Below the pieces are notes generated by a model. It was not told the DNA's origin and searched no databases. It saw only the letters and a program-made list of their open reading frames with translations. DNA of 64,000 nucleotides, from NCBI RefSeq assembly GCF_963675165.1, contig NC_087381.1:6914419-6978418 (forward strand), read 5' to 3'. The stretch's first letter is position 1, and every line of letters starts with the position of its first letter. The stretch is from Halichondria panicea. Taxonomy: Eukaryota; Porifera; Demospongiae; Suberitida; Halichondriidae. Shown here in pieces: positions 1 through 64,000 of the stretch. The position numbers and the translations under genes are program-made.

Positions 1-607
1 GATGACATGGGGAAACCCCTTACGCCCAGCCACCTAATGAGTGTGTGTGTGGTGTGGGTGGTGTGTGTGGTGTGTGCACAGGTCGGGGTGTACATGTACA
101 TGCGATTATTATGAGGTTGCAAAATTCCACAGACAGACAAAAAGTATATCTGGGTGTACAAGAATGATGTGGTTGTCATGTCCATGTTGGCAGCCCCCTG
201 TCTGGTGAGCTGGAGTCCAGACATAACTGTTGTGTGTGTGTGGTCATCTGCTGCCCCCACACAACACACACCCAGTACCACAAGATACTAACAAACAACA
301 AGACCAAGACAAACAAGCTTTGTCCTGGTTAATTACACCCGAAGATGGCCTCAGGGTTTCCCTCAGGTGACACATGGCTCCATTATTTGGCCAGGGGAAC
401 TACGAACATGGACATGTACTAGAACAGTGTGTAACTATAGCCTATAATACACTTCACTGCCAAATTAGCTCAACAAATATAAACAGTCTGGTTGGTTTGT
501 AGTTCGTAAGAGCTTGGCTAGTCTATCATGCTGAAACATGTCTGGTGGTCCAAACACATGCTATGGAGACCATTACCCTGGCTGTATTATAGAGGTGACC
601 ACCGTAC
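1..607. other. Smad4 intron sequence, no exon recognised
   Basis: About 600 bases left of the Smad4 MH1 exon donor. It contains GT-rich simple sequence near 40-80 and 230-240. I searched both strands for the continuation of MH1 and saw no convincing exon, so the next Smad4 exon is probably outside the window. Confidence 0.5.
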
Positions 608-1303
608 CTGTAAGCGTCCATCCAGAGTCCTCTGAATAGTCACACACTTGGATGGTTTGGCACCTCCTGTGGTGATGGCCGTCACTAAGCTCTCTAACTC
701 GTCACGTTTATCCTTGAGCTTCTTTACTAGAGACTCTGTAGCTCTCTTAGCAAACTGTTCACTCTCCCCTCCCTGACGATGGCACATGAGAGAGTGGACG
801 ATGCTAGTGCAGGTATCAATGCTGGCACTGGGGGGGGGTAGGGGTTAAAGTACAAGGTACAGAGTACTCTAGCAGACGATACTGGTACACATATTTAATG
901 CTTGCACAAGTGGGGGTACAGAGTACAAAGGACGATACTGCTATAATTATGATACTAGAGGGTGGGGTTAAAGTACAACACTCAGTAGCTATAACTCCAG
1001 ACCAAGCTTGATTACCTATTCGGAGTCATTGGTGGACCTTGACTCATAGGGGACAGTCCCGGGGACATACCAGCCAGTCCCATTCCCATACCAGGGTGGG
1101 GGGTCAGTCCACCCAACCCCTGGTGGGAGGTTAGTCCGCCCATCCCAGGGGGTAGCTGACTGTAGTCCATCATCCCACTGTGACCTGCCGCTAGGGAGAA
1201 ATATACAATACAATAATACTAAGACACTAAGATACTAAGTCTACTGGGAATTGATAAAACCGCTTGAGTGATCGCACATACCTAGTTGTATAGGAAGCGC
1301 CAT
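608..1303 (-). CDS. SMAD4: Smad4 (co-Smad), 5' part; gene runs off the left edge
   Basis: Three coding exons read right to left: 1303-1282, 1190-1016 and 827-608. All have GT-AG borders and phases that join (1, 2, 0). The last exon encodes the start of a Smad4-type MH1 DNA-binding domain ([20 protein letters not shown] ... [14 protein letters not shown]). The boundary after DGRLQ is a natural exon end, and the rest of MH1, the linker and MH2 must lie left of position 1. The middle exon encodes a Gly/Met/Pro-rich stretch (repeats of [10 protein letters not shown] and MSPGLSPMS type), not part of the conserved domain. The start is placed at ATG 1303 (context gacATGg); the frame stays open upstream, so an earlier start cannot be excluded. 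Smad4 is the common partner of receptor-activated Smads in TGF-beta/BMP signalling. Family identity is near certain from MH1; the N-terminal exons are inferred from splice phase. Confidence 0.88.
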
Positions 1304-2075
1304 GTCAGCAATATCCGTCAGTGTAATTAGGGATGCTGGATCAGTGGAGCACTCTCTCTGTCTTGTCTTGTGTGGAGCACTCTCTCTGTCTTGTATATAA
1401 ATCTGCACAATTAGATACATAGTGAGTATCGCCACAGTAACGAGATATACAATCCTTCCATGTATCATATATGTACATACAAATGCAACTATTATTTTGT
1501 AACGAACTCATAACGAACAATAGGACACCAATAACACAGCACCTCCAGTTGTCCAGTACTATACCACAGCTAGCTAGCTAGCTACTACAATATATTGCAC
1601 ACAGTGGTAGCTTTATCACTGAATCTCATGAACCTTGTACACTTCACACGAAGACTGTAACTATGGCCGTACCTTCCAATAGGAGCTGAGGTCTTGTCTT
1701 GGCTGAGGTCTTGTCTTGGCGCACTGGAGCAGTTGAGTATAAAGTGTACTCACACTGAAGATTGTTTTGGTTTTACATTGGTTAATATACGGAGTAAACC
1801 AGACACTCCGGATATTTCTCTGGATATCCAAATGTCTCGACTCCACCCACTTTATGTTCAAAATGTACAAGAAACCACACCCTAACGTTGACGCATGCGC
1901 ATTAAGTGTAGGATCAGAGATCTTCTTCTTTTTCTTTGTTACCTTCGGTAAAAGAGAGTCACACGTGCCGAAGGTGTGTCATCATGTGATTGAGATAATT
2001 CTTATTAGTGCACACTAATAAACTAACAAAAATAATGGGGGCTAATAAAAAAGTGTGAAGAGAGACTGAGCCGCC
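1304..2075. promoter_or_regulatory. Divergent intergenic region between Smad4 and the carrier gene
   Basis: The two start codons face away from each other across 772 bp. The region holds short tandem duplications (for example a 'ggagcactctctctgtcttgt' type repeat near 1346-1394 and a 'gctgaggtcttgtcttgg' type repeat near 1684-1718). It is the likely shared promoter area. No TATA box or defined motif is claimed. Confidence 0.4.
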
Positions 2076-3297
2076 ATGACTCACAACCAGCGGAGGACTC
2101 ACTGGTGGAAGGAAGGGATCATCGGTAAGCCTATAGCTGCTAGTCTGTGCGCTACAGGCAGCCTTTTAACTATGCTTGATTTCTTTCCCTTTAGTTCAAG
2201 CGTAATACCTCAGTCTTTCTAAACTTTATCAAATCAAACACACACAGGTATGAGTGTTGGAGTGCTGTATGGGACCACTAGTGTAGCTGTGGGGCATCCA
2301 TTCGACACCATCAAGACTAAAATGCAAGCACAGTCTGGATACGAATCTAAGAACATGTTTAGATCGTTTGTTACCACGGTACAAGAGCAAGGCTTAAGAG
2401 GACTGTATAAAGGATGTATACCACCATTACTGGGATCTGGAATATTTCGATCTGCTCAATTTGCTGTATTTGAAGCGTGTTATACAGCAATGGACGTTCC
2501 ATATGGTAAAACTGAAATACCATTTACACATGGTCTACAAGTACGTGTTGTGGCAGGAGGCATCATATCAGCATCAGCGAGAGCTGTTATAGAGACGCCA
2601 TTGGAGTATATGAAAGTGAGAGGACAGCTTCGCCAGAGCTGGAGACTGAGAGATGTCTATACTGGGTTTGGTGTGACTTGGTTTAGGACACTCGGGCTAA
2701 TGACAACCTATTTTATACTGGTAGGATATGTACCTTGACCTCTGTGTCGAAGATATTTGTACCTTGACCTTTGTGTTTAACCCTCTTGTCCCCAGGTTGA
2801 CTCGGCTAGACGTCACGCTCCTCACTTGTTCTCTACTAGTGTGGTTGGGCCATTCTTATTGTCTGGTGTGGCTGCCACTATTGCATGGTGGGTGGTCTGG
2901 CCACTGGAGTACATGAAGTCTCAGGTTAGAATAATAGTAATCATTTGCTGTGTTGTATGTACATGCATTACACGTTGTATTTGTAGTTAGTAGACAGCAT
3001 TTTATGTCTCTGCTTTCTGAGCAAAATTAGAACAAAAAGGACTAGCATAACGTGTATTGTGTGTGCTTATATCCCCGCCCACACACACACCATGCACAGG
3101 TACAGGGCAGCTATGGTAAAGGTGACCTCAGTGTATTCCAGCGTATGAGGGGCGTGGTCCGTGACAAGGGTGGTGTGCTAGCGTTGTACCGTGGACTAGG
3201 ACCTGGGACCATCCGCAGCTTTGTGGCTAATGGCTGCAGTATGATTGTCATGCAAGCAGCTCAGAGAAAAGTGTCAGAATGGGGACTCAGGGGTTAA
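2076..3297 (+). CDS. Mitochondrial carrier (SLC25) family protein, substrate unknown
   Basis: Four exons join in frame: 2076-2124, 2248-2720, 2796-2924 and 3100-3297, giving 282 aa. The start has a good context (gccgccATGa). Three family signatures P-x-[DE]-x-x-[KR] are visible at the expected spacing: HPFDTIK near residues 33-39, TPLEYMK near 133-139 and WPLEYMK near 209-215. These end the first helix of each of the three repeats. Length and three-fold structure match the SLC25 family of six-helix inner mitochondrial membrane transporters. I cannot assign a substrate; residues such as RSAQFAVFEA and RSFVANGCSM do not settle it. An unspliced reading past 2720 ends quickly, which supports the donor there. 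Talin starts 487 bp downstream on the same strand. Confidence 0.88.
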
Positions 3298-3783
3298 CCT
3301 TAGGGGTTATTTATTTTTTGTGAAATTTCATCATTTTGTATGTTCTAATTGTGCGAAAACGCCCCGAAAAGGGTGTAGCCCATACCTACTGCGCATGCGT
3401 AATGAGGCACACTGTACAGTACAGCTTGTACACACAGAGAAAGAGTATAAACTTGACAAAGCTTTTAGTACAACAACTACCTAGTACCTGTACGGTTCCT
3501 GCTCACTCGTGGACGTTGGAATAATTGTGAGATTAATGAGCATATAAAATAATGACTAATCGTAGCTGTTGTAAACTTGTGTACTGTTTGGTGGGAGGTC
3601 CTTTTATATTAAAATACAAATAGTGTCTGGAGCTTTGCATTGCATGCACTTAGGGAGTTGCAATTCACCTATTGAACTATTTATTGTAGTGCTTTATTAC
3701 ATGCGTACACACACACCACACAGGCACTAGGTACGTGTACTGGTTTGCTACTGCCCCGGGCCGTCTGGTGCTAGGCAATCAAG

Positions 3784-5293
3784 ATGGCTACAGTCTCACT
3801 CAAGATAAACATTGTCAAGAGCAACAATGTCAAGACAATGCAGGTATACTACCACACACCCTCCACTAGTCACACGCCTCCACTAGTCACACACCTCCAC
3901 TAAGCACACGCCTCCACTAGTTACACACCTCCACTAAGTACACGCCTCCACTACTCACACATGCCTCCACTACTCACACACGCCTCCACTGCTCACACAT
4001 GTCCTTCACTACTCACACACACACACACACACACTCTCCACACACACAGTTTGATGAGACTATGATAGTCTATGATGCTTGTCGACTCATACGCGAGCGT
4101 GTGCCGGATGCTGCGTCAGGGCAACGTGAGTCACTATATAACCTGTGTCCATATGTAACCTGCGTCCTTATGATACCGTTAGTGCTACGCCCACACACAA
4201 CGATACTGCGTGGGCATCCAATGTCTAAACATTGTTTGTTTTTTAGCACTTATTTAAATAAACGATTAATTTCAGTTTTGAAAGCTTTAGACGCTAACGA
4301 TGTTAATTGATAAGTTATCTGTTAGTAGTTTGTTTGTGTGTGTGGGCGTGTGTGTGATATGTGTCCCCTAACGAGCGTACATAAAGGGCACAGCCCACTC
4401 ATTAGCCCACTCATTAGCATGACAGTGTCCTTTGTGTGTGTGTGTATGTTTGTGGTCAGGATATTATAGATTGTAACATTCCAATCATTCCTGGTAGCTT
4501 ACCGTGCAGTTGCCATGGAAACCTGGCCATCACCTATACAGCTAGTGTACTGTGTTCTTTGCTAAATAATAACATTCGATGGTTTGGCACGTCTGACAAA
4601 TATCATGCCCAGTTTGTCTGCAAATAGTTATACCTGAGAAATGCAATTAACTCATGATAAGTGTGTTATGTCTGCTGCTGGTGTGTCGGCTGCATAATGC
4701 TGACACAGCAAAGCTAACGCCCTCTTGATAACATAACTATATTCATGATCTGTTGCTTTGTGTGTGGGCGTGTGTGTGCAGTGCATGTGGATGAATGATT
4801 GTTCTTTACTACATCCGAATGAATATATACTGTATGGAATGCTGTCTATATTGTTCCAAGCATACTTAGGGAAAGTTCAACAACCATTGACAGACTGTGC
4901 GTACACTATGCTAGAATAGTTAGAGGTCACGACCTTCCCTCCCTTTACAGCTAACGAGTACGGCTTGTTCAAATCGGACGAGGACCCTACTAAAGGTCGC
5001 TGGCTGGAGCAAGGTCGGACACTGGAGTACTACCATCTCAAGTCTGGGGTAAGTGGAGGGACGGGGTAGCTATCTTTGAGAACCTGTAGTTTGTGTTCAG
5101 TTTGATGCATTCAATAGCTCTCAGAATGACCTTTCCAATGATGTGCTTTATGTGATTAGTCGAACCCTTCAATTTTAACATAATCAAAGGCTAGCCTTTC
5201 GCTTTTTGCCAATTTCAGCCGCTTTGAGAGCCCGTAATTGTACCCAGTGACCTTGTTGATTCACCCCCCCCCCCACACACACACGCACACACC

Positions 5294-5326
<33 letters not shown>

Positions 5327-6392
5327 TACACCCACCTACCCACACACACGCACACCCACCCCCCACACACACACAGGATCTACTGGAATATCGAAAGAAG
5401 CAACGACCACTGCGTGTGCGTACGCTGGATGGTTCCATCAAGACCCTCCTAGTGGATGATAGTCAGACAGTGGCTGAGCTTACCCGGGTAGTGTGCGCCA
5501 GGATAGGTGAGGGGGCGGGGAGTGTAGTGGTTGAGGGGGCGGTTAGGGTAGAGTAGTTGTGCTTTCAGTGTGGTCCACACCACCAGCTGGTGCTGTGTAT
5601 AGTATCAATATATGTAAGTTAGTAAACTGTAACGATGTTTATACAACTATTATTCAATGCTCCACACACACGCCCACTCCACCACACACACACCCGCCCA
5701 CTCCACACACATAGGTCTCCAGAACCCTGAAGAGTTCTCCTTCACCAGCGATGAGGAGACATCAGAGCAGACGCTGCGTCGGGAAGGTCACAAGGCAAGG
5801 GATCAGAAGAGACTGGACAAACTCAAGATGAAACTACACACTGACGACGAATGTACGTGTAGGATTAAGGGGGCGTGGCCTTGAGTGGGCGGTGTGTAGC
5901 TTGTGTGCTTGGCCTCTATTTGTACACATGCTGTGCTTCTAAATCATGTGATGATAGTAAACAAGTGTAGAGCTTCAGTTCTAGTTCTAGGAAAGACTGC
6001 TCTGGTTGCGTTGAGTTGAGCTCTGGAAGTTATGTGGTCAATTATGGCTTGTTAGCATAAATAGATAGAAGCACTTTTTAACAAGGACTCCAATGGTGTA
6101 TGAAGCTTTAAATTTCAGTGAAGTATGACAAAGTTATGACAACTTTATGAAGGTCAAACTCACTCAACACAAATAAGACTTGAGACTAATTCCATGCCTC
6201 AGTTCAGGCAATGCTGATGTAGTGTTGTCCTCCATTGAAGCCAGGCAAGGACGCATGTGCAGTCGTAACCTTATATGGTCATGGTGGCTAGTCATGTTAT
6301 GAGGTTGGAATGTAGTCAAAGGGCGGCAGTATTGTGTTATTGTCTGTCCTGACTGACACACATCAGTACTACTATTGTGTCAGCTTATATGG

Positions 6393-6436
<44 letters not shown>

Positions 6437-7412
6437 CTGTGTGTGTGTGTGTGTGTGGTGGGGGTGGCTGTGTGTGTGTGTGTGGGTGTGGGTGGCTGTG
6501 TGTGTGTGCTCCTGGGCTGTGTAGACACTGCAATAATCTACTAGTACCCTATGACCACACCCCTTTCCTTGTATAGTGAACTGGTTGAACCCTGACAAGT
6601 CTCTGAGGGAGCAAGGTATAGAGGACACCATCGTCCTCACACTCAGAAAGAAGTTCTTCTTTTCTGACCAAAATGTCGACAGAAATGATCCCGTTCAACT
6701 CAACCTTCTCTACGTCCAGGTGTGTGTGTGTGTGTGGTGTGTGTGTGTGTGGGCGGTGTGTGTGCTCTCCTCATAAAACCATCTATTCTGTTGTCATCCT
6801 CGATATTACTCTCTCTAATTACCCGCACACAGTCACGTGATGCCATCATTGACGGGACACATCCTTGTACGCGTGAAGAGGGTATACAGTTCGCAGCCCT
6901 CCAATGTCAGATCCAGTATGGCAATCATAACGAGGCCAAGCACAAACCAGGGTTCCTGAACCTTGTAGAGTTCTTACCAACAGAGTATACGAAACTCAAG
7001 GGAATTGAAAAGAACATTTTCAGTGATCACCGCAAGTTGCATAACCTGAGTGAGATCAATGCTCGGTTCCGCTACATCCAACTGTGCAGGTCACTGCGGA
7101 CGTATGGAGTCACCTTCTTCCTCGTCAAGGTGAGGGGGCGTGTAGTTGAACCAACAGCCATTAACTTGAGTACCGTTGATCCAATATCAATGATTTTGAA
7201 AAAGACCTTTCAAATGATGTGTTTCAATCCCAAAGTTTGGCGAGGCCATAATTTGTCATTTTTCCGCCTTGGACCATGGGCTATTATTCATGGTATGGCC
7301 AAATTGGCAAATACTTTTATCTCTCAAATATAGGGCCGAAATTGGCAAATTTCAGTTTATGGCAGCTGAAAGAGCCAAGCAACTAGCTGTCATAGCTTTC
7401 CTAGCAGATACT

Positions 7413-7479
<67 letters not shown>

Positions 7480-10400
7480 ACACACACACACACCACGTAC
7501 ACACACACACACACACACACTGTTTCTTGCCCCACCCCTCACAGGAGAAAATGCGTGGGCGTAACAAGCTTGTACCACGGTTGCTAGGCATCACTAGGGA
7601 GTCAATCATGCGTGTGGATGAGAACACCAAGGAAGTGCTCAAGACCTGGCCCCTCACTACTGTCAGACGCTGGGCTGCATCACCTAACTCATTCACTCTG
7701 GTAAGCAGTTAGTACCGTAAGTCCTATTACAGACGACGCTCTAATTATACGACATTTGGATATTTCTTCCATAACTATAGCACCATAAATGTACTGTCTA
7801 TAAATTCTTTTATTTTGTGTACATCATTATAGTTTAGTGTCGTCTTATTATTAGCTTGTGATCACAATATGCCACGCCCCTCTTGTAATATGCCACGCCC
7901 CCTCTTGCAGGATTTTGGTGACTACTCGGAGTCCTTCTACTCAGTACAAACCACGGAGGGGGAGACCATCTCTCAGCTCATAGCCGGGTACATCGATATC
8001 ATCATGCAGAAGAAGAAGCCAATCCATGCAGACGTTCCTGACGAGGACGATGAACCAGGTGGGCGGGGCTGGGTTATATAGGGACTAGGTGGGCGGGGCT
8101 AGGTTATGTTTAGTAATTATAATATCAACTTTACTTTAACAAAAGCAATTCCTTTTTCCCACATTTCAGTAGTTATCTTTGAGAGCCCGTAATTTGTGTT
8201 CAGATTGTCCAATTTCCAAACTAATTGATGCATTCAATAGCTCTCAGAATTACCTTTCCATACTATTTTATCGAGTTCTGGCTACATGCAGTGATGGTGG
8301 AGGAGCTGATTGCTGGGGGACAGGCTAATGTGACCACCTTCACTCAGGGTGGTCATGGTTACGGGGAGGAAGACAGTATGGCTCTACAGGGAGTGCCACA
8401 ACACCCGGACATGGCCGGAGGAGACGGCATGCACATGGGAGGTGTGTGTGTGTTGTGTGTGGTGTGGGGGGTGTGTGTGGGTGTGTGTGTGGTGTGGGCA
8501 TGGGAGGTGTGCGTGTGTGGTGTGGGGGTGGGAGGTGTGTGTGTGGGTGTGTGTGTTCTAATCCATGGTTGTGTGACCCCCCCTCCTAGGTCTACCACAG
8601 TATGGCTCTATGATGGACAGTGCTGCCACAGTCCACCATCCAGGGTCACAAGCCATGAACCCTCAGGTACTGGAGGCACAGAGTGCTCTCAGTGCTAACA
8701 TTGGGAATGGATTGATGGCCACTAACACAGCCACCGAGGAGCTCATGTCACGCGCTGTGCTAGAACCACTGGGATCTGACGCTGTGAGTTAACCCCTACA
8801 CCCCCACACACACGCCCACACACACACGCCCACACAGTCTTTACTTCCATTCTACAATATTTTACACATGTACATGCCTATGTGTATTAACCCCTCCATG
8901 CCCATGTGTATTAACCCCTCCATGACCTCATATATTAACCCCTCCAGGCCTCGCTCAAGTGGAAACAGACGACACTAGATGTGTCCCGTCAGAACGTGAG
9001 CTCTGCCCTGGCGGCCATGCTGGCCAGCTCTGCCTCCATCATCACACTCACTGGAGGGGACCCAACTAACACCAACTACACTGCCGTGGGATCTGCCGTC
9101 ACTACCATGTGAGATAACTCTATTTAACCATCATTGTCAGTGGAATATTGAACTCTATTTAACCAACATTGTAGAGAAATATCAAATCAATGATATTAAA
9201 ATGTTTATTTAACCCCTACAGCTCCACTAATCTGACAGAGCTAGCGAAGGCTGCTCGATTACTGGCTGCCCTCAATCCTGATGGCCCCACAGGAGATGAG
9301 CTGTTGAGAGCTGCTCGTGCGTTGGCCGCGGCAACCGCTGCACTCTTGAACTCTGCACAACCAGAGAACATGAAGGTATGTTCCGTATTCATTCTAATTA
9401 TAGACCAGGGAAAAAATTACTTTTAGCCGAATTATGATATGAATTTTCATATAGAGTGGTTTGAATTTCGTATGATTAGAACATGGTACATGTCGCTGTG
9501 TGTTGAACTTTGACCTTGCAGGATCGTCAACAACTTCTTCAATCTGCCGGAGATATGGGAGCGACTGGTGGGCGTCTATTAGAACTTGCCGGTGACGCTG
9601 AAGTTGACCCTCGAACCCAACAAGCCCTCGTGAGCATGGCTAAGTCGGTTGCTAGTGCCACGGCTGCCCTAGTTACCAATGCTCGCAATGTTGCCGCCAA
9701 ATGTGATGACCAAGCACTCCAGAACCAGGTCATCCTGTCAGCTAAACAGACAGCTCTGGCCACACAAGGACTAATAGCCTGTACCAAGGTGGGGTACTAT
9801 ATCCAAGTATCTTTGTTCAGTATTTGCTATCTTGGTATACTGCACCCCCCCCCCCCCCCCCACACACACACCACACGCACACACACACACACACAGGTAC
9901 TAGCCCCATGCATTGATAGCCCACTGTGTCAGGAGCAGCTTATTGAGGCTTGTAAGATGGTGGCTGCTGCCGTGGAGAAGATCGTGATGGCTGCTCAGGA
10001 GGCGTGTGGTGATGATGATGCTCTGAGGGACCTCGGTGCTGCTGCCACAGCTGTCACTGAGGCACTCAATAACCTCATAGAGCAGATCAGGGAGGGAGCG
10101 TACGCTGTCGAGGGAAGTGAGTCACTAGTGTGCCAGCCTTCGCAATAGAATATAAGCTAGCTCCATGTAGTCTATGTTAGCTTGTGTTTAAATGGTGTAT
10201 GATAAACCAGTGTGTGTATAACACATGCCCCCCCCTAGGTACCTATGACGTGTATAACACATGCCCCCCCCCCCCCCCTAGGTGCCTATGACGATGCTGT
10301 TGAGGCAATCCTCGTGGCAACTGAGAGACTGTTTGCCTCCATGGGCAATGCCAAGGAGATGGTACAACAAGCCATGGCTCTCTCCAAGGCCACGGCTGAT

Positions 10401-13400
10401 CTGGTCAGAGCCATCAGACTAGAGGCTGAGAACGAGACAGACCCTGATGCACGACGCAGACTACTAGACGCTGCTAAGAGCCTTGCCGACGCTACAGCTC
10501 GTATGGTGGAGGCAGCAAAGGGTGCAGCAAGGAACCCAAATGACCCCCGAACCCAAGAAGCCGTACGAAAAGCTGCTGAGAATTTGCGTGCTCTTGTGAA
10601 CTCTGTGGCCTCCAGTGCTCTTAAGAAGAAGGCAATAAAGAAGCTGGAGATAGCGGCCAAACAGACTGCAGCCGTGTGCACGCAGTGTATAGCTGCCGCT
10701 CAAGGTATGTGGGCGTGTGTGGTGGGTGGGCGTGTGTGGTGGGTGGTGTAACTGTAGAAATTATTCTAAAAGAAAATAGAAAATAATATTTCAGTGATTG
10801 GTTGAAATGTTCTATTCGGAATTGGACCTGTTCATAGCTAACTGTGTGTGCACAGTACAGTGTACCAAGCTTATTGTACCTCTAGGAGCTGGAGCGACCA
10901 ATCGGAATGAAGCCTCACAGATGCAACTCATCAACCATTGCAAGGCTGTGGCAGAGCAAGTGTCATCACTAGTACAAGCTATCCGCCTCTCAATGAACAA
11001 CCCTGACAGTCCAGCTGCTCAACTTGGCCTCATCAACTCATCCCAGGCCATGATACCAGTGAGTACACACGGATATGTATCTAGTCTTCATGTTGAGGTT
11101 GACCTTATAAAGTTGTCGTAACTTCACTGAAAGTCATACATTCCTTGAAAAAGTGCTTCTTCAAAACTATTCATGTTTTGTGAGAAAATTGCTAAAAGTA
11201 GTCAGGAAATGTGCAATCATTTATTTGGTCATATTTTTATTTCACAGCCTTCTGGAAAGATGGTCGCCGCTGCTAAGGCTGCTGTTCCCACGGTAACAGA
11301 TCAAGCTGCTGCTCTACAGTTAGGAAACTTTGCCAAGGCTACTGGCGTTGCTCTCGCTGACCTCAGGGCTGCCTCCGCAAGGGTAGGTGTGGTGTGGGAG
11401 TGTGTGATGTGGGTGTGGGCGTGTGTGATGTGGGCGTGTGTGCTTGTACTCTGAAGTTAGCTACAGTTTATCTAATATAGCGGGTTGTTTTCGTATGATG
11501 GAATTTTTCGTATTTAGAGCATTAATCCGAAAATTGTAAGTACAAAATACGTCACCATCCTGAGCTGTGCGAATATTTAGTGTGTGGGCGTGTGCTTGTA
11601 CTCTGACCCTCACTAAATGTACAGTATATAACATGTGTTATTAATGTAATGATATCCAATATTCCCTCCAGGCTGCTGAGGTATGTGGGTCCCTGGAGAT
11701 AGATAGTGCCATAGATACCGTCCGTGCGCTGGCCAATGAGATGGCAGAGGCTAAACGAGAGGCCCATCAAGGGAAGCTGCTACCGTTGCCGGGGGAAACA
11801 GTGGAGAACTGTGCCCTGGAGTTAGGAGCCACCTCCAAGACTGTCGGGTCATCCATGGCTCAACTGCTCACTGCCGCTAACCAAGGTGTGTGTGTGTGTG
11901 GGTGGGTGGGTGTGGGTGGGTGAGTGGGTGTGGGTGGGTGGGTGTGGTATCAGCAATCTAAACTTGTCATGTGATAGACCTCTCCTAGAGCTACTGAAGG
12001 AATGTTTTAGCTTTAAGATTGATTCATCTAAACTAAAGTTACGGGCTGTCAAAGAGATTGCTGCTAATAGAACCTCAGCTAATACGTGTGCCCCTGTACA
12101 CAGGTAATGAGAACTACACTGGGATAGCCTCCAGGGACACAGCTAATGCCCTCAGGGTGTTGGCTCATGCTGTGAGGGGTGTGGCTGCTGGCTCCAAGAA
12201 CACACAGACACAGGAGTACATCCTCTCCACCGCTCAACAGGTGTGGACAATAATGAATACTGTGCACTCTATATAATCATGGTTGAGAATCAAGTATTGA
12301 TTGCGTTTCTAAGTTGCATGCAAAGCATGGGGAATTGCATGCTCACTATTTGAGTGTCTTTTAATTGTGATTTATGCGACAACTTGCAATCCTTATTGTA
12401 CTTATACAAAATATGTACTATGTCTATACATGTACATGTGCTGATACTAGTACCACACTGGTCGGTCACTAGCCCACCGGTTACCATAGTATGTTGTGAC
12501 CTATCCATTACGATAGCCACTCCCCCTTTATGTCAGGTGATGGACCAGAGTGTAGCGCTCATATCGGAGGCTAAGGCAGCCGTACAAGATCCCAACGCCC
12601 CTAACAAGCAAGTGAGGCTCGCACAAGCAGCCAAAGCCGTGTCTCAAGCTCTCAATCAAGTGGTCAACTGTCTGCCTGGGCAGATCGAGTTTGATCATGC
12701 CATCAAGGCAATCGCTGAGGCATCACGAAGACTGCAGAGTGGAAAGGTGTGGGTGTGTGTGCATGTGTGGTGTGGGCGTGTGCGTGTACAGTGTATAACG
12801 AATTTGTAGTTGTGCTATTATTCTCTATTTCTATTCTAACTCCTTCCTCACACTCCCCACACACACGCCCACTCCACGTCCACTCAACTAGTTCCCAAGT
12901 GCCGGAAACGCTTCATACCAAACACTGCAAAATGAGCTCAGTTCAGCAGCTGCCTCTCTCAACGCTGCGGGTACAGAGGTCGTTGCCGCGGCGAGGGGTA
13001 CACCTGAGCAGCAAGCAGTGGCCACTAAGAAGTTCTCTGATCGCTTTGAAGAGCTGCTCACAGCTGGTCTGACACTGGCCGGTGCATCCAAGGACAAGCA
13101 ATCCCGTAGCGACATGCTGGGGTATCTGCGCACAATATCCGTGTCTTCATCTAAGCTGCTACTAGCTGCTAAGGCTATCTCTGCTGATCCCAATGCTCCC
13201 AATGTCATGAACCAGCTGGCAGCGGCCGCACGCTCAGTGACTGATGCCATCAACTCTCTGCTCAACTTGTGCTCTAGCTCTGGTCCAGGACAGAAAGAGT
13301 GTGACAATGCTCTCAGGAATATTGAGGTACAAGTGAAGACAGTACATGTATATCGTGTGTACTATAGAATGGCTGCATTCAATATTAATATGTTAGTTAA

Positions 13401-16400
13401 TGTTAGTACTCCTCATGTATTGTGCTTCTTAGTTACATTATCAATTCAATTGTTCTAACGTATAAAGATATCATTTGCTGCTTTGGTATTATTTTGTATC
13501 ACGCAGTAATTAATTAATTTCCCTTTTTACAGAGCGATTCTGATACTAATCCAGTGATAAATAAAGTATCTTTGAATGGCCATATTTTAGTTCCGTTGGT
13601 CCCATGGTTTAATACTACCGTATGTATTGATACATGTACAGTGTATGTTATTGACCACACCCACTTCCCCTGTAGGCTGCCGCCCCCGTACTTGACAACC
13701 CTAACGAGCCTGTCAATGACCTCTCATACTTTGACTGTCTTGACCTCGTGCTAGAGAAGTCCAAGATAATCGGGGAAGCCGGAGCACTGCTCACCACACA
13801 CGCCAAGAAGGGAGCTCACGAAGAGTTTGGGTTTGCTGTTGAGAACACCGCAGCTGCCGTCTGCAAAATAACAGAGGTACAGGAATACATACAAGTTCTG
13901 TCATTACTACCTGTGTGTAGCTATCTTAAGCTTTTTTCAGCTGTTTTAGTAGAGAGCCCGTAACTTAGAATTTCAAAACGAATTGATAGTTTGATACAAG
14001 CCCCTCCCACTCACACAAGCCCCTCCCCCTTGTAGGCGAGTGCACAAGCTGCATATCTAGTGGGTATTGCTGACTCATCAAGTATGGCTGCCACTCCTGG
14101 ACTAGTTGACCAATCACAGTTTGCCAGAGCATCACAAGCAATCTCCACTGCCTGTCAGAGCCTCGTCAACCCAGCGTCGTCACAGCAACAGGTATATAAG
14201 CAGTATTATAATATTCCTATAATTTTAAATTGAGCCTGGTTGCTTTTAATAGTTTATTTCAAGAACAGTGATCTTGAGAGTTGCTCACACTACCCCCCCT
14301 CACACTACCCCCCCCCCTCACTAACCCCCCTCACACTGCCCCCCCTCACACTACCCCCCTAACACTACCCCCCCCCCCCCTCAGGTGTTGGCTGCTGCCA
14401 CGGTGATTGCTAAACACACCAGTGTTCTGTGCAATGCTTGTAAGCAAGCTAGTAGCAAGACCTCCAACCCTGTGGCAAAGAAACACTTTGTCCAAGCAGC
14501 CAAAGAAGTGGCCAACAGCACTGCCAACCTCGTCAAGAACATTAAGGTACGTCACTTCATTACATCAGCATTCAGCGCTAACTTAGATTGTCCATAACTT
14601 GTGTTGGGAACATCCTAGTATTTAGCATTATTATGTGTATGCATGTATTGACCTCTATGACCCCACCCCTTCATGTATGCATGTATGCATGTATTGACCT
14701 CTATGACCCCACCCCCTTATGTATGTATGTATTGACCTCTATGACCCCAGGCTCTCGCTGGAGAACTGAACGACACTAATCGTCGTGCGTGTGCTGAGAA
14801 CACCCGCCCACTCGTGGAGGCGGTGGAGAGCCTCACAACATTCGCGTCTAGTCCACAGTTTGCATCCACCCCCGCCAAGATATCCGCTCAAGCACGTCTG
14901 GCACAAGAACCCATCCTCATGGTGAGTGGGCGGTTGTGTGTGTGTGTGGTGTGGGCATATATGTGGTGAGGCACACCTGGCAAATCCTTGGTTAAATTTA
15001 AGGAACAATGGATGCAACATGATTTATAAAACCATATTTATTTTACTCCCTCTAGGCTGGTAAGAATGTAAACAAGTCTAGCACTAGTCTGCTGTCCTCT
15101 GCTAAGAGCCTGGCCCTCAACCCCAATGACCCTCCCATGTGGCAGCTACTTGCCTCTCATACCAAGGCAGTGGCCGATGCCATGAAGGGACTCATCCAAG
15201 CCATCAGGGAGAAATGCCCAGGTCTGTCACTGTGTGTGTGTGTGTGTGTGTCCACGTCTGTCACTGTGTGTGTGTGTGTGTGTGTGTGTCAGGGGCAAAG
15301 GAAACATATCTGAATCTAAATTATGTGTTCTCACAAGTAGCTATCCAAACGGCATACATGAAGTAGCCTTTTTGCTTGTGGGCAAATTTTGTGGGTTTCT
15401 AGTATTCAGATAAGTTGAAGAGAATGTACAGTGCATGTGTACTGACTGTGGCTAGTCAGAGATGGTTGCCCTGGGTTACCTCGCCCCCCCCCCACAGGTC
15501 AGAACGAGTGTGATGATGCCATCGATCAGTTGAACAGGACCATCAACCAGATCGACCAAGCAGTGCTGTCTGCCATGAGTCAGCAGCTGCAACCTCACGT
15601 CTCCTCCAGTCTGCAGGTACACCACAACTAGCATGCTGGGCATGTTGAGTCTGGCCCTCGTCAGGTTGTCATAACTTTGTCTTCATATACCATTGGATTC
15701 CTTGTTAAAAGATGCTTCTTTCTATAAATCATTGTATAGAGCTGATAAGAGTTAGAAAGACAATATTGTTCCTAGGGATGATTTATTGTGACAACCATTA
15801 TCCAAACCACTCTTTGAAGTTTAATTAAGTACTTAATAATTTCTATATTTCTTTGTAATTTAATAGTTAATTCTTTCCAGGGCTTTCAAGAGCAAATGTT
15901 GGAGACCTCCTCTAACGTTGGCGACACCATCAAGCCCCTAGCAACGGCTGCTAAGGGCGAGGCTGAGAAGCTCGGTCATCAAGTGACGGCCATGGCTAAC
16001 CTGTTCCCGTCACTTGCGGGGGCGGCAGTGGGTGCGGCTTCACGCACCTCCTCCTCACAGATGCAAACCAAACTACTCGAGCAGACAAAAACACTCACTG
16101 GTCAGTAAAATATTATGAATATGTTTTTCTAGACCTTTTTTTTATAATTTTATACCTACGCTCACCTGGCATCAGTATCCAATTAAGTGAATGCTTGTTC
16201 GAAATAACAGTTCTGATATTAAACGAGTGATATATTCCATGTCTACAGAGAGTGCTGTTGAGCTGATGTACGCTGCCAAGGATGCAGGGGGAAACCCCAA
16301 GAACACAACAGCTCACGGCAAGGTCGATGAAAAGGCATCGTTCATGCAGAAAGCAGTCAATGAGCTGACATACACACTGGAGCAAGCCGGAGGAGAGGCA

Positions 16401-16524
16401 GGGCTTATTACAGGTGGGTGTGGCTTACCATATATGGGCATGGTTTCATATGCAATCTGTATCAATGATCCGGAAATATTTCAATGAGCATTAGTTTGTT
16501 CTGTTGTAGACAGCTAGTGAAGCC

Positions 16525-16595
<71 letters not shown>

Positions 16596-17410
16596 CCCCT
16601 CCACACACCACACACACAGGCATGGTTGATGAGATAGACAAGGCTATGGGCAGACTAGACATTCCACTGGAAGGGGAGGTGCTCCAGTCCTACACTGACT
16701 ACCAGAGTGAGACCTTCAAGAAGTGCAAGGAAGTAGTGAAGCATGCCCAAGAACTAGTGCTCAAGTCATCATCAAGGTAAGTACATGCTGTACTACATGT
16801 GTACTTTGACCTCTTGTCCCACTGTGTACTTTGACCTTTTGACCCCCACCCACACAGCCCTAATGACATGGCCTCCAACAGTCGTCTCCTCACTGACTCG
16901 TACACTCAGTTGGTGGATGATACTCGTGGTGCTCTAGCAACCGTTGACAGTGCTGACCTCACCTCCACACTGCACACATCTGCACTGAACCTCGGTACAC
17001 CCACTCACACACACACACGCCCACTCAAGAGTAGTTATTCACATTGGTTACTATAATTAGACACTGCTCTAAAATTGATATTGATTCTTGTAGCCCATAG
17101 TTGGTAATAGTTCTAAAACCTCCATAGTTCTAAAGCCACACCCCTTTCCCTCGTCCAGGTACTGCCAGTAAGGACATGGTGTACTGTGCCGCTAATGTGC
17201 AAGGTAACCCAGAGGACCAGCCCTCCAAGAGAGCTCTCTCTGATGCTGCCAAGGTCGTCACTGAGAAGGTACGTACCTGTTGCCATAGTGATGCATGTCT
17301 AACGTAAAAGTGTTGTGTTTTTATTTAATACATGTAGCTAAAAATTAAATGTTGACTGTCCATAACTTGAATCATTAGCTGTATGCATGTACGTTTCAAC
17401 TGTTTGTGCT

Positions 17411-17476
<66 letters not shown>

Positions 17477-19206
17477 TCGGGAGTGATTGCTGCGCTACAA
17501 GCCGGTGCAGTGGGCACTCAAGCATGCAATGAAGCCATCACGTCCATCACGTCCATCGTGGGAGACCTGGAGACCACGGCCATGTTCTGTACAGCAGGTG
17601 CTCTCAACCCAGAGGATTCCACATCAAGGTACGCCATATGTGGGTGTGGTCTCATATAATGCCACCCCCCTTCCTGCGTAGGTTCCCAGAGCATCGTGTT
17701 GCTGTCCTAGAGACGGCCAAGGTTCTGGTGGAGAACACCAAGAGACTCGTCAGCAGTGCTGGTAATTATAACAATATAGTGACATGTACGTGTGTGTGTG
17801 TGTGTGTGTGTAGCAGCACAAATGTTCTGTTGATGGTGGAAAACATGATTTTAGAATTGGCTTGTGAACTTTGAGTGCCCGTAACTCAGTGAAAGATTGT
17901 CCAATCTCACAATTTTTGACAGGCCTATCTAATGATTGCCCCCCCCATCACTACCCCTATCTAATGATTGCCCCCCCCCCCCCCCATCACTACCCCCTAG
18001 GACAGGCCTATCTAATGATTGCCCCCCCCCATCACTACCCCCTAGGACAGGCCTATCTAATGATTGCCCCCCCCCCATCACTACCCCCTAGGACAGGCCT
18101 ATCTAATGATTGCCCCCCCCCCATCACTACCCCCTAGGACAGGCCTATCTAATGATTGCCCCCCCCCCATCACTACCCCCTAGGACAGGCCTATCTAATG
18201 ATTGCCCCCCCCCTCACTACCCCCCATCAGGTGGTACCCAGGAGCAGCTAGCAGAGGCTGCTCGTAGTGCTGTCAAGACCATCTCACTGGAAGCTGAACA
18301 TGTCAAGCTAGCCGCTGCTGACCTCGGCTCTGAGGACATGGAGGCACAGCTGCTGTTGCTGACTGCTGTCAAGGACGTAGCTAATGCTCTGGGCAATCTG
18401 ATTGGTGCAACTCGTTCTGCTTCTGGCAAGAGTCACACTGACCCTGCCATGGAGGGACTCAAGACCTCCGCTAAGGTGGGCTATATTTAGAATAGGCCGG
18501 GCGTTACGATATATATACTACATATGATACAGTTACAGTGATTTGGTTACTGTCTATATAATTATGTGTATGTTCTGTGTTGTTAGTACACGTTTGCACA
18601 TACTGTGATGTCCCTGCACGACCTTTGACTCCACACCCCCCCCTAGATGATGGTGAGTAAGGTATCCTCTCTCCTCAAGACAGTCAAGAATGTTGAGGAG
18701 GAGTCGGGTCGTGTGGTGCGCTCCCTGGAGAACACCATAGAGGCCATTGAGACCAACCTCACAGAGTTCATGTCCCCCAACAAACCAACAGTGACTGCTG
18801 GACCAGAGGACCTCATCAGGTCCACCAAGGTGGGTGTGGTCTGAGATGGGTGTGGTCTGACACTCGTAGTATTTCGGGCCCAAATTGTCCATCTTCTGGT
18901 AGGCTACATATAAACTGGGTTTGTTTGTTTTCTAAATCAGATCTGTTTTCGGAGCTAACTTTCTTTGTTGCTGAGTAGTTTATAACAATGACCTTCACTA
19001 CAAGACAGCTGTTATAATATTGTCAGTGTGATTATCTTGTGTATAGGGTATCACGTTTGCTTCTGCTAAAGCCGTGTCCGCTGGCAACTCCCTCAAACAA
19101 GAGAACATCTCAGCCTGTGCTAACATTGGTAACAAGTCAGTCGCTGATCTACTCACGATGTGCAAGGCTACTGCCTTTGCAGCTGACGATGATGATAAGT
19201 CAAAGT

Positions 19207-19255
<49 letters not shown>

Positions 19256-21317
19256 CGTGTGCGTGTGTGTGTGTGCGTGCGTGTGCGTGTGTGTGTGTGC
19301 GTATCACATGACTGTACCCTCTTACCACATGACACCACTACAGACTAATGGGAGCTGGTCGTGACTGTGTGTTAGCATTCAAAGCTCTACTGGAGTTGGT
19401 CAAGCAGATAGCCATAGCCCCTACTGCTGCCAACAAGGCCAAACTAGCAACCTACTCTAAAGAAGTGGCCAATGCCGTGGGAGAGTTGGTACATGGAGCA
19501 GAGAAACTCAAGAGTACGTGTTGTCATGGTTACTGTCCTCGTATCTTGTATCATTATAATGATTGTACCAACTACCAAATTATTCGTATTCTAAATATTC
19601 GTACAGCTCAGAATTGTGACGTGCATTGTAGAACAATTGCACATAATAATTTCGCTGTTATAACTTTGCTCCGATTGATGCTCTAAATACGAACATTTCT
19701 ACCATTAAATACCCAAAATAACCCGCTATATATGTATGGTGTTAAAATATTATTAGCACACCCCCTTTTTCAGGTGACTGGGTCGACCAATCAGATCCCA
19801 ACGTGATTGCTGAGACTGAGTTGTTGCAAGCTGCTGCCTCTATCGAAGAAGCTGCTAGAAAACTAGCGGAACTAAAGCCAAGAGAAAGAGTGGTAAGTAA
19901 CCGCTCCCACACACACACCCGCCCACACACACACACACACTATCCACACACACAGCACGCTGACGAGAGCCTCAACTTCGAGGAGCAGATCCTGAAAGCT
20001 GCTAAGAACATCGCCAAGGCAACGTCTTCCCTAGTGAGGAATGCCAGTGCTGCACAGAGGGAGCTGGTGGCACAGGGCAGGCTGAGCTGTGAACCAAAGT
20101 CAGAGGACAGTCAGTGGTCAGAGGGTCTAGTCTCCGCTGTAAGTGATGGGAGGGGCACACTACTCAGAGCTAAGATACTGTGTGTGCATGGTTATTGTGT
20201 ACAAAGTGCTATCACAGAACTTGTATCGGAAAGGTAATTTTGAGAGCTTGAATGCATCATATTGGGATATTTAAAGATAGCTACAAAAACATTTTGGGGA
20301 AAATTTAGCTTTTGTTAAATTCATGGATTTCGGTCTTTCACTATCAATGTAAGCAGTGATATAAGATTACACTGAGTGGAGGGCCGGGTTGTTTGTGCAT
20401 ACCTAGTGGAGGGCCGGGTTGTTTGCAAAGCACTTAAATGGGACCTGACCTTTATAATTATTGTCGTATTAATGTACCTTCAACACATTTCAATATTACA
20501 ATACCGTAACCCCCTCCGTCCCCCTCCGCAGGCTAAGCTGGTAGCTGCTGCCACTAGCAATTTGTGTGAGTCTGCCAACATGATGGTCCAGGGTGAGGCG
20601 GAGGAGGATAAACTGATTGTGGCTGCCAAAGCTGTGGCTGCCTCAACCGCACAGCTACTCATTGCGTGTCAAGTCAAGGCTGATGCTCGCTCTGAGAATA
20701 ACAAGAGACTCCAGGTATGTGGGTGTGGTCAGTGGGTGTGGTTATATATTATTAACTATACTGTCATTGTGCATACTGATAGCAAATGACTGCATTGCAA
20801 CTCAATATTTATATAGGCCTTTGATTGTTTAGCAACATTCATTATTATTGCTCTATTATAGATGGCTGGAGCAGCTGTCAAGAAAGCCACGGAGGCGTTG
20901 GTCAACTCAGCCCAACAAGCATCCGCCAGATCCACCGAGGCAGCCGTCATGGCCAGTGGCGGACCTCAGGTAACCATGGAGACTGCATGGGAGGGGTGTG
21001 GTTTAGAGTAGTCGCAGATCTTAGGTACAAAGCGTATTAATTTATTTCCTATTTCAAGTTATGGGTAAAGGATACCGAAGTCCTCGAGTGTGTAGATGGC
21101 AGTACATGTGTACGTGTGTATCTCTGTGTGATAGCTGCCCCCTCCACACACCTCACACCGCCCCCTCCACCCACACACACACTCCCACGTACAGCTCAAG
21201 GGCAAGGTGATGAACAAGTTCAGACAGGAGCTAGAGCTGAAGGAGGAGATGGCTAAGAAGCAGCGTGAACTGGAGAAGGTCATGGAGCAGCTCTACGCCA
21301 TTCGCCGTGGCAAGTAA
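3784..21317 (+). CDS. TLN: Talin, complete, 44 coding exons, 2529 aa
   Basis: Start MATVSLKINIVKSNNVKTMQ. Exons: 3784-3843, 4050-4125, 4951-5048, 5377-5506, 5715-5852, 6577-6719, 6833-7129, 7545-7700, 7911-8058, 8292-8441, 8590-8783, 8948-9108, 9222-9375, 9522-9788, 9897-10116, 10282-10704, 10886-11058, 11248-11382, 11672-11885, 12104-12240, 12537-12746, 12892-13326, 13676-13876, 14036-14191, 14385-14546, 14751-14921, 15056-15221, 15498-15616, 15881-16100, 16249-16413, 16620-16776, 16858-16994, 17159-17268, 17474-17628, 17682-17761, 18231-18475, 18647-18829, 19047-19204, 19344-19513, 19774-19892, 19956-20138, 20532-20714, 20862-20969, 21195-21317. All phases agree; they total 2530 codons with stop, close to vertebrate talin (about 2540). 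F0-F3 FERM head occupies residues 1 to about 410, with the conserved RRWAASP and DFGDY of F3 that contact integrin beta tails. A Gly/Met-rich linker follows, then the helical rod, the actin-binding I/LWEQ (R13) region near 2330-2475 and a C-terminal dimerisation helix. Talin couples integrins to actin. The last helix ends in AIRRGK, without the longer tail of vertebrate talins. Confidence 0.96.
3844..4049 (+). repeat. CA-rich minisatellite in talin intron 1
   Basis: About ten imperfect copies of a 17-20 bp unit (cctccactagtcacacg type) fill the intron between the first two talin exons and end in the CA-rich tract of the exon 2 acceptor. Confidence 0.8.
7414..7520 (+). repeat. (CA)n microsatellite before talin exon 8
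   Basis: About 107 bp of nearly pure CA dinucleotide, broken by a few T or G bases, lying 25 bp upstream of the exon 8 acceptor. It acts as an extended pyrimidine-poor upstream tract in the intron and makes spurious Thr-His ORFs. Confidence 0.95.
8877..8947 (+). repeat. Three-unit repeat ending at talin exon 12 acceptor
   Basis: Three copies of a unit of the form 'atgtgtattaacccctccat' precede the exon; the final copy supplies the splice acceptor (ccctccag). The repeat register therefore coincides with the 3' splice site. Confidence 0.8.
10205..10290 (+). repeat. Tandem duplication across the talin exon 16 acceptor
   Basis: A segment of about 40-45 bp (aacacatgccccccc ... ctaggt[ag]cctatgacg) occurs twice in tandem. 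The second copy holds the real acceptor at 10280-10281 and the first codons (SAYDDA). The first copy has the same AG, poly-C tract and start-of-exon bases, so it looks like a complete decoy 3' splice site. Confidence 0.85.
14635..14750 (+). repeat. Three-unit repeat ending at talin exon 26 acceptor
   Basis: Three copies of a unit resembling 'gtatgtattgacctctatga' followed by cccca. The third copy forms the exon 26 acceptor (gaccccag). The earlier copies carry the same pyrimidine tract but lack the final AG. Confidence 0.8.
16526..16592 (+). repeat. (CA)n microsatellite in talin intron 30
   Basis: Nearly pure CA dinucleotide, 27 bp upstream of the exon 31 acceptor. It generates a spurious antisense Cys-Val ORF. 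Confidence 0.9.
17413..17473 (+). repeat. (CA)n microsatellite forming the talin exon 34 acceptor
   Basis: Pure CA run of about 60 bp whose last 'cacag' is the exon 34 splice acceptor. Confidence 0.9.
17925..18230 (+). repeat. Seven-unit minisatellite of a 3' splice-site module, talin intron 35
   Basis: Seven copies of a roughly 46-bp unit. Each has a branch-point-like 'ctatctaatgat', a poly-C tract and 'atcactaccccc'; five junctions end in an acceptor-like 'ccctag' followed by GACAG. The true acceptor is the last one, 'ccccatcag' at 18222-18230, which begins exon 36 (GGTQEQLAEAAR). Confidence 0.9.
19208..19305 (+). repeat. (GT)n microsatellite in talin intron 38
   Basis: GT dinucleotide run with interspersed GC steps starting just after the exon 38 donor (gtacgtgtgt). 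It starts four bases into the intron. Confidence 0.9.
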
Positions 21318-21354
21318 AGACTTGACCAGAACAATACCATTTGATTATTATAAT

Positions 21355-21360
21355 AATAAA
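21355..21360 (+). terminator. Polyadenylation signal of talin
   Basis: AATAAA 38 bases after the talin stop codon, in a short AT-rich 3' UTR. Confidence 0.7.
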
Positions 21361-21821
21361 AATATTAGAGTAGATGATTTGACTATTGCAGTGTTACATT
21401 ATACAGAGCTATAGTTGTGAAGCACGCAGTTAGTGTGTGCTCTCATGAGTTGATGTAGTCTAGCAGCCGTGTAATTTTGTAAAATGAATATTGTTAATTA
21501 AATAATGTTGAAAGTTGCTCGAGGGTAATAATGGTCTTATAGGAAGTCTCTGCATGCTCAGTATAGCTCGAGGGTAATAATAGTCATTAGCTAGGAGGTC
21601 TCTGTACAGCGGGACATTTTCATGAGGTGCAACATTTTACGTTTTTCAAGATGCGAAATTATAGATAGCATATTAGTCACAATTATAAAAATATAGCTGT
21701 CTATTCTTAACTAACAAGTGTACAACTTAACAGTTAGTTTTTTCTTCTACCAAGTTCTATAATTATATATCAAGATTCAATTACACTCCTATGCTAACAC
21801 ACGAGTCAGCTAGTGTACTGA
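21361..21821. other. Intergenic spacer between convergent genes, nothing recognised
   Basis: AT-rich sequence between the talin 3' end and the proposed 3' end of the minus-strand membrane-protein gene. It contains a short direct repeat (gctcgagggtaataatrgtc type near 21517 and 21565). No ORF or RNA gene was recognised. Confidence 0.5.
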
Positions 21822-24800
21822 TTATCCATGCACACGCCCTGCAGCATGCTCCAGTGGATGAGGGCGAGGGGTAGTGAGGGGGCGGGCATACATCTGATCA
21901 CCTGCTGCTGCTGCAATGAAGAGAGGAACTAATAATGTCCATACCACATTGTGCATCATGTTGATAATGGTGCATCATGAACATGTTCGTATAACTCCCA
22001 TGATATTGCTAACTTCGCCATAATTATTGGATTTGGTGTGTAGGCGAGATCCCTAGCTCGTGAACAATTCTGTATGAAATCAACTCTCACCTCTCATATA
22101 GACATTGACAATGAGAGTTGAGAGTTGAAAGGTTACTTCCTACACAGTTGCTACAGTATATATAGTAAGAATTGATCTCGTGGGAGTTTCGATCTAAAAA
22201 CTGACCACAGAACTTCCTGGCCATTATTTTGTATAGCTGTCTATTTGACTATACTTTAGACCTGTGTGTGCGTGGGTACTGCGACCCCCCCCCCTAACCT
22301 TAACCCTAACCCTTTAGACCTGTGTGTGCGTGGGTACTGCGACCCCCCCTAACCTTAACCCTAACCCTTTAGACCTGTGTGTGCGTGGGTACTGCGACCC
22401 CCCCTAACCCTAGACCTGTGTGTACGTGTGCGTGGGTACTGCGACCCCCCCTAACCTTAACCCTAACCCTTTAGACCTGTGTGTGCGTGGGTACTGCGAC
22501 CCCCCCCTAACCCTAGACCTGTGTGTGCGTGTGCATGGGTACTGCGACCCCCCCTAACCTTAACCCTAACCCTTTAGACCTGTGTGTGCGTGGGTACTGC
22601 GACCCCCCCTAACCTTAACCCTAACCCTTTAGACCTGTGTGTGCGTGGGTACTGCGACCCCCCCTAACCCTAGACCTGTGTGTACGTGTGCGTGGGTACT
22701 GCGACCCCCCCTAACCTTAACCCTAACCCTTTAGACCTGTGTGTGCGTGGGTACTGCGACCCCCCCTAACCCTAGACCTGTGTGTGCGTGTGCATGGGTA
22801 CTGCGACCCCCCCTAACCTTAACCCTAACCCTTTAGACCTGTGTGTGCATGGGTACTGCGACCCCACCCCCCTAACCTTAACCCTAACCCTTTAGACCTG
22901 TGTGTGCGTGGGTACTGCGACCCCACCCCTCTAACCCTAACCCTAACCCAAGAACAACACAACACACACAGTACATGATTATAGCAACTTTTATATGGAA
23001 GTAATTAATGGTTTATAGTGAGTTACAATGTTATAAGTATAAAGCACTCACCTGGGAAGGCCCAATAGTTCACAGCGGTCACAGCGGGAGGAGAATGGGT
23101 GAGCCTAGTCTGATAATGTTGGATGCATGTAGCCAGGGTCAGGGTCATCGTCACGGTGAGGGTCATCGCTGTAACAACACAGTATAAAGCTGGTTGATGG
23201 TTAGGAGGATGGAACATGTCCTCGTGGGGATAAGACAGGTAGCGGTCACCAATCCAGGCAATCCAGGGCGAGCCTCTATCAAGCCATCGGTACTTCCCGG
23301 CTGTATGATAAATAAGAACTTCTGATAAATCATTTATAAGATGTAATTGTGACATGTACATGTAACAATAGCTGGACTCAGTATTTCTGTGGGACTATAA
23401 CTAGCAAGAATCACTTACCCAGAGTGGGATGGAGAACGGCAGCTGGGTCTGTGTGGACACACGTGGCCAGAGTCAGGATGCATGTGATGGCCACAACTAC
23501 AGCACCAAACAGAGCAGGGACAAACTGGAACTTCTTTATTCTGGAGACAGAGCCACAAGTCTGGTCATCTAGAACAGTCATGTGTGCATGTGTGAGGGTT
23601 TGTGTACAGTTTACAAGCAAAGTAAGTGACTGGAAAGCATCATTTGTATTGTACATGTACGGGTACTAATCAATGTAGATATTGCATGCATGCATATATT
23701 CAGTGTACCTGTCTTGAAGCGGCTCTGTTGCTCACGAGGTACAGCACTCGAGGTGTTCCCTCCTATCCTGACCTTCTCTACTGGTGCTGTATGAGGTACA
23801 GCACTCGAGGTGTTCCCTCCCATCCTGACCTTCTCTACTGGTGCTGTATGAGGTACAGCACTCGAGGTGTTCCCTCCCATCCTGACCTTCTCTACTGGTG
23901 ATGTCTCCTGGCCATCTAAGGAATGAATATGTGATCTCACCATGCATACCAACATGTACATGTATTGATAGTGCACTGAGGTACTAGAGATGTGCATGAG
24001 ATGTGCGTGAGATGTGCATGAGATGTGCATGAGATGTGTGTGCGTGAGTGTACCTGATACAACGCAGCTCTGTTGATCCTGGGCCACACTGCTAACACTT
24101 GACACATCTTCTTCCACGATCTTGTCTTTCTGTTGGCAGGTTACTGGCTCTTGGACATCTGAGAACGATAAATGTGGGTCATCTAAGCACACCTACCACA
24201 ATAGCCTAGGTCATAGTAACCACACGTGCATGTCACAGCTATAGAACATGTAGATAGATATGCATACTGTTCCTATTTGCGGTGACTGCCATAACGGACT
24301 TACTTATAAGTACACAGATGCTCACCTGGAGTCGTATTCTGCACATGACGTTGCACGACAGGCGTCATCAAAAGTCCAAATTTTTGGGTATGACCTTTAG
24401 ACTCTGTATGGATATTCAACATGTCAATGCTAGCATAGCATCAATTTGGATAGAGAGTTCATTGCACTCTTAGATCATCCATGCAATTAGTGTACTTTGC
24501 ACTTTATACCCTAAATGCACTGGAGCGATTAGTGTATGGTTTCCTAATTGCCATCATTAAACATGTACCTGACATGTACCTGACATGTACCTGACATGTA
24601 CTGCATCATAATTATAACATGCACAGAGTGTACACACCATAGAGTGGAGCTCCTCCAGGGAGAGGTGGTTCCTACAGCAGCAATGGTTAGTAACACTGTA
24701 TCAACAACAGGTATGACATCACGTACCTCTTGGGGGATATCTTCAGGGGCCAGTGGAGCTCTAGGGAGAGGTGGTTCCTACAGCAGCAATGGATAGTAAC

Positions 24801-26723
24801 ACTGTATCAACAACAGGTATGACATCACGTACCTCTTGGGGGCTATCTTCAGGGGCCAGTGGAGCTCCTCCAGGGAGAGGTGGTTCCTACAGCAGCAATG
24901 GATAGTAACACTGTATCAACAACAGGTATGACATCACGTACCTCTTGGGGGCTATCTTCAGGGGCCAGTGGAGCTCCTCCAGGGAGAGGTGGTTCCTACA
25001 GCAGCAATGGTTAGTAACACTGTATCAACAACAGGTATGACATCACGTACCTCTTGGGGGCTATAATCTAGTTCGATTGATTCAAATTCAATTTCCGTGA
25101 GTGTCTTAAATAGTATAACTGAGCTGCCTTGCTCTGTGGGCAGCTCTGTGGGTGAGGCTGTTGTTGTAGATAACGTCCTAGAAGAGTGACATCCAGTGTC
25201 TGTAAAGATACAAAAGTGTCATCAAAATGCTGACAGTGCATTCCAATAAACCTTCTCCAACTTTAGTGGATTCTGGTACAGGTTGTTGCATGGGCTGACG
25301 TCTCCTGACGGTAGTAGTGACAAGTACTTGTGGTTCAACTTGAGCCGGCAAGTTAATTAAAACACAGAGTAACACACGGTAACAGACAAGAGTGACTACT
25401 GTAACCAGCAACTCCTCCATAGGTACACTGACTTGTTCAGGACTAGTTTCATCCTTTGTAGCATCACCAACCTTACTGCTATCCTCACCGCCATCCTTTA
25501 CTTTGTCGTCACCATCAGTTCCATTTTTCACTGCACAACAAAAACATGATCGTAACGCATAATTCCAGTGCTGATACTCTTACTAGGAGCTCCATCACGG
25601 TGTCTTCGATTCTGCTGATCATCACGTTTACTTCTACGTCTATACCACCAGATGATGAGCCCTACCACAAATACCACAAATGCCACCAACACAATGAAAA
25701 CAGTGATGACTCCAGCAATCCATGTTGGATGATTGTACTCTGGAAATGGAACATAGGTACTAGACACACGTGCATAATAGAGATCTTGTTACCATCATTC
25801 ACATCGACCATGGGCGGGAGCTCTGGAGTGAACAAAACTACTCAAATCCAAACATGAACAATACACTTCACTATGTACCTGGTGAGGTATTGTTCAGATC
25901 GGGTTGTTCAGTAGAGGCTGTCCTAGTGTCTACACAGACATCAAGGGAATAAATCGATACAATCCATTGCACACACGTACACGTACCTGTTGGTCCAGTA
26001 GTAGCTTCAGTGCCTTCAGTGGAGGTTGTATCTACTAAAGAACAGTTTCGATCATTATCATTATAGACACAAGTAAAGACTTACTTGGAATGCAGGAGTT
26101 GGAGACTGGTTTGCTACTACCCTCTTCATACAATAGACAACAGACAGGATCAGTGTAGGTGGTGTTCACTAAACACTCGTAGGTGACACCATCGCTCAAA
26201 GCAGTGCACACTCCTTTGATCACTGACAACTCTTGTAGTCGAGTGACACAGGCTCGACCCACTAAGGTGAGTTCACAACCTCTTGTCTCAATCGCCAAGT
26301 GTAACTGAGTATTATTGCAAGTGACCACCCTCCATAAATCGTCTGTAAGAGTCAATTTGCACATATTAACGTACAAAGTACAATGACCAATAAACTAGCT
26401 CTGTGTACAAACAACAATTCTAAAGCCCACATCTCAAGAGTCACAAGTGTTGGTCTCTAGTACATGAGGTGGTTGGAGCTACTTAAAGGTTAGTACTTGG
26501 TAGAGTCAATACTGACAATTGCAGGCGATACTTCATTCTGGAGCCGGAGCTCAGGCTTTCTTAGTAAGTACGTACAAACAACCATCAAAAACAACGATAG
26601 ATCTAGCATGCATTCAACCTTAACTTAAGTCTTACCTGATACTGAGGTGGTCTGCCCTTCCACTAGGAAGATATAGCTGGCCAGCAGCAGCACTGTAAGA
26701 GCCGATATATATAGTGTCTTCAT
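21822..26723 (-). CDS. Unrecognised signal-peptide membrane protein with tandem repeated exons
   Basis: Seventeen exons, right to left: 26723-26636, 26342-26085, 26034-25987, 25929-25879, 25739-25584, 25530-25252, 25199-25051, 24995-24942, 24886-24833, 24777-24727, 24671-24638, 24394-24326, 24158-24054, 23915-23709, 23568-23419, 23300-23052 and a tentative 21910-21822. All phases agree, giving 696 aa. Visible parts: signal peptide (MKTLYISALTVLLLASYIF), a Cys-rich ectodomain (9 Cys in about 85 residues), a Thr/Glu stalk, a strong hydrophobic helix (VITVFIVLVAFVVFVVGLII) followed by WWYRRRSKR, then acidic and Pro-rich regions and further hydrophobic stretches near residues 238-260, 551-573 and 627-650. 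Most introns are phase 1. It contains an 18-aa repeat encoded by four tandem exons and a 19-aa repeat within one exon. I do not recognise the family. It could be a receptor or a multi-pass surface protein. The final exon lies beyond a minisatellite and is the weakest call. Confidence 0.62.
22255..22952. repeat. Telomere-like minisatellite, 13 units
   Basis: Thirteen units, each 'cctgtgtgtgcgtgggtact' then gcga, a poly-C run and one to three CCCTAA-type blocks, with unit lengths of about 41, 55 and 61 bp. Units 2-6 are repeated in the same order as units 7-11, a higher-order repeat of about 260 bp. It lies in the proposed last intron of the minus-strand membrane gene. The minus strand is G-rich and could form G-quadruplexes. 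Confidence 0.92.
23709..23915 (-). repeat. 57-bp in-frame coding repeat, three units in one exon
   Basis: Within one exon of the membrane-protein gene, a 57-bp unit encoding APVEKVRMGGNTSSAVPHT is present three times (the third has M to I). The exon is flanked by phase-1 introns and stays in frame. Confidence 0.92.
24638..25051 (-). repeat. Four tandem copies of a whole exon-intron unit
   Basis: A unit of about 108 bp (exon plus half-kilobase-free short intron) is repeated. Exons 24995-24942 and 24886-24833 are 54 nt and encode EPPLPGGAPLAPEDSPQE; 24777-24727 is 51 nt, an in-frame 3-nt deletion (EPPLPRAPLAPEDIPQE); 24671-24638 is the terminal 34-nt variant with a different donor. All acceptors (tgctgtag) and the phase-0 donors (gagGTACGT) are intact, so any number of copies can be skipped without frameshift. 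Confidence 0.88.
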
Positions 26724-26955
26724 AGCGTTGATATGGTTGATTGAACTCGTGCCAGTTTACCAGGAAATAAAGTTTAAAGTGAGACATGACTAGTTGGGCG
26801 GAGTCCAACCACCTACGCAATTGGTTGGACTCCGCCCAACTAAGACATGACCGCCCACACACCCACGGATTCCCTTTCTGAAAGTCTCATGAAAGACCTC
26901 TATCTGAGAGGTGCGGCTAATTCATGAGACTAATGAACTGATAGCGCTGAAAGAG
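26724..26955. promoter_or_regulatory. Divergent promoter with a 21-bp perfect inverted repeat
   Basis: Only 232 bp separate the two start codons. It contains a perfect 21-bp inverted repeat, 26791-26811 with 26822-26842 (core TTGGGCGGAGTCCAACCA), around a 10-base loop. A second, nested hairpin has arms AGTCTCATGAA at 26883-26893 and TTCATGAGACT at 26921-26931, with inner arms ACCTCT/AGAGGT. A 16-bp palindrome AAGAGATGCATCTCTT at 26951-26966 includes the start codon of the plus-strand gene. Confidence 0.75.
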
Positions 26956-29232
26956 ATGCATCTCTTACATTTAGCAGGCCTATTTTGTTTTGTAGTAACA
27001 GCAAATTCAGCCGAACTTGAAGCTAGTGAGTGATATGGTAGCATGTACATGTATAATAATAATATAATATATAGTCAGCTAATTGTATAGTCATCTCCTC
27101 TATGTATATACATGCAGCAATTACCTCACCTGCACTCATCTACAATGCATACCTCAACTCTGAAGAATACGCACGATTTACTTGCATTACAAGAAATAGT
27201 GACAACATTCGGTGGATCATTGATGGATTGACTGACATCCATTACAATGTGACAATCATCAGACGAATACAATCCAGACTTTTGCTACATCAAGACCGAT
27301 CCTTCCTCTCAGAGTTACTGATTCCAGCTATTCCAGTCAACAAGCACATTGCAGTGATCAAATGTAAAGCATTCAAAACAACAGGAGGTTTTCAAGTGGC
27401 TGAGTCTAACGAAACAGCTCAATACTATATCCAAGGCTTGCTGGACATGGTGTCTAATCTCACACACAGCAGTTACAATACAACACACAGTCTTGTTGAA
27501 TGGTTGGAACCACCGACGCTGAACATTACTAATGTAGAGCCTGATATTGAGAGCTACACAGTATGCTCATGGCCCAAACTCAATAACTCTGTACCTGCAC
27601 TTGAATGCACCAATACGTCAACACCTCAAGTGTTTCTACCAAAGTATTATGTGGATCTTTTGTTGATGGTAACTGCCTGGAATATTGTTGGAGAGAGCAA
27701 CAGCTCAGCACAGCTTGTGATTGAAAACTGTGGGAGCACTAGTGCTGAAGTACCACTAGAAGGTGTATATATAATTATACTTCATTTAATCCATATCGAT
27801 GCCATGCCCCATTGCAATATAATTATATGTTATACATGTACAGGAGACAGATTTGTTGTAGAGATCGAATTTGACAAGGACAATTCAACTATTCTTGACA
27901 TCTTCTTCACACGCAACCAGGTGTGTTCAAAGTATTTTAATTTCACCTATGTGTATGCATGTAATACACGTAGTCAAAACACAACGCGTCATCTACTGAA
28001 AGGTGCTGGTTTGTCTACGAAGTCACCATCAGTCCGACACTGAATTCAACAGAGTCGGCGATACACACACAACTATACGGATTCGATAATCTATATGTTG
28101 AAATAAAAGGTCTACAAAAAAACAGCCTGTTCACAATTGGCATCAATCGAATAACTTCCACCGCTCACTTGCAACTACATCCAGTTAACTTCAGTACGTT
28201 ATACTATTTTCCATTCCATGCGCTCACTAGTATTAAATATATATAGGTACGTATGACCTTCAGAGTGTGAGTACCTCAAGAAAAGGAGATTTCTTGTTTG
28301 TTACTTGTCATTTTGCCCGAGGCATAACAACTAAAGGCTGTACAATACAATTAAAAAATGGTAAAAAAATCCTCCTTCAAAGAATGTTACCCGTTAGTGA
28401 AGAGTGTGAAGCCATACATTCAACACCATGCCATGCAAATGGAAGTATTGACTTATCAGCTCTACCAAGTACTAGTGGGAAGATATCTCTACTTGTTTCT
28501 GATTGGGAACTAAATAGTTTTGAAAACAGTATAAAACTCACAATACAGTCTGCTAACAATAACTCAACAGGGGTGAGTCTCCCACCAGCAAACAATGTCA
28601 TGATAACATTGATAATAGCAGGTAAGCTCACTCTTTTGGCTCGTATATAAGCTTATAAGTGTATGTAATCACAGCCGCAGTCGGTGGGGGTGCTTTGGGA
28701 GCAGTTGGCCTAATTTGCTTATCAGCAGTAATTTGTGGACTGTTTTGGAAGATTTACATAAGATCAGGTATTATACACATTATGCATGTATACTCTCGCC
28801 TCATGATCAGTCTGTGAATTAGTCTGTTAAGATGCACATGCATGCATGCACTGCAATGGCAACTGAGACTAATTTGATAAGCAATGCCCTTGATTATGTA
28901 TATACATGTACTTAATTCATGAGCACATTGTTAGCTGCTATATCTGCAAATTACTTGCCAAGCTGCTTGCATGTATATAATTATAGAGTTTTTTGATATC
29001 CAATCTTTATACAGGCCAAAGTTCAACTTCTAAAAAAATGCCTCAACTTCATCCCAACGAAGCATATTCTCTTGTACTTGAGTTAAGAAGAAATGAAGCA
29101 TATGAGACGACGGGCAAACCGCCTGCTGACTCTCAAGATAGCAGTGACCCCCATCTGTACGATGAGATCACCCAGCCAACACAAACCAAACAGACAAAGG
29201 AGCCTGTGTATGCTGAAATAGGGACTCGGTAA
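26956..29232 (+). CDS. Ig/FN3 single-pass receptor with tyrosine-motif tail
   Basis: Seven exons join in frame: 26956-27025, 27118-27762, 27844-27920, 27974-28193, 28247-28621, 28675-28767, 29015-29232; 565 aa. The first exon is a signal peptide (MHLLHLAGLFCFVVTANSA). Exon 2 holds an Ig-like domain (ARFTCIT ... IRWIIDG ... VIKCKAF) and an FN3-like domain (VEWLEPP ... YVDLLLMVTAWNIVGESN). Exons 3-4 encode a second FN3-like stretch (CWFVYEVTISP ... FTIGINR); the intron between them is only 53 bp. Exon 5 is another Cys-containing extracellular domain, exon 6 a transmembrane helix (ALGAVGLICLSAVICGLFW), exon 7 the cytoplasmic tail. The tail has YSLV, YETT, YDEI and YAEI; the last two resemble Src-family SH2 ligands (pYEEI-like). 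Many N-x-S/T sites fit an ectodomain. Role inferred: adhesion or recognition receptor. Confidence 0.8.
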
Positions 29233-29893
29233 ACGCAAAGTTTGAACTACCTAAGTGTAGACTGTATATAAACATCATGTACATGCAGCGAGCTATGCAT
29301 GCCTTATATATATACTCCCAAGTTACTGTACACATGCATGCATGCTCATCATAACAATTTCAGTGAAACCATGTGCGTATATATTACATGAGAATGGAGC
29401 TGGTGACTAATTATTGTCTCCTGTATATAAAAGGCCGGCTAATCAAGTTAACCAGCTGTCTGACAATTTATTATTATAATCATCCGACGGAAGTATTATA
29501 TACACTTGCTAGACTAGTCGTAGTCACTATCAGCTAAGGGGGCCAGCTCGGTCTTAATATGATAAAATAATGTGTTTTATCCCTGACAACGTAATAAAAA
29601 GTCATATTAAATGTGACGATCAATCATCTTTTTTTCTAATCGACTTGTCAGCATAGCTCCATATAGGTTCCTTTGACTGCGACTCTTTCTTCAATGGTCA
29701 TCGAATAGTATTAAATTGGCCACGCCGCGCCCCTAACCACAGAGCTCCAGCTTGCGATAAGGGGAGGGGCTGGAGCAATCACTGCTGCTTTGCGGGCTGT
29801 AATCGAGGCAACTAGTTCGAGGGCGATCATAAACGGTAGAAAGTGGGTGGGGCTGCTACACAAACGGATTCAGAGCAACACTGTACTGATATT
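29233..29893. other. Intergenic, 3' UTR of the receptor gene and promoter of the next gene
   Basis: AT-rich in the first half with an AATAAA at 29593-29598 that may end the receptor transcript. GC richer from about 29720. No other feature recognised. Confidence 0.5.
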
Positions 29894-30199
29894 ATGGCTA
29901 CTGGAACTCCTGAACCTGTTAGCGAGCTAGAAGCTCAGAGAGAGGAGATTGTGGATGCACTGGCTAAAGCACACGTGAGACCATGCCTCAGAGCCATCAT
30001 ACAATGCCTGTATTGTTTGTATCACTCGCTGTATCGAACTATTCGATGCTTCATATTATAGTACCATAGATACACGTAGATAGTAATGCTGTGTCAGGTA
30101 TACTAGATCTATCTGCATGTACGTATCTCCCTGTACTCTAACATCTCTCTCCAAGTTCTTCCTCTACTACGATAGTAGTTTAGTAGAGTGTCAAGCTAT

Positions 30200-30230
<31 letters not shown>

Positions 30231-32059
30231 CCACACACACACACTTACATATACATACATACACATACATATACATACATACACATATGTGTAGTGTCAG
30301 TGTGCTAGTACATGTGTCCTCTTATCCGCCCCCTCCTGATGCAGCCTCTTGGTGTACAGCACGCGTGTCGTGTGTGTGTGAGCTACCGCCCACTCCCCGA
30401 GCACAATCCTCCCCACCCCTCACACACTACACAACTACAATCCGGAGATTTCATACACTTCAAGATGGTACATTATTTCCGAGACTAGCTATAGTACAAA
30501 AATTATTAACATGGCAATTAATTTTATTCAATTATTTTCGAGTGGCGCTATATTTTACTTTTGACCCTGCAGCCGTACAATGCTGACTGGTGGATAGGAC
30601 GTGTGGTGGGTCATGAGACGGGAATGACCTTTGTACCCTCCGAGGCCAAGCTGATGAGTGTGAGAAGTGATGCTGGTGATGAGTGTGTGAAGGTGTACCA
30701 GCAAGCACCCGTCATGAGACCACTCGTGTTGCTAGGGCCAACCAGCAAGGAGTCAGAGGTGTGTGGTGTGGGGGTGTGGTGTGTGTGGGGGTGTGGTGTG
30801 TGTGAGGTGTGTGGTGTGGTGTGGTGTGTGTGAGGTGTGTGGTGTGGGGGTTAGAAGGTCTCTTTTTAATGAATTATGGCAGCTGAAAAATCACTGTTGT
30901 ACTGTGTGTACATATACAGTAGGCTCTCGCTATTCCGGCTCTCTGAAGTACGGCCACCTCGATATACCGGCCATTTGGTTTGGTACGGAATGCTACCTCT
31001 ATGTTTACTGCACAAAACTCACCCTGAAGTACGGCCACTCGCTATTCCGTTTACCGGCCAGTGCTGGCTGTCCCAAATAACGTTTTCAATGTAATTTTAT
31101 ATGTGTATTACGGCCGGATATGATGTTTTGGGTGTGGTTTAGTAAATAAAATTGGATTACACTTAAATAGAGAGCAGAATGATTCATTATCTTTCATTAT
31201 CCTCGAGACAAGGACTGCAAATCAGTGATTAGATTCGAGGTAAGGTCGTTTTTAAGCCGCGGCTAATTATCTGAAGTACGGCCACCTCGCTATTCCGGCC
31301 AAGCTGCATGGTCCCAAGGGTGACCAGATTAACGAGAGTCTACTGTAGTGTTTACCTCCACCATACACACACACACACCCACATACGCCCACACACACAC
31401 ACACAGTTGACGAGGCTTCTCCACAAACCACTCCTCAGTTACATACGCGAAAAATTCTCAGGTCGCCTCCTAACGATTAAACCTGACCAATCAGTGCGCA
31501 GTATGACCGCTAAGGAAATACGATTATTGGATGGAGATGTATTTGCCGCTGCCTCTACAATGAACCTTGTACTCTTGGACTCTGACGCCAGTTACCCGGG
31601 AGATTTCGAGGGAACTAAACTGCATCCACAGTTCATTTACGTCAAGATTTCAAGACAAAAGGTTTGTTAGCAAGCACATAGTAATATCTGTGTGTATGTT
31701 TTCAATTAGTATAGAATGTAGCAATCTGATTGGTCAGTACCCTTCACTAAACCTTTAACCTTAACCTACGCATCAATATAATGCTATAATTATATACCAT
31801 TGATTACCGCCCACCCCACACACACCCACACACACACTTGTAGGTGCTCCACAACTTGATTCGACAGTTAACAAAGAGCTCCAGAGATCAACAGATACAA
31901 GTGGAGGATGCACGCTATCTCTATGACAACTCTAGCAATTGCTCCCTCGTTATCACCGATAGCAACGTTGATGACGCTTGTCTCAATTTAGAGCTGTTCC
32001 TGGAGAGTTATTGGGCATCTACCAGATCTGTCATGTTGCTAGGGGGAGGAGTGTCATAG
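29894..32059 (+). CDS. CACNB: Voltage-gated calcium channel beta subunit (CACNB-like), compact
   Basis: Five phase-0 exons: 29894-29974, 30345-30467, 30573-30758, 31407-31661, 31844-32059; 286 aa. The protein has a short N-terminus, an SH3-type segment ending in PYNADWWIGRVV and FVPSEAKL, then after a very short linker a guanylate-kinase-like domain starting at RPLVLLGPTSKE (residue about 117) with FSGRLL, TMNLVLLDSD, HPQFIYVKIS and a C-terminal LELFLESYWAST. This SH3-GK order and the PYN-DWWIGR and FIP/FVPS-KL signatures are those of calcium channel beta subunits; the ATP-binding loop of true guanylate kinases is not preserved, as usual for the family. It is much shorter than vertebrate CACNB (about 450-650 aa) because the HOOK linker and termini are minimal. 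In animals it binds the alpha-1 subunit and controls trafficking and gating. Its 3' end converges on gene A, stop codons 329 bp apart. Confidence 0.85.
30917..31345. mobile_element. MITE with pogo/Tigger-type ends in CACNB intron 3
   Basis: A 429-bp non-coding element with terminal inverted repeats starting CAGTAGGCTCTCGCTA on the left and the complement of CAGTAGACTCTCGTTA on the right, flanked by TA dinucleotides as target-site duplication. It has internal repeats of 'ctgaagtacggccac'. The ends resemble pogo/Tigger Tc1-mariner elements. Confidence 0.85.
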
Positions 32060-32387
32060 CCCTGTTGCTAGGGGGTGGGCTGTAGTACTTTGAACTATGA
32101 AAGTAACACGTTTTAGCAATGGACACTTTTAGTGTTTATTTTACACATTTTGCATGTTTGTATTCTCATCATGTCAGTATGTTTAGTTGTACATTCACAG
32201 AAATCACTTCATCAATCATTTCAAAACATGTTATTTTATAATTAGCTTGAGTGAGAATAACTATTCTCTAGATAAAATAATTAAGTCTGCAATACATGCA
32301 TGTGTTCATGATGAACTTTGTCGGGAAAAAAACAAATATGTATAATTATATAGTTTCGTCAGTTGCTTGCTTGTGTATATAATCAGT

Positions 32388-35300
32388 TCATGAGTCCGAG
32401 CCAGTGACCACACCCCTCACACCTCCTGTACAATATGGAGACAATCAGTATACCAGGTTCTCATACCTAGTTATGCAGTCTACAGAAGGGAAGTGAATGT
32501 ACACGCATCTATTATACTATTACATCTATAATTATTAATAAAACAGGGCCGTTATAGTTATGTTCTTTGAGATCAAAGTTGTACCTTATTATAATTATAA
32601 ACAAGAGAAAGATAGCGGTTACATAATTGAAGTTCTATATCATGGAAACCATGGGCCCCTCCCCCCGGCACACCTGGTCATTACGGCCCTGCACAGTGTG
32701 GTACATTTCTTCTATGGCGTGATTTATGCATGATTCAAATTTTAAATAGCTACTCAGCAGAGGGCTCAGGGGAGGCCGGGGGATTGTCACATGACACGTA
32801 TGTCATGTACATGTACTTACGTGGGGTCAATTGCTGACAGATTTGATGAGCTGTGTCTCTTTTCCCCAATCCCAGTACGATATCCAGTAGAGCTCTGTAA
32901 GTTGTTTGATAAGGATTATGTTGTTTCCAGATTTTCAAACACTTCATCATGGCTGTTTGAGTTCCTTCTCTGTGGTATAACATATTCACATCGGCTTTTT
33001 CTGCAGGAGGTAGCCTCATTGAACTTGAATAAAGTTCCACATTATCGAAATATAAGGCCAGTTTGGGAGTATCAGAGTACTCTATTTTACTATTGAGTTG
33101 CTCGTCAGTCAGACTGTATTGCTTTATTAGTTCTTGGAGCGTGACTTGAATAGCGGGTAGTCCTATGGAGAAAGCAAACATTGATATTATAGAGACATGA
33201 ATATTTTACACAGCATCAATGTAAGTAGCCAGACACACACGCTATGAGTTCTGCATGCTTCAGTTGTATGCGTGATTGTCCAATAATTATGATGAGGGGG
33301 TAATGCTGACAATGATGCTGACAATAAATATTAAAGGAGTTCTGAAGTCATACCTGAGGTAGAGGTAGAAGGTATCTGGTGCTCTTCTCTCAATGTATCA
33401 TGATCCTGTGAAGAGTAGTACATGCAGTAATTATTGTTTCATGCACACTTCTGTGATTACTGCATAGAAAATTCAGTATAATTATGTACACACTGGCTCG
33501 CATGCTTTTCTTTCACTCAAAGCATTCATCATTTCAGACTATTAGTTTACATTTCAATAGGTGGTTCTTAGCCTATATAGTTGAAGAGACAGATTGTCTC
33601 CCGCAACGTATAACGTATACAACTACTCACCATTTGCTCATCTCCACGGATACTAAACACAGAGGGATCAATATCATCATGAGCCACACCAGCTAGGTCC
33701 TGTATATGCATGATTAGCAGTATACTAGTAAAGTTATGAAAGCATTTAAGTAAATTCCACTCACCAGAGGGTTTCTTCCAGTGAAGACACTGTACTTGTT
33801 GAGAGTCTCCCTCAGACAGCTGTAGGTTCCCTCAGTCTCCCTCCTCCACGTCTTAAGGGTCTGAACTACCTCCTGTCTTGGACTGACCGACTGAATATTG
33901 ACAATGGAAGCTCGAGATTGGCTCAGGATTCTTCTGTACATGAGAATACTGTTAGGGTCGTAAATTTGACGAGCAAAATGAGAAATGAAGATATTCGAAA
34001 TTCTGCCATCTTTCATGACATTCTTGTTACTGTGAATACACTGTAGAGTGTTGAGGTCCAAACCAGCGTACGGCTCAAACTGGAGAAGACGTTTCAGAGA
34101 AAGAACTCGATGAACCGATTTCACAGCTTCTTTTTGAGAGATGACAGCTGTAGCAAGATCTCTAACACTAAACAGAGTGAGCTCTGAGGAAGGTTTTAGA
34201 GGATGATTGACAACTTCCTGTGGATTGATCAGTGATTCCACAACTACAATATTGGGACAAACATCTTTCACCGTTTCGAGAACTTTACTGACTACCTTGG
34301 AGCGATGGGCAAGGCTCTCGGGTGTAAGAACTTCAGATCGTATTTTAATAGTAAAAGATTTATTGTTACAAAGCTCGAGGTGTGCAGTGATCCCATCATC
34401 GTTGCACCAGCAGATCCCACTCTTCCACACGGAGCAGAATTTCTGCAAGGAAGGGACATCATGCTGTACTCTCAGGGCAGGGGCAAGGCCAAATGTGAAC
34501 ACTATCCTCAGAATGAGGACTTGAAGGCAGCGAGGATCGTAAAAATGTGTATTCTGAGAGGTTTCGAGTATCCATCCAAAGTGGTAGCTCATGGAAGTGT
34601 CTTCCTCCCACACACGCTCGGGAGTTTCTATCCTGATGAGCCCGGGAAAGAAGAGGTAGCGAGTGTCATCTAAGTCTGGCTCCATCTTCTGAATGTACTC
34701 CAGAACTTGCTTGTCTCTGATCTCAAAGCACAGCTCTAAATGTGTCATGAAAGCAATCAGCATTTCAGTGTCGTAGTTATTGAAAGCTTCTTCAAACTTG
34801 GACAAAGGTACCACTCCAGTGCTTGAGGCGAGTTTGCAGTGCTGGCGAAAATGCTCAGGAGCAAATACTGTCCCAGTGACATCGGAGAGCAATGTTTTAG
34901 AGTCACAAATCAGAAAGGAATTTTCATATGAGGAATCATTGTGAAGAAACAGCAGAAGTCCCACCTTGCTTAACTGGGCACAGATATCAACTAGACGGTT
35001 GAGGGTAGTTGGAATGAAAGAAAGAATGTCTGTCATTTTCTCTGACTCGTGTGTTTGCTTTAGATCGCTATGTATTCGTTGTTGAACAACTTTCAATGAA
35101 ACTGCAAGTTCTTCTTTGAAGTTCTCAGCAAGGTAGATGTAAAAGGTGTGAGCATTCAGGCTGATGGTTTCTGGAGAGCGGAGAATAGCGGAGCTTTTCT
35201 GAATTTGTTTTCTCACGATATTCATGTTATCTGAATTAGCAAAGCGGCAATCTATTGGAATGAACTCCGTGAACTCAAACTTTGGGAATTGCTTGATAAT

Positions 35301-38300
35301 GGGGGCAAAGATGCTCTCTTTGGCTTGCGGATCTTCTCCCATTTCCTTCACCTGGTCGGCATGGCTACCAACTACTATCACGTGTGCTTTGCCTTTCAGA
35401 TTGGTGCACTGGTTTTGGACGAGGGTCAACCAACGATACATGGAATCAATAATCGCCTGCTCACTTTGTACAAGCTTAGCACAGAGGATAATGATGGGTG
35501 GTGAGGTTTGAACAGCATTCTCCAGAATGGCACAGTGGCTCGTGTAAAACTCTTTCTGGCCAGCAAAATCAAAGTAGATGATTCTCCCAAACTCTTTGGT
35601 GTATATTTCGTACGGTATGATCCCCACTGTCCTCGCATCGACACCATCCACAGGTGTTGCCTTTTGGAACCAAGACCAAAACCCTTTTGGGTTCAGAATG
35701 GACTTCAACAGAGTGCTCTTCCCCACGCCACCATCACCAATGATGAGCACAGACAGAGGAAGGTGTGGGGGTCGCTCGGAGGAGAGCTTTCCGATGAGCT
35801 TGCTGTGTTCCTTGTAGACATTGGCAGCCTTGGCTCCATGTTTCAAGAGGAGCTTTATGATCTCAGGGTCGTTGGACAAATTGAGAGGTGTCTTGCCTTC
35901 TTTGTCGGTTACATTCGGATCGCAATGGCTTTCTACCAATAGAACTTCAACTATTGCATTTCGATTTTGCTTTACTGCTAGCAAGAGGACACCTAGAACA
36001 CAAAAGTTTTGTTAAAATGTCAGTGCATATAAAAGTATACCCATAGCAAACTTGTCAATCCATAATAATACCACATATATAATTATACCACCCAACCTTA
36101 TCCCAACAGACTCTGTATCTAAGGTATTGGTTGCAGCTAACTCAACATGACCTCCATTCATGAATGCAAACTACAAAGAAATGATAATTCCTCGGTGCGC
36201 ATGCGCAAGTGAGGTATACGGTAGTGTGTTTGTGTGTGTTTGTGTGTTTGTGTGTCTGTGTGTCTGTACTACTGTGTAGCCGTGACTGCTACAGCTGCTC
36301 AAGGATCAATGAAGTGCAAGTAAGAATTTCTATAGGCTTCTAGTCATGTTCTCTTGGATTTTAATTCGTGGATTTGCTAAGTAAAGCTTCGTTCTTGAGT
36401 TTTCCCTGTGATTCTGGATTCTGCATGCAGCAAATGTTAATCAATGTGAGCTAGGTTATGTAGCTTTGGCACCTCCACCGAGGTATCAGCACCCGCGGTG
36501 CTTTCATTTTGTAGAATTAAAAATATGGAAAAGGATGCAAACATGATAATCATGTGATGGTGGTGGCACTATATACTTCTCCAAATTATCAAAGCAAATA
36601 TGAAGTTTTCATCTAAGTAAACTGAAACAAAATACGAGTCAAACGCCTATGCGCATGATAATCGATTGTTATGCATTTGTTGCTGGGAGTCGCTACTTTG
36701 TCTGTGAAAACATTCTATGGGTATTGTATGTGTTGTAAGCCTTATAGGTAATGGTCTTCAATGTTACTTATACAGTATTTCGATTATTCATAGTTTAGGA
36801 ACTACCTCATGGTAAAAAATAATGGGTTGATATCTTATGTAAAAATGGCTGTACAGTAGTAGCTACTTAGCATCCAAGAGAGAAATCACATAAACATTGG
36901 TCCTTCGAACCGGATACCCTAGTGAACTAATTTGCAACCTGTTTCTCAACTTGGAGGATTTATCGTTGCCTGTTAGTTCTCTGGAAGTTGCCATAATTAT
37001 GGTGAAGCTATACGTTCGTCAATCATACTTGTATACTCATCGGAATTCCTAAACTATGGCTAATCGAAGCTCACAGGAAGAGAAGAGCTGTAACGCGTGA
37101 CTCTATAACGAAATTATAGGCTAGATCACTGAAGTGGAGTCTAACGGAGAACATACGTGTGGCACAGACTTTGGCTACCAAACTTAAGGTTCTCGATGCC
37201 GAGTTCAAGATTCACATGCTAGCAATCATTGACCTCACTGACGGAGAGAAGCCTTAGCCCTGGAACAAGATGCTTTAGACGATCATGATGACATTATTAG
37301 TGAACTAACTATTCGCATTCAACGACTCATCTCAATCTTGATGCCTTCACCAGCTCGTGATTTACAAATAGACGCCTTGCCATGCAAGAGAAGCTAGATG
37401 CTGTTGAAGGAACCATATGCCGTATGGATATCGATGATCCCGATGCCAAATGCATACTCGAGCAGCATACTGAACAAATTTTGGATTTGAAGATTGAATT
37501 GAAAGGTCTAGTAGACTTGGACACTGGAGATCCTATCCTACGTTCCCAAAATGAAGTTGAACAAACAATTTTCCAATGCTCACTGGCCATTAAGAAACGA
37601 CGACACTCCATCGCCAACGCTAATGTGGCCAGCATAGAACCCAAAGCACAAAGCACATGGAGCCAAACTCCCAAAATTGGATGTGCCTACTTTTGATGGC
37701 AATGTCCTGAATTGAAAGTATTTTTGGGATCAATTCCGTGTGGCCATCCATGACCGAACTGACGTTGCACCTGCAGAAAAGATGGTCTATCTTGAGAATG
37801 CCCTCAAAAGGACAATGCTGCTAAGTGAACCATCGATGGACTAACTAAGTCCGGAGAGCACTATGAGGAAGCACAAGCACGCTTTGACAGACCACGCCTA
37901 ATCCATCAAACTCATGTTTGTCGAATAGTGGATACACTCAACTTGAAGGATGGAAATGGCAAGGGATTACGAAACCCCCACGACACTGTTGTCCAGCTAT
38001 TTATGCATACTATAAAGCTATTTTCGTCACTTTAAATAAGCACCAGTTTGAAGCTCATGTATTTTTCCGTTCTATTTATTCACCAAGAAAGAATTAAAAT
38101 TTTTTGCGGCGCCTTTATTGATTAAAGACGACCACTAATTGCATTTGAGCCAACAGTGGCTGATAGGAGCTTACTAGGAACACTCACACATGTATAACAT
38201 CTCAGAAAATTAGCACTTTGTTTGCTCACAGCTAAACCACTTCTGACCCAGTCCAACCCATCTCTAGAACCCGGATTAGGCCCGTTTACACGAACACGGA

Positions 38301-41300
38301 TAAGTTTAGATTAAACGGCTCGTGTTAATGGGAATAATTAGACCATAATTTCATAACAAGTAAAAATGTGCAAATGACCAAATTTAGTAAACATTTTTTA
38401 AAGCTACGTACAACAATTTGTCAATTATTTATACCGCACTTATGTCACCACTAATTAATGGATTTCATTAGTAGAAAAAAAACATTCCATCATGCATAGA
38501 TTTCAAGATGTTTCATTTGTTCCAAGAAAACAAGCTAACAGAAAGGGAGACGGTATAGTAATATAATTATGTGAAAGAGTAGCTCAAGGTGCTACCCTTG
38601 TGAATTCTGACCTCATGATGTTGCTAGGGAGAGGTCTTTTCATAGTATTGCGGTCACATGGCATGAGTCACAAATTATGTCACCATTACATAACTCTACT
38701 AGTATACATACGTGTCTTGCTTGGCTACAACAAGAGGGGTCCTATAATTAGCACTATACTGGTACACAGGAGGCTATGCAATTGTACAGAACCCATAAAG
38801 AGCATCAGTAACATACTAATACAGTACAGAAGACCGATAGGCTAAAACCTGAACACTGAAAACAGATTTACTTTTCGCATCACAGTGATGACTGATGGCG
38901 AGATACTTGACAACTTCCCAGTGTCCACCTTGGTAGGCCAGAGAGAGTGGAGTGTCACCAGCCTTGTTGACTGGCTCTGTGGAAGACCACCATCAACAAC
39001 GTAACAGCACTGATGAACACTTACTATTTGGATCAACATGCTTGTTGATGAGAGCCTTGACTGTATCCAGGTTACCATGGGAACACTCAAGGGAGAGAGG
39101 AGTGTCTCCAGCCTCATTCACTGCAACTGTGGATACAAGCAAATTGTGGACACTAGAAAGTTAACAGTTTACTTTGCAGCACACGCACATTTTGGGTCAC
39201 ACTGATGTTCTTGAGCAAGATATTTGATAGTCTCTAAGTGTCTGGTTTGGTAGGCCAGAGAGAGTGGAGTGTCACCAGCCTTGTTGACTGGCTCTGTGGA
39301 AGACCACATGCATGCATTATTGGTTCATTATAGTGCATTTGTATAGTGGCGAGCACTAGGTATGCCCCAACACTCAAGATTGCCACATGTATGCAACAAC
39401 TACAAATTATATACTTGGTGTAGTACACATGCATGTACAATGATAACTTACTTCTAGGATCACAATGATGCTCGTTCACAAGGTACTTGACAGTGTCCAA
39501 GTGGCCATTGGCACAGGCCAGAGAGAGTGGAGTGTCACCAGCCTTGTTGACTGTACCTGTACATGCACACATGCATTGGTTTGTGTTAGCATTAGGTATA
39601 CCACAACATTCCACATTCATGTATGAAGCTATAGTTGGTGCGATACACATGTACGTACGTACAATGATAACTTACTTCTAGGATCACAATGATGCTCGTT
39701 CACAAGATACTTGACTGTGTCCAAGTGGCCATTAGCACAGGCCAGAGAGAGTGGAGTGTCACCAGCCTTGTTGACTGTACCTGGATCACAACGATGCTCG
39801 TTCACAAGATACTTGACAGTGTCCAAGTGGCCATTAGCACAGGCCAGATAGAGTGGAGTGTCACCAGCCTTGTTGACTGTACCTGCAAACCACAGAATTG
39901 TACTTTATGTTGATATACAATGATAATCATAATAGTGTGAGTAACTGCATGACCTTATTACTCAACATTAGTTTGGCCCAGAATATACAAAGCTGATTTT
40001 TCTTGAGGTACCCACTTTCACCTTTTGGATTGAGGCCCACAGTTTCCACAAGATGCTTGACACAGTCCAGCCAGCCATAGAATGCACTTACTGACAGAGC
40101 ACTCTCACCTTCCCCTGCAGTTGGTATTATTGGACAGCATACATAAAATACACTTTCCTACGAGCTTGTGATCAATCTGGAGTCTATAATACTCTAGATC
40201 TAGTATACGCATAAGCCAAAAAGAATGTTTGTACTGTATTACTATACGAGAATCAAACATAGGCAAACTTTGCGAGGGTTGATCAATTCGCAACAAATTA
40301 AAATCGCAAAACCTAAAATAGTACTGATGAAGAAATCGAATACACATGATCCTTGCCAGAACGTAGATCGATCACAAAGGGTAATTTTATCCCCAATTTG
40401 GCTCATTCGCAAAGGTTTTTCATCAGCAAAATATTCTAGTAATACGGTCTACTGGAGCAATCATTTACTGACCTTGCTGAGTGCACACACTCTCTGCCAA
40501 CTTGTACTCTCCAATGCTCACTAGAGCTTCCGCAATATCCTTCCACTGCATGTCAATATTCTTGATTTTGGCTGCCTGGAGAGTTGCTGCTGTGGGATGT
40601 TGGCTCTTCTTTATGGTTTCCAGCTGGTCATTGCCCAATCCCAAGCGAACACCAAATTGAAGCCATTGGTCACATTCCAGCTGACTCAGCTGTTCCAGTG
40701 TTGGGTACGAGGACAGAGGGTCTACATAATAGTTAGAAAAGGAAGTATCAATGAGATTTAGAAGCCAAAGGGACTCATGTAGTATATGAGTGTGCTGAGA
40801 AGGCATACAAATAAGTCCCTGAGGCATTGTCATTGTCTAGTCATGATGCATACATCTGTTGTACACACAAGCTGAGATAGTGATGATAGGGCTATGTACA
40901 AGTAAACTTCAAATATTGTATGGGCGGTGATCAGTGCCAAAACCTCCAGCTCTTTTTATTTAGTACTAAAATCATTTGCATAGTGAAGTTCTACATACAA
41001 ATGACGCGCTCTCTCTTATTTGCATGGTGAAGTTCTACATACAAATGATACTCTCATTTACATGGTGAAGTTCTACATACAAATGACGCGCTCTCTCTTA
41101 TTTGCATGGTGAAGTTCTACATACAAATGATACTCTCATTTGCATGGTGAAGCTCTACATACAAATGATACTCTCGCATTTGCTACTCCCCTTTTCACCT
41201 AAGAAAAGGCTCAGGGGAGAGAGTAATTTTTTTTAACTCCGTTATTGGACACGCCCACTTATGTGACCAAAAAGGATTGCCACATGAGCGGGCGTGTCCA

Positions 41301-43170
41301 ACATGTAGTTGATATGTTAATTAAAATGTCCGTCTATACTATAATGTTAATTGTGTCCTCCTTCAATATGCCACTATAAATTTACAGTTGTCCTATAGGG
41401 GCATGCGTGAAGAATGTCACGCTCCCACAATGTTAACGTCCTAACAACTTGCGTGCCACCACTCACGCATGTACTATTTCTGTTGCTATATAGCCTCGAG
41501 TATAAAATACATTTCTGACGGTCTGGGATCAAAGCTGAATAAACACCCACACATTATGTACTTATAGTGGTTTGTTCTAATTGTATTCCAACCTTCCCTT
41601 TTTCATCCGAGCCCTTCCTTATAGATGAAAAAGGGAGTGGTTTCAAGTTAATGCAAATATATATGAGAGTGTCATTGTAAAACTAACAAAGCTTATCATT
41701 TGCCATGCAGCGTTATTTGTATGTAGAACTTCTCATTTGTATGTAGAACTTTCATCGTATGTAGAACTTCACCATGCAAATAAGAGTATCATTTATATGT
41801 AGAACTTCACCATGCAAACAAGAGAGAGCGTGTCATTTGTATGTAGAACTTCACCATGCAAATGAGAGTATCATTTGTATGTAGAACTTCACATGCAAAT
41901 AAGAGAGAGCGTGTCATTTGTATGTAGAACTTTACCATGCAAATAATTTTAGTACTAAATAAAAAGAACTGGAGGTTTTGGCACTGATCACCCCGGCCCC
42001 ATAATATTGCAAAGTTAGACATTGTGACCAATCATACTACACTATAAAATTATTTGCAAATACGTTTCAACTGTATGAGATTGAACACATATGGAAGGTG
42101 CATGAACGGCATCACACAGAAACCACTTATCTATAGCTGTATTGACCATACAACTCACTAGATACCTACTGACTACTGTGTACAACAGCTGATGGCCAAC
42201 TCACCTCTAGGTCCAGGCTGGAACCCCTCCACATAGTTAGCCAAGGCATGGTGCCCCTCACTTCTGGCCATATCAGCAGCAGTCGATCCCCACATGGTCT
42301 TGATATCTACATGGTTGGTTGAACAGGAGCACATGAACTGACAGTACATGTGGTTTACTGTGTGCTATCACTCCCCAGACATGTACATTGACACAACATA
42401 CAAACAATAATATTAAATTGTCAAACCAATGACATAACATTTTGGATGCTTTGTATAGTTAAATGTATACAAGGGATTATAAATTCGCCAATGTCTACAA
42501 TAATTATGGCTTGCATGTAATAGATAGTAGTACGTACACGTCATCAACAGTATAAGATTGTATCTGCAATAATTCTTCAATTAAGTCGCAAAACTTTAAA
42601 AATGTGTCAAATTTTTCCGCTATACTTGTTGGGACAACTTAACCCTGTACCTACCAGACCATGAAACATGCTAATAAGTGTGTGTAAGTACGTTACATAG
42701 TGGCCACCATTAATTAGCAATGACTTCTCAAATGTACCTACTGTGAATCTTTGCTAGCTACAATGGCGGCACTGCCACACACCTGTACAAGATGACAGAC
42801 ACCTACTGACACAGTTGGACTAACACCCAGGCTCACCTGTGGGACAGTGGTGCTCCAGTAACAGCTTAGCAATGGCCTCACTGTTGTTGTAACATGCTGA
42901 GTGTAAGGGAGTCCAACCACTGAAATGTGTAGCAGTTACAATGGCTCCAAACTTGATGAGTAGTTCTACACTGCGGAGATGGTTTTTAACACATGCCTTG
43001 TGTAGTGGAGTGTCTCCATCACACACTCTAGTGTAGTAGTTACTGTTGTTGGGTGGAGCTCCTCTCTGTAGCAGCTCAAGCACTTCTCGGTCACGACCAC
43101 CATTACTAGCCGAGTAGAGTTGTTTAGCAAGGTTGTCACTATGGGGAGATAAGATGAGTTCAGCCATCAT
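32388..43170 (-). CDS. Gene A: ankyrin - Death - ankyrin - Roc-COR - Death protein
   Basis: Fourteen exons: 43170-42837, 42306-42205, 40721-40473, 40114-40022, 39882-39676, 39556-39452, 39293-39189, 39120-39025, 38976-38872, 35992-33765, 33699-33631, 33405-33354, 33162-32821, 32425-32388; phases agree, 1374 aa. Residues 1-145 are ankyrin repeats (TPLHKAC, TPLHSAC), 146-228 a Death-type helical domain (WLQFGVRLGLG ... WKDIAEALVSIG), 229-520 more ankyrin repeats (GDTPLSLA), most one per phase-1 exon. The large exon encodes a Roc GTPase with P-loop GDGGVGKST (about residue 551), DFAGQKEF and VGSHAD in place of NKxD, then COR. A C-terminal Death domain (EGTQTAMMKCLKIWK ... TYRALLDIVLGLG) follows. 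The ANK-Roc-COR-Death order recalls DAPK1, but no kinase domain is present. Likely an intracellular GTPase scaffold in cell-death or immune signalling (inference). Start may be ATG 43170 or 43167. Confidence 0.8.
32426..32820. other. Last intron of gene A
   Basis: AT-rich intron between the C-terminal Death exon and the 38-nt terminal exon. No other feature seen. Confidence 0.6.
37090..38030 (+). pseudogene. Degraded BEL/Pao-type retrotransposon gag remnant
   Basis: Plus-strand sequence with several frame-broken blocks resembling the N-terminal coiled coil and the DUF1759-type gag region of BEL/Pao LTR retrotransposons (a 'VPTFDG' block, a 'YLENAL' block and an 'HYEEA' block are visible). 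Stops and frameshifts interrupt it and no protease, reverse transcriptase or LTR is seen. It sits in the 2.9-kb intron of gene A between its last small ankyrin exon and the Roc-COR exon. Confidence 0.7.
40921..42001. mobile_element. 1.08-kb foldback/TIR element with repeat-filled arms
   Basis: The ends are inverted copies (GGTGATCAGTGCCAAAACCT at 40926 and its complement ending at 41992), flanked by TA. Both arms contain tandem copies of a roughly 40-bp unit 'tggtgaagttctacatacaa' on the left and its complement 'catttgtatgtagaacttca' on the right, about five to seven per arm. No transposase ORF. It lies in the intron of gene A between the N-terminal ankyrin exons and the first Death exon. Confidence 0.85.
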
Positions 43171-44580
43171 TGATTAGTTAGTGTTTGGGTGTGCATGTGA
43201 TAATGTTGTGGTAAAATATACGACACACAATAGCTGTGAAGTGTCTGTAACCATGCCAACTGATATTAATAGCTGACATAAACAGCACAGTGGTGTCATG
43301 CACTAACCTCATTTCAGACAGTTACTTGCTTTCAATGTCTCTGTAACCTCACTAGCTTACTCAAGGCTGGCATACGATCAGTAGCAGCCACAGCTTTAGT
43401 GATAGTAACAACTCTCAACTTCTGCAATTAATACACAATAGATTCACAAAGTGTGTGTTGACTCAAGGGGGAGGATTGGTGAGCAAATTCATACCAAGTG
43501 CCAATGATGATCACCTCATAATGGTGACGGCTCAGCCTCAAAAGGGATGGATCAGACTTGCAGTAAATACATTCATGATCATGTTGATATTCATGCAATG
43601 GCACAAACAACAGGTGTGCAATAAGTATCAATATTCTTTTCTAACAAGCAGAATGTGTTTGGGTAAAGATCATTAACACAACAAGAGTTAAACAGACTAG
43701 ATTCTACAGTAACACACACAATAAATACTACAAGAACGGCTAGTGTCTATTGTGCACTGCAGCAGTACAAGAGTCCTACATAGCGAGGATTTGCTGAGAG
43801 TCACTTAGTAATTCTGTAAGGATAATAAACTATGAAACCTCCAAAATTGTAGTTGCAACATACTTGCACAGCTATGCTAGCAAATAGATGTGGGTATAGA
43901 CTATAGACTTCTCTCAGACAATAGCCAACCTGCCAAACAGGGCGTACTGCCCACTCAATCACATTTGCAAGGCTTTAGTTGCAACCTATGCGAAAACTCA
44001 CAATTCACAATCGAAAGAGTCTTGCTATTTGAAACCTGGCATCGTATCATTATGTAGTCTCACTATAATTTCAGTGATGGAAGACATGTGGCCGTTATCT
44101 TTGAAGATATATTCTTTGAAGATATATTTTTGTTCAGTCTCAAATTGTTTGTACCATCATGGACTGACTGCGTTAATGGCTAAATGAGACAGTGTATAGC
44201 TATATAATAATGAGTCACGATCACCCTAAATCGTTACAGATCGTATCCATTTTGTCGCTCAAAACAGTGTTACGTAAATTAATGTAACCGTAACCATACA
44301 ATAATAATTATGATGTAAAAGGTTGGAGTTATAATTATACTCTCGCCAGATTTCTTGTCTCCACCCCTTTTTTAGTGTTTCCCTCGGCAGCAACTTATTT
44401 TCTAGTTGCATGTACAGTCATTATTATAGGAAATTACCATGTTCGCATAACCGTTATAAAAGCAAAAAAACTCGGCCTGGGATCGAGGCTAACATACATA
44501 CATACAATCATGTGAAAGTTAAAATTTTGTTGGAAAAATAATTTATTATAGAGAGTCTATATATATACATGTAAATTCAA
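43171..44580. repeat. Duplicated 5' flank of gene A
   Basis: The sequence from about 43171 to 43620 matches 54177-54640 upstream of gene B, and 43405-44580 matches 57025-58140 next to the convertase gene. A small antisense ORF (conserved word PLHEYQHDHECIY) is shared by the copies because of duplication; it is not claimed as a gene. Confidence 0.8.
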
Positions 44581-44895
44581 TTGGTTTGTAATAATAACAA
44601 GCTAGTTTCGTTAGTTTCATCTATAGGGTCCGTGTTGCCATGGTCACCATCTGTTCCTCTATCCGATTGGCAATTATTGTCACTACATAAGTTCTCATTG
44701 GGAATGACAGCATCTGGTTCGTCCATCAAATCGACCAATGGAATGACAGTCTGAGTAGTGACGGATGTAGTACTGGCACCGTTATTATTGCAATTTTCTA
44801 TTGTTTATAATTAAGCCATCGTCGAGAAAAATCACATTTTCTCGGGTCTCGGGTAATAATGCACAAGCTTCTTTGTTTTCTTTATTGCCTCTGCT
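44581..44895 (-). pseudogene. Broken copy of the convertase last exon
   Basis: Nearly identical to 58150-58500, the 3' end of the proprotein convertase gene, in the same orientation. The copy has lost the membrane helix and has indels and stops (for example near 44795-44810 and 44843), and is not attached to any other convertase exon. It marks one edge of a segmental duplication. Confidence 0.85.
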
Positions 44896-45348
44896 GACCT
44901 AATGTTAGTTTTTGTTCAGAGTGTCCAATTTCAAAACTCAATAGCTCTCAGAATTACCCTATCAAAATTAACTCAAAATTGACCAATAGGCTGGCTATAC
45001 CGTACCCTCGCAAGAATACGCCCACCATTTCTAAGCACCATGCATGCATTTCTGTAAACATTTTTGGCACAAGAGTATATTTTCGTGAACGGCGGAGGTT
45101 TTACTCAAAAATATATATATGCCTGTCAAATAATACCCGGGGATAAATAGAATAAACATAACATAATTATAGCAGTTTCCGTACAAAACATGTACATGCA
45201 TGCATCTATAATTATAGTACGAACAAAAATTATTATCTTATTTTACACTTCTAAACGATTACATGTCTGTCCTGTACAGTTATACATTTGTTTGCTTGTG
45301 TATATAATTAGTTCATGAGTCCGAGCCAGTGACCACACCCCTCACACC
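44896..45348. other. Spacer between the duplication edge and the 3' end of gene B
   Basis: AT-rich; similarity to the convertase locus ends near 44895 and similarity to the gene A 3' end begins near 45290. No gene recognised. Confidence 0.5.
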
Positions 45349-48300
45349 TCCTGTACAATTATAATTATGGACACAGTCAGTAATAATTATAAGTGCATGC
45401 ATTGTCTAATATTAGTATATACCCGGCCAACAAACAAGCGTACATGCACATAATTATGGTATGTATACATGATAGTACTCACATTGAGATAAGTGCTGAC
45501 AGATATTATCAGCTATCTCGTCTTTCCTCAGTCCCAGTAACAACTCCAGCAAAGCTTTGTAAGTTGCTGCGAAAGGATCGTGTCTTTTCCAGAGAATCAA
45601 GCATTCAGTCATGGCTACTTGAGTTCCTTCATTACAGTACAACCTATTCACATCGGCCTGTTGTGCAGGAGTCAGTCCCATTGCACTCGCATAGATCTTT
45701 ACACCATCGAAATATTCGGCCAGGTAGGGAATATCGGAGTCCCCTATTTCACTGTTGAGCTGCTTGTCAGTCAGACTGTATCTGCTCACTAGATCTTGGA
45801 GTGTGACTCGATTAGCGGGTAGTCCTATAGAGAAGTGAACATTTATTAGTGCATATATGGCCCCAACAATTTACATGAAGATATACATAGTAATCATCTG
45901 AATCAGCAGTGAATTTATACCTCTTCTAGTATGGACTTCACTGGTTGATGATGATATTGTAGCTCCTACTCTCTGGACCAGATCTGCTGAGTATTGGAGC
46001 CTTTCTGATGACAGGGACCCCTCATACATGATGTCTGGTTTTAAATTAGCAGATTTATCAGCTCTTTGAGTATAGACTTGACTGTTACCATCAGCCTGTG
46101 TGAAGAGAAGTCAGTGTTCGAATCCTGGCATGCATGACTATGTACAATCATTGACTGCTGTACACCACATGAGCAGAAGAGTGCATGTTAACATTAACGA
46201 TACATGCATTATACCACTAGAGGAAGATTGTTCGGTTAATTAAAACATGCGTCCAGAAGATTTTACTGTATATCAGAGGATTGAAGGTAAGAATAAGATT
46301 GAAGGAAGAATAAGACGATCGGAATGCAATTAAAGTCCAGATATAATTATTTTTTACCCTCACTGCCGTATATAGCGGGTAATATTCGTGGGGTAAACAT
46401 TCGTTATTTTTGTGGGTAGGCTGGCCTAAACGAAAAATTTCCCCACGAAAACGTAGGCGTGACTTACCGTAACACATGCAATGAAGTTAAACAAAATGTA
46501 TGCTCACATAAATCACCATTTTCCAATTTTTTTACCCCATGAAAATTATACCCGCTGTACGGTATCCCATCCTATAACCAACCAGTGGCGTAGGAAAATT
46601 TTTTGCAAGGGGGGGTTGATAGTAGTCTGGCCACGCCCTCCCCAACTTTGTATTCTTGAAAGAGGCTGGAATTCGAGACTATATAGGCTCACAGATCAAT
46701 CATTATCTCTGCGGTAGATCATCACTTTGCACTTTTGACTTTTGAAACCTAGCCCATCATTGACGTAATTTACAGTTTTAGCTAGCTGGCTACAGCCAGC
46801 ATGCTGTAGCTAAGCTAGCTCAAGGGTTCAAGCTAAATTGTTCTCCAACAAGGGGGGCTCCGGTCCACCCCACTTCCTATGCCACTGCTATAATACAGTA
46901 CAGTACGTACACTGCAATTATATAAAACTGTGGAATAATTTTTACGTGCTGACATAACAATTTACCAAGTATTGACAGATCTTGGTAGCAATCTCTTCCT
47001 TCCTCAGATCTAATAAGATCCTAATCAGTGCTCTGAAGGTTACTCCACTGGGTTTGTGACCCTTCCAGATTGACAAACAGTTGATTACTGCCACTTGATT
47101 GCCTTTAACAAAAGCGTCTCTCTTCACGTCAGCTTTTTCATTTCCAGTCAACTTCAGTGGGTTGAGGTAGAGCTCCACATTATCGAAGTGCATAGCTACT
47201 GGAGCAAGATCGTCTTGTTCAATCTCTCGATCCAATTGCTCGTCAGTGACTCCATGCTTGACCATCAACTGATGGAGGCTGGTGGTCCCTGGATCCTGTA
47301 CATGGCAGAAACCATAGTAACTAGACCCACTAATAGACAGCCCAATCCGGGCAAATCAACAACATTTAAGTGGACTAGAGTACAAGGACACACATTCACC
47401 AAATTGTGCCATGTCGACAATGATTTGGACCCTTTTGACTTAGCAAACTCATGGACGTGCAGTTTAGCAGACATTGAAGTATATAATTATAGCTATATAC
47501 CTACCTGTATGTGAGCATCTCCATACTTCATTTGGTGCTCCAGTTGTCCAGTGATTGCAGTGTCTATTTTGATCTCTGAGAGCAAAGAAAATGAAATGCC
47601 AATATGAGGAAATGCTTTTCAAAAACCAATATAATTATGACATAATAGCACTGTGCATGGTCAGTTCTATTTCCACCATTGAAAATAACCTGCTATGGTA
47701 CATTCGTACGTTACTTTATCTGATCATCAGTGAATTTACCTCTTTTAGTATGGAGTTGACTGTCCCCAGTACCAGCTGATGTAGCTCCTACTCTCTGGAC
47801 TGGAGCTGCTGAGTGTTGGAGTCTTTCTGATGACAGGGACCCCTCATCTATAAGAGTGATCAGTGAATAACAGTGTTACAGTTGTTGAAATAACCCAACC
47901 TGATGATGGCGTCTTTACAACAGAGACAGTATCATGGTGTTCTCTAATCGTTGACTTCTGATTCATATCAATGGAGAGTTCACCTGACGCTGAGAACAAA
48001 AGATTGATATTATTGATACACACTACATGTATAATTATAATAGTCATGCATGTATAGTTATTGAGTAATTATTGTGAAGTCATACCTAAGGTAGGGGTAG
48101 AGGGTATCTGGTGATCCTGTGAAGAGTAATACAATATTTATTATTTCACACTTCAGTGATCCTCTTGAATGTAAGCTACACTGTACTAGAATGAACACAA
48201 TAGTTTCTTAATTGCACACTTCTACTGTGATTGTTGCATGCATAATAGAATAGGTACGAAACATTATGTACACTCGCTCACTTGCATGTTAAAATGCTTT

Positions 48301-51300
48301 TCTTTCACTCAAAGCAGTCAATAAATTATTTCAGAATAGCTATAGTTTTATTCACAATTACAGATTGTTCTTAGAGCCTATAAAGAGACAGCTTAATGTA
48401 CCAACTACTCACCGTTAGCTCATCTCCACTGATACTAAACACAGAGGGATCAATATCATCATGAGCCACACCAGCTAGGTCCTGTATGTGCATGAGGGGA
48501 CGAGGGACTAGTACACGGAAGCAAAATCAGCTTAGAATTTTATTTAGCTAGGGAAAATGAATTCCACTCACCAGAGTATGTACATAAGGGGAAGAGGGAG
48601 TAAGCAAACAACTTAGACATAATTATTCATTAGCTTATGAATAAATTCCACTCACCAGAGGGTTTCTCCCAGCGAAGACGCTGTACTTGTTGAGAACCTC
48701 CCTCAGACAGCTGTAAGTTCCCTCAGTCTCACTCCTCCACGTCTCCAGGGCCTGGACCACCTCCTGTCTGGGACTGACTGACTGAATTTTGACAATGGAA
48801 GGGCCCAGGATTTTTTTGTACATGCGACTGTTTCGAGCTACTTGATCCTGTTCTTCACTGTCACGGTCAGAAATTTGGCTGGAAAAATATGAAATGAAAG
48901 CTCTGGAGATTTTCTCATTTTTCTTGGGATTTTTGTCACTGTGGATACACTGTATGATGGTTTGATCCAGGCCAGCGTACGTATCAAACTGTAAGAGATG
49001 CTTGAAGGCAAAGGCAACTTGTTGTGTTGATTTGATTGTGCCTCTGTTGGAGGAGACAGCTGCTGCAATATCTTTGATGTTGACCAATGGGAGGTCAGAG
49101 GGATTTTTCAGAGGATGCTTGACAACTTCATCTGGATCAATCACCGATTCAATCACATTCACATTGCGGCCAAAACATTCAACAGTCTCACGGATTGTGC
49201 TCAAAATTCTGGAGCGATGAATCAAACCTTCAGGTCGAACTGTGTCTGAGCGTATTTTGAGAGCAAGAGATCGGCCATTTTCAGCAAGCTCGAAGTGTGC
49301 GGTGATCCCATCATCGTTGCACCAGTAGATACCATTCTTCCATATAGAGCAGAATTTTTGAAGGGTAGGGACATGGTGCAATACTTTGCTAGCAGGGGCA
49401 AGGCGGAATGTGAATACTATCCTTAGAATGAGGACCTGAAGGCAGCGAGGATCGAAAAACTCGGTGTCTTGAGAGGTTTCAAGTATCCAACCAAAGTGAT
49501 ACTTGACGCTTTGAGTGTCTTTCCAAACTTGCTCTGGAGTTTCGATTCGAATGAGCCCAGGAAAGAAGAGGTATCGAGTGTCAGACTCAGGAACAGAAGC
49601 ATCTCTGTCAGTGGAAGAAACAATCTCTTTCGAAATGAAATCTAAAACTTGCTCATCTAAGATTTCGAAGCACAGCTCTAAATGTGACATGTAGGCAACC
49701 AGCATCTCTATGTCGAAGCCATCAAATTCTTTTTTGAATTTCAACAAAGGCACCACTCCAGTGCTTGAAGCTAGCTTGCAGTGTTGGCGGAAACTTTCAG
49801 GAGCAAACACGGTCCCAGTGACTCTGGAGAGAAGCGTTGCTTGATCAATCACTAAGAAAGACTTCTCTGGAGAGCTGTCATTGCGAAGAAACAAGAGGAG
49901 ACCTCTTTTATGCAGCTGGTCACAGATCTCTACAAGGTGAGGGATGGTGCTGGGTATGAAAGAAAGAATATCTTGAGTGCGTTTTGACAGATCCTCGTTA
50001 AGATCGCTCTTAATTCTTTCATATACATTTCCCAACGACAAAGCAAGATCATCTTTGAAGCTTTCGGCAAGGTAGATGTAAAAGGTGTGAGCATTCAGGC
50101 TGATGGTTTCTGGAGAGCGGAGAATAGCGGAGCTTTTCTTGATTTGCTCTTTTGCTTTTTTCATGTCATCCGAATCAGCAAAGCGGCAATCCATTGGAAT
50201 GAACTCTGTGAACTCAAACTTTGGGAATTGCTTGATAATGGGGGCAAAGATTTCCTCTTTGGCTCGTGGATCTTCTTCCATTTCCTTCACCTGGTCGGCA
50301 TGGCTACCAACTACTATCACGTGTGCTTTGCCTTTCAGATTGGTGCACTGGTTTTGGACAAGGGTCAACCAACGATACATGGAATCAACAATCGCCTGTT
50401 CACTTTCTACCAGCTTAGCACAGAGGATAATGATGGGTGGTGAGGTTTGAACAGCATTCTCCAGAATAGCACAGTGGCTCGTGTAAAACTCTTTCTGGCC
50501 AGCAAAATCAAAGTAAATGATTCTCCCAAACTCTTTGGTGTATATTTCATACGGTATGATCCCCACTGTCTTTGCATCGACGTCATCTACAGGTCTTGCC
50601 TTCTGGAATAGAGACCAAAACCCTTTTGAGCTCAAAATGGACTTCAACAGAGTGCTCTTCCCCACGCCACCATCACCAATGACGAGCACAGACAGAGGAA
50701 GGTGTGGGGGTCGCTCGGAGGAGAGCTTTCCGATGAGCTTGCTGTGTTCCTTGTAGACATTGGCAGCCTTGGCTCCGTGTTTCAAGAGGAGCTTTATGAT
50801 CTTAGGGTTGTTGGCCAAATCGAGAGGTGTCTTGCCTTCTTTGTCGGTCACATTCGGATCACAATGACATTCTGCTAAAAGATATTCCACAACTCTTTGA
50901 TTTTGGTTCCCTTTGACAGAGACTACCAGGAGATGATCTGGAAAACAGAAATTCTAATTCACTGATTGAGTAAATGCAACTTGGTTAATGTAATAGCTAT
51001 TCTAGATCTATAGTCTATATTCAAAACATTTGCAATTAATGTGAAATGAACTACAATTTGTCAGCTATAGAGGAAACACTAACAAGTGTGGAATGAGAGG
51101 CGAGAGCATAACGACAATCTGTTATAATGTCATTCACAGGTTCCCAATATTACCATGTTCACTCTAGTACAGGTGGTGCCTATATAATACATGCAGTGTA
51201 GGAATTTGGGGGAAAGGCTGGCAAAATGCAATACTTTGCTAGCAGGGCCAAGGCGGAACGTGAACACTATCTAATGAGGACCTCGCTTCGATTGGAACTA

Positions 51301-54176
51301 TGGCCAAAAGACAAGCTTCATTGCTCAGCTATATGGGGTTTGAAAAAGTCAAAGCCTGAGAGTGAGAGTAACACTGAGAGTATCCCTGAGAATACTCGGC
51401 CTGAGAGCAGTAAAGCTAGAAGTGACAACCTGGCTACACTCTCTGAAGGTAGGTCATGTATATACAACATGCACTAGACATAGTAATAACCATTCGAAAT
51501 TCCTATGAATTATTAAACCTGCACCATTCAGGTTACGATATAATTTATCAGATTTTGCAAGTGAAGTAGTGAGTGTAAGAGATGACATCAAGATAAGCTA
51601 ATTGAACAACGTTATCGTATGCCAGAAACCTCAAGGAAAAGAATAATTATAAAGATTCAAGAGGAAGGGTGGGATGTGCCGTATAGCGTGTAATTTTCGT
51701 GGGGCAAAATATTCGTGGTTTTCGTGGTTGGAGGTCTGACCACGAATATTTTACCCACGAATGAAGCGACCTTGCCTACCTTTACCTGCAGTGCAAGCAG
51801 CAAACCACGAAAATATTACCCACGAAATGTCTCAATATTGCTGAACCACGAATATTTTGTCCCCTGAAAATTACCCGCTATACGGTATCTAAGATTTGCT
51901 AAAAGAACATTCGTTTCTGTCCTATTCGAGAAGGTCTCTATTGTCTTGCATGTGTTCTCTTTCCCTGTACCATAGATAGAAGAGTAAGAGAGATTGGTAA
52001 TGGAAGCAGTTCACGTGATCATTTTACATTGAATCTGTAGTAAAACCATCCGCGTTACGCCCTATAAACGAGGCTATTTTAACTCGCTCAAAATAAGAAA
52101 GTTGTGTTTTCTCGAGACATAATCTTTTTCAGCAATTTATAACACGCCCAGTCTGTGAGCCATGTGTTGTACTTGCTAATGACTGACCACACCCAGTAAA
52201 AAGGTAAACTGGGGGCTCAGGTAAACAACAAGCAAATAAGTAGAGCTTGTCTATAGGAGTGAAAGGAAAATAATAGGTATTACATTTCACCTTTTGGATC
52301 GAGGCCCACAGTTTCCACAAGACGCTTGACACAGTCCAGCCAGCCATAGAATGCACTCACTGACAGAGCACTTTCACCTTCCCCTGCAGTTAGCATAATT
52401 AATTAAGATGAAATCCAATTGTTAAGTTTACTTGCATTGTACAGTGTATTGGTTAATACAGACAGATAGCAAAAGAGAAAGAAAAGACTATTATTATTCT
52501 ACACAAGCTTGTAGTACGGAGTAGTTTCCCAAACAATGTTACCAATGCTAGTAGTTTAACAGGAGCAATCATTTGCTGACCTTGCTGAGTGCACACACTC
52601 TCTGTCAACTTGTACTCTCCAATGCTCACTAGAGCTTCCACAATATCCTTCCACTGCATGTCAATATTCTTGATTTTGGCTGCCTGGAGAGTTGCTGCTG
52701 TGGGATGTTGGCTCTTCTTTATGGTTTCCAGTTGGTCATTTTCCAGTCTCAAGTGAACACCAAGTTGAAGCCATTGGTCACATTCCAGCTGACTCAGCTG
52801 TTCCAGTGTTGGGTACGAGGACAGAGGATCTACTTAGAAAAGGAAATATTAAAGCCAAAGGGGCTCATGTAGTATAATTATAGAGTGTACTGAGAAGGCA
52901 TACCTGAGGCATTGTGATTGTCTAGTCATACACTGTGGTATTGCACTGTACAAGTAAACTGCCAGAGGGCAATAAAATAAACTATGGATGCAAATGTTGC
53001 TAGATCGAGGTTATAGACATTGTGACCAATCATATACAAAATTAATACATTCCCAACATGTATACCTTCAAAGAAACTGATCACTAATTAACTGCATGAG
53101 ATTTAACATATATGGAAGGTGCATGAACGGCATCACACGGAAATTTACCACTGATCTGCTGTACTGACCATGCAACTCACTAGATACCTACTGACTACTG
53201 TGTACAACAGCTGATGGTCAACTCACCTCTAGGTCCAGGCTGGAACCTTTCCACATAGTAAGTCAAGCCAAGGAACCACTTCTCTCTGGCAAGATCAGCA
53301 GCAGTCTGTCCTCCACTGGTCTTGATATCTGCATGGTTGGTTGAACAGGAGCACATGAACTGACAGTACATGTGGTTTGCTGTGTGGTAGCACTCACCCA
53401 GACATTGACATAACATACAAACAAGTCAAACCAATGACAAAATATTTTGGATGCTTTAGCAAATCTCCAAAATTCGTAATATAAATTCGCCAATGCCTAC
53501 AATTTTATATGGCTTGCATATAATAGATAGAGTACGTACACGTCATTAACAATAAATTTACAATCTGATTCAAGTCACCAAACTTCATCAACAGTATAAG
53601 ATTGTAAATTTACAATCTGATTCAAGTCTGTACTGTGTATTTCTATAATGGCTGTACCACCAGACCATGAAATGCTAAAAAGTGTTTGTACATAATGGCC
53701 ACCGTGTATAATAATTAATCATTAAATTAATTTTTTCAAATGTACCTACTGTGAAGCTTTGCTAGCTACAATGGCGGTCACTGCCACACACCTGGACAAG
53801 ATGACTAACACCTACTGACACAGCTGGACTAACACCCAGGCTAACCTGTGGGACAGTGGTGCTCCAGTAACAGCTTAGCAGTGGCCTTGCTGTTGAAGAA
53901 ACATGCATAGTGTAAGGGGGTCCAACCAGTGTTAGCTTTAGCAGCTACAATGGCTCCAAACTTGATGAGTAGTTCTGCACTGCGGAGATTGTTGTAAGCA
54001 CATGCACAGTGTAGTGGAGTGTATCCATTATACTCTCTAGTGTAGTAGTCACTGTTGTTGGGTGGAGCTCCTCTCTGTAGCAGGTCAAGCACTTTTTGGT
54101 CACGGCCACCACTACTAGCATAGTAGAGTTGTCTAGCAAGGTCGTCACTATGGGGAGATAAGATGAGTGCAGCCAT
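45349..54176 (-). CDS. Gene B: paralogue of gene A with an extra linker-Death unit
   Basis: Exons: 54176-53846, 53328-53227, 52829-52581, 52383-52291, 50937-48656, 48481-48413, 48116-48086, 47989-47900, 47847-47740, 47575-47505, 47295-46966, 46095-45921, 45824-45483, then two bases of 45350-45349 that complete a TGA with the preceding T. Phases agree, 1424 aa. N-terminal ankyrin repeats (TPLHCAC, TPLHYAC), a Death-type domain and one ankyrin exon match gene A; the five small ankyrin exons of A are absent. The Roc-COR exon keeps GDGGVGKST, DFAGQKEF and VGSHAD. Downstream there are two C-terminal Death domains, each preceded by a related linker (EGSLSSERLQ ... VQRVGAT), showing an internal duplication. 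In gene A the last splice reads through (CGA) for 12 more codons; here it makes a stop. Donor of exon 1 is GTTAGC against GTGAGC in A. Confidence 0.78.
46366..46563. mobile_element. MITE, 'ccgtatagcgggtaat' family, copy 1
   Basis: Inverted ends (gccgtatatagcgggtaat on the left, attatacccgctgtacggt on the right) around CA-poor sequence with 'cgtggggtaaa' and 'ccccacgaaaa' motifs. Inside a gene B intron; two more copies lie at 51679-51885 and 55846-56025. Confidence 0.75.
46583..46887. mobile_element. MITE with CAGTGGC ends (hAT-like)
   Basis: About 305 bp beginning CAGTGGCGTAGGAA and ending with the complement of CAGTGGCATAGGAA. The ends resemble hAT-type non-autonomous elements. A clean 8-bp target duplication is not evident, so the family is tentative. 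Confidence 0.6.
51226..51290 (-). pseudogene. Short duplicated fragment of the COR-coding exon
   Basis: The stretch around 'caatactttgctagcaggg' to 'aatgaggacct' resembles 49378-49437 in the gene B Roc-COR exon, in the same orientation but isolated within the preceding intron and with indels. A local copy, not an exon. Confidence 0.65.
51679..51885. mobile_element. MITE, 'ccgtatagcgggtaat' family, copy 2
   Basis: About 207 bp with inverted ends ccgtatagcgtgtaattttc and its near complement gaaaattacccgctatacgg; internal 'ccacgaatattttaccca' repeats. In the gene B intron before the Roc-COR exon. Confidence 0.85.
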
Positions 54177-54660
54177 CTTGATTAGTTAGTGTTTGGGTAT
54201 GCATGTGATAATGTTGTGGTAAAATATACGATACACAATAGCCGTGAAGTGTCTGTAACCATGCCAACTGATAGCTGACATAAACAGTGAAACAACAGTG
54301 GTGTCATGCACTAACCTCATTTCAGACAGTGACTTGCTTCCAATGTCTCTGTAACCTCACTAGCTTACTCAAGGCTTGCATACGACCAATATCATCAGTA
54401 GCAGCCACAGCTTTAGTGATAGTAACAACTCTCAACTTCTGCAATTAATACACAATAGATTCACAAAGTGTGTGTTGACTCATGGGGGAGGATTGGTGAG
54501 CAAATTCATACCAAGTGCCAATGATGATCACCTCATAATGGTGACAGCTCAGCCTCAAAAGGGGTGGATCAGACCTGCAGTAAATACATTCATGATCATG
54601 TTGATATTCATGCAATGGCACAAACAACAGGTTTGCAAATATATACATCAAGAAACTGAT
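54177..54660. repeat. Duplicated 5' flank of gene B
   Basis: Close copy of 43171-43620. Similarity stops near 54645, shortly before a TIR element. Confidence 0.8.
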
Positions 54661-54723
54661 ACACTATATGATTATCCGAACCCATGCACTGGTCTAGATA
54701 CATAAGACAGTATTCAATAACTA

Positions 54724-55087
54724 CGGTGGCCGAGAAGGGTCACCATAGTTACGCCTATCGCCACAATGAACCGCGCGCGGTTAAACAAAGAACCGCCAAC
54801 AAATTGTCTCATCAGTCTGCACAAGGTCAAAGGTCAATCAATCATGTCCCGCAGTCTGCATCGATAGCCAAGGAATACCTTGAATCCAGATATGATTTAT
54901 TGACATGACTTGTGCAGACTGATCTTAAATTTTGGTGGCGGCTCTTTGTTTAACCACGCGTGCTGTGTGTCTCCTACCGCGCGCGTTTAATCTCTTTACC
55001 GCAAGTGTTTATAATTAAGCGCGCGGTTAACAAAACATCTGCGCTCATTGTGGTGGTAGGCGAAGGCGGTGGCCTTCTCGGCCACCG
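54724..55087. mobile_element. TIR element with CGGTGGCCGAGAAGG ends
   Basis: A 364-bp non-coding element with 15-bp perfect terminal inverted repeats CGGTGGCCGAGAAGG, flanked by TA on both sides. The interior is rich in CGCGCG-type words (aaccgcgcgcggttaa near 54770 and a related word near 55015), unlike the AT-rich surroundings. Transposon family not identified. Confidence 0.8.
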
Positions 55088-56540
55088 TAAGTAACAAAAC
55101 TACGATTGATTGAGCACTTGCACATAATTATTAGCAATTTACCTGATTCTTGTATATATAGATCTACACAACACTCAGACTGACAGATAGCAACAGTAAT
55201 TGTGATTGGTCAAATCATCGTTGGTCACTACACACTACAAGTATACCAAACATGGTCACGTCAGTACACTACACAGGAAAGGATGATGCCATATATTTAC
55301 AATAGGGAACCACTAAAACCAACCACCTACATGTAAGAATGACAACAATGCACACACCTGCAACCCAACACCAGCTCACATTATACATATTCACGTGGGA
55401 TGCATCAATAAAGTACTGTATGAACTGAATTCAGCAATTTTACCATAAATTATACTCGTGAGGTGTGTTACAAGCACTGCACCTCTGGTACAGTTATAGT
55501 GCAATACCAGTAGCTATATATGAGAAGGTTTTCAATGTATGACCAGATATGACGTTTTGGTGACAGCTCAGTGTCAAAAGGGGATATGGATATTAGACTT
55601 GCAGTAAATACATTCATGATCATGTTGATATTCATGTAGTGGCACAAACAACGTACAGGTGTGCAAAATATTAAATGGATAGCTGTTCATGCACTTTAAC
55701 CTCTGGAACTGTTTTTGTATGAGAAATTTCCTGTCAAAGATTTTCTCTCTAAAATAATATTATTATTTCTTTAACAAGCCAAATGTTAGCACTAACTGTA
55801 TATACTTACTAGAGTCAGTTTGTGGAGTATGGCCCGCGAGACTTTGTATATACCAAAATATTCGTGGTTCAGCAATATCGAGACATTTCGTAGGTACTAT
55901 TTTCGTGGTTGCTTCTTGCACTGCAGGTAAAGATAGGCAAGTCGCTTCATTCGTGGGTAAAATATTCATGGTCCGGCCTTCAGCCATGAAAACCATGCCC
56001 CACGAAAATTACTCGCTATGACGGTATATATAATGGGCCATACTCTCTATAATACTAGACTAGTATCAGTTTGTGGAGTATGGCCTGCGAGACTAGCCAA
56101 ACGTTTTGGGTAAAGATCCTTAACGCAATAAGAGTTAAACAGATCAGATTCTACAGAGATTGAAAAATAATGATTTCATAACAACACACACAATAATTAT
56201 AACAAACACAACAATGACTCTGGATCCTCACGAGCAAATTTCGCAGCTCTTTTTTCGTGTGAGAGCATCAGGACTAGAGAATTTGCATGTAGGCAAGTCT
56301 GTATCGGTTTAGGTATACAAGCTTCAACACTCTTAATAATTATAAGTGCAACACGATTACAATAATTATTATTTTGATAACTTTGTGACATTAGAATAAA
56401 CTGAATAAATCGAAGACGCTCAGTATCAAGTACATGTAATAATTATACAACTATTTTACAGTCCACTAACCAACATGAACACGAGTCGTAATTACTGAAG
56501 TCTCTATTGATTGTGCTGTACAGTTCAACATCTTTATAAT
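55088..56540. other. Intergenic mosaic of degenerate duplicates
   Basis: AT-rich. Contains a partial copy of the gene A/B flank near 55555-55665, a third, truncated copy of the 'ccgtatagcgggtaat' MITE at 55846-56025, a direct repeat of 'cagtttgtggagtatggcc' (near 55817 and 56068), and another flank fragment at about 56095-56160. No gene recognised. Confidence 0.6.
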
Positions 56541-56585
56541 CAGTTCACCAGTCCGAGCCAGTGACCACACCCCTCACACCTCCAG
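56541..56585 (-). pseudogene. Orphan copy of the gene A/B terminal exon
   Basis: Matches the last exon of genes A (32388-32425) and B (around 45350). Here the acceptor AG is altered (tactg instead of tacag) and the stop context is changed, so it is dead. It implies a third, mostly lost ROCO-Death copy. Confidence 0.7.
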
Positions 56586-57017
56586 TATACAATATGGAGA
56601 CACAATCAGTATCAGGTTGATCACTAAGTTACCATACAATAAAGCAGTGGATGTTAATTAGTTCTGACTAGGACACGATGTGTTGCTGAACTAGGGCTGC
56701 AAAATCTGGTATAATTATAGTCTCACTCTTTTTGCAGTATGCATGCATTGTGTATTGGATTTTTGCTAGGGGAGGGTGCCCTAGCTGTGGGACTATATAG
56801 GCCTTGAAGAATTAGGAAAATAGGTATACTCGCATTGAGAATAATGATGGGAAAAATAATAGGCTGACTTTGATGAAAAAAATTGGCACAAACGAGACGT
56901 TTCAAACTGTCAGCTATTCTGCTACCGTGGTTACATACACCTCGGAGACCACGTTTAACATAGGATATAATTATGGGTGTATATCCTCCTCGTAGGTATC
57001 ACAGTGGTAACGGAATT

Positions 57018-58140
57018 TCAACTTCTGCAATTAATACACAATAGATTCACAAAGTGTGTGTTGACTCAAGGGGGAGGATTGGTGAGCAAATTCATACCAA
57101 GTGCCAATGATGATCACCTCATAATGGTGACGGCTCAGCCTCAAGAAGGGGTGGATCAGACCTGCAATAAATACATTCATGATCATGTTGATATTCATGC
57201 AATGGCACAAACAACAGGTGTGGAATAAGTATCAATATTCTTTTCTAACAAGCAGAATGTGTTTGGGTAAAGATCCTTAACACAACAAGAGTTAAACAGA
57301 CTAGATTCTACAGTAATGGTCCACACACAATAAGAACAGCTAGTGTCTATTGTGCACTGCAGCAGTACAAGAGTCCTACATAGCGAGGATTTGCTGAGAG
57401 TCACTTAGTAATTCTGTAAGGATAATAAACTATGAAACCTCCAAAATTGTAGTTGCAACATACTATGCTAGCAAATAGATTTGGGTATACACTATAGGCT
57501 TCTCTCGGACAATAGCCAACCTGCCAAACAGGGTGTACTGGCCACTCAATCACATTTGCAAGGCTTTAGTTGCAACCTATGCGAAAACTCACAATTCACA
57601 ATCAAAAGAGTCTTGCTATTTGAAACCTGGCATCGTATCATTATGTAGTCTCACTATAATTTCAGTGATGGAAGACATGCCGTTATCTTTGAAGATATAT
57701 TCTTTGAAGATATATTCTTGTTCAGTCTCAAATTGTTTGCACCATCATGGACTGACTGCGTTAATGGCTAAATGAGAGAGTGTATAGCTATAAAAGAATG
57801 AGTCACGATCGTACCCTAAATCGTTACAGATCGTATCCGTTTTGTCGCTCAAAACAGTGTTACGTAAATTAATGTAACCGTAACGTCATACAATAATAAT
57901 TATGATGTAAAAGATTGGAGTTATAATTATACTCTCGCCAGATTTCTTGTCTCCACGCCTTTTTTAGTGTTTCCCTCGGCAGCAACTTATTTTCTAGTTG
58001 CATGTACAGTCATTATTATAGGAAATTACCATGTTCGCATAACCGTTATAAAAGCAAAAACTCGGCCTGGGATCGAGGCTAACATACATACATACAATCA
58101 TGTGAAAGTTAAAATTTTGTCGGAAAAATAATTTATTATA
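57018..58140. repeat. Third copy of the flank block, beside the convertase gene
   Basis: About 1.1 kb closely matching 43405-44570, same orientation, continuous with the convertase 3' end. This is the likely parental arrangement. Confidence 0.8.
58132..58137 (-). terminator. Polyadenylation signal of the convertase gene
   Basis: AATAAA on the minus strand 30 bases after the convertase stop codon at 58167. Confidence 0.6.
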
Positions 58141-58166
58141 GAGGGTCTATATATATACATGTAAAT

Positions 58167-58676
58167 TCAATTGGTTTGTAATAATAACAAGCTAGTTTCG
58201 TTAGTTTCATCTATAGGGTCCGTGTTGCCATGGTCACCATCTGTTCCTCTATCCAATTGGCAATTATTGTCACTATGTAAGTTCTCGTTGGGAATGACAG
58301 CAATTGGTTCGTCAATCAAATCGACCAATGGAATGACAGTCTGAGTAGTGACGGATGTACTACTGGTACCGTTATTATTGCAATTTTCATTGTTTCTAAT
58401 TAAGCCATCGTCGAGAAAAATCACACTTTCTTGTTCTGTCTCGGGTAATAGTGCACAGGCTTCTTCGTTTTCTTTATTGCCTCTGTTAACGTAGAGTACA
58501 GAGGTTGAAGAGGAGCGTGGTCGACATCGACCTTTGACCCTTCGACAGACAAAATCGACAGTGAAGTGTAGAACCCCAACAGCAATTATGACGGCCACTA
58601 ATGTAAGCCCCGCCTTCTCAACCTGTGTGTGTGTGTGGGTGGGTGTGTGTGTGTGTGGGTGTGGGTGTATGGGTGT

Positions 58677-58736
<60 letters not shown>

Positions 58737-61109
58737 GGTGTGTGTGTGTGGGTGGGTGTGTTAGTTGTGTGTGTGTAAGTTTTTGGGTGTGTGTGAGAGA
58801 GTGTGTGAAGTGTGTGTGTGTGTGTGTGTGGCGCCTTTGTCTTTTTCTTCTAAATGATACTCTTCAGCAGCTTATACAATATCTTAGACTGCCTGCTATT
58901 AGTAGTTTGAAACCACCACTTGTTATAAAGCTAAGGAAGGTCTATCAAATGGTTTGCTTAGATCAACAGTCATGTATGATGTAAGGTGTGTCACATGACA
59001 TGCTCCAGGAGTTAGGTGATTGTACTTACGGTGGTGAACGAGCTCTGAGGTGTGTAAGGTATGACAATATCATGCTGGGTGCGGTTTAATGGTGGACAGA
59101 GGAATGGAGACTCCACTGAGCCATTGGATACTGCCTCCTCCACCAATCTGTGAGGGGGAGTGTGAGGGTGTGTGTGAGGTGTGGGGGCGTGGGGGCGTAG
59201 GTGAATATTACTATATACAATCAATTCAACTCGAAGTTGTTTCAGAAAGATCTCCTATTACCACTAAAAATTGAACATTTTGACCAGAAATCCTTTACAT
59301 CACTAGCTGATCTAAACACCTCATCAATTTCAAAGGGCTACAAAAATTAATGCATTTTTAATTGTGAAATCGAATCCAAGTTATGAGCAAATAAAGTCAG
59401 CCTATAAATAACGCTAACTCACTCTTGTCTGCTAGTGACGTCCTCTGGAGTAACTGACGACCCGTAAAAGGTCAAAGTCCAGTTGTTAACCACACCTTCT
59501 TTACGTTCACGTCCGGGACATACTACACACACAACAATCAAACGTGACAATAACAACAACCTATATTATAGTAGCTTACGATTAGTGTGGTCTGTGATGT
59601 TGAGTATCCACTGACCAACTGGCCCCTCCCCCCAATAACGAGCAGAGGTAAACGTCCAATCAAATCCATCCTGTGAACTGTAGAGTACTGATAATAATTG
59701 TTTCAAAGAGTCAATGGCATAACCTCAGTTTTACTACACAAAAAAAGGTTTGAAATGACCCATTTTGGTTACTTGCATGTTTGTACAAGGGTTACGTACG
59801 TGTCATAGCGTCGTGGTGTGATAAGTGTGGAGTGTGTGGGTGTGGGAGATGTGAGGGTGACCTCCAGTGACCCTCGGCAAACATGAGCCACCCGTATCGT
59901 CACGGCAACATACTCCAATGTAACCAGTCCATCAGGAATATCCGCACGAGTAACTGTATTAATTACAGAAAGCACCACCTGATGTGCTGATGCCTCAGTG
60001 GAGGTGCCAAAGCTACATAACATACAACCAAGGGCGTATGAAGAGAAGAGGGCATGCAACTCACAATGTAAACTGCGTATGCGTCAAAAAACTGATAAGT
60101 CAGCAGGATATGCTATATTTAGCCAACCGCCCACTAGAGGAGGTTGGTCACGATTAATTAAGATTCACGTGAGCTTATGTTTTCTATGTAAAAACTCCAA
60201 GCTGCTGAGTCGGCATATTTTATCTACTTTCTTCCATTAGCTTGTTTATCTCTCTTGTATAACATGTCCTGTTAGTTTATGAGTCGTAGTAGTTTAACAC
60301 TATGATTGCTATACCTGCTACATCAAGACAGGAGTTAAAGAAACCAAGGATTTGAGGCAGCAACTCAAAGTTTGTGGTTTCTGGCTTGTTGCTTCTAGTA
60401 CGACTATGCTACTCACTTTCTAGTGTCACTGAGCATTGTTAGCATCATTTACTACTAGTATAGAGAGCTACAATCATCTGCAGTATGTTAGCTAGCTAGC
60501 TTAGCTAGAATAGCTACTTTCTCTGTAAGTTTCCGTATATCTTCACCGTGCACGCACAAAAACGGTGCACGTGCAATGCATACTTTACTATTTTTAGATA
60601 TAAGACCCCGCCCATTTGTTTTCTGATAGATAGTAGTTGCATGCCCTCTTCTCTTCATACGCCCTTGATACAACTATACACACATTTATGATGATTAATT
60701 TAGCTGCATGCGGGAAACTCAGATAGTGGGTAATGATCGACCATGATTGTTGTTAAAAACGATCGATGCCAAATTTTAAGTCTAAAATTAATGGCAAGTC
60801 AGCAGAGCCTTGCAGCTCTCTTCTCACTCTGCAGCTACCAATTGCTAGCGTTCTAGTGCAGAGCTAACTACTAAGTAGAGTAGCAACACTCGGTGAACAA
60901 GTTTGGCTACGGACTCTTCTGAATAGGCTGCAAGTAAGCAAAACTAGGCATAACTCGAGAGCGAAGTTTTATTTTGCAAATCCAACCATTGCAAGCCAAG
61001 AAAACATGACTAGAAGCCTATAGAAACTCTTACTTGCACTTCATTGATCCTTGAGCAGCTGAAACAGTCTACACACGCACGCACGCACGCACGCACACAC
61101 GCACGCACG

Positions 61110-61182
<73 letters not shown>

Positions 61183-63163
61183 CCGTGTACCTCACTTGCG
61201 CTGCGCACCGAGGCATAATTAATAATTTACCTTTGATTGTTTGTATGAGTGGCTGTCCGGTCGTTGGCATAGCAACTGCCCGCCCCCCTTCCACACTTGT
61301 CACAACCATTGCCGGTAGCAACGGCCATACGGCTGCCGTCAATGTTAGTCTATAACTATCCATGAGTCCAAAGCCGTGTTGATCAGAGTGATGAAACCCA
61401 GCGCCATTAGCCACCCAGTGTGCTCCAGTGACATCCACCGTGAGGGCAGAGTAGATAACAATGGCCTGTACGTCACGCCAGGTCAGACACGGCCTGTGTG
61501 TGTGTGGTGTGTGGAGTGGGCGTGTGTGAGGGCAGAATAGATAACAATGGCCTGTACATCACGCCAGGTCAGACAAGGCCTGTGTGTGTGTGGTGTGTGA
61601 TGTGGGTGTGTGTGAGAGCCGAGTATATAACAATGGCCTGTATATCACGCCAGGTCAGACAAGGCCTGTGTGTGTGGTGTGTGCGTGTGTGAGGGCGGAG
61701 TATAATTATAACAATGGCCTGTATGTCACGCCAGGTCAGACAAGGCCTGTGTGTGTGGTGTGTGGTGTGTGGAGTGGGTGTGTGTGAGGGCGGAATATAT
61801 AACAATGGCCTGTACATCACGCCAGGTCAGTGGGCGTGTGTGTGTGGAGTGGGCGTGTGTGGAGTGGGGAACATAGTTGTATTACTATAGCAGGCCCTCA
61901 CTGGGAGGTGGTGGTGATTGGTACTACATGTATTATATAGTAGGCTAAGAGGCACATTTGTGAATTGTGATAGAGGATTGAAAACGGTCACAACATTCTG
62001 CATGGTCACATGACTGAAATAGGGAATGTACATGTAGTAATCCAGCCCTGGGAGTTATGTGGTCAATTATGGCTTCATTATGTTGTTGACAAGTATGCCA
62101 GGGACTTTTAACTTTAGCTGGTTGAAAGCTTATCAGTTCTAGATGTCAGTGTCAGTGAAGTTATGACAAGTTATGACACCACTCAGAGCCTCACCTGACC
62201 TCCAGCATGAGTGCCACCATCCCTGCTGCTATTGGAGCAGCTGCAGAAGTACCTGAAAACTTATCAGTACAACCTCCGTGATTAGAACCATCTGTGGTTA
62301 CGATGCTACGACGTTGACCGTTACTATAGGTAACGGCGAGCATTGCGGCACAGGGCTCTGCGTAATAGGGCATTCTGTTGAGCTCATCCACAGCACCTGA
62401 GGAGATGGTACATGTCTTCACAATATGTAACTACTACATGCACAGAAGTATTTCAGCACATCATTGGAAAGGTAATTCTGAGAACTATCAATTAGTTTTG
62501 AAATTGGACAATCTGGGATTACAGGCTCTTAAGAAACCAACTGGGCATAACTTTAGGTTGAAACTAAAAATGCTGTAGCTTTACGAGAGGTGGTATCACA
62601 TGACATGCTTACATCGCAATATCTGGGACTGATAAATGCATAAGTACGGTAATAATAATCTATTGAGTAGCTATTAGCTGGTTACCGATGGTCAATGTGT
62701 AGACTGAGTTAGCGTATCCATCGAAGTTGCAGTTGTCGTTCATTGTCCCTCCGTTACCAGAGGCAAACACATACACGCTACCGTAACCATAGCGACCAAG
62801 ATGCGTACCAAGGTGCAATGCCTCCTATAGCAAATAAACACATGTAACATATGATTAATAATCATTATCTGCATATTGTAATTTAAGATATTTTCGTAAT
62901 TATGTTTAATTAGAAAGTATTTATTCCAGTTAGTGCTCACCTGTGCTAGTTTCCCGGGCCCCTCTATGGTGCGGCCGTTATCCTCAGGCCCCCAACTGCA
63001 ACTATACACATGGTTAACATGAGCCTTGTACACAAACGATTGAGCTTCCAAAATATCCGTGACACTTCCATCGAGCATTCGTATCCCGGACACACGGCTA
63101 CCAAATGCCACGCCCACTCCACACACATCATTGTTGGCTACTGCCGCTATTAGTCCAGCACAT
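58167..63163 (-). CDS. Furin/PCSK-type proprotein convertase, 3' part; gene runs off the right edge
   Basis: Exons in window: 63163-62941, 62824-62686, 62396-62195, 61493-61231, 59986-59796, 59670-59580, 59522-59423, 59147-59030, 58622-58167. Phases agree (the 5' border of 59986 is the least sure). The subtilisin-like domain shows [35 protein letters not shown], the oxyanion Asn in ASGNGG, and the catalytic Ser in SGTSAAAP. Then come [10 protein letters not shown], the P domain ([51 protein letters not shown]), a membrane helix ([20 protein letters not shown]) and a tail of about 125 residues rich in Asn, Asp and Thr. The catalytic Asp and His exons are right of the window. These enzymes cleave precursors after paired basic residues in the secretory pathway; the membrane anchor fits a furin-like Golgi enzyme. 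Confidence 0.9.
58625..58835. repeat. (GT)n microsatellite
   Basis: GT-rich run starting three bases beyond the last convertase exon. On the minus strand it is the CA-rich tract that ends in that exon's acceptor (cacacag). Confidence 0.9.
60029..60667. mobile_element. hAT-like MITE in the convertase P-domain intron
   Basis: A 639-bp element with 33-bp perfect terminal inverted repeats (beginning CAAGGGCGTATGAAGAGAAG) and a 7-bp flanking duplication ATACAAC on each side (22-28 before, 68-74 after, in the 60000s and 60600s). No transposase. It starts only 43 bp from the P-domain exon acceptor. Confidence 0.9.
61070..61183. repeat. (CACG)n/(CA)n microsatellite
   Basis: ACGC tetranucleotide repeats grading into pure CA, in the convertase intron next to exon 61493-61231. 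Confidence 0.9.
61450..61845 (-). repeat. Minisatellite of a convertase 3' splice site plus exon start
   Basis: Five tandem units of about 80-90 bp. Each contains, on the minus strand, a CA-rich tract, an acceptor (cacacag) and the first codons of the exon (coding CLTWRD[VI]QAIVI). The unit nearest 61493 is the real exon; the four to its right are partial decoy exons with intact AG. Confidence 0.85.
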
Positions 63164-63427
63164 CTGTATGAGGGGGGGAGTCAAAGTTTAATGGCTTTGT
63201 TGACATACTAACTTTATTGGTTTCGACATAATGAAAGCATTCCCTGGCAGAGTGTGGGCACGTTCACTACACAAGTTAGGGACAATGGGGGCCAGAAATA
63301 AATCACTGATTCTATAAGTAGACCTAACTTTTTTGGGGAAATCGGATGTTCACAACACAAGTTATATAGCTCACGCTTTTTTTTTCGAAAATGGACAATT
63401 TGGGCTGACCTAAGCACCATAATTATT

Positions 63428-64000
63428 GTGTGTGTACCTAGTGCCGGGGTGTGTGTGTGTGTGTGTGTACCTAGTGCCGGGGTGTGTGTGTGTGTGTGTG
63501 TACCTAGTGCCGGGGTGTGTGTGTGTGTGTGTGTGTACCTAGTGCCGGGGTGTGTGTGTGTGTGTGTGTACCTAGTGCCGGGGTGTGTGTGTGTGTACCT
63601 AGTGCCGGGGTGTGTGTGTGTGTGTGTGTGTGTACCTAGTGCCGGGGTGTGTGTGTGTGTGTGTGCCTAGTGCCGTGGGTGTGTGTGTGTGTGTGTACCT
63701 AGTGCCGGGGTGTGTGTGTGTGTGTGTGTACCTAGTGCCGGGGTGTGTGTGTGTGTGTGTGTACCTAGTGCCGGGGTGTGTGTGTGTGTGTGTGTACCTA
63801 GTGCCGGGGTGTGTGTGTGTGTGTGTGTGTACCTAGTGCCGGGGTGTGTGTGTGTGTGTGTGTACCTAGTGCCGGGGTGTGTGTGTGTGTGTGTACCTAG
63901 TGCCGGGGTGTGTGTGTGTGTGTGTGTGTGTACCTAGTGCCGGGGTGTGTGTGTGTGTGTGTGCCTAGTGCCGTGGGTGTGTGTGTGTGTGTGTACCTAG
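63428..64000 (-). repeat. Minisatellite of a 5' splice site, at least 17 units, open at right edge
   Basis: Seventeen complete and one cut unit of 26-38 bp. On the minus strand each reads CA-rich DNA, then CCCCGGCACTAG followed by GTACAC. 'GGCACTAG|GT' fits the end of the convertase exon coding the catalytic HGT-R motif, and ends in the phase 2 needed by exon 63163. Units 8 and 17 differ (CCCACGGCACTAG|GC), nine units apart. Confidence 0.9.

Follow-up and report, generated by a model that had tools for sequence, protein, structure and literature searches.

Locus and gene model

The window examined here is a stretch of 64,000 nucleotides from the genome of Halichondria panicea (C5:6914419-6978418); the contig sequence was also read rightward beyond the window edge. 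The right-hand part of the window and the adjoining bases hold a minus-strand gene whose 11-exon model encodes an uninterrupted furin/kexin-type convertase of 809 aa, and two tandem arrays of splice sites lie within this gene (Table 1). Exon junctions were set by eye. A custom spliced aligner, given residues 31-640 and the DNA, returned the same first nine introns (intron 10 was out of range), an agreement that is a check of the junctions and is circular for gene identity.

Pfam matches were obtained for the S8 catalytic domain (PF00082, 8.3e-45), the S8 pro-domain (PF16470, 1.4e-12) and the P domain (PF01483, 1.6e-17). With the first 682 of the 809 residues as the query, furin 1p8j aligned to residues 131-608 (8e-114), and kexin matched too. 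The contexts of the catalytic Asp, His, Asn and Ser in the furin alignment were VVDDG/ILDDG, HGTRCAG, ASGNGG and GTSA(A/S)AP. Judged by its domains and catalytic residues, the gene product is a furin/kexin-type proprotein convertase. It may resemble PC7; no chain named PC7 was present among the best 60 of the 72 PDB matches, and a literature search found no paper on PC7 intron positions.

Exon 2 ends in HGT-AG and exon 3 starts with A-TGT-GCT-GGA, so that intron 2 interrupts the Arg codon of HGTRCAG in phase 2. The introns flanking exon 2 measure 193 nt (upstream) and 833 nt (downstream), those flanking exon 6 measure 701 and 1244 nt. Intron 2 ends in the acceptor CTCATACAG|ATGTGC, which is unlike the donor unit, and approximately 274 nt of this intron lie outside the array.

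Table 1. Features of the convertase gene and its two splice-site arrays (window positions; exon 2 in extended coordinates; the vertical line marks the splice point).
Feature	Position	Strand	Remarks
Donor array	63427..64000	-	33-bp unit, coding strand (CA)n CCCCGGCACTAG|GTACAC(CA)n; 18 units; end approximately 12 bases past the window edge
Authentic exon 2 donor TAG|GTACAC	63991..63999	-	First base of the intron at 63996
GC variant donor, unit k=1	63963..63964	-	Has CCCACGG, as does exon 2
GC variant donor, unit k=10	63665..63666	-	Has CCCACGG, as does exon 2
Donor k=2	63932..63933	-	Sole other frame-preserving donor: +63 nt, 21 aa after HGTR
Acceptor array	61440..61868	-	Units (CA)nCACAG| plus first approximately 52 nt of exon 6; 81-86 nt between acceptors
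Exon 2 (catalytic His)	63997-64085 (extended)	-	Ends ...KLDNTHGT-AG|GTACACAC
Exon 3	62941..63163	-	Starts A-TGT-GCT-GGA, phase 2
Exon 4	62686..62824	-	Oxyanion-hole Asn, ASGNGG
Exon 5	62195..62396	-	Catalytic Ser, GTSAAAP
Exon 6	61231..61493	-	Its acceptor closes the acceptor array and is the productive one
Exon 7	59796..59986	-	P domain; of four nearby AGs, only the chosen acceptor keeps the frame
Exon 8	59580..59670	-	P domain
Exon 9	59423..59522	-	P domain end
Exon 10	59030..59147	-	-
Exon 11	58167..58622	-	By eye: hydrophobic (membrane-like) stretch, tail, stop; CA-tract acceptor

Donor array

Over the span given in Table 1, TRF reported a 33-bp tandem repeat with 17.5 copies inside the window (score 928). 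The exact core TGTACCTAGTGCC occurs 15 times on the plus strand of the window, as compared with a mean of 0.01 and a maximum of 1 in 100 dinucleotide shuffles. The 14-mer GTGTACCTAGTGCC yielded at least 16 matches in the genome (131 Mb, 39 contigs), every one listed being inside the donor array, and its reversed-pattern control yielded none in the same 131 Mb.

With the sequence beyond the window edge included, the array comprises 18 units. Sixteen of them carry the identical 9-mer TAG|GTACAC and the other two read AG|GCAC. At all GT units GTACACACAC is present, i.e., a CA tract lies directly downstream of the donor. The CCCACGG of the exon is kept in both GC units, and the 15 other intronic units have CCCCGG; in the CAC-GGC-ACT register these ordinary units read CCC-GGC-ACT (Pro-Gly-Thr). 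The unit that is cut by the window edge is the real end of exon 2, ...THGT(R) CACGGCACTAG|GTACAC. In coding order the donors are spaced 32, 31, 37, 31, 33, 35, 33, 33, 33, 32, 31, 37, 27, 33, 35, 33 and 33 nt apart. An alignment of units k=0-8 with units k=9-17 (285 columns) is free of mismatches and contains one 4-nt gap, which indicates that a block of nine units was copied very recently.

The preliminary description had given the position, the unit and the two GC variants with their CAC-GGC-ACT codons correctly. It had also read the unit as the catalytic-His exon's end together with the donor, joined in phase 2 to the (A)-Cys-Ala-Gly of the following exon. Extension to the right bore this out: the catalytic-His exon lies immediately to the right of the array and ends in ...DNTHGT(R), the phase 2 joint is seen at the junction of exons 2 and 3, and the opposite outcome, a catalytic-His exon elsewhere with a different 3' end, did not occur.

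The strength of the array donor was scored with a position weight matrix (PWM) built from 31 other donors (32 rows including the array donor). Of the 51 introns considered for this set (50 plus the hand-added intron 10), 19 were dropped because the position was outside the list of shared positions or the donor was GC. TAG|GTACAC scored 4.30 bits, which is weaker than 25 of the 31 other donors and within their range, the ranks being rough because identical donors are common to some paralogs and the rows are thus non-independent. RNA structure was rejected as a function of the array: the transcript of exon 2 plus array folds worse than 20 of 20 shuffles (z +3.37), which makes a structural role unlikely.

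Each donor was joined to exon 3 in turn. An open frame results only from the exon-proximal donor (k=0) and from k=2. The other 16 of the 18 donors lead to a stop, which lies within the array for k=3-17 (15 donors) and in exon 3, after a frameshift, for k=1. The reading frames thus give no support for an interchangeable donor or for the buffered splice site suggested in the preliminary description. The residues added by k=2 follow HGTR, at what we take to be the start of the helix bearing the catalytic His; on this structural reasoning the k=2 protein is expected to be inactive.

Acceptor array

A second array, which falls outside the coordinates of the preliminary description, closes intron 5 of the same gene and is the mirror image of the first, in that an acceptor and the start of an exon are repeated. 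Four copies are intact, including exon 6's own; the first exon bases of the intact upstream acceptors are 61746, 61665 and 61579, and a decayed copy lies at approximately 61829. The distances from one intact acceptor to the next are 81, 86 and 86 nt. The frame is open only from the last acceptor (61493), and all three upstream intact acceptors lead to stops.

Third codon positions make up six of the seven exon columns that vary among the five copies, as compared with 18 of the 52 columns overall (hypergeometric P 0.005), in a post hoc test whose columns share history and from which the 4-nt insertion of the 61746 copy was excluded. Such a bias would suggest either that the copies were repeatedly derived from the selected exon or that some of them were translated. 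The 4-nt insertion in the 61746 copy and the decay of the copy at approximately 61829 make it less likely that these two copies are coding at present.

CA tracts and CA-binding factors

CA/TG tracts of at least 10 nt account for 4.7% of the sequence in the gene region, as compared with 2.35% over the whole window and 0-0.7% at the loci of four paralogs. In the next 9.5 kb beyond, the value is 4.6%, so that the CA density is regional and not gene-specific. Six or seven CA units run into the AG at three of the 10 introns of the convertase gene, namely at the acceptors of exons 2, 6 and 11, which in the model are CA tracts without a pyrimidine tract. In the 22 paralog introns that were kept, the longest CA run into the AG is three units, in one intron. 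A looser rule (three CA units at any place within the final 20 bases) selects 6 of 32 acceptors, three from this gene and three from paralogs; the statement on CA-type acceptors is based on the longer runs and not on this rule. The pyrimidine fraction is 0.50-0.60 upstream of the donor units vs. 0.50 at the four CA-type exon 6 acceptors.

A 71-aa fragment encoded on contig C15 matches hnRNP L chains only (5 PDB sequences, E 5e-14), and a PTBP1-like fragment on contig C4 is distinct from it. The cut-off of TIGR01649 was reached by none of the 12 genome matches, all of which are exon-sized pieces, several of them collinear on C15. The eNOS gene reportedly has a CA-repeat enhancer that adjoins a donor and acts with hnRNP L. 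The convertase array resembles this arrangement in the CA tract directly downstream of the donor, where hnRNP L binding is putative; to our knowledge, no donor is amplified in eNOS. Given the hnRNP L-like and PTBP1-like fragments, it is plausible that a CA-binding factor acts on the array donor.

Paralogs

The codons for HGT-x-C run on without a break in each of the 11 convertase-like loci caught by a pattern search (within L011-L055), a count in which 'convertase-like' was judged by eye, other S8 loci that were caught (e.g., L011, L014 and L015) were set aside, and convertase loci missed by the pattern (e.g., L033, L035 and L036) as well as unfetched matches are left out. The spliced aligner placed an intron at the position of the donor array in none of four paralogs. 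On both grounds, and for the loci covered, the donor array was rejected as a feature of the convertase family. The intron that holds the acceptor array (phase 2, q404) is common to two of the four paralogs, and the spliced aligner gave the other two a poorly placed intron nearby.

The P domain has at least 20 matches in the genome, two of them from the convertase gene itself. Tandem clusters of convertase-like genes with P domains were seen at C16:5065000-5138500 and C4:2388000-2542000 (L042-L055 region), and represent a lineage expansion.

Origin and use of the arrays

The anatomy of the arrays, the gene model, the reading frames and the recent block duplication of donor units are established, and they are best explained, with a probability of roughly two in three, by young minisatellites that arose from CA-flanked splice junctions, the exon-proximal site of each array being mainly used and the rest being decoys. 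The donor of the catalytic-His exon (the last approximately 12 exon nt plus the intron start) would have been repeated into the intron to give the 18-unit array, and the acceptor with the first approximately 52 nt of exon 6 would have been repeated back into its own intron. The duplications may have come about by slippage or unequal exchange, with the CA tracts providing short stretches of homology. The exon-proximal donor is probably chosen through exon definition, perhaps with CA-binding hnRNP L aiding a weak donor, and leak to the other units would give mostly non-productive messages, which is why the arrays are regarded as tolerated decoys and not as a designed switch. The conserved protein comes from the exon-proximal donor together with the exon-proximal acceptor; since the gene looks open and constrained, these sites are presumably the most used, with some leak.

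Published work is cited here from partial texts of the reports. According to one of these (PMC9225289, partial text), human 5' sites of equal strength are chosen by intron length, short introns favoring the donor nearest the acceptor and long introns the donor nearest the exon's own acceptor. The same text describes a heightened preference for the upstream 5' site at equal strength in 'SL' exons (short upstream, long downstream intron), and minigenes with two equal strong 5' sites that used the upstream one exclusively. Exon 2 falls in the 'SL' class by its intron lengths of 193 and 833 nt. When the equal 5' sites were weak, minigenes with a smaller exon kept the upstream preference and those with a larger exon skipped the exon; without control for strength, the downstream 5' site was preferred in most events in all four intron classes (PMC9225289, partial text). 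For 3' sites between long introns, the upstream preference is described there as reduced, with some of it kept, and this residual preference, applied to exon 6, would favor the unproductive acceptors. The choice within the acceptor array would thus be less clear than the choice of donor from these equal-site data, and the third-position bias among the acceptor-array copies appears odd for inert decoys.

Comparable data are available for the VNTR in intron 18 of ABCA7, which extends from the exon 18 donor in 25-bp units (23.7 in the reference) and is tolerated (PMC5954066, partial text). An isoform that retains one unit amounts to 2 +/- 1%, is unaffected by array length and is frameshifted; skipping of the next exon (exon 19) is length-dependent, and in brain area BA10 the alternative isoforms, mainly exon 19 skipping, summed to more than the canonical isoform in 90% of the cases (PMC5954066, partial text). 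By analogy, a longer donor array in the convertase gene may raise skipping of exon 3, which by computation would shift the frame and give a stop at aa 243.

Against the young-minisatellite explanation, both arrays might be under selection as a dial for unproductive splicing, unit number and CA-binding factors determining what share of the convertase message acquires a premature stop by splicing and is degraded. This is unlikely, even though both arrays lie in catalytic-domain exons of one gene, stops result from 16 of 18 donors and three of four intact acceptors, an hnRNP L-like fragment is present in the genome, and longer ABCA7 VNTRs go with lower expression and with more exon 19 skipping (PMC5954066, partial text). 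The donor array is young and homogenised, and none of the four aligned paralogs has an intron at its position. With CA tracts dense throughout the region, mutation may account for the presence of two arrays within a single gene, and in the same partial text ABCA7 unit retention is unchanged with length. A related idea, speculative and to be given little weight, is that the two mirror-image arrays could form a copy-number-tunable valve that sets the amount of productive message, the decoy exon copies being kept near coding quality by unequal exchange that feeds the exon-proximal position.

That the unit number or the whole array stems from a collapsed or expanded read consensus is improbable. 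An assembler could mimic the mismatch-free duplication of a nine-unit block, but approximately 0.6 kb would be a small span for long reads, provided that the assembly was built from them, the unit lengths vary in an ordered way, and the junction of exon and array is clean.

Stepwise removal of the intron, in which AG|GT units behind CA tracts act as 3' and then as 5' sites (recursive or dual-specific splicing), is highly improbable. All GT units do read ...CACTAG|GTACAC, the gene has the CA-tract acceptors without pyrimidine tract at exons 2, 6 and 11, and dual-specific AGGT sites in tandem repeats have been described for UBC (PMC10809524, partial text). The pyrimidine fraction upstream of the units is nevertheless only 0.50-0.60, CCCCGGCACT stands between the CA tract and the AG, and an intron of 833 nt needs no ratchet.

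Gain of intron 2 by duplication of a proto-splice site, as proposed for Drosophila (PMC2891723, partial text) and for human repeats (PMC2812944, partial text), has a very small chance of being correct and was rejected on its defining feature: although codons at the array position are uninterrupted in 11 of 11 loci and the four aligned paralogs lack the intron, the acceptor of intron 2 is no copy of the unit, approximately 274 nt of the intron are non-array, the acceptor array sits in an intron common to at least two of the four paralogs, and loss of an ancient intron elsewhere is equally possible.

Comparison with known systems

VNTRs anchored at a donor (ABCA7) and exon-boundary minisatellites (PMC2812944, partial text) have been described before. 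The donor array contains the canonical donor and abuts exon 2, as in a donor-anchored VNTR of the ABCA7 type. Both are arrays of short units that start at an exon donor; in ABCA7 the first two bases are the GT, and the donor of the next unit is also used (PMC5954066, partial text). The ABCA7 unit, however, begins at the GT, whereas the convertase unit adds the last exon bases (CGGCACTAG) and a CA microsatellite as spacing. RNA and length polymorphism were measured for ABCA7, the convertase array being known from one assembly, and the partial text on ABCA7 mentions no acceptor array, such as is present in the convertase gene.

In human segmental-duplication genes, minisatellites at exon-intron boundaries were reported with 27 intron modifications (PMC2812944, partial text). 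The units of approximately 30 bp at exon-intron boundaries and the ability to alter splicing are shared with the convertase array; the differences are that those repeats average four units in recent paralogs and concern novel introns, compared with 18 donors in a single-locus gene. UBC likewise has tandem AG|GT motifs, one in each unit, but its units are coding ubiquitin monomers (PMC10809524, partial text), whereas most of the convertase units disrupt the reading frame and the real acceptor lies outside the array. GYNGYN and NAGNAG tandem sites resemble the array as adjacent competing splice sites, but occur as pairs that are usually separated by a few bases, in contrast to 18 sites over approximately 560 nt.

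Among the matches listed in a search of the open-licence literature, none described a gene with both a donor array and an acceptor array. The convertase gene is unusual in how many equal donors it contains, each including exon sequence, and most of all in having a mirror-image acceptor array as well. Serial identical sites constitute a natural duplicated-splice-site experiment on whether the spliceosome takes the exon-side or the intron-side copy. A single gene here offers 16 donors with the same 9-mer and four near-equal acceptors, and the frames make the choice readable from RNA or from enzyme output. The arrays also suggest how a splice junction can become amplified through the CA tracts beside it. 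This would be a possible early step to new introns or to expression that depends on length, for which ABCA7 provides a human example linked to disease.

Other repeats in and near the window

Several further repeats were observed. At 24643-25064 a 109-bp unit is present in 3.9 copies, and its minus-strand units hold the donor-like CAAGAG|GTACGTGATG adjoining an open frame; this is possibly another splice-site array, in a different gene. An in-frame duplication of 102 bp (97% matches, minus strand) at 39681-39885 encodes GTVNKAGDTPL...LACANGHLDTVKYLVNEH, presumably an ankyrin repeat. A 55-bp minisatellite with 13 copies at 22254-22949 contains CCCTAACC motifs and is telomere-like on its face. 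Two arrays of 38-bp units, at 40972-41175 and 41757-41946, lie approximately 0.6 kb apart, and their consensus units are apparently mutual reverse complements. Approximately 10 kb past the donor array, a 29-bp minisatellite with 10 copies was found (L010:4331-4623).
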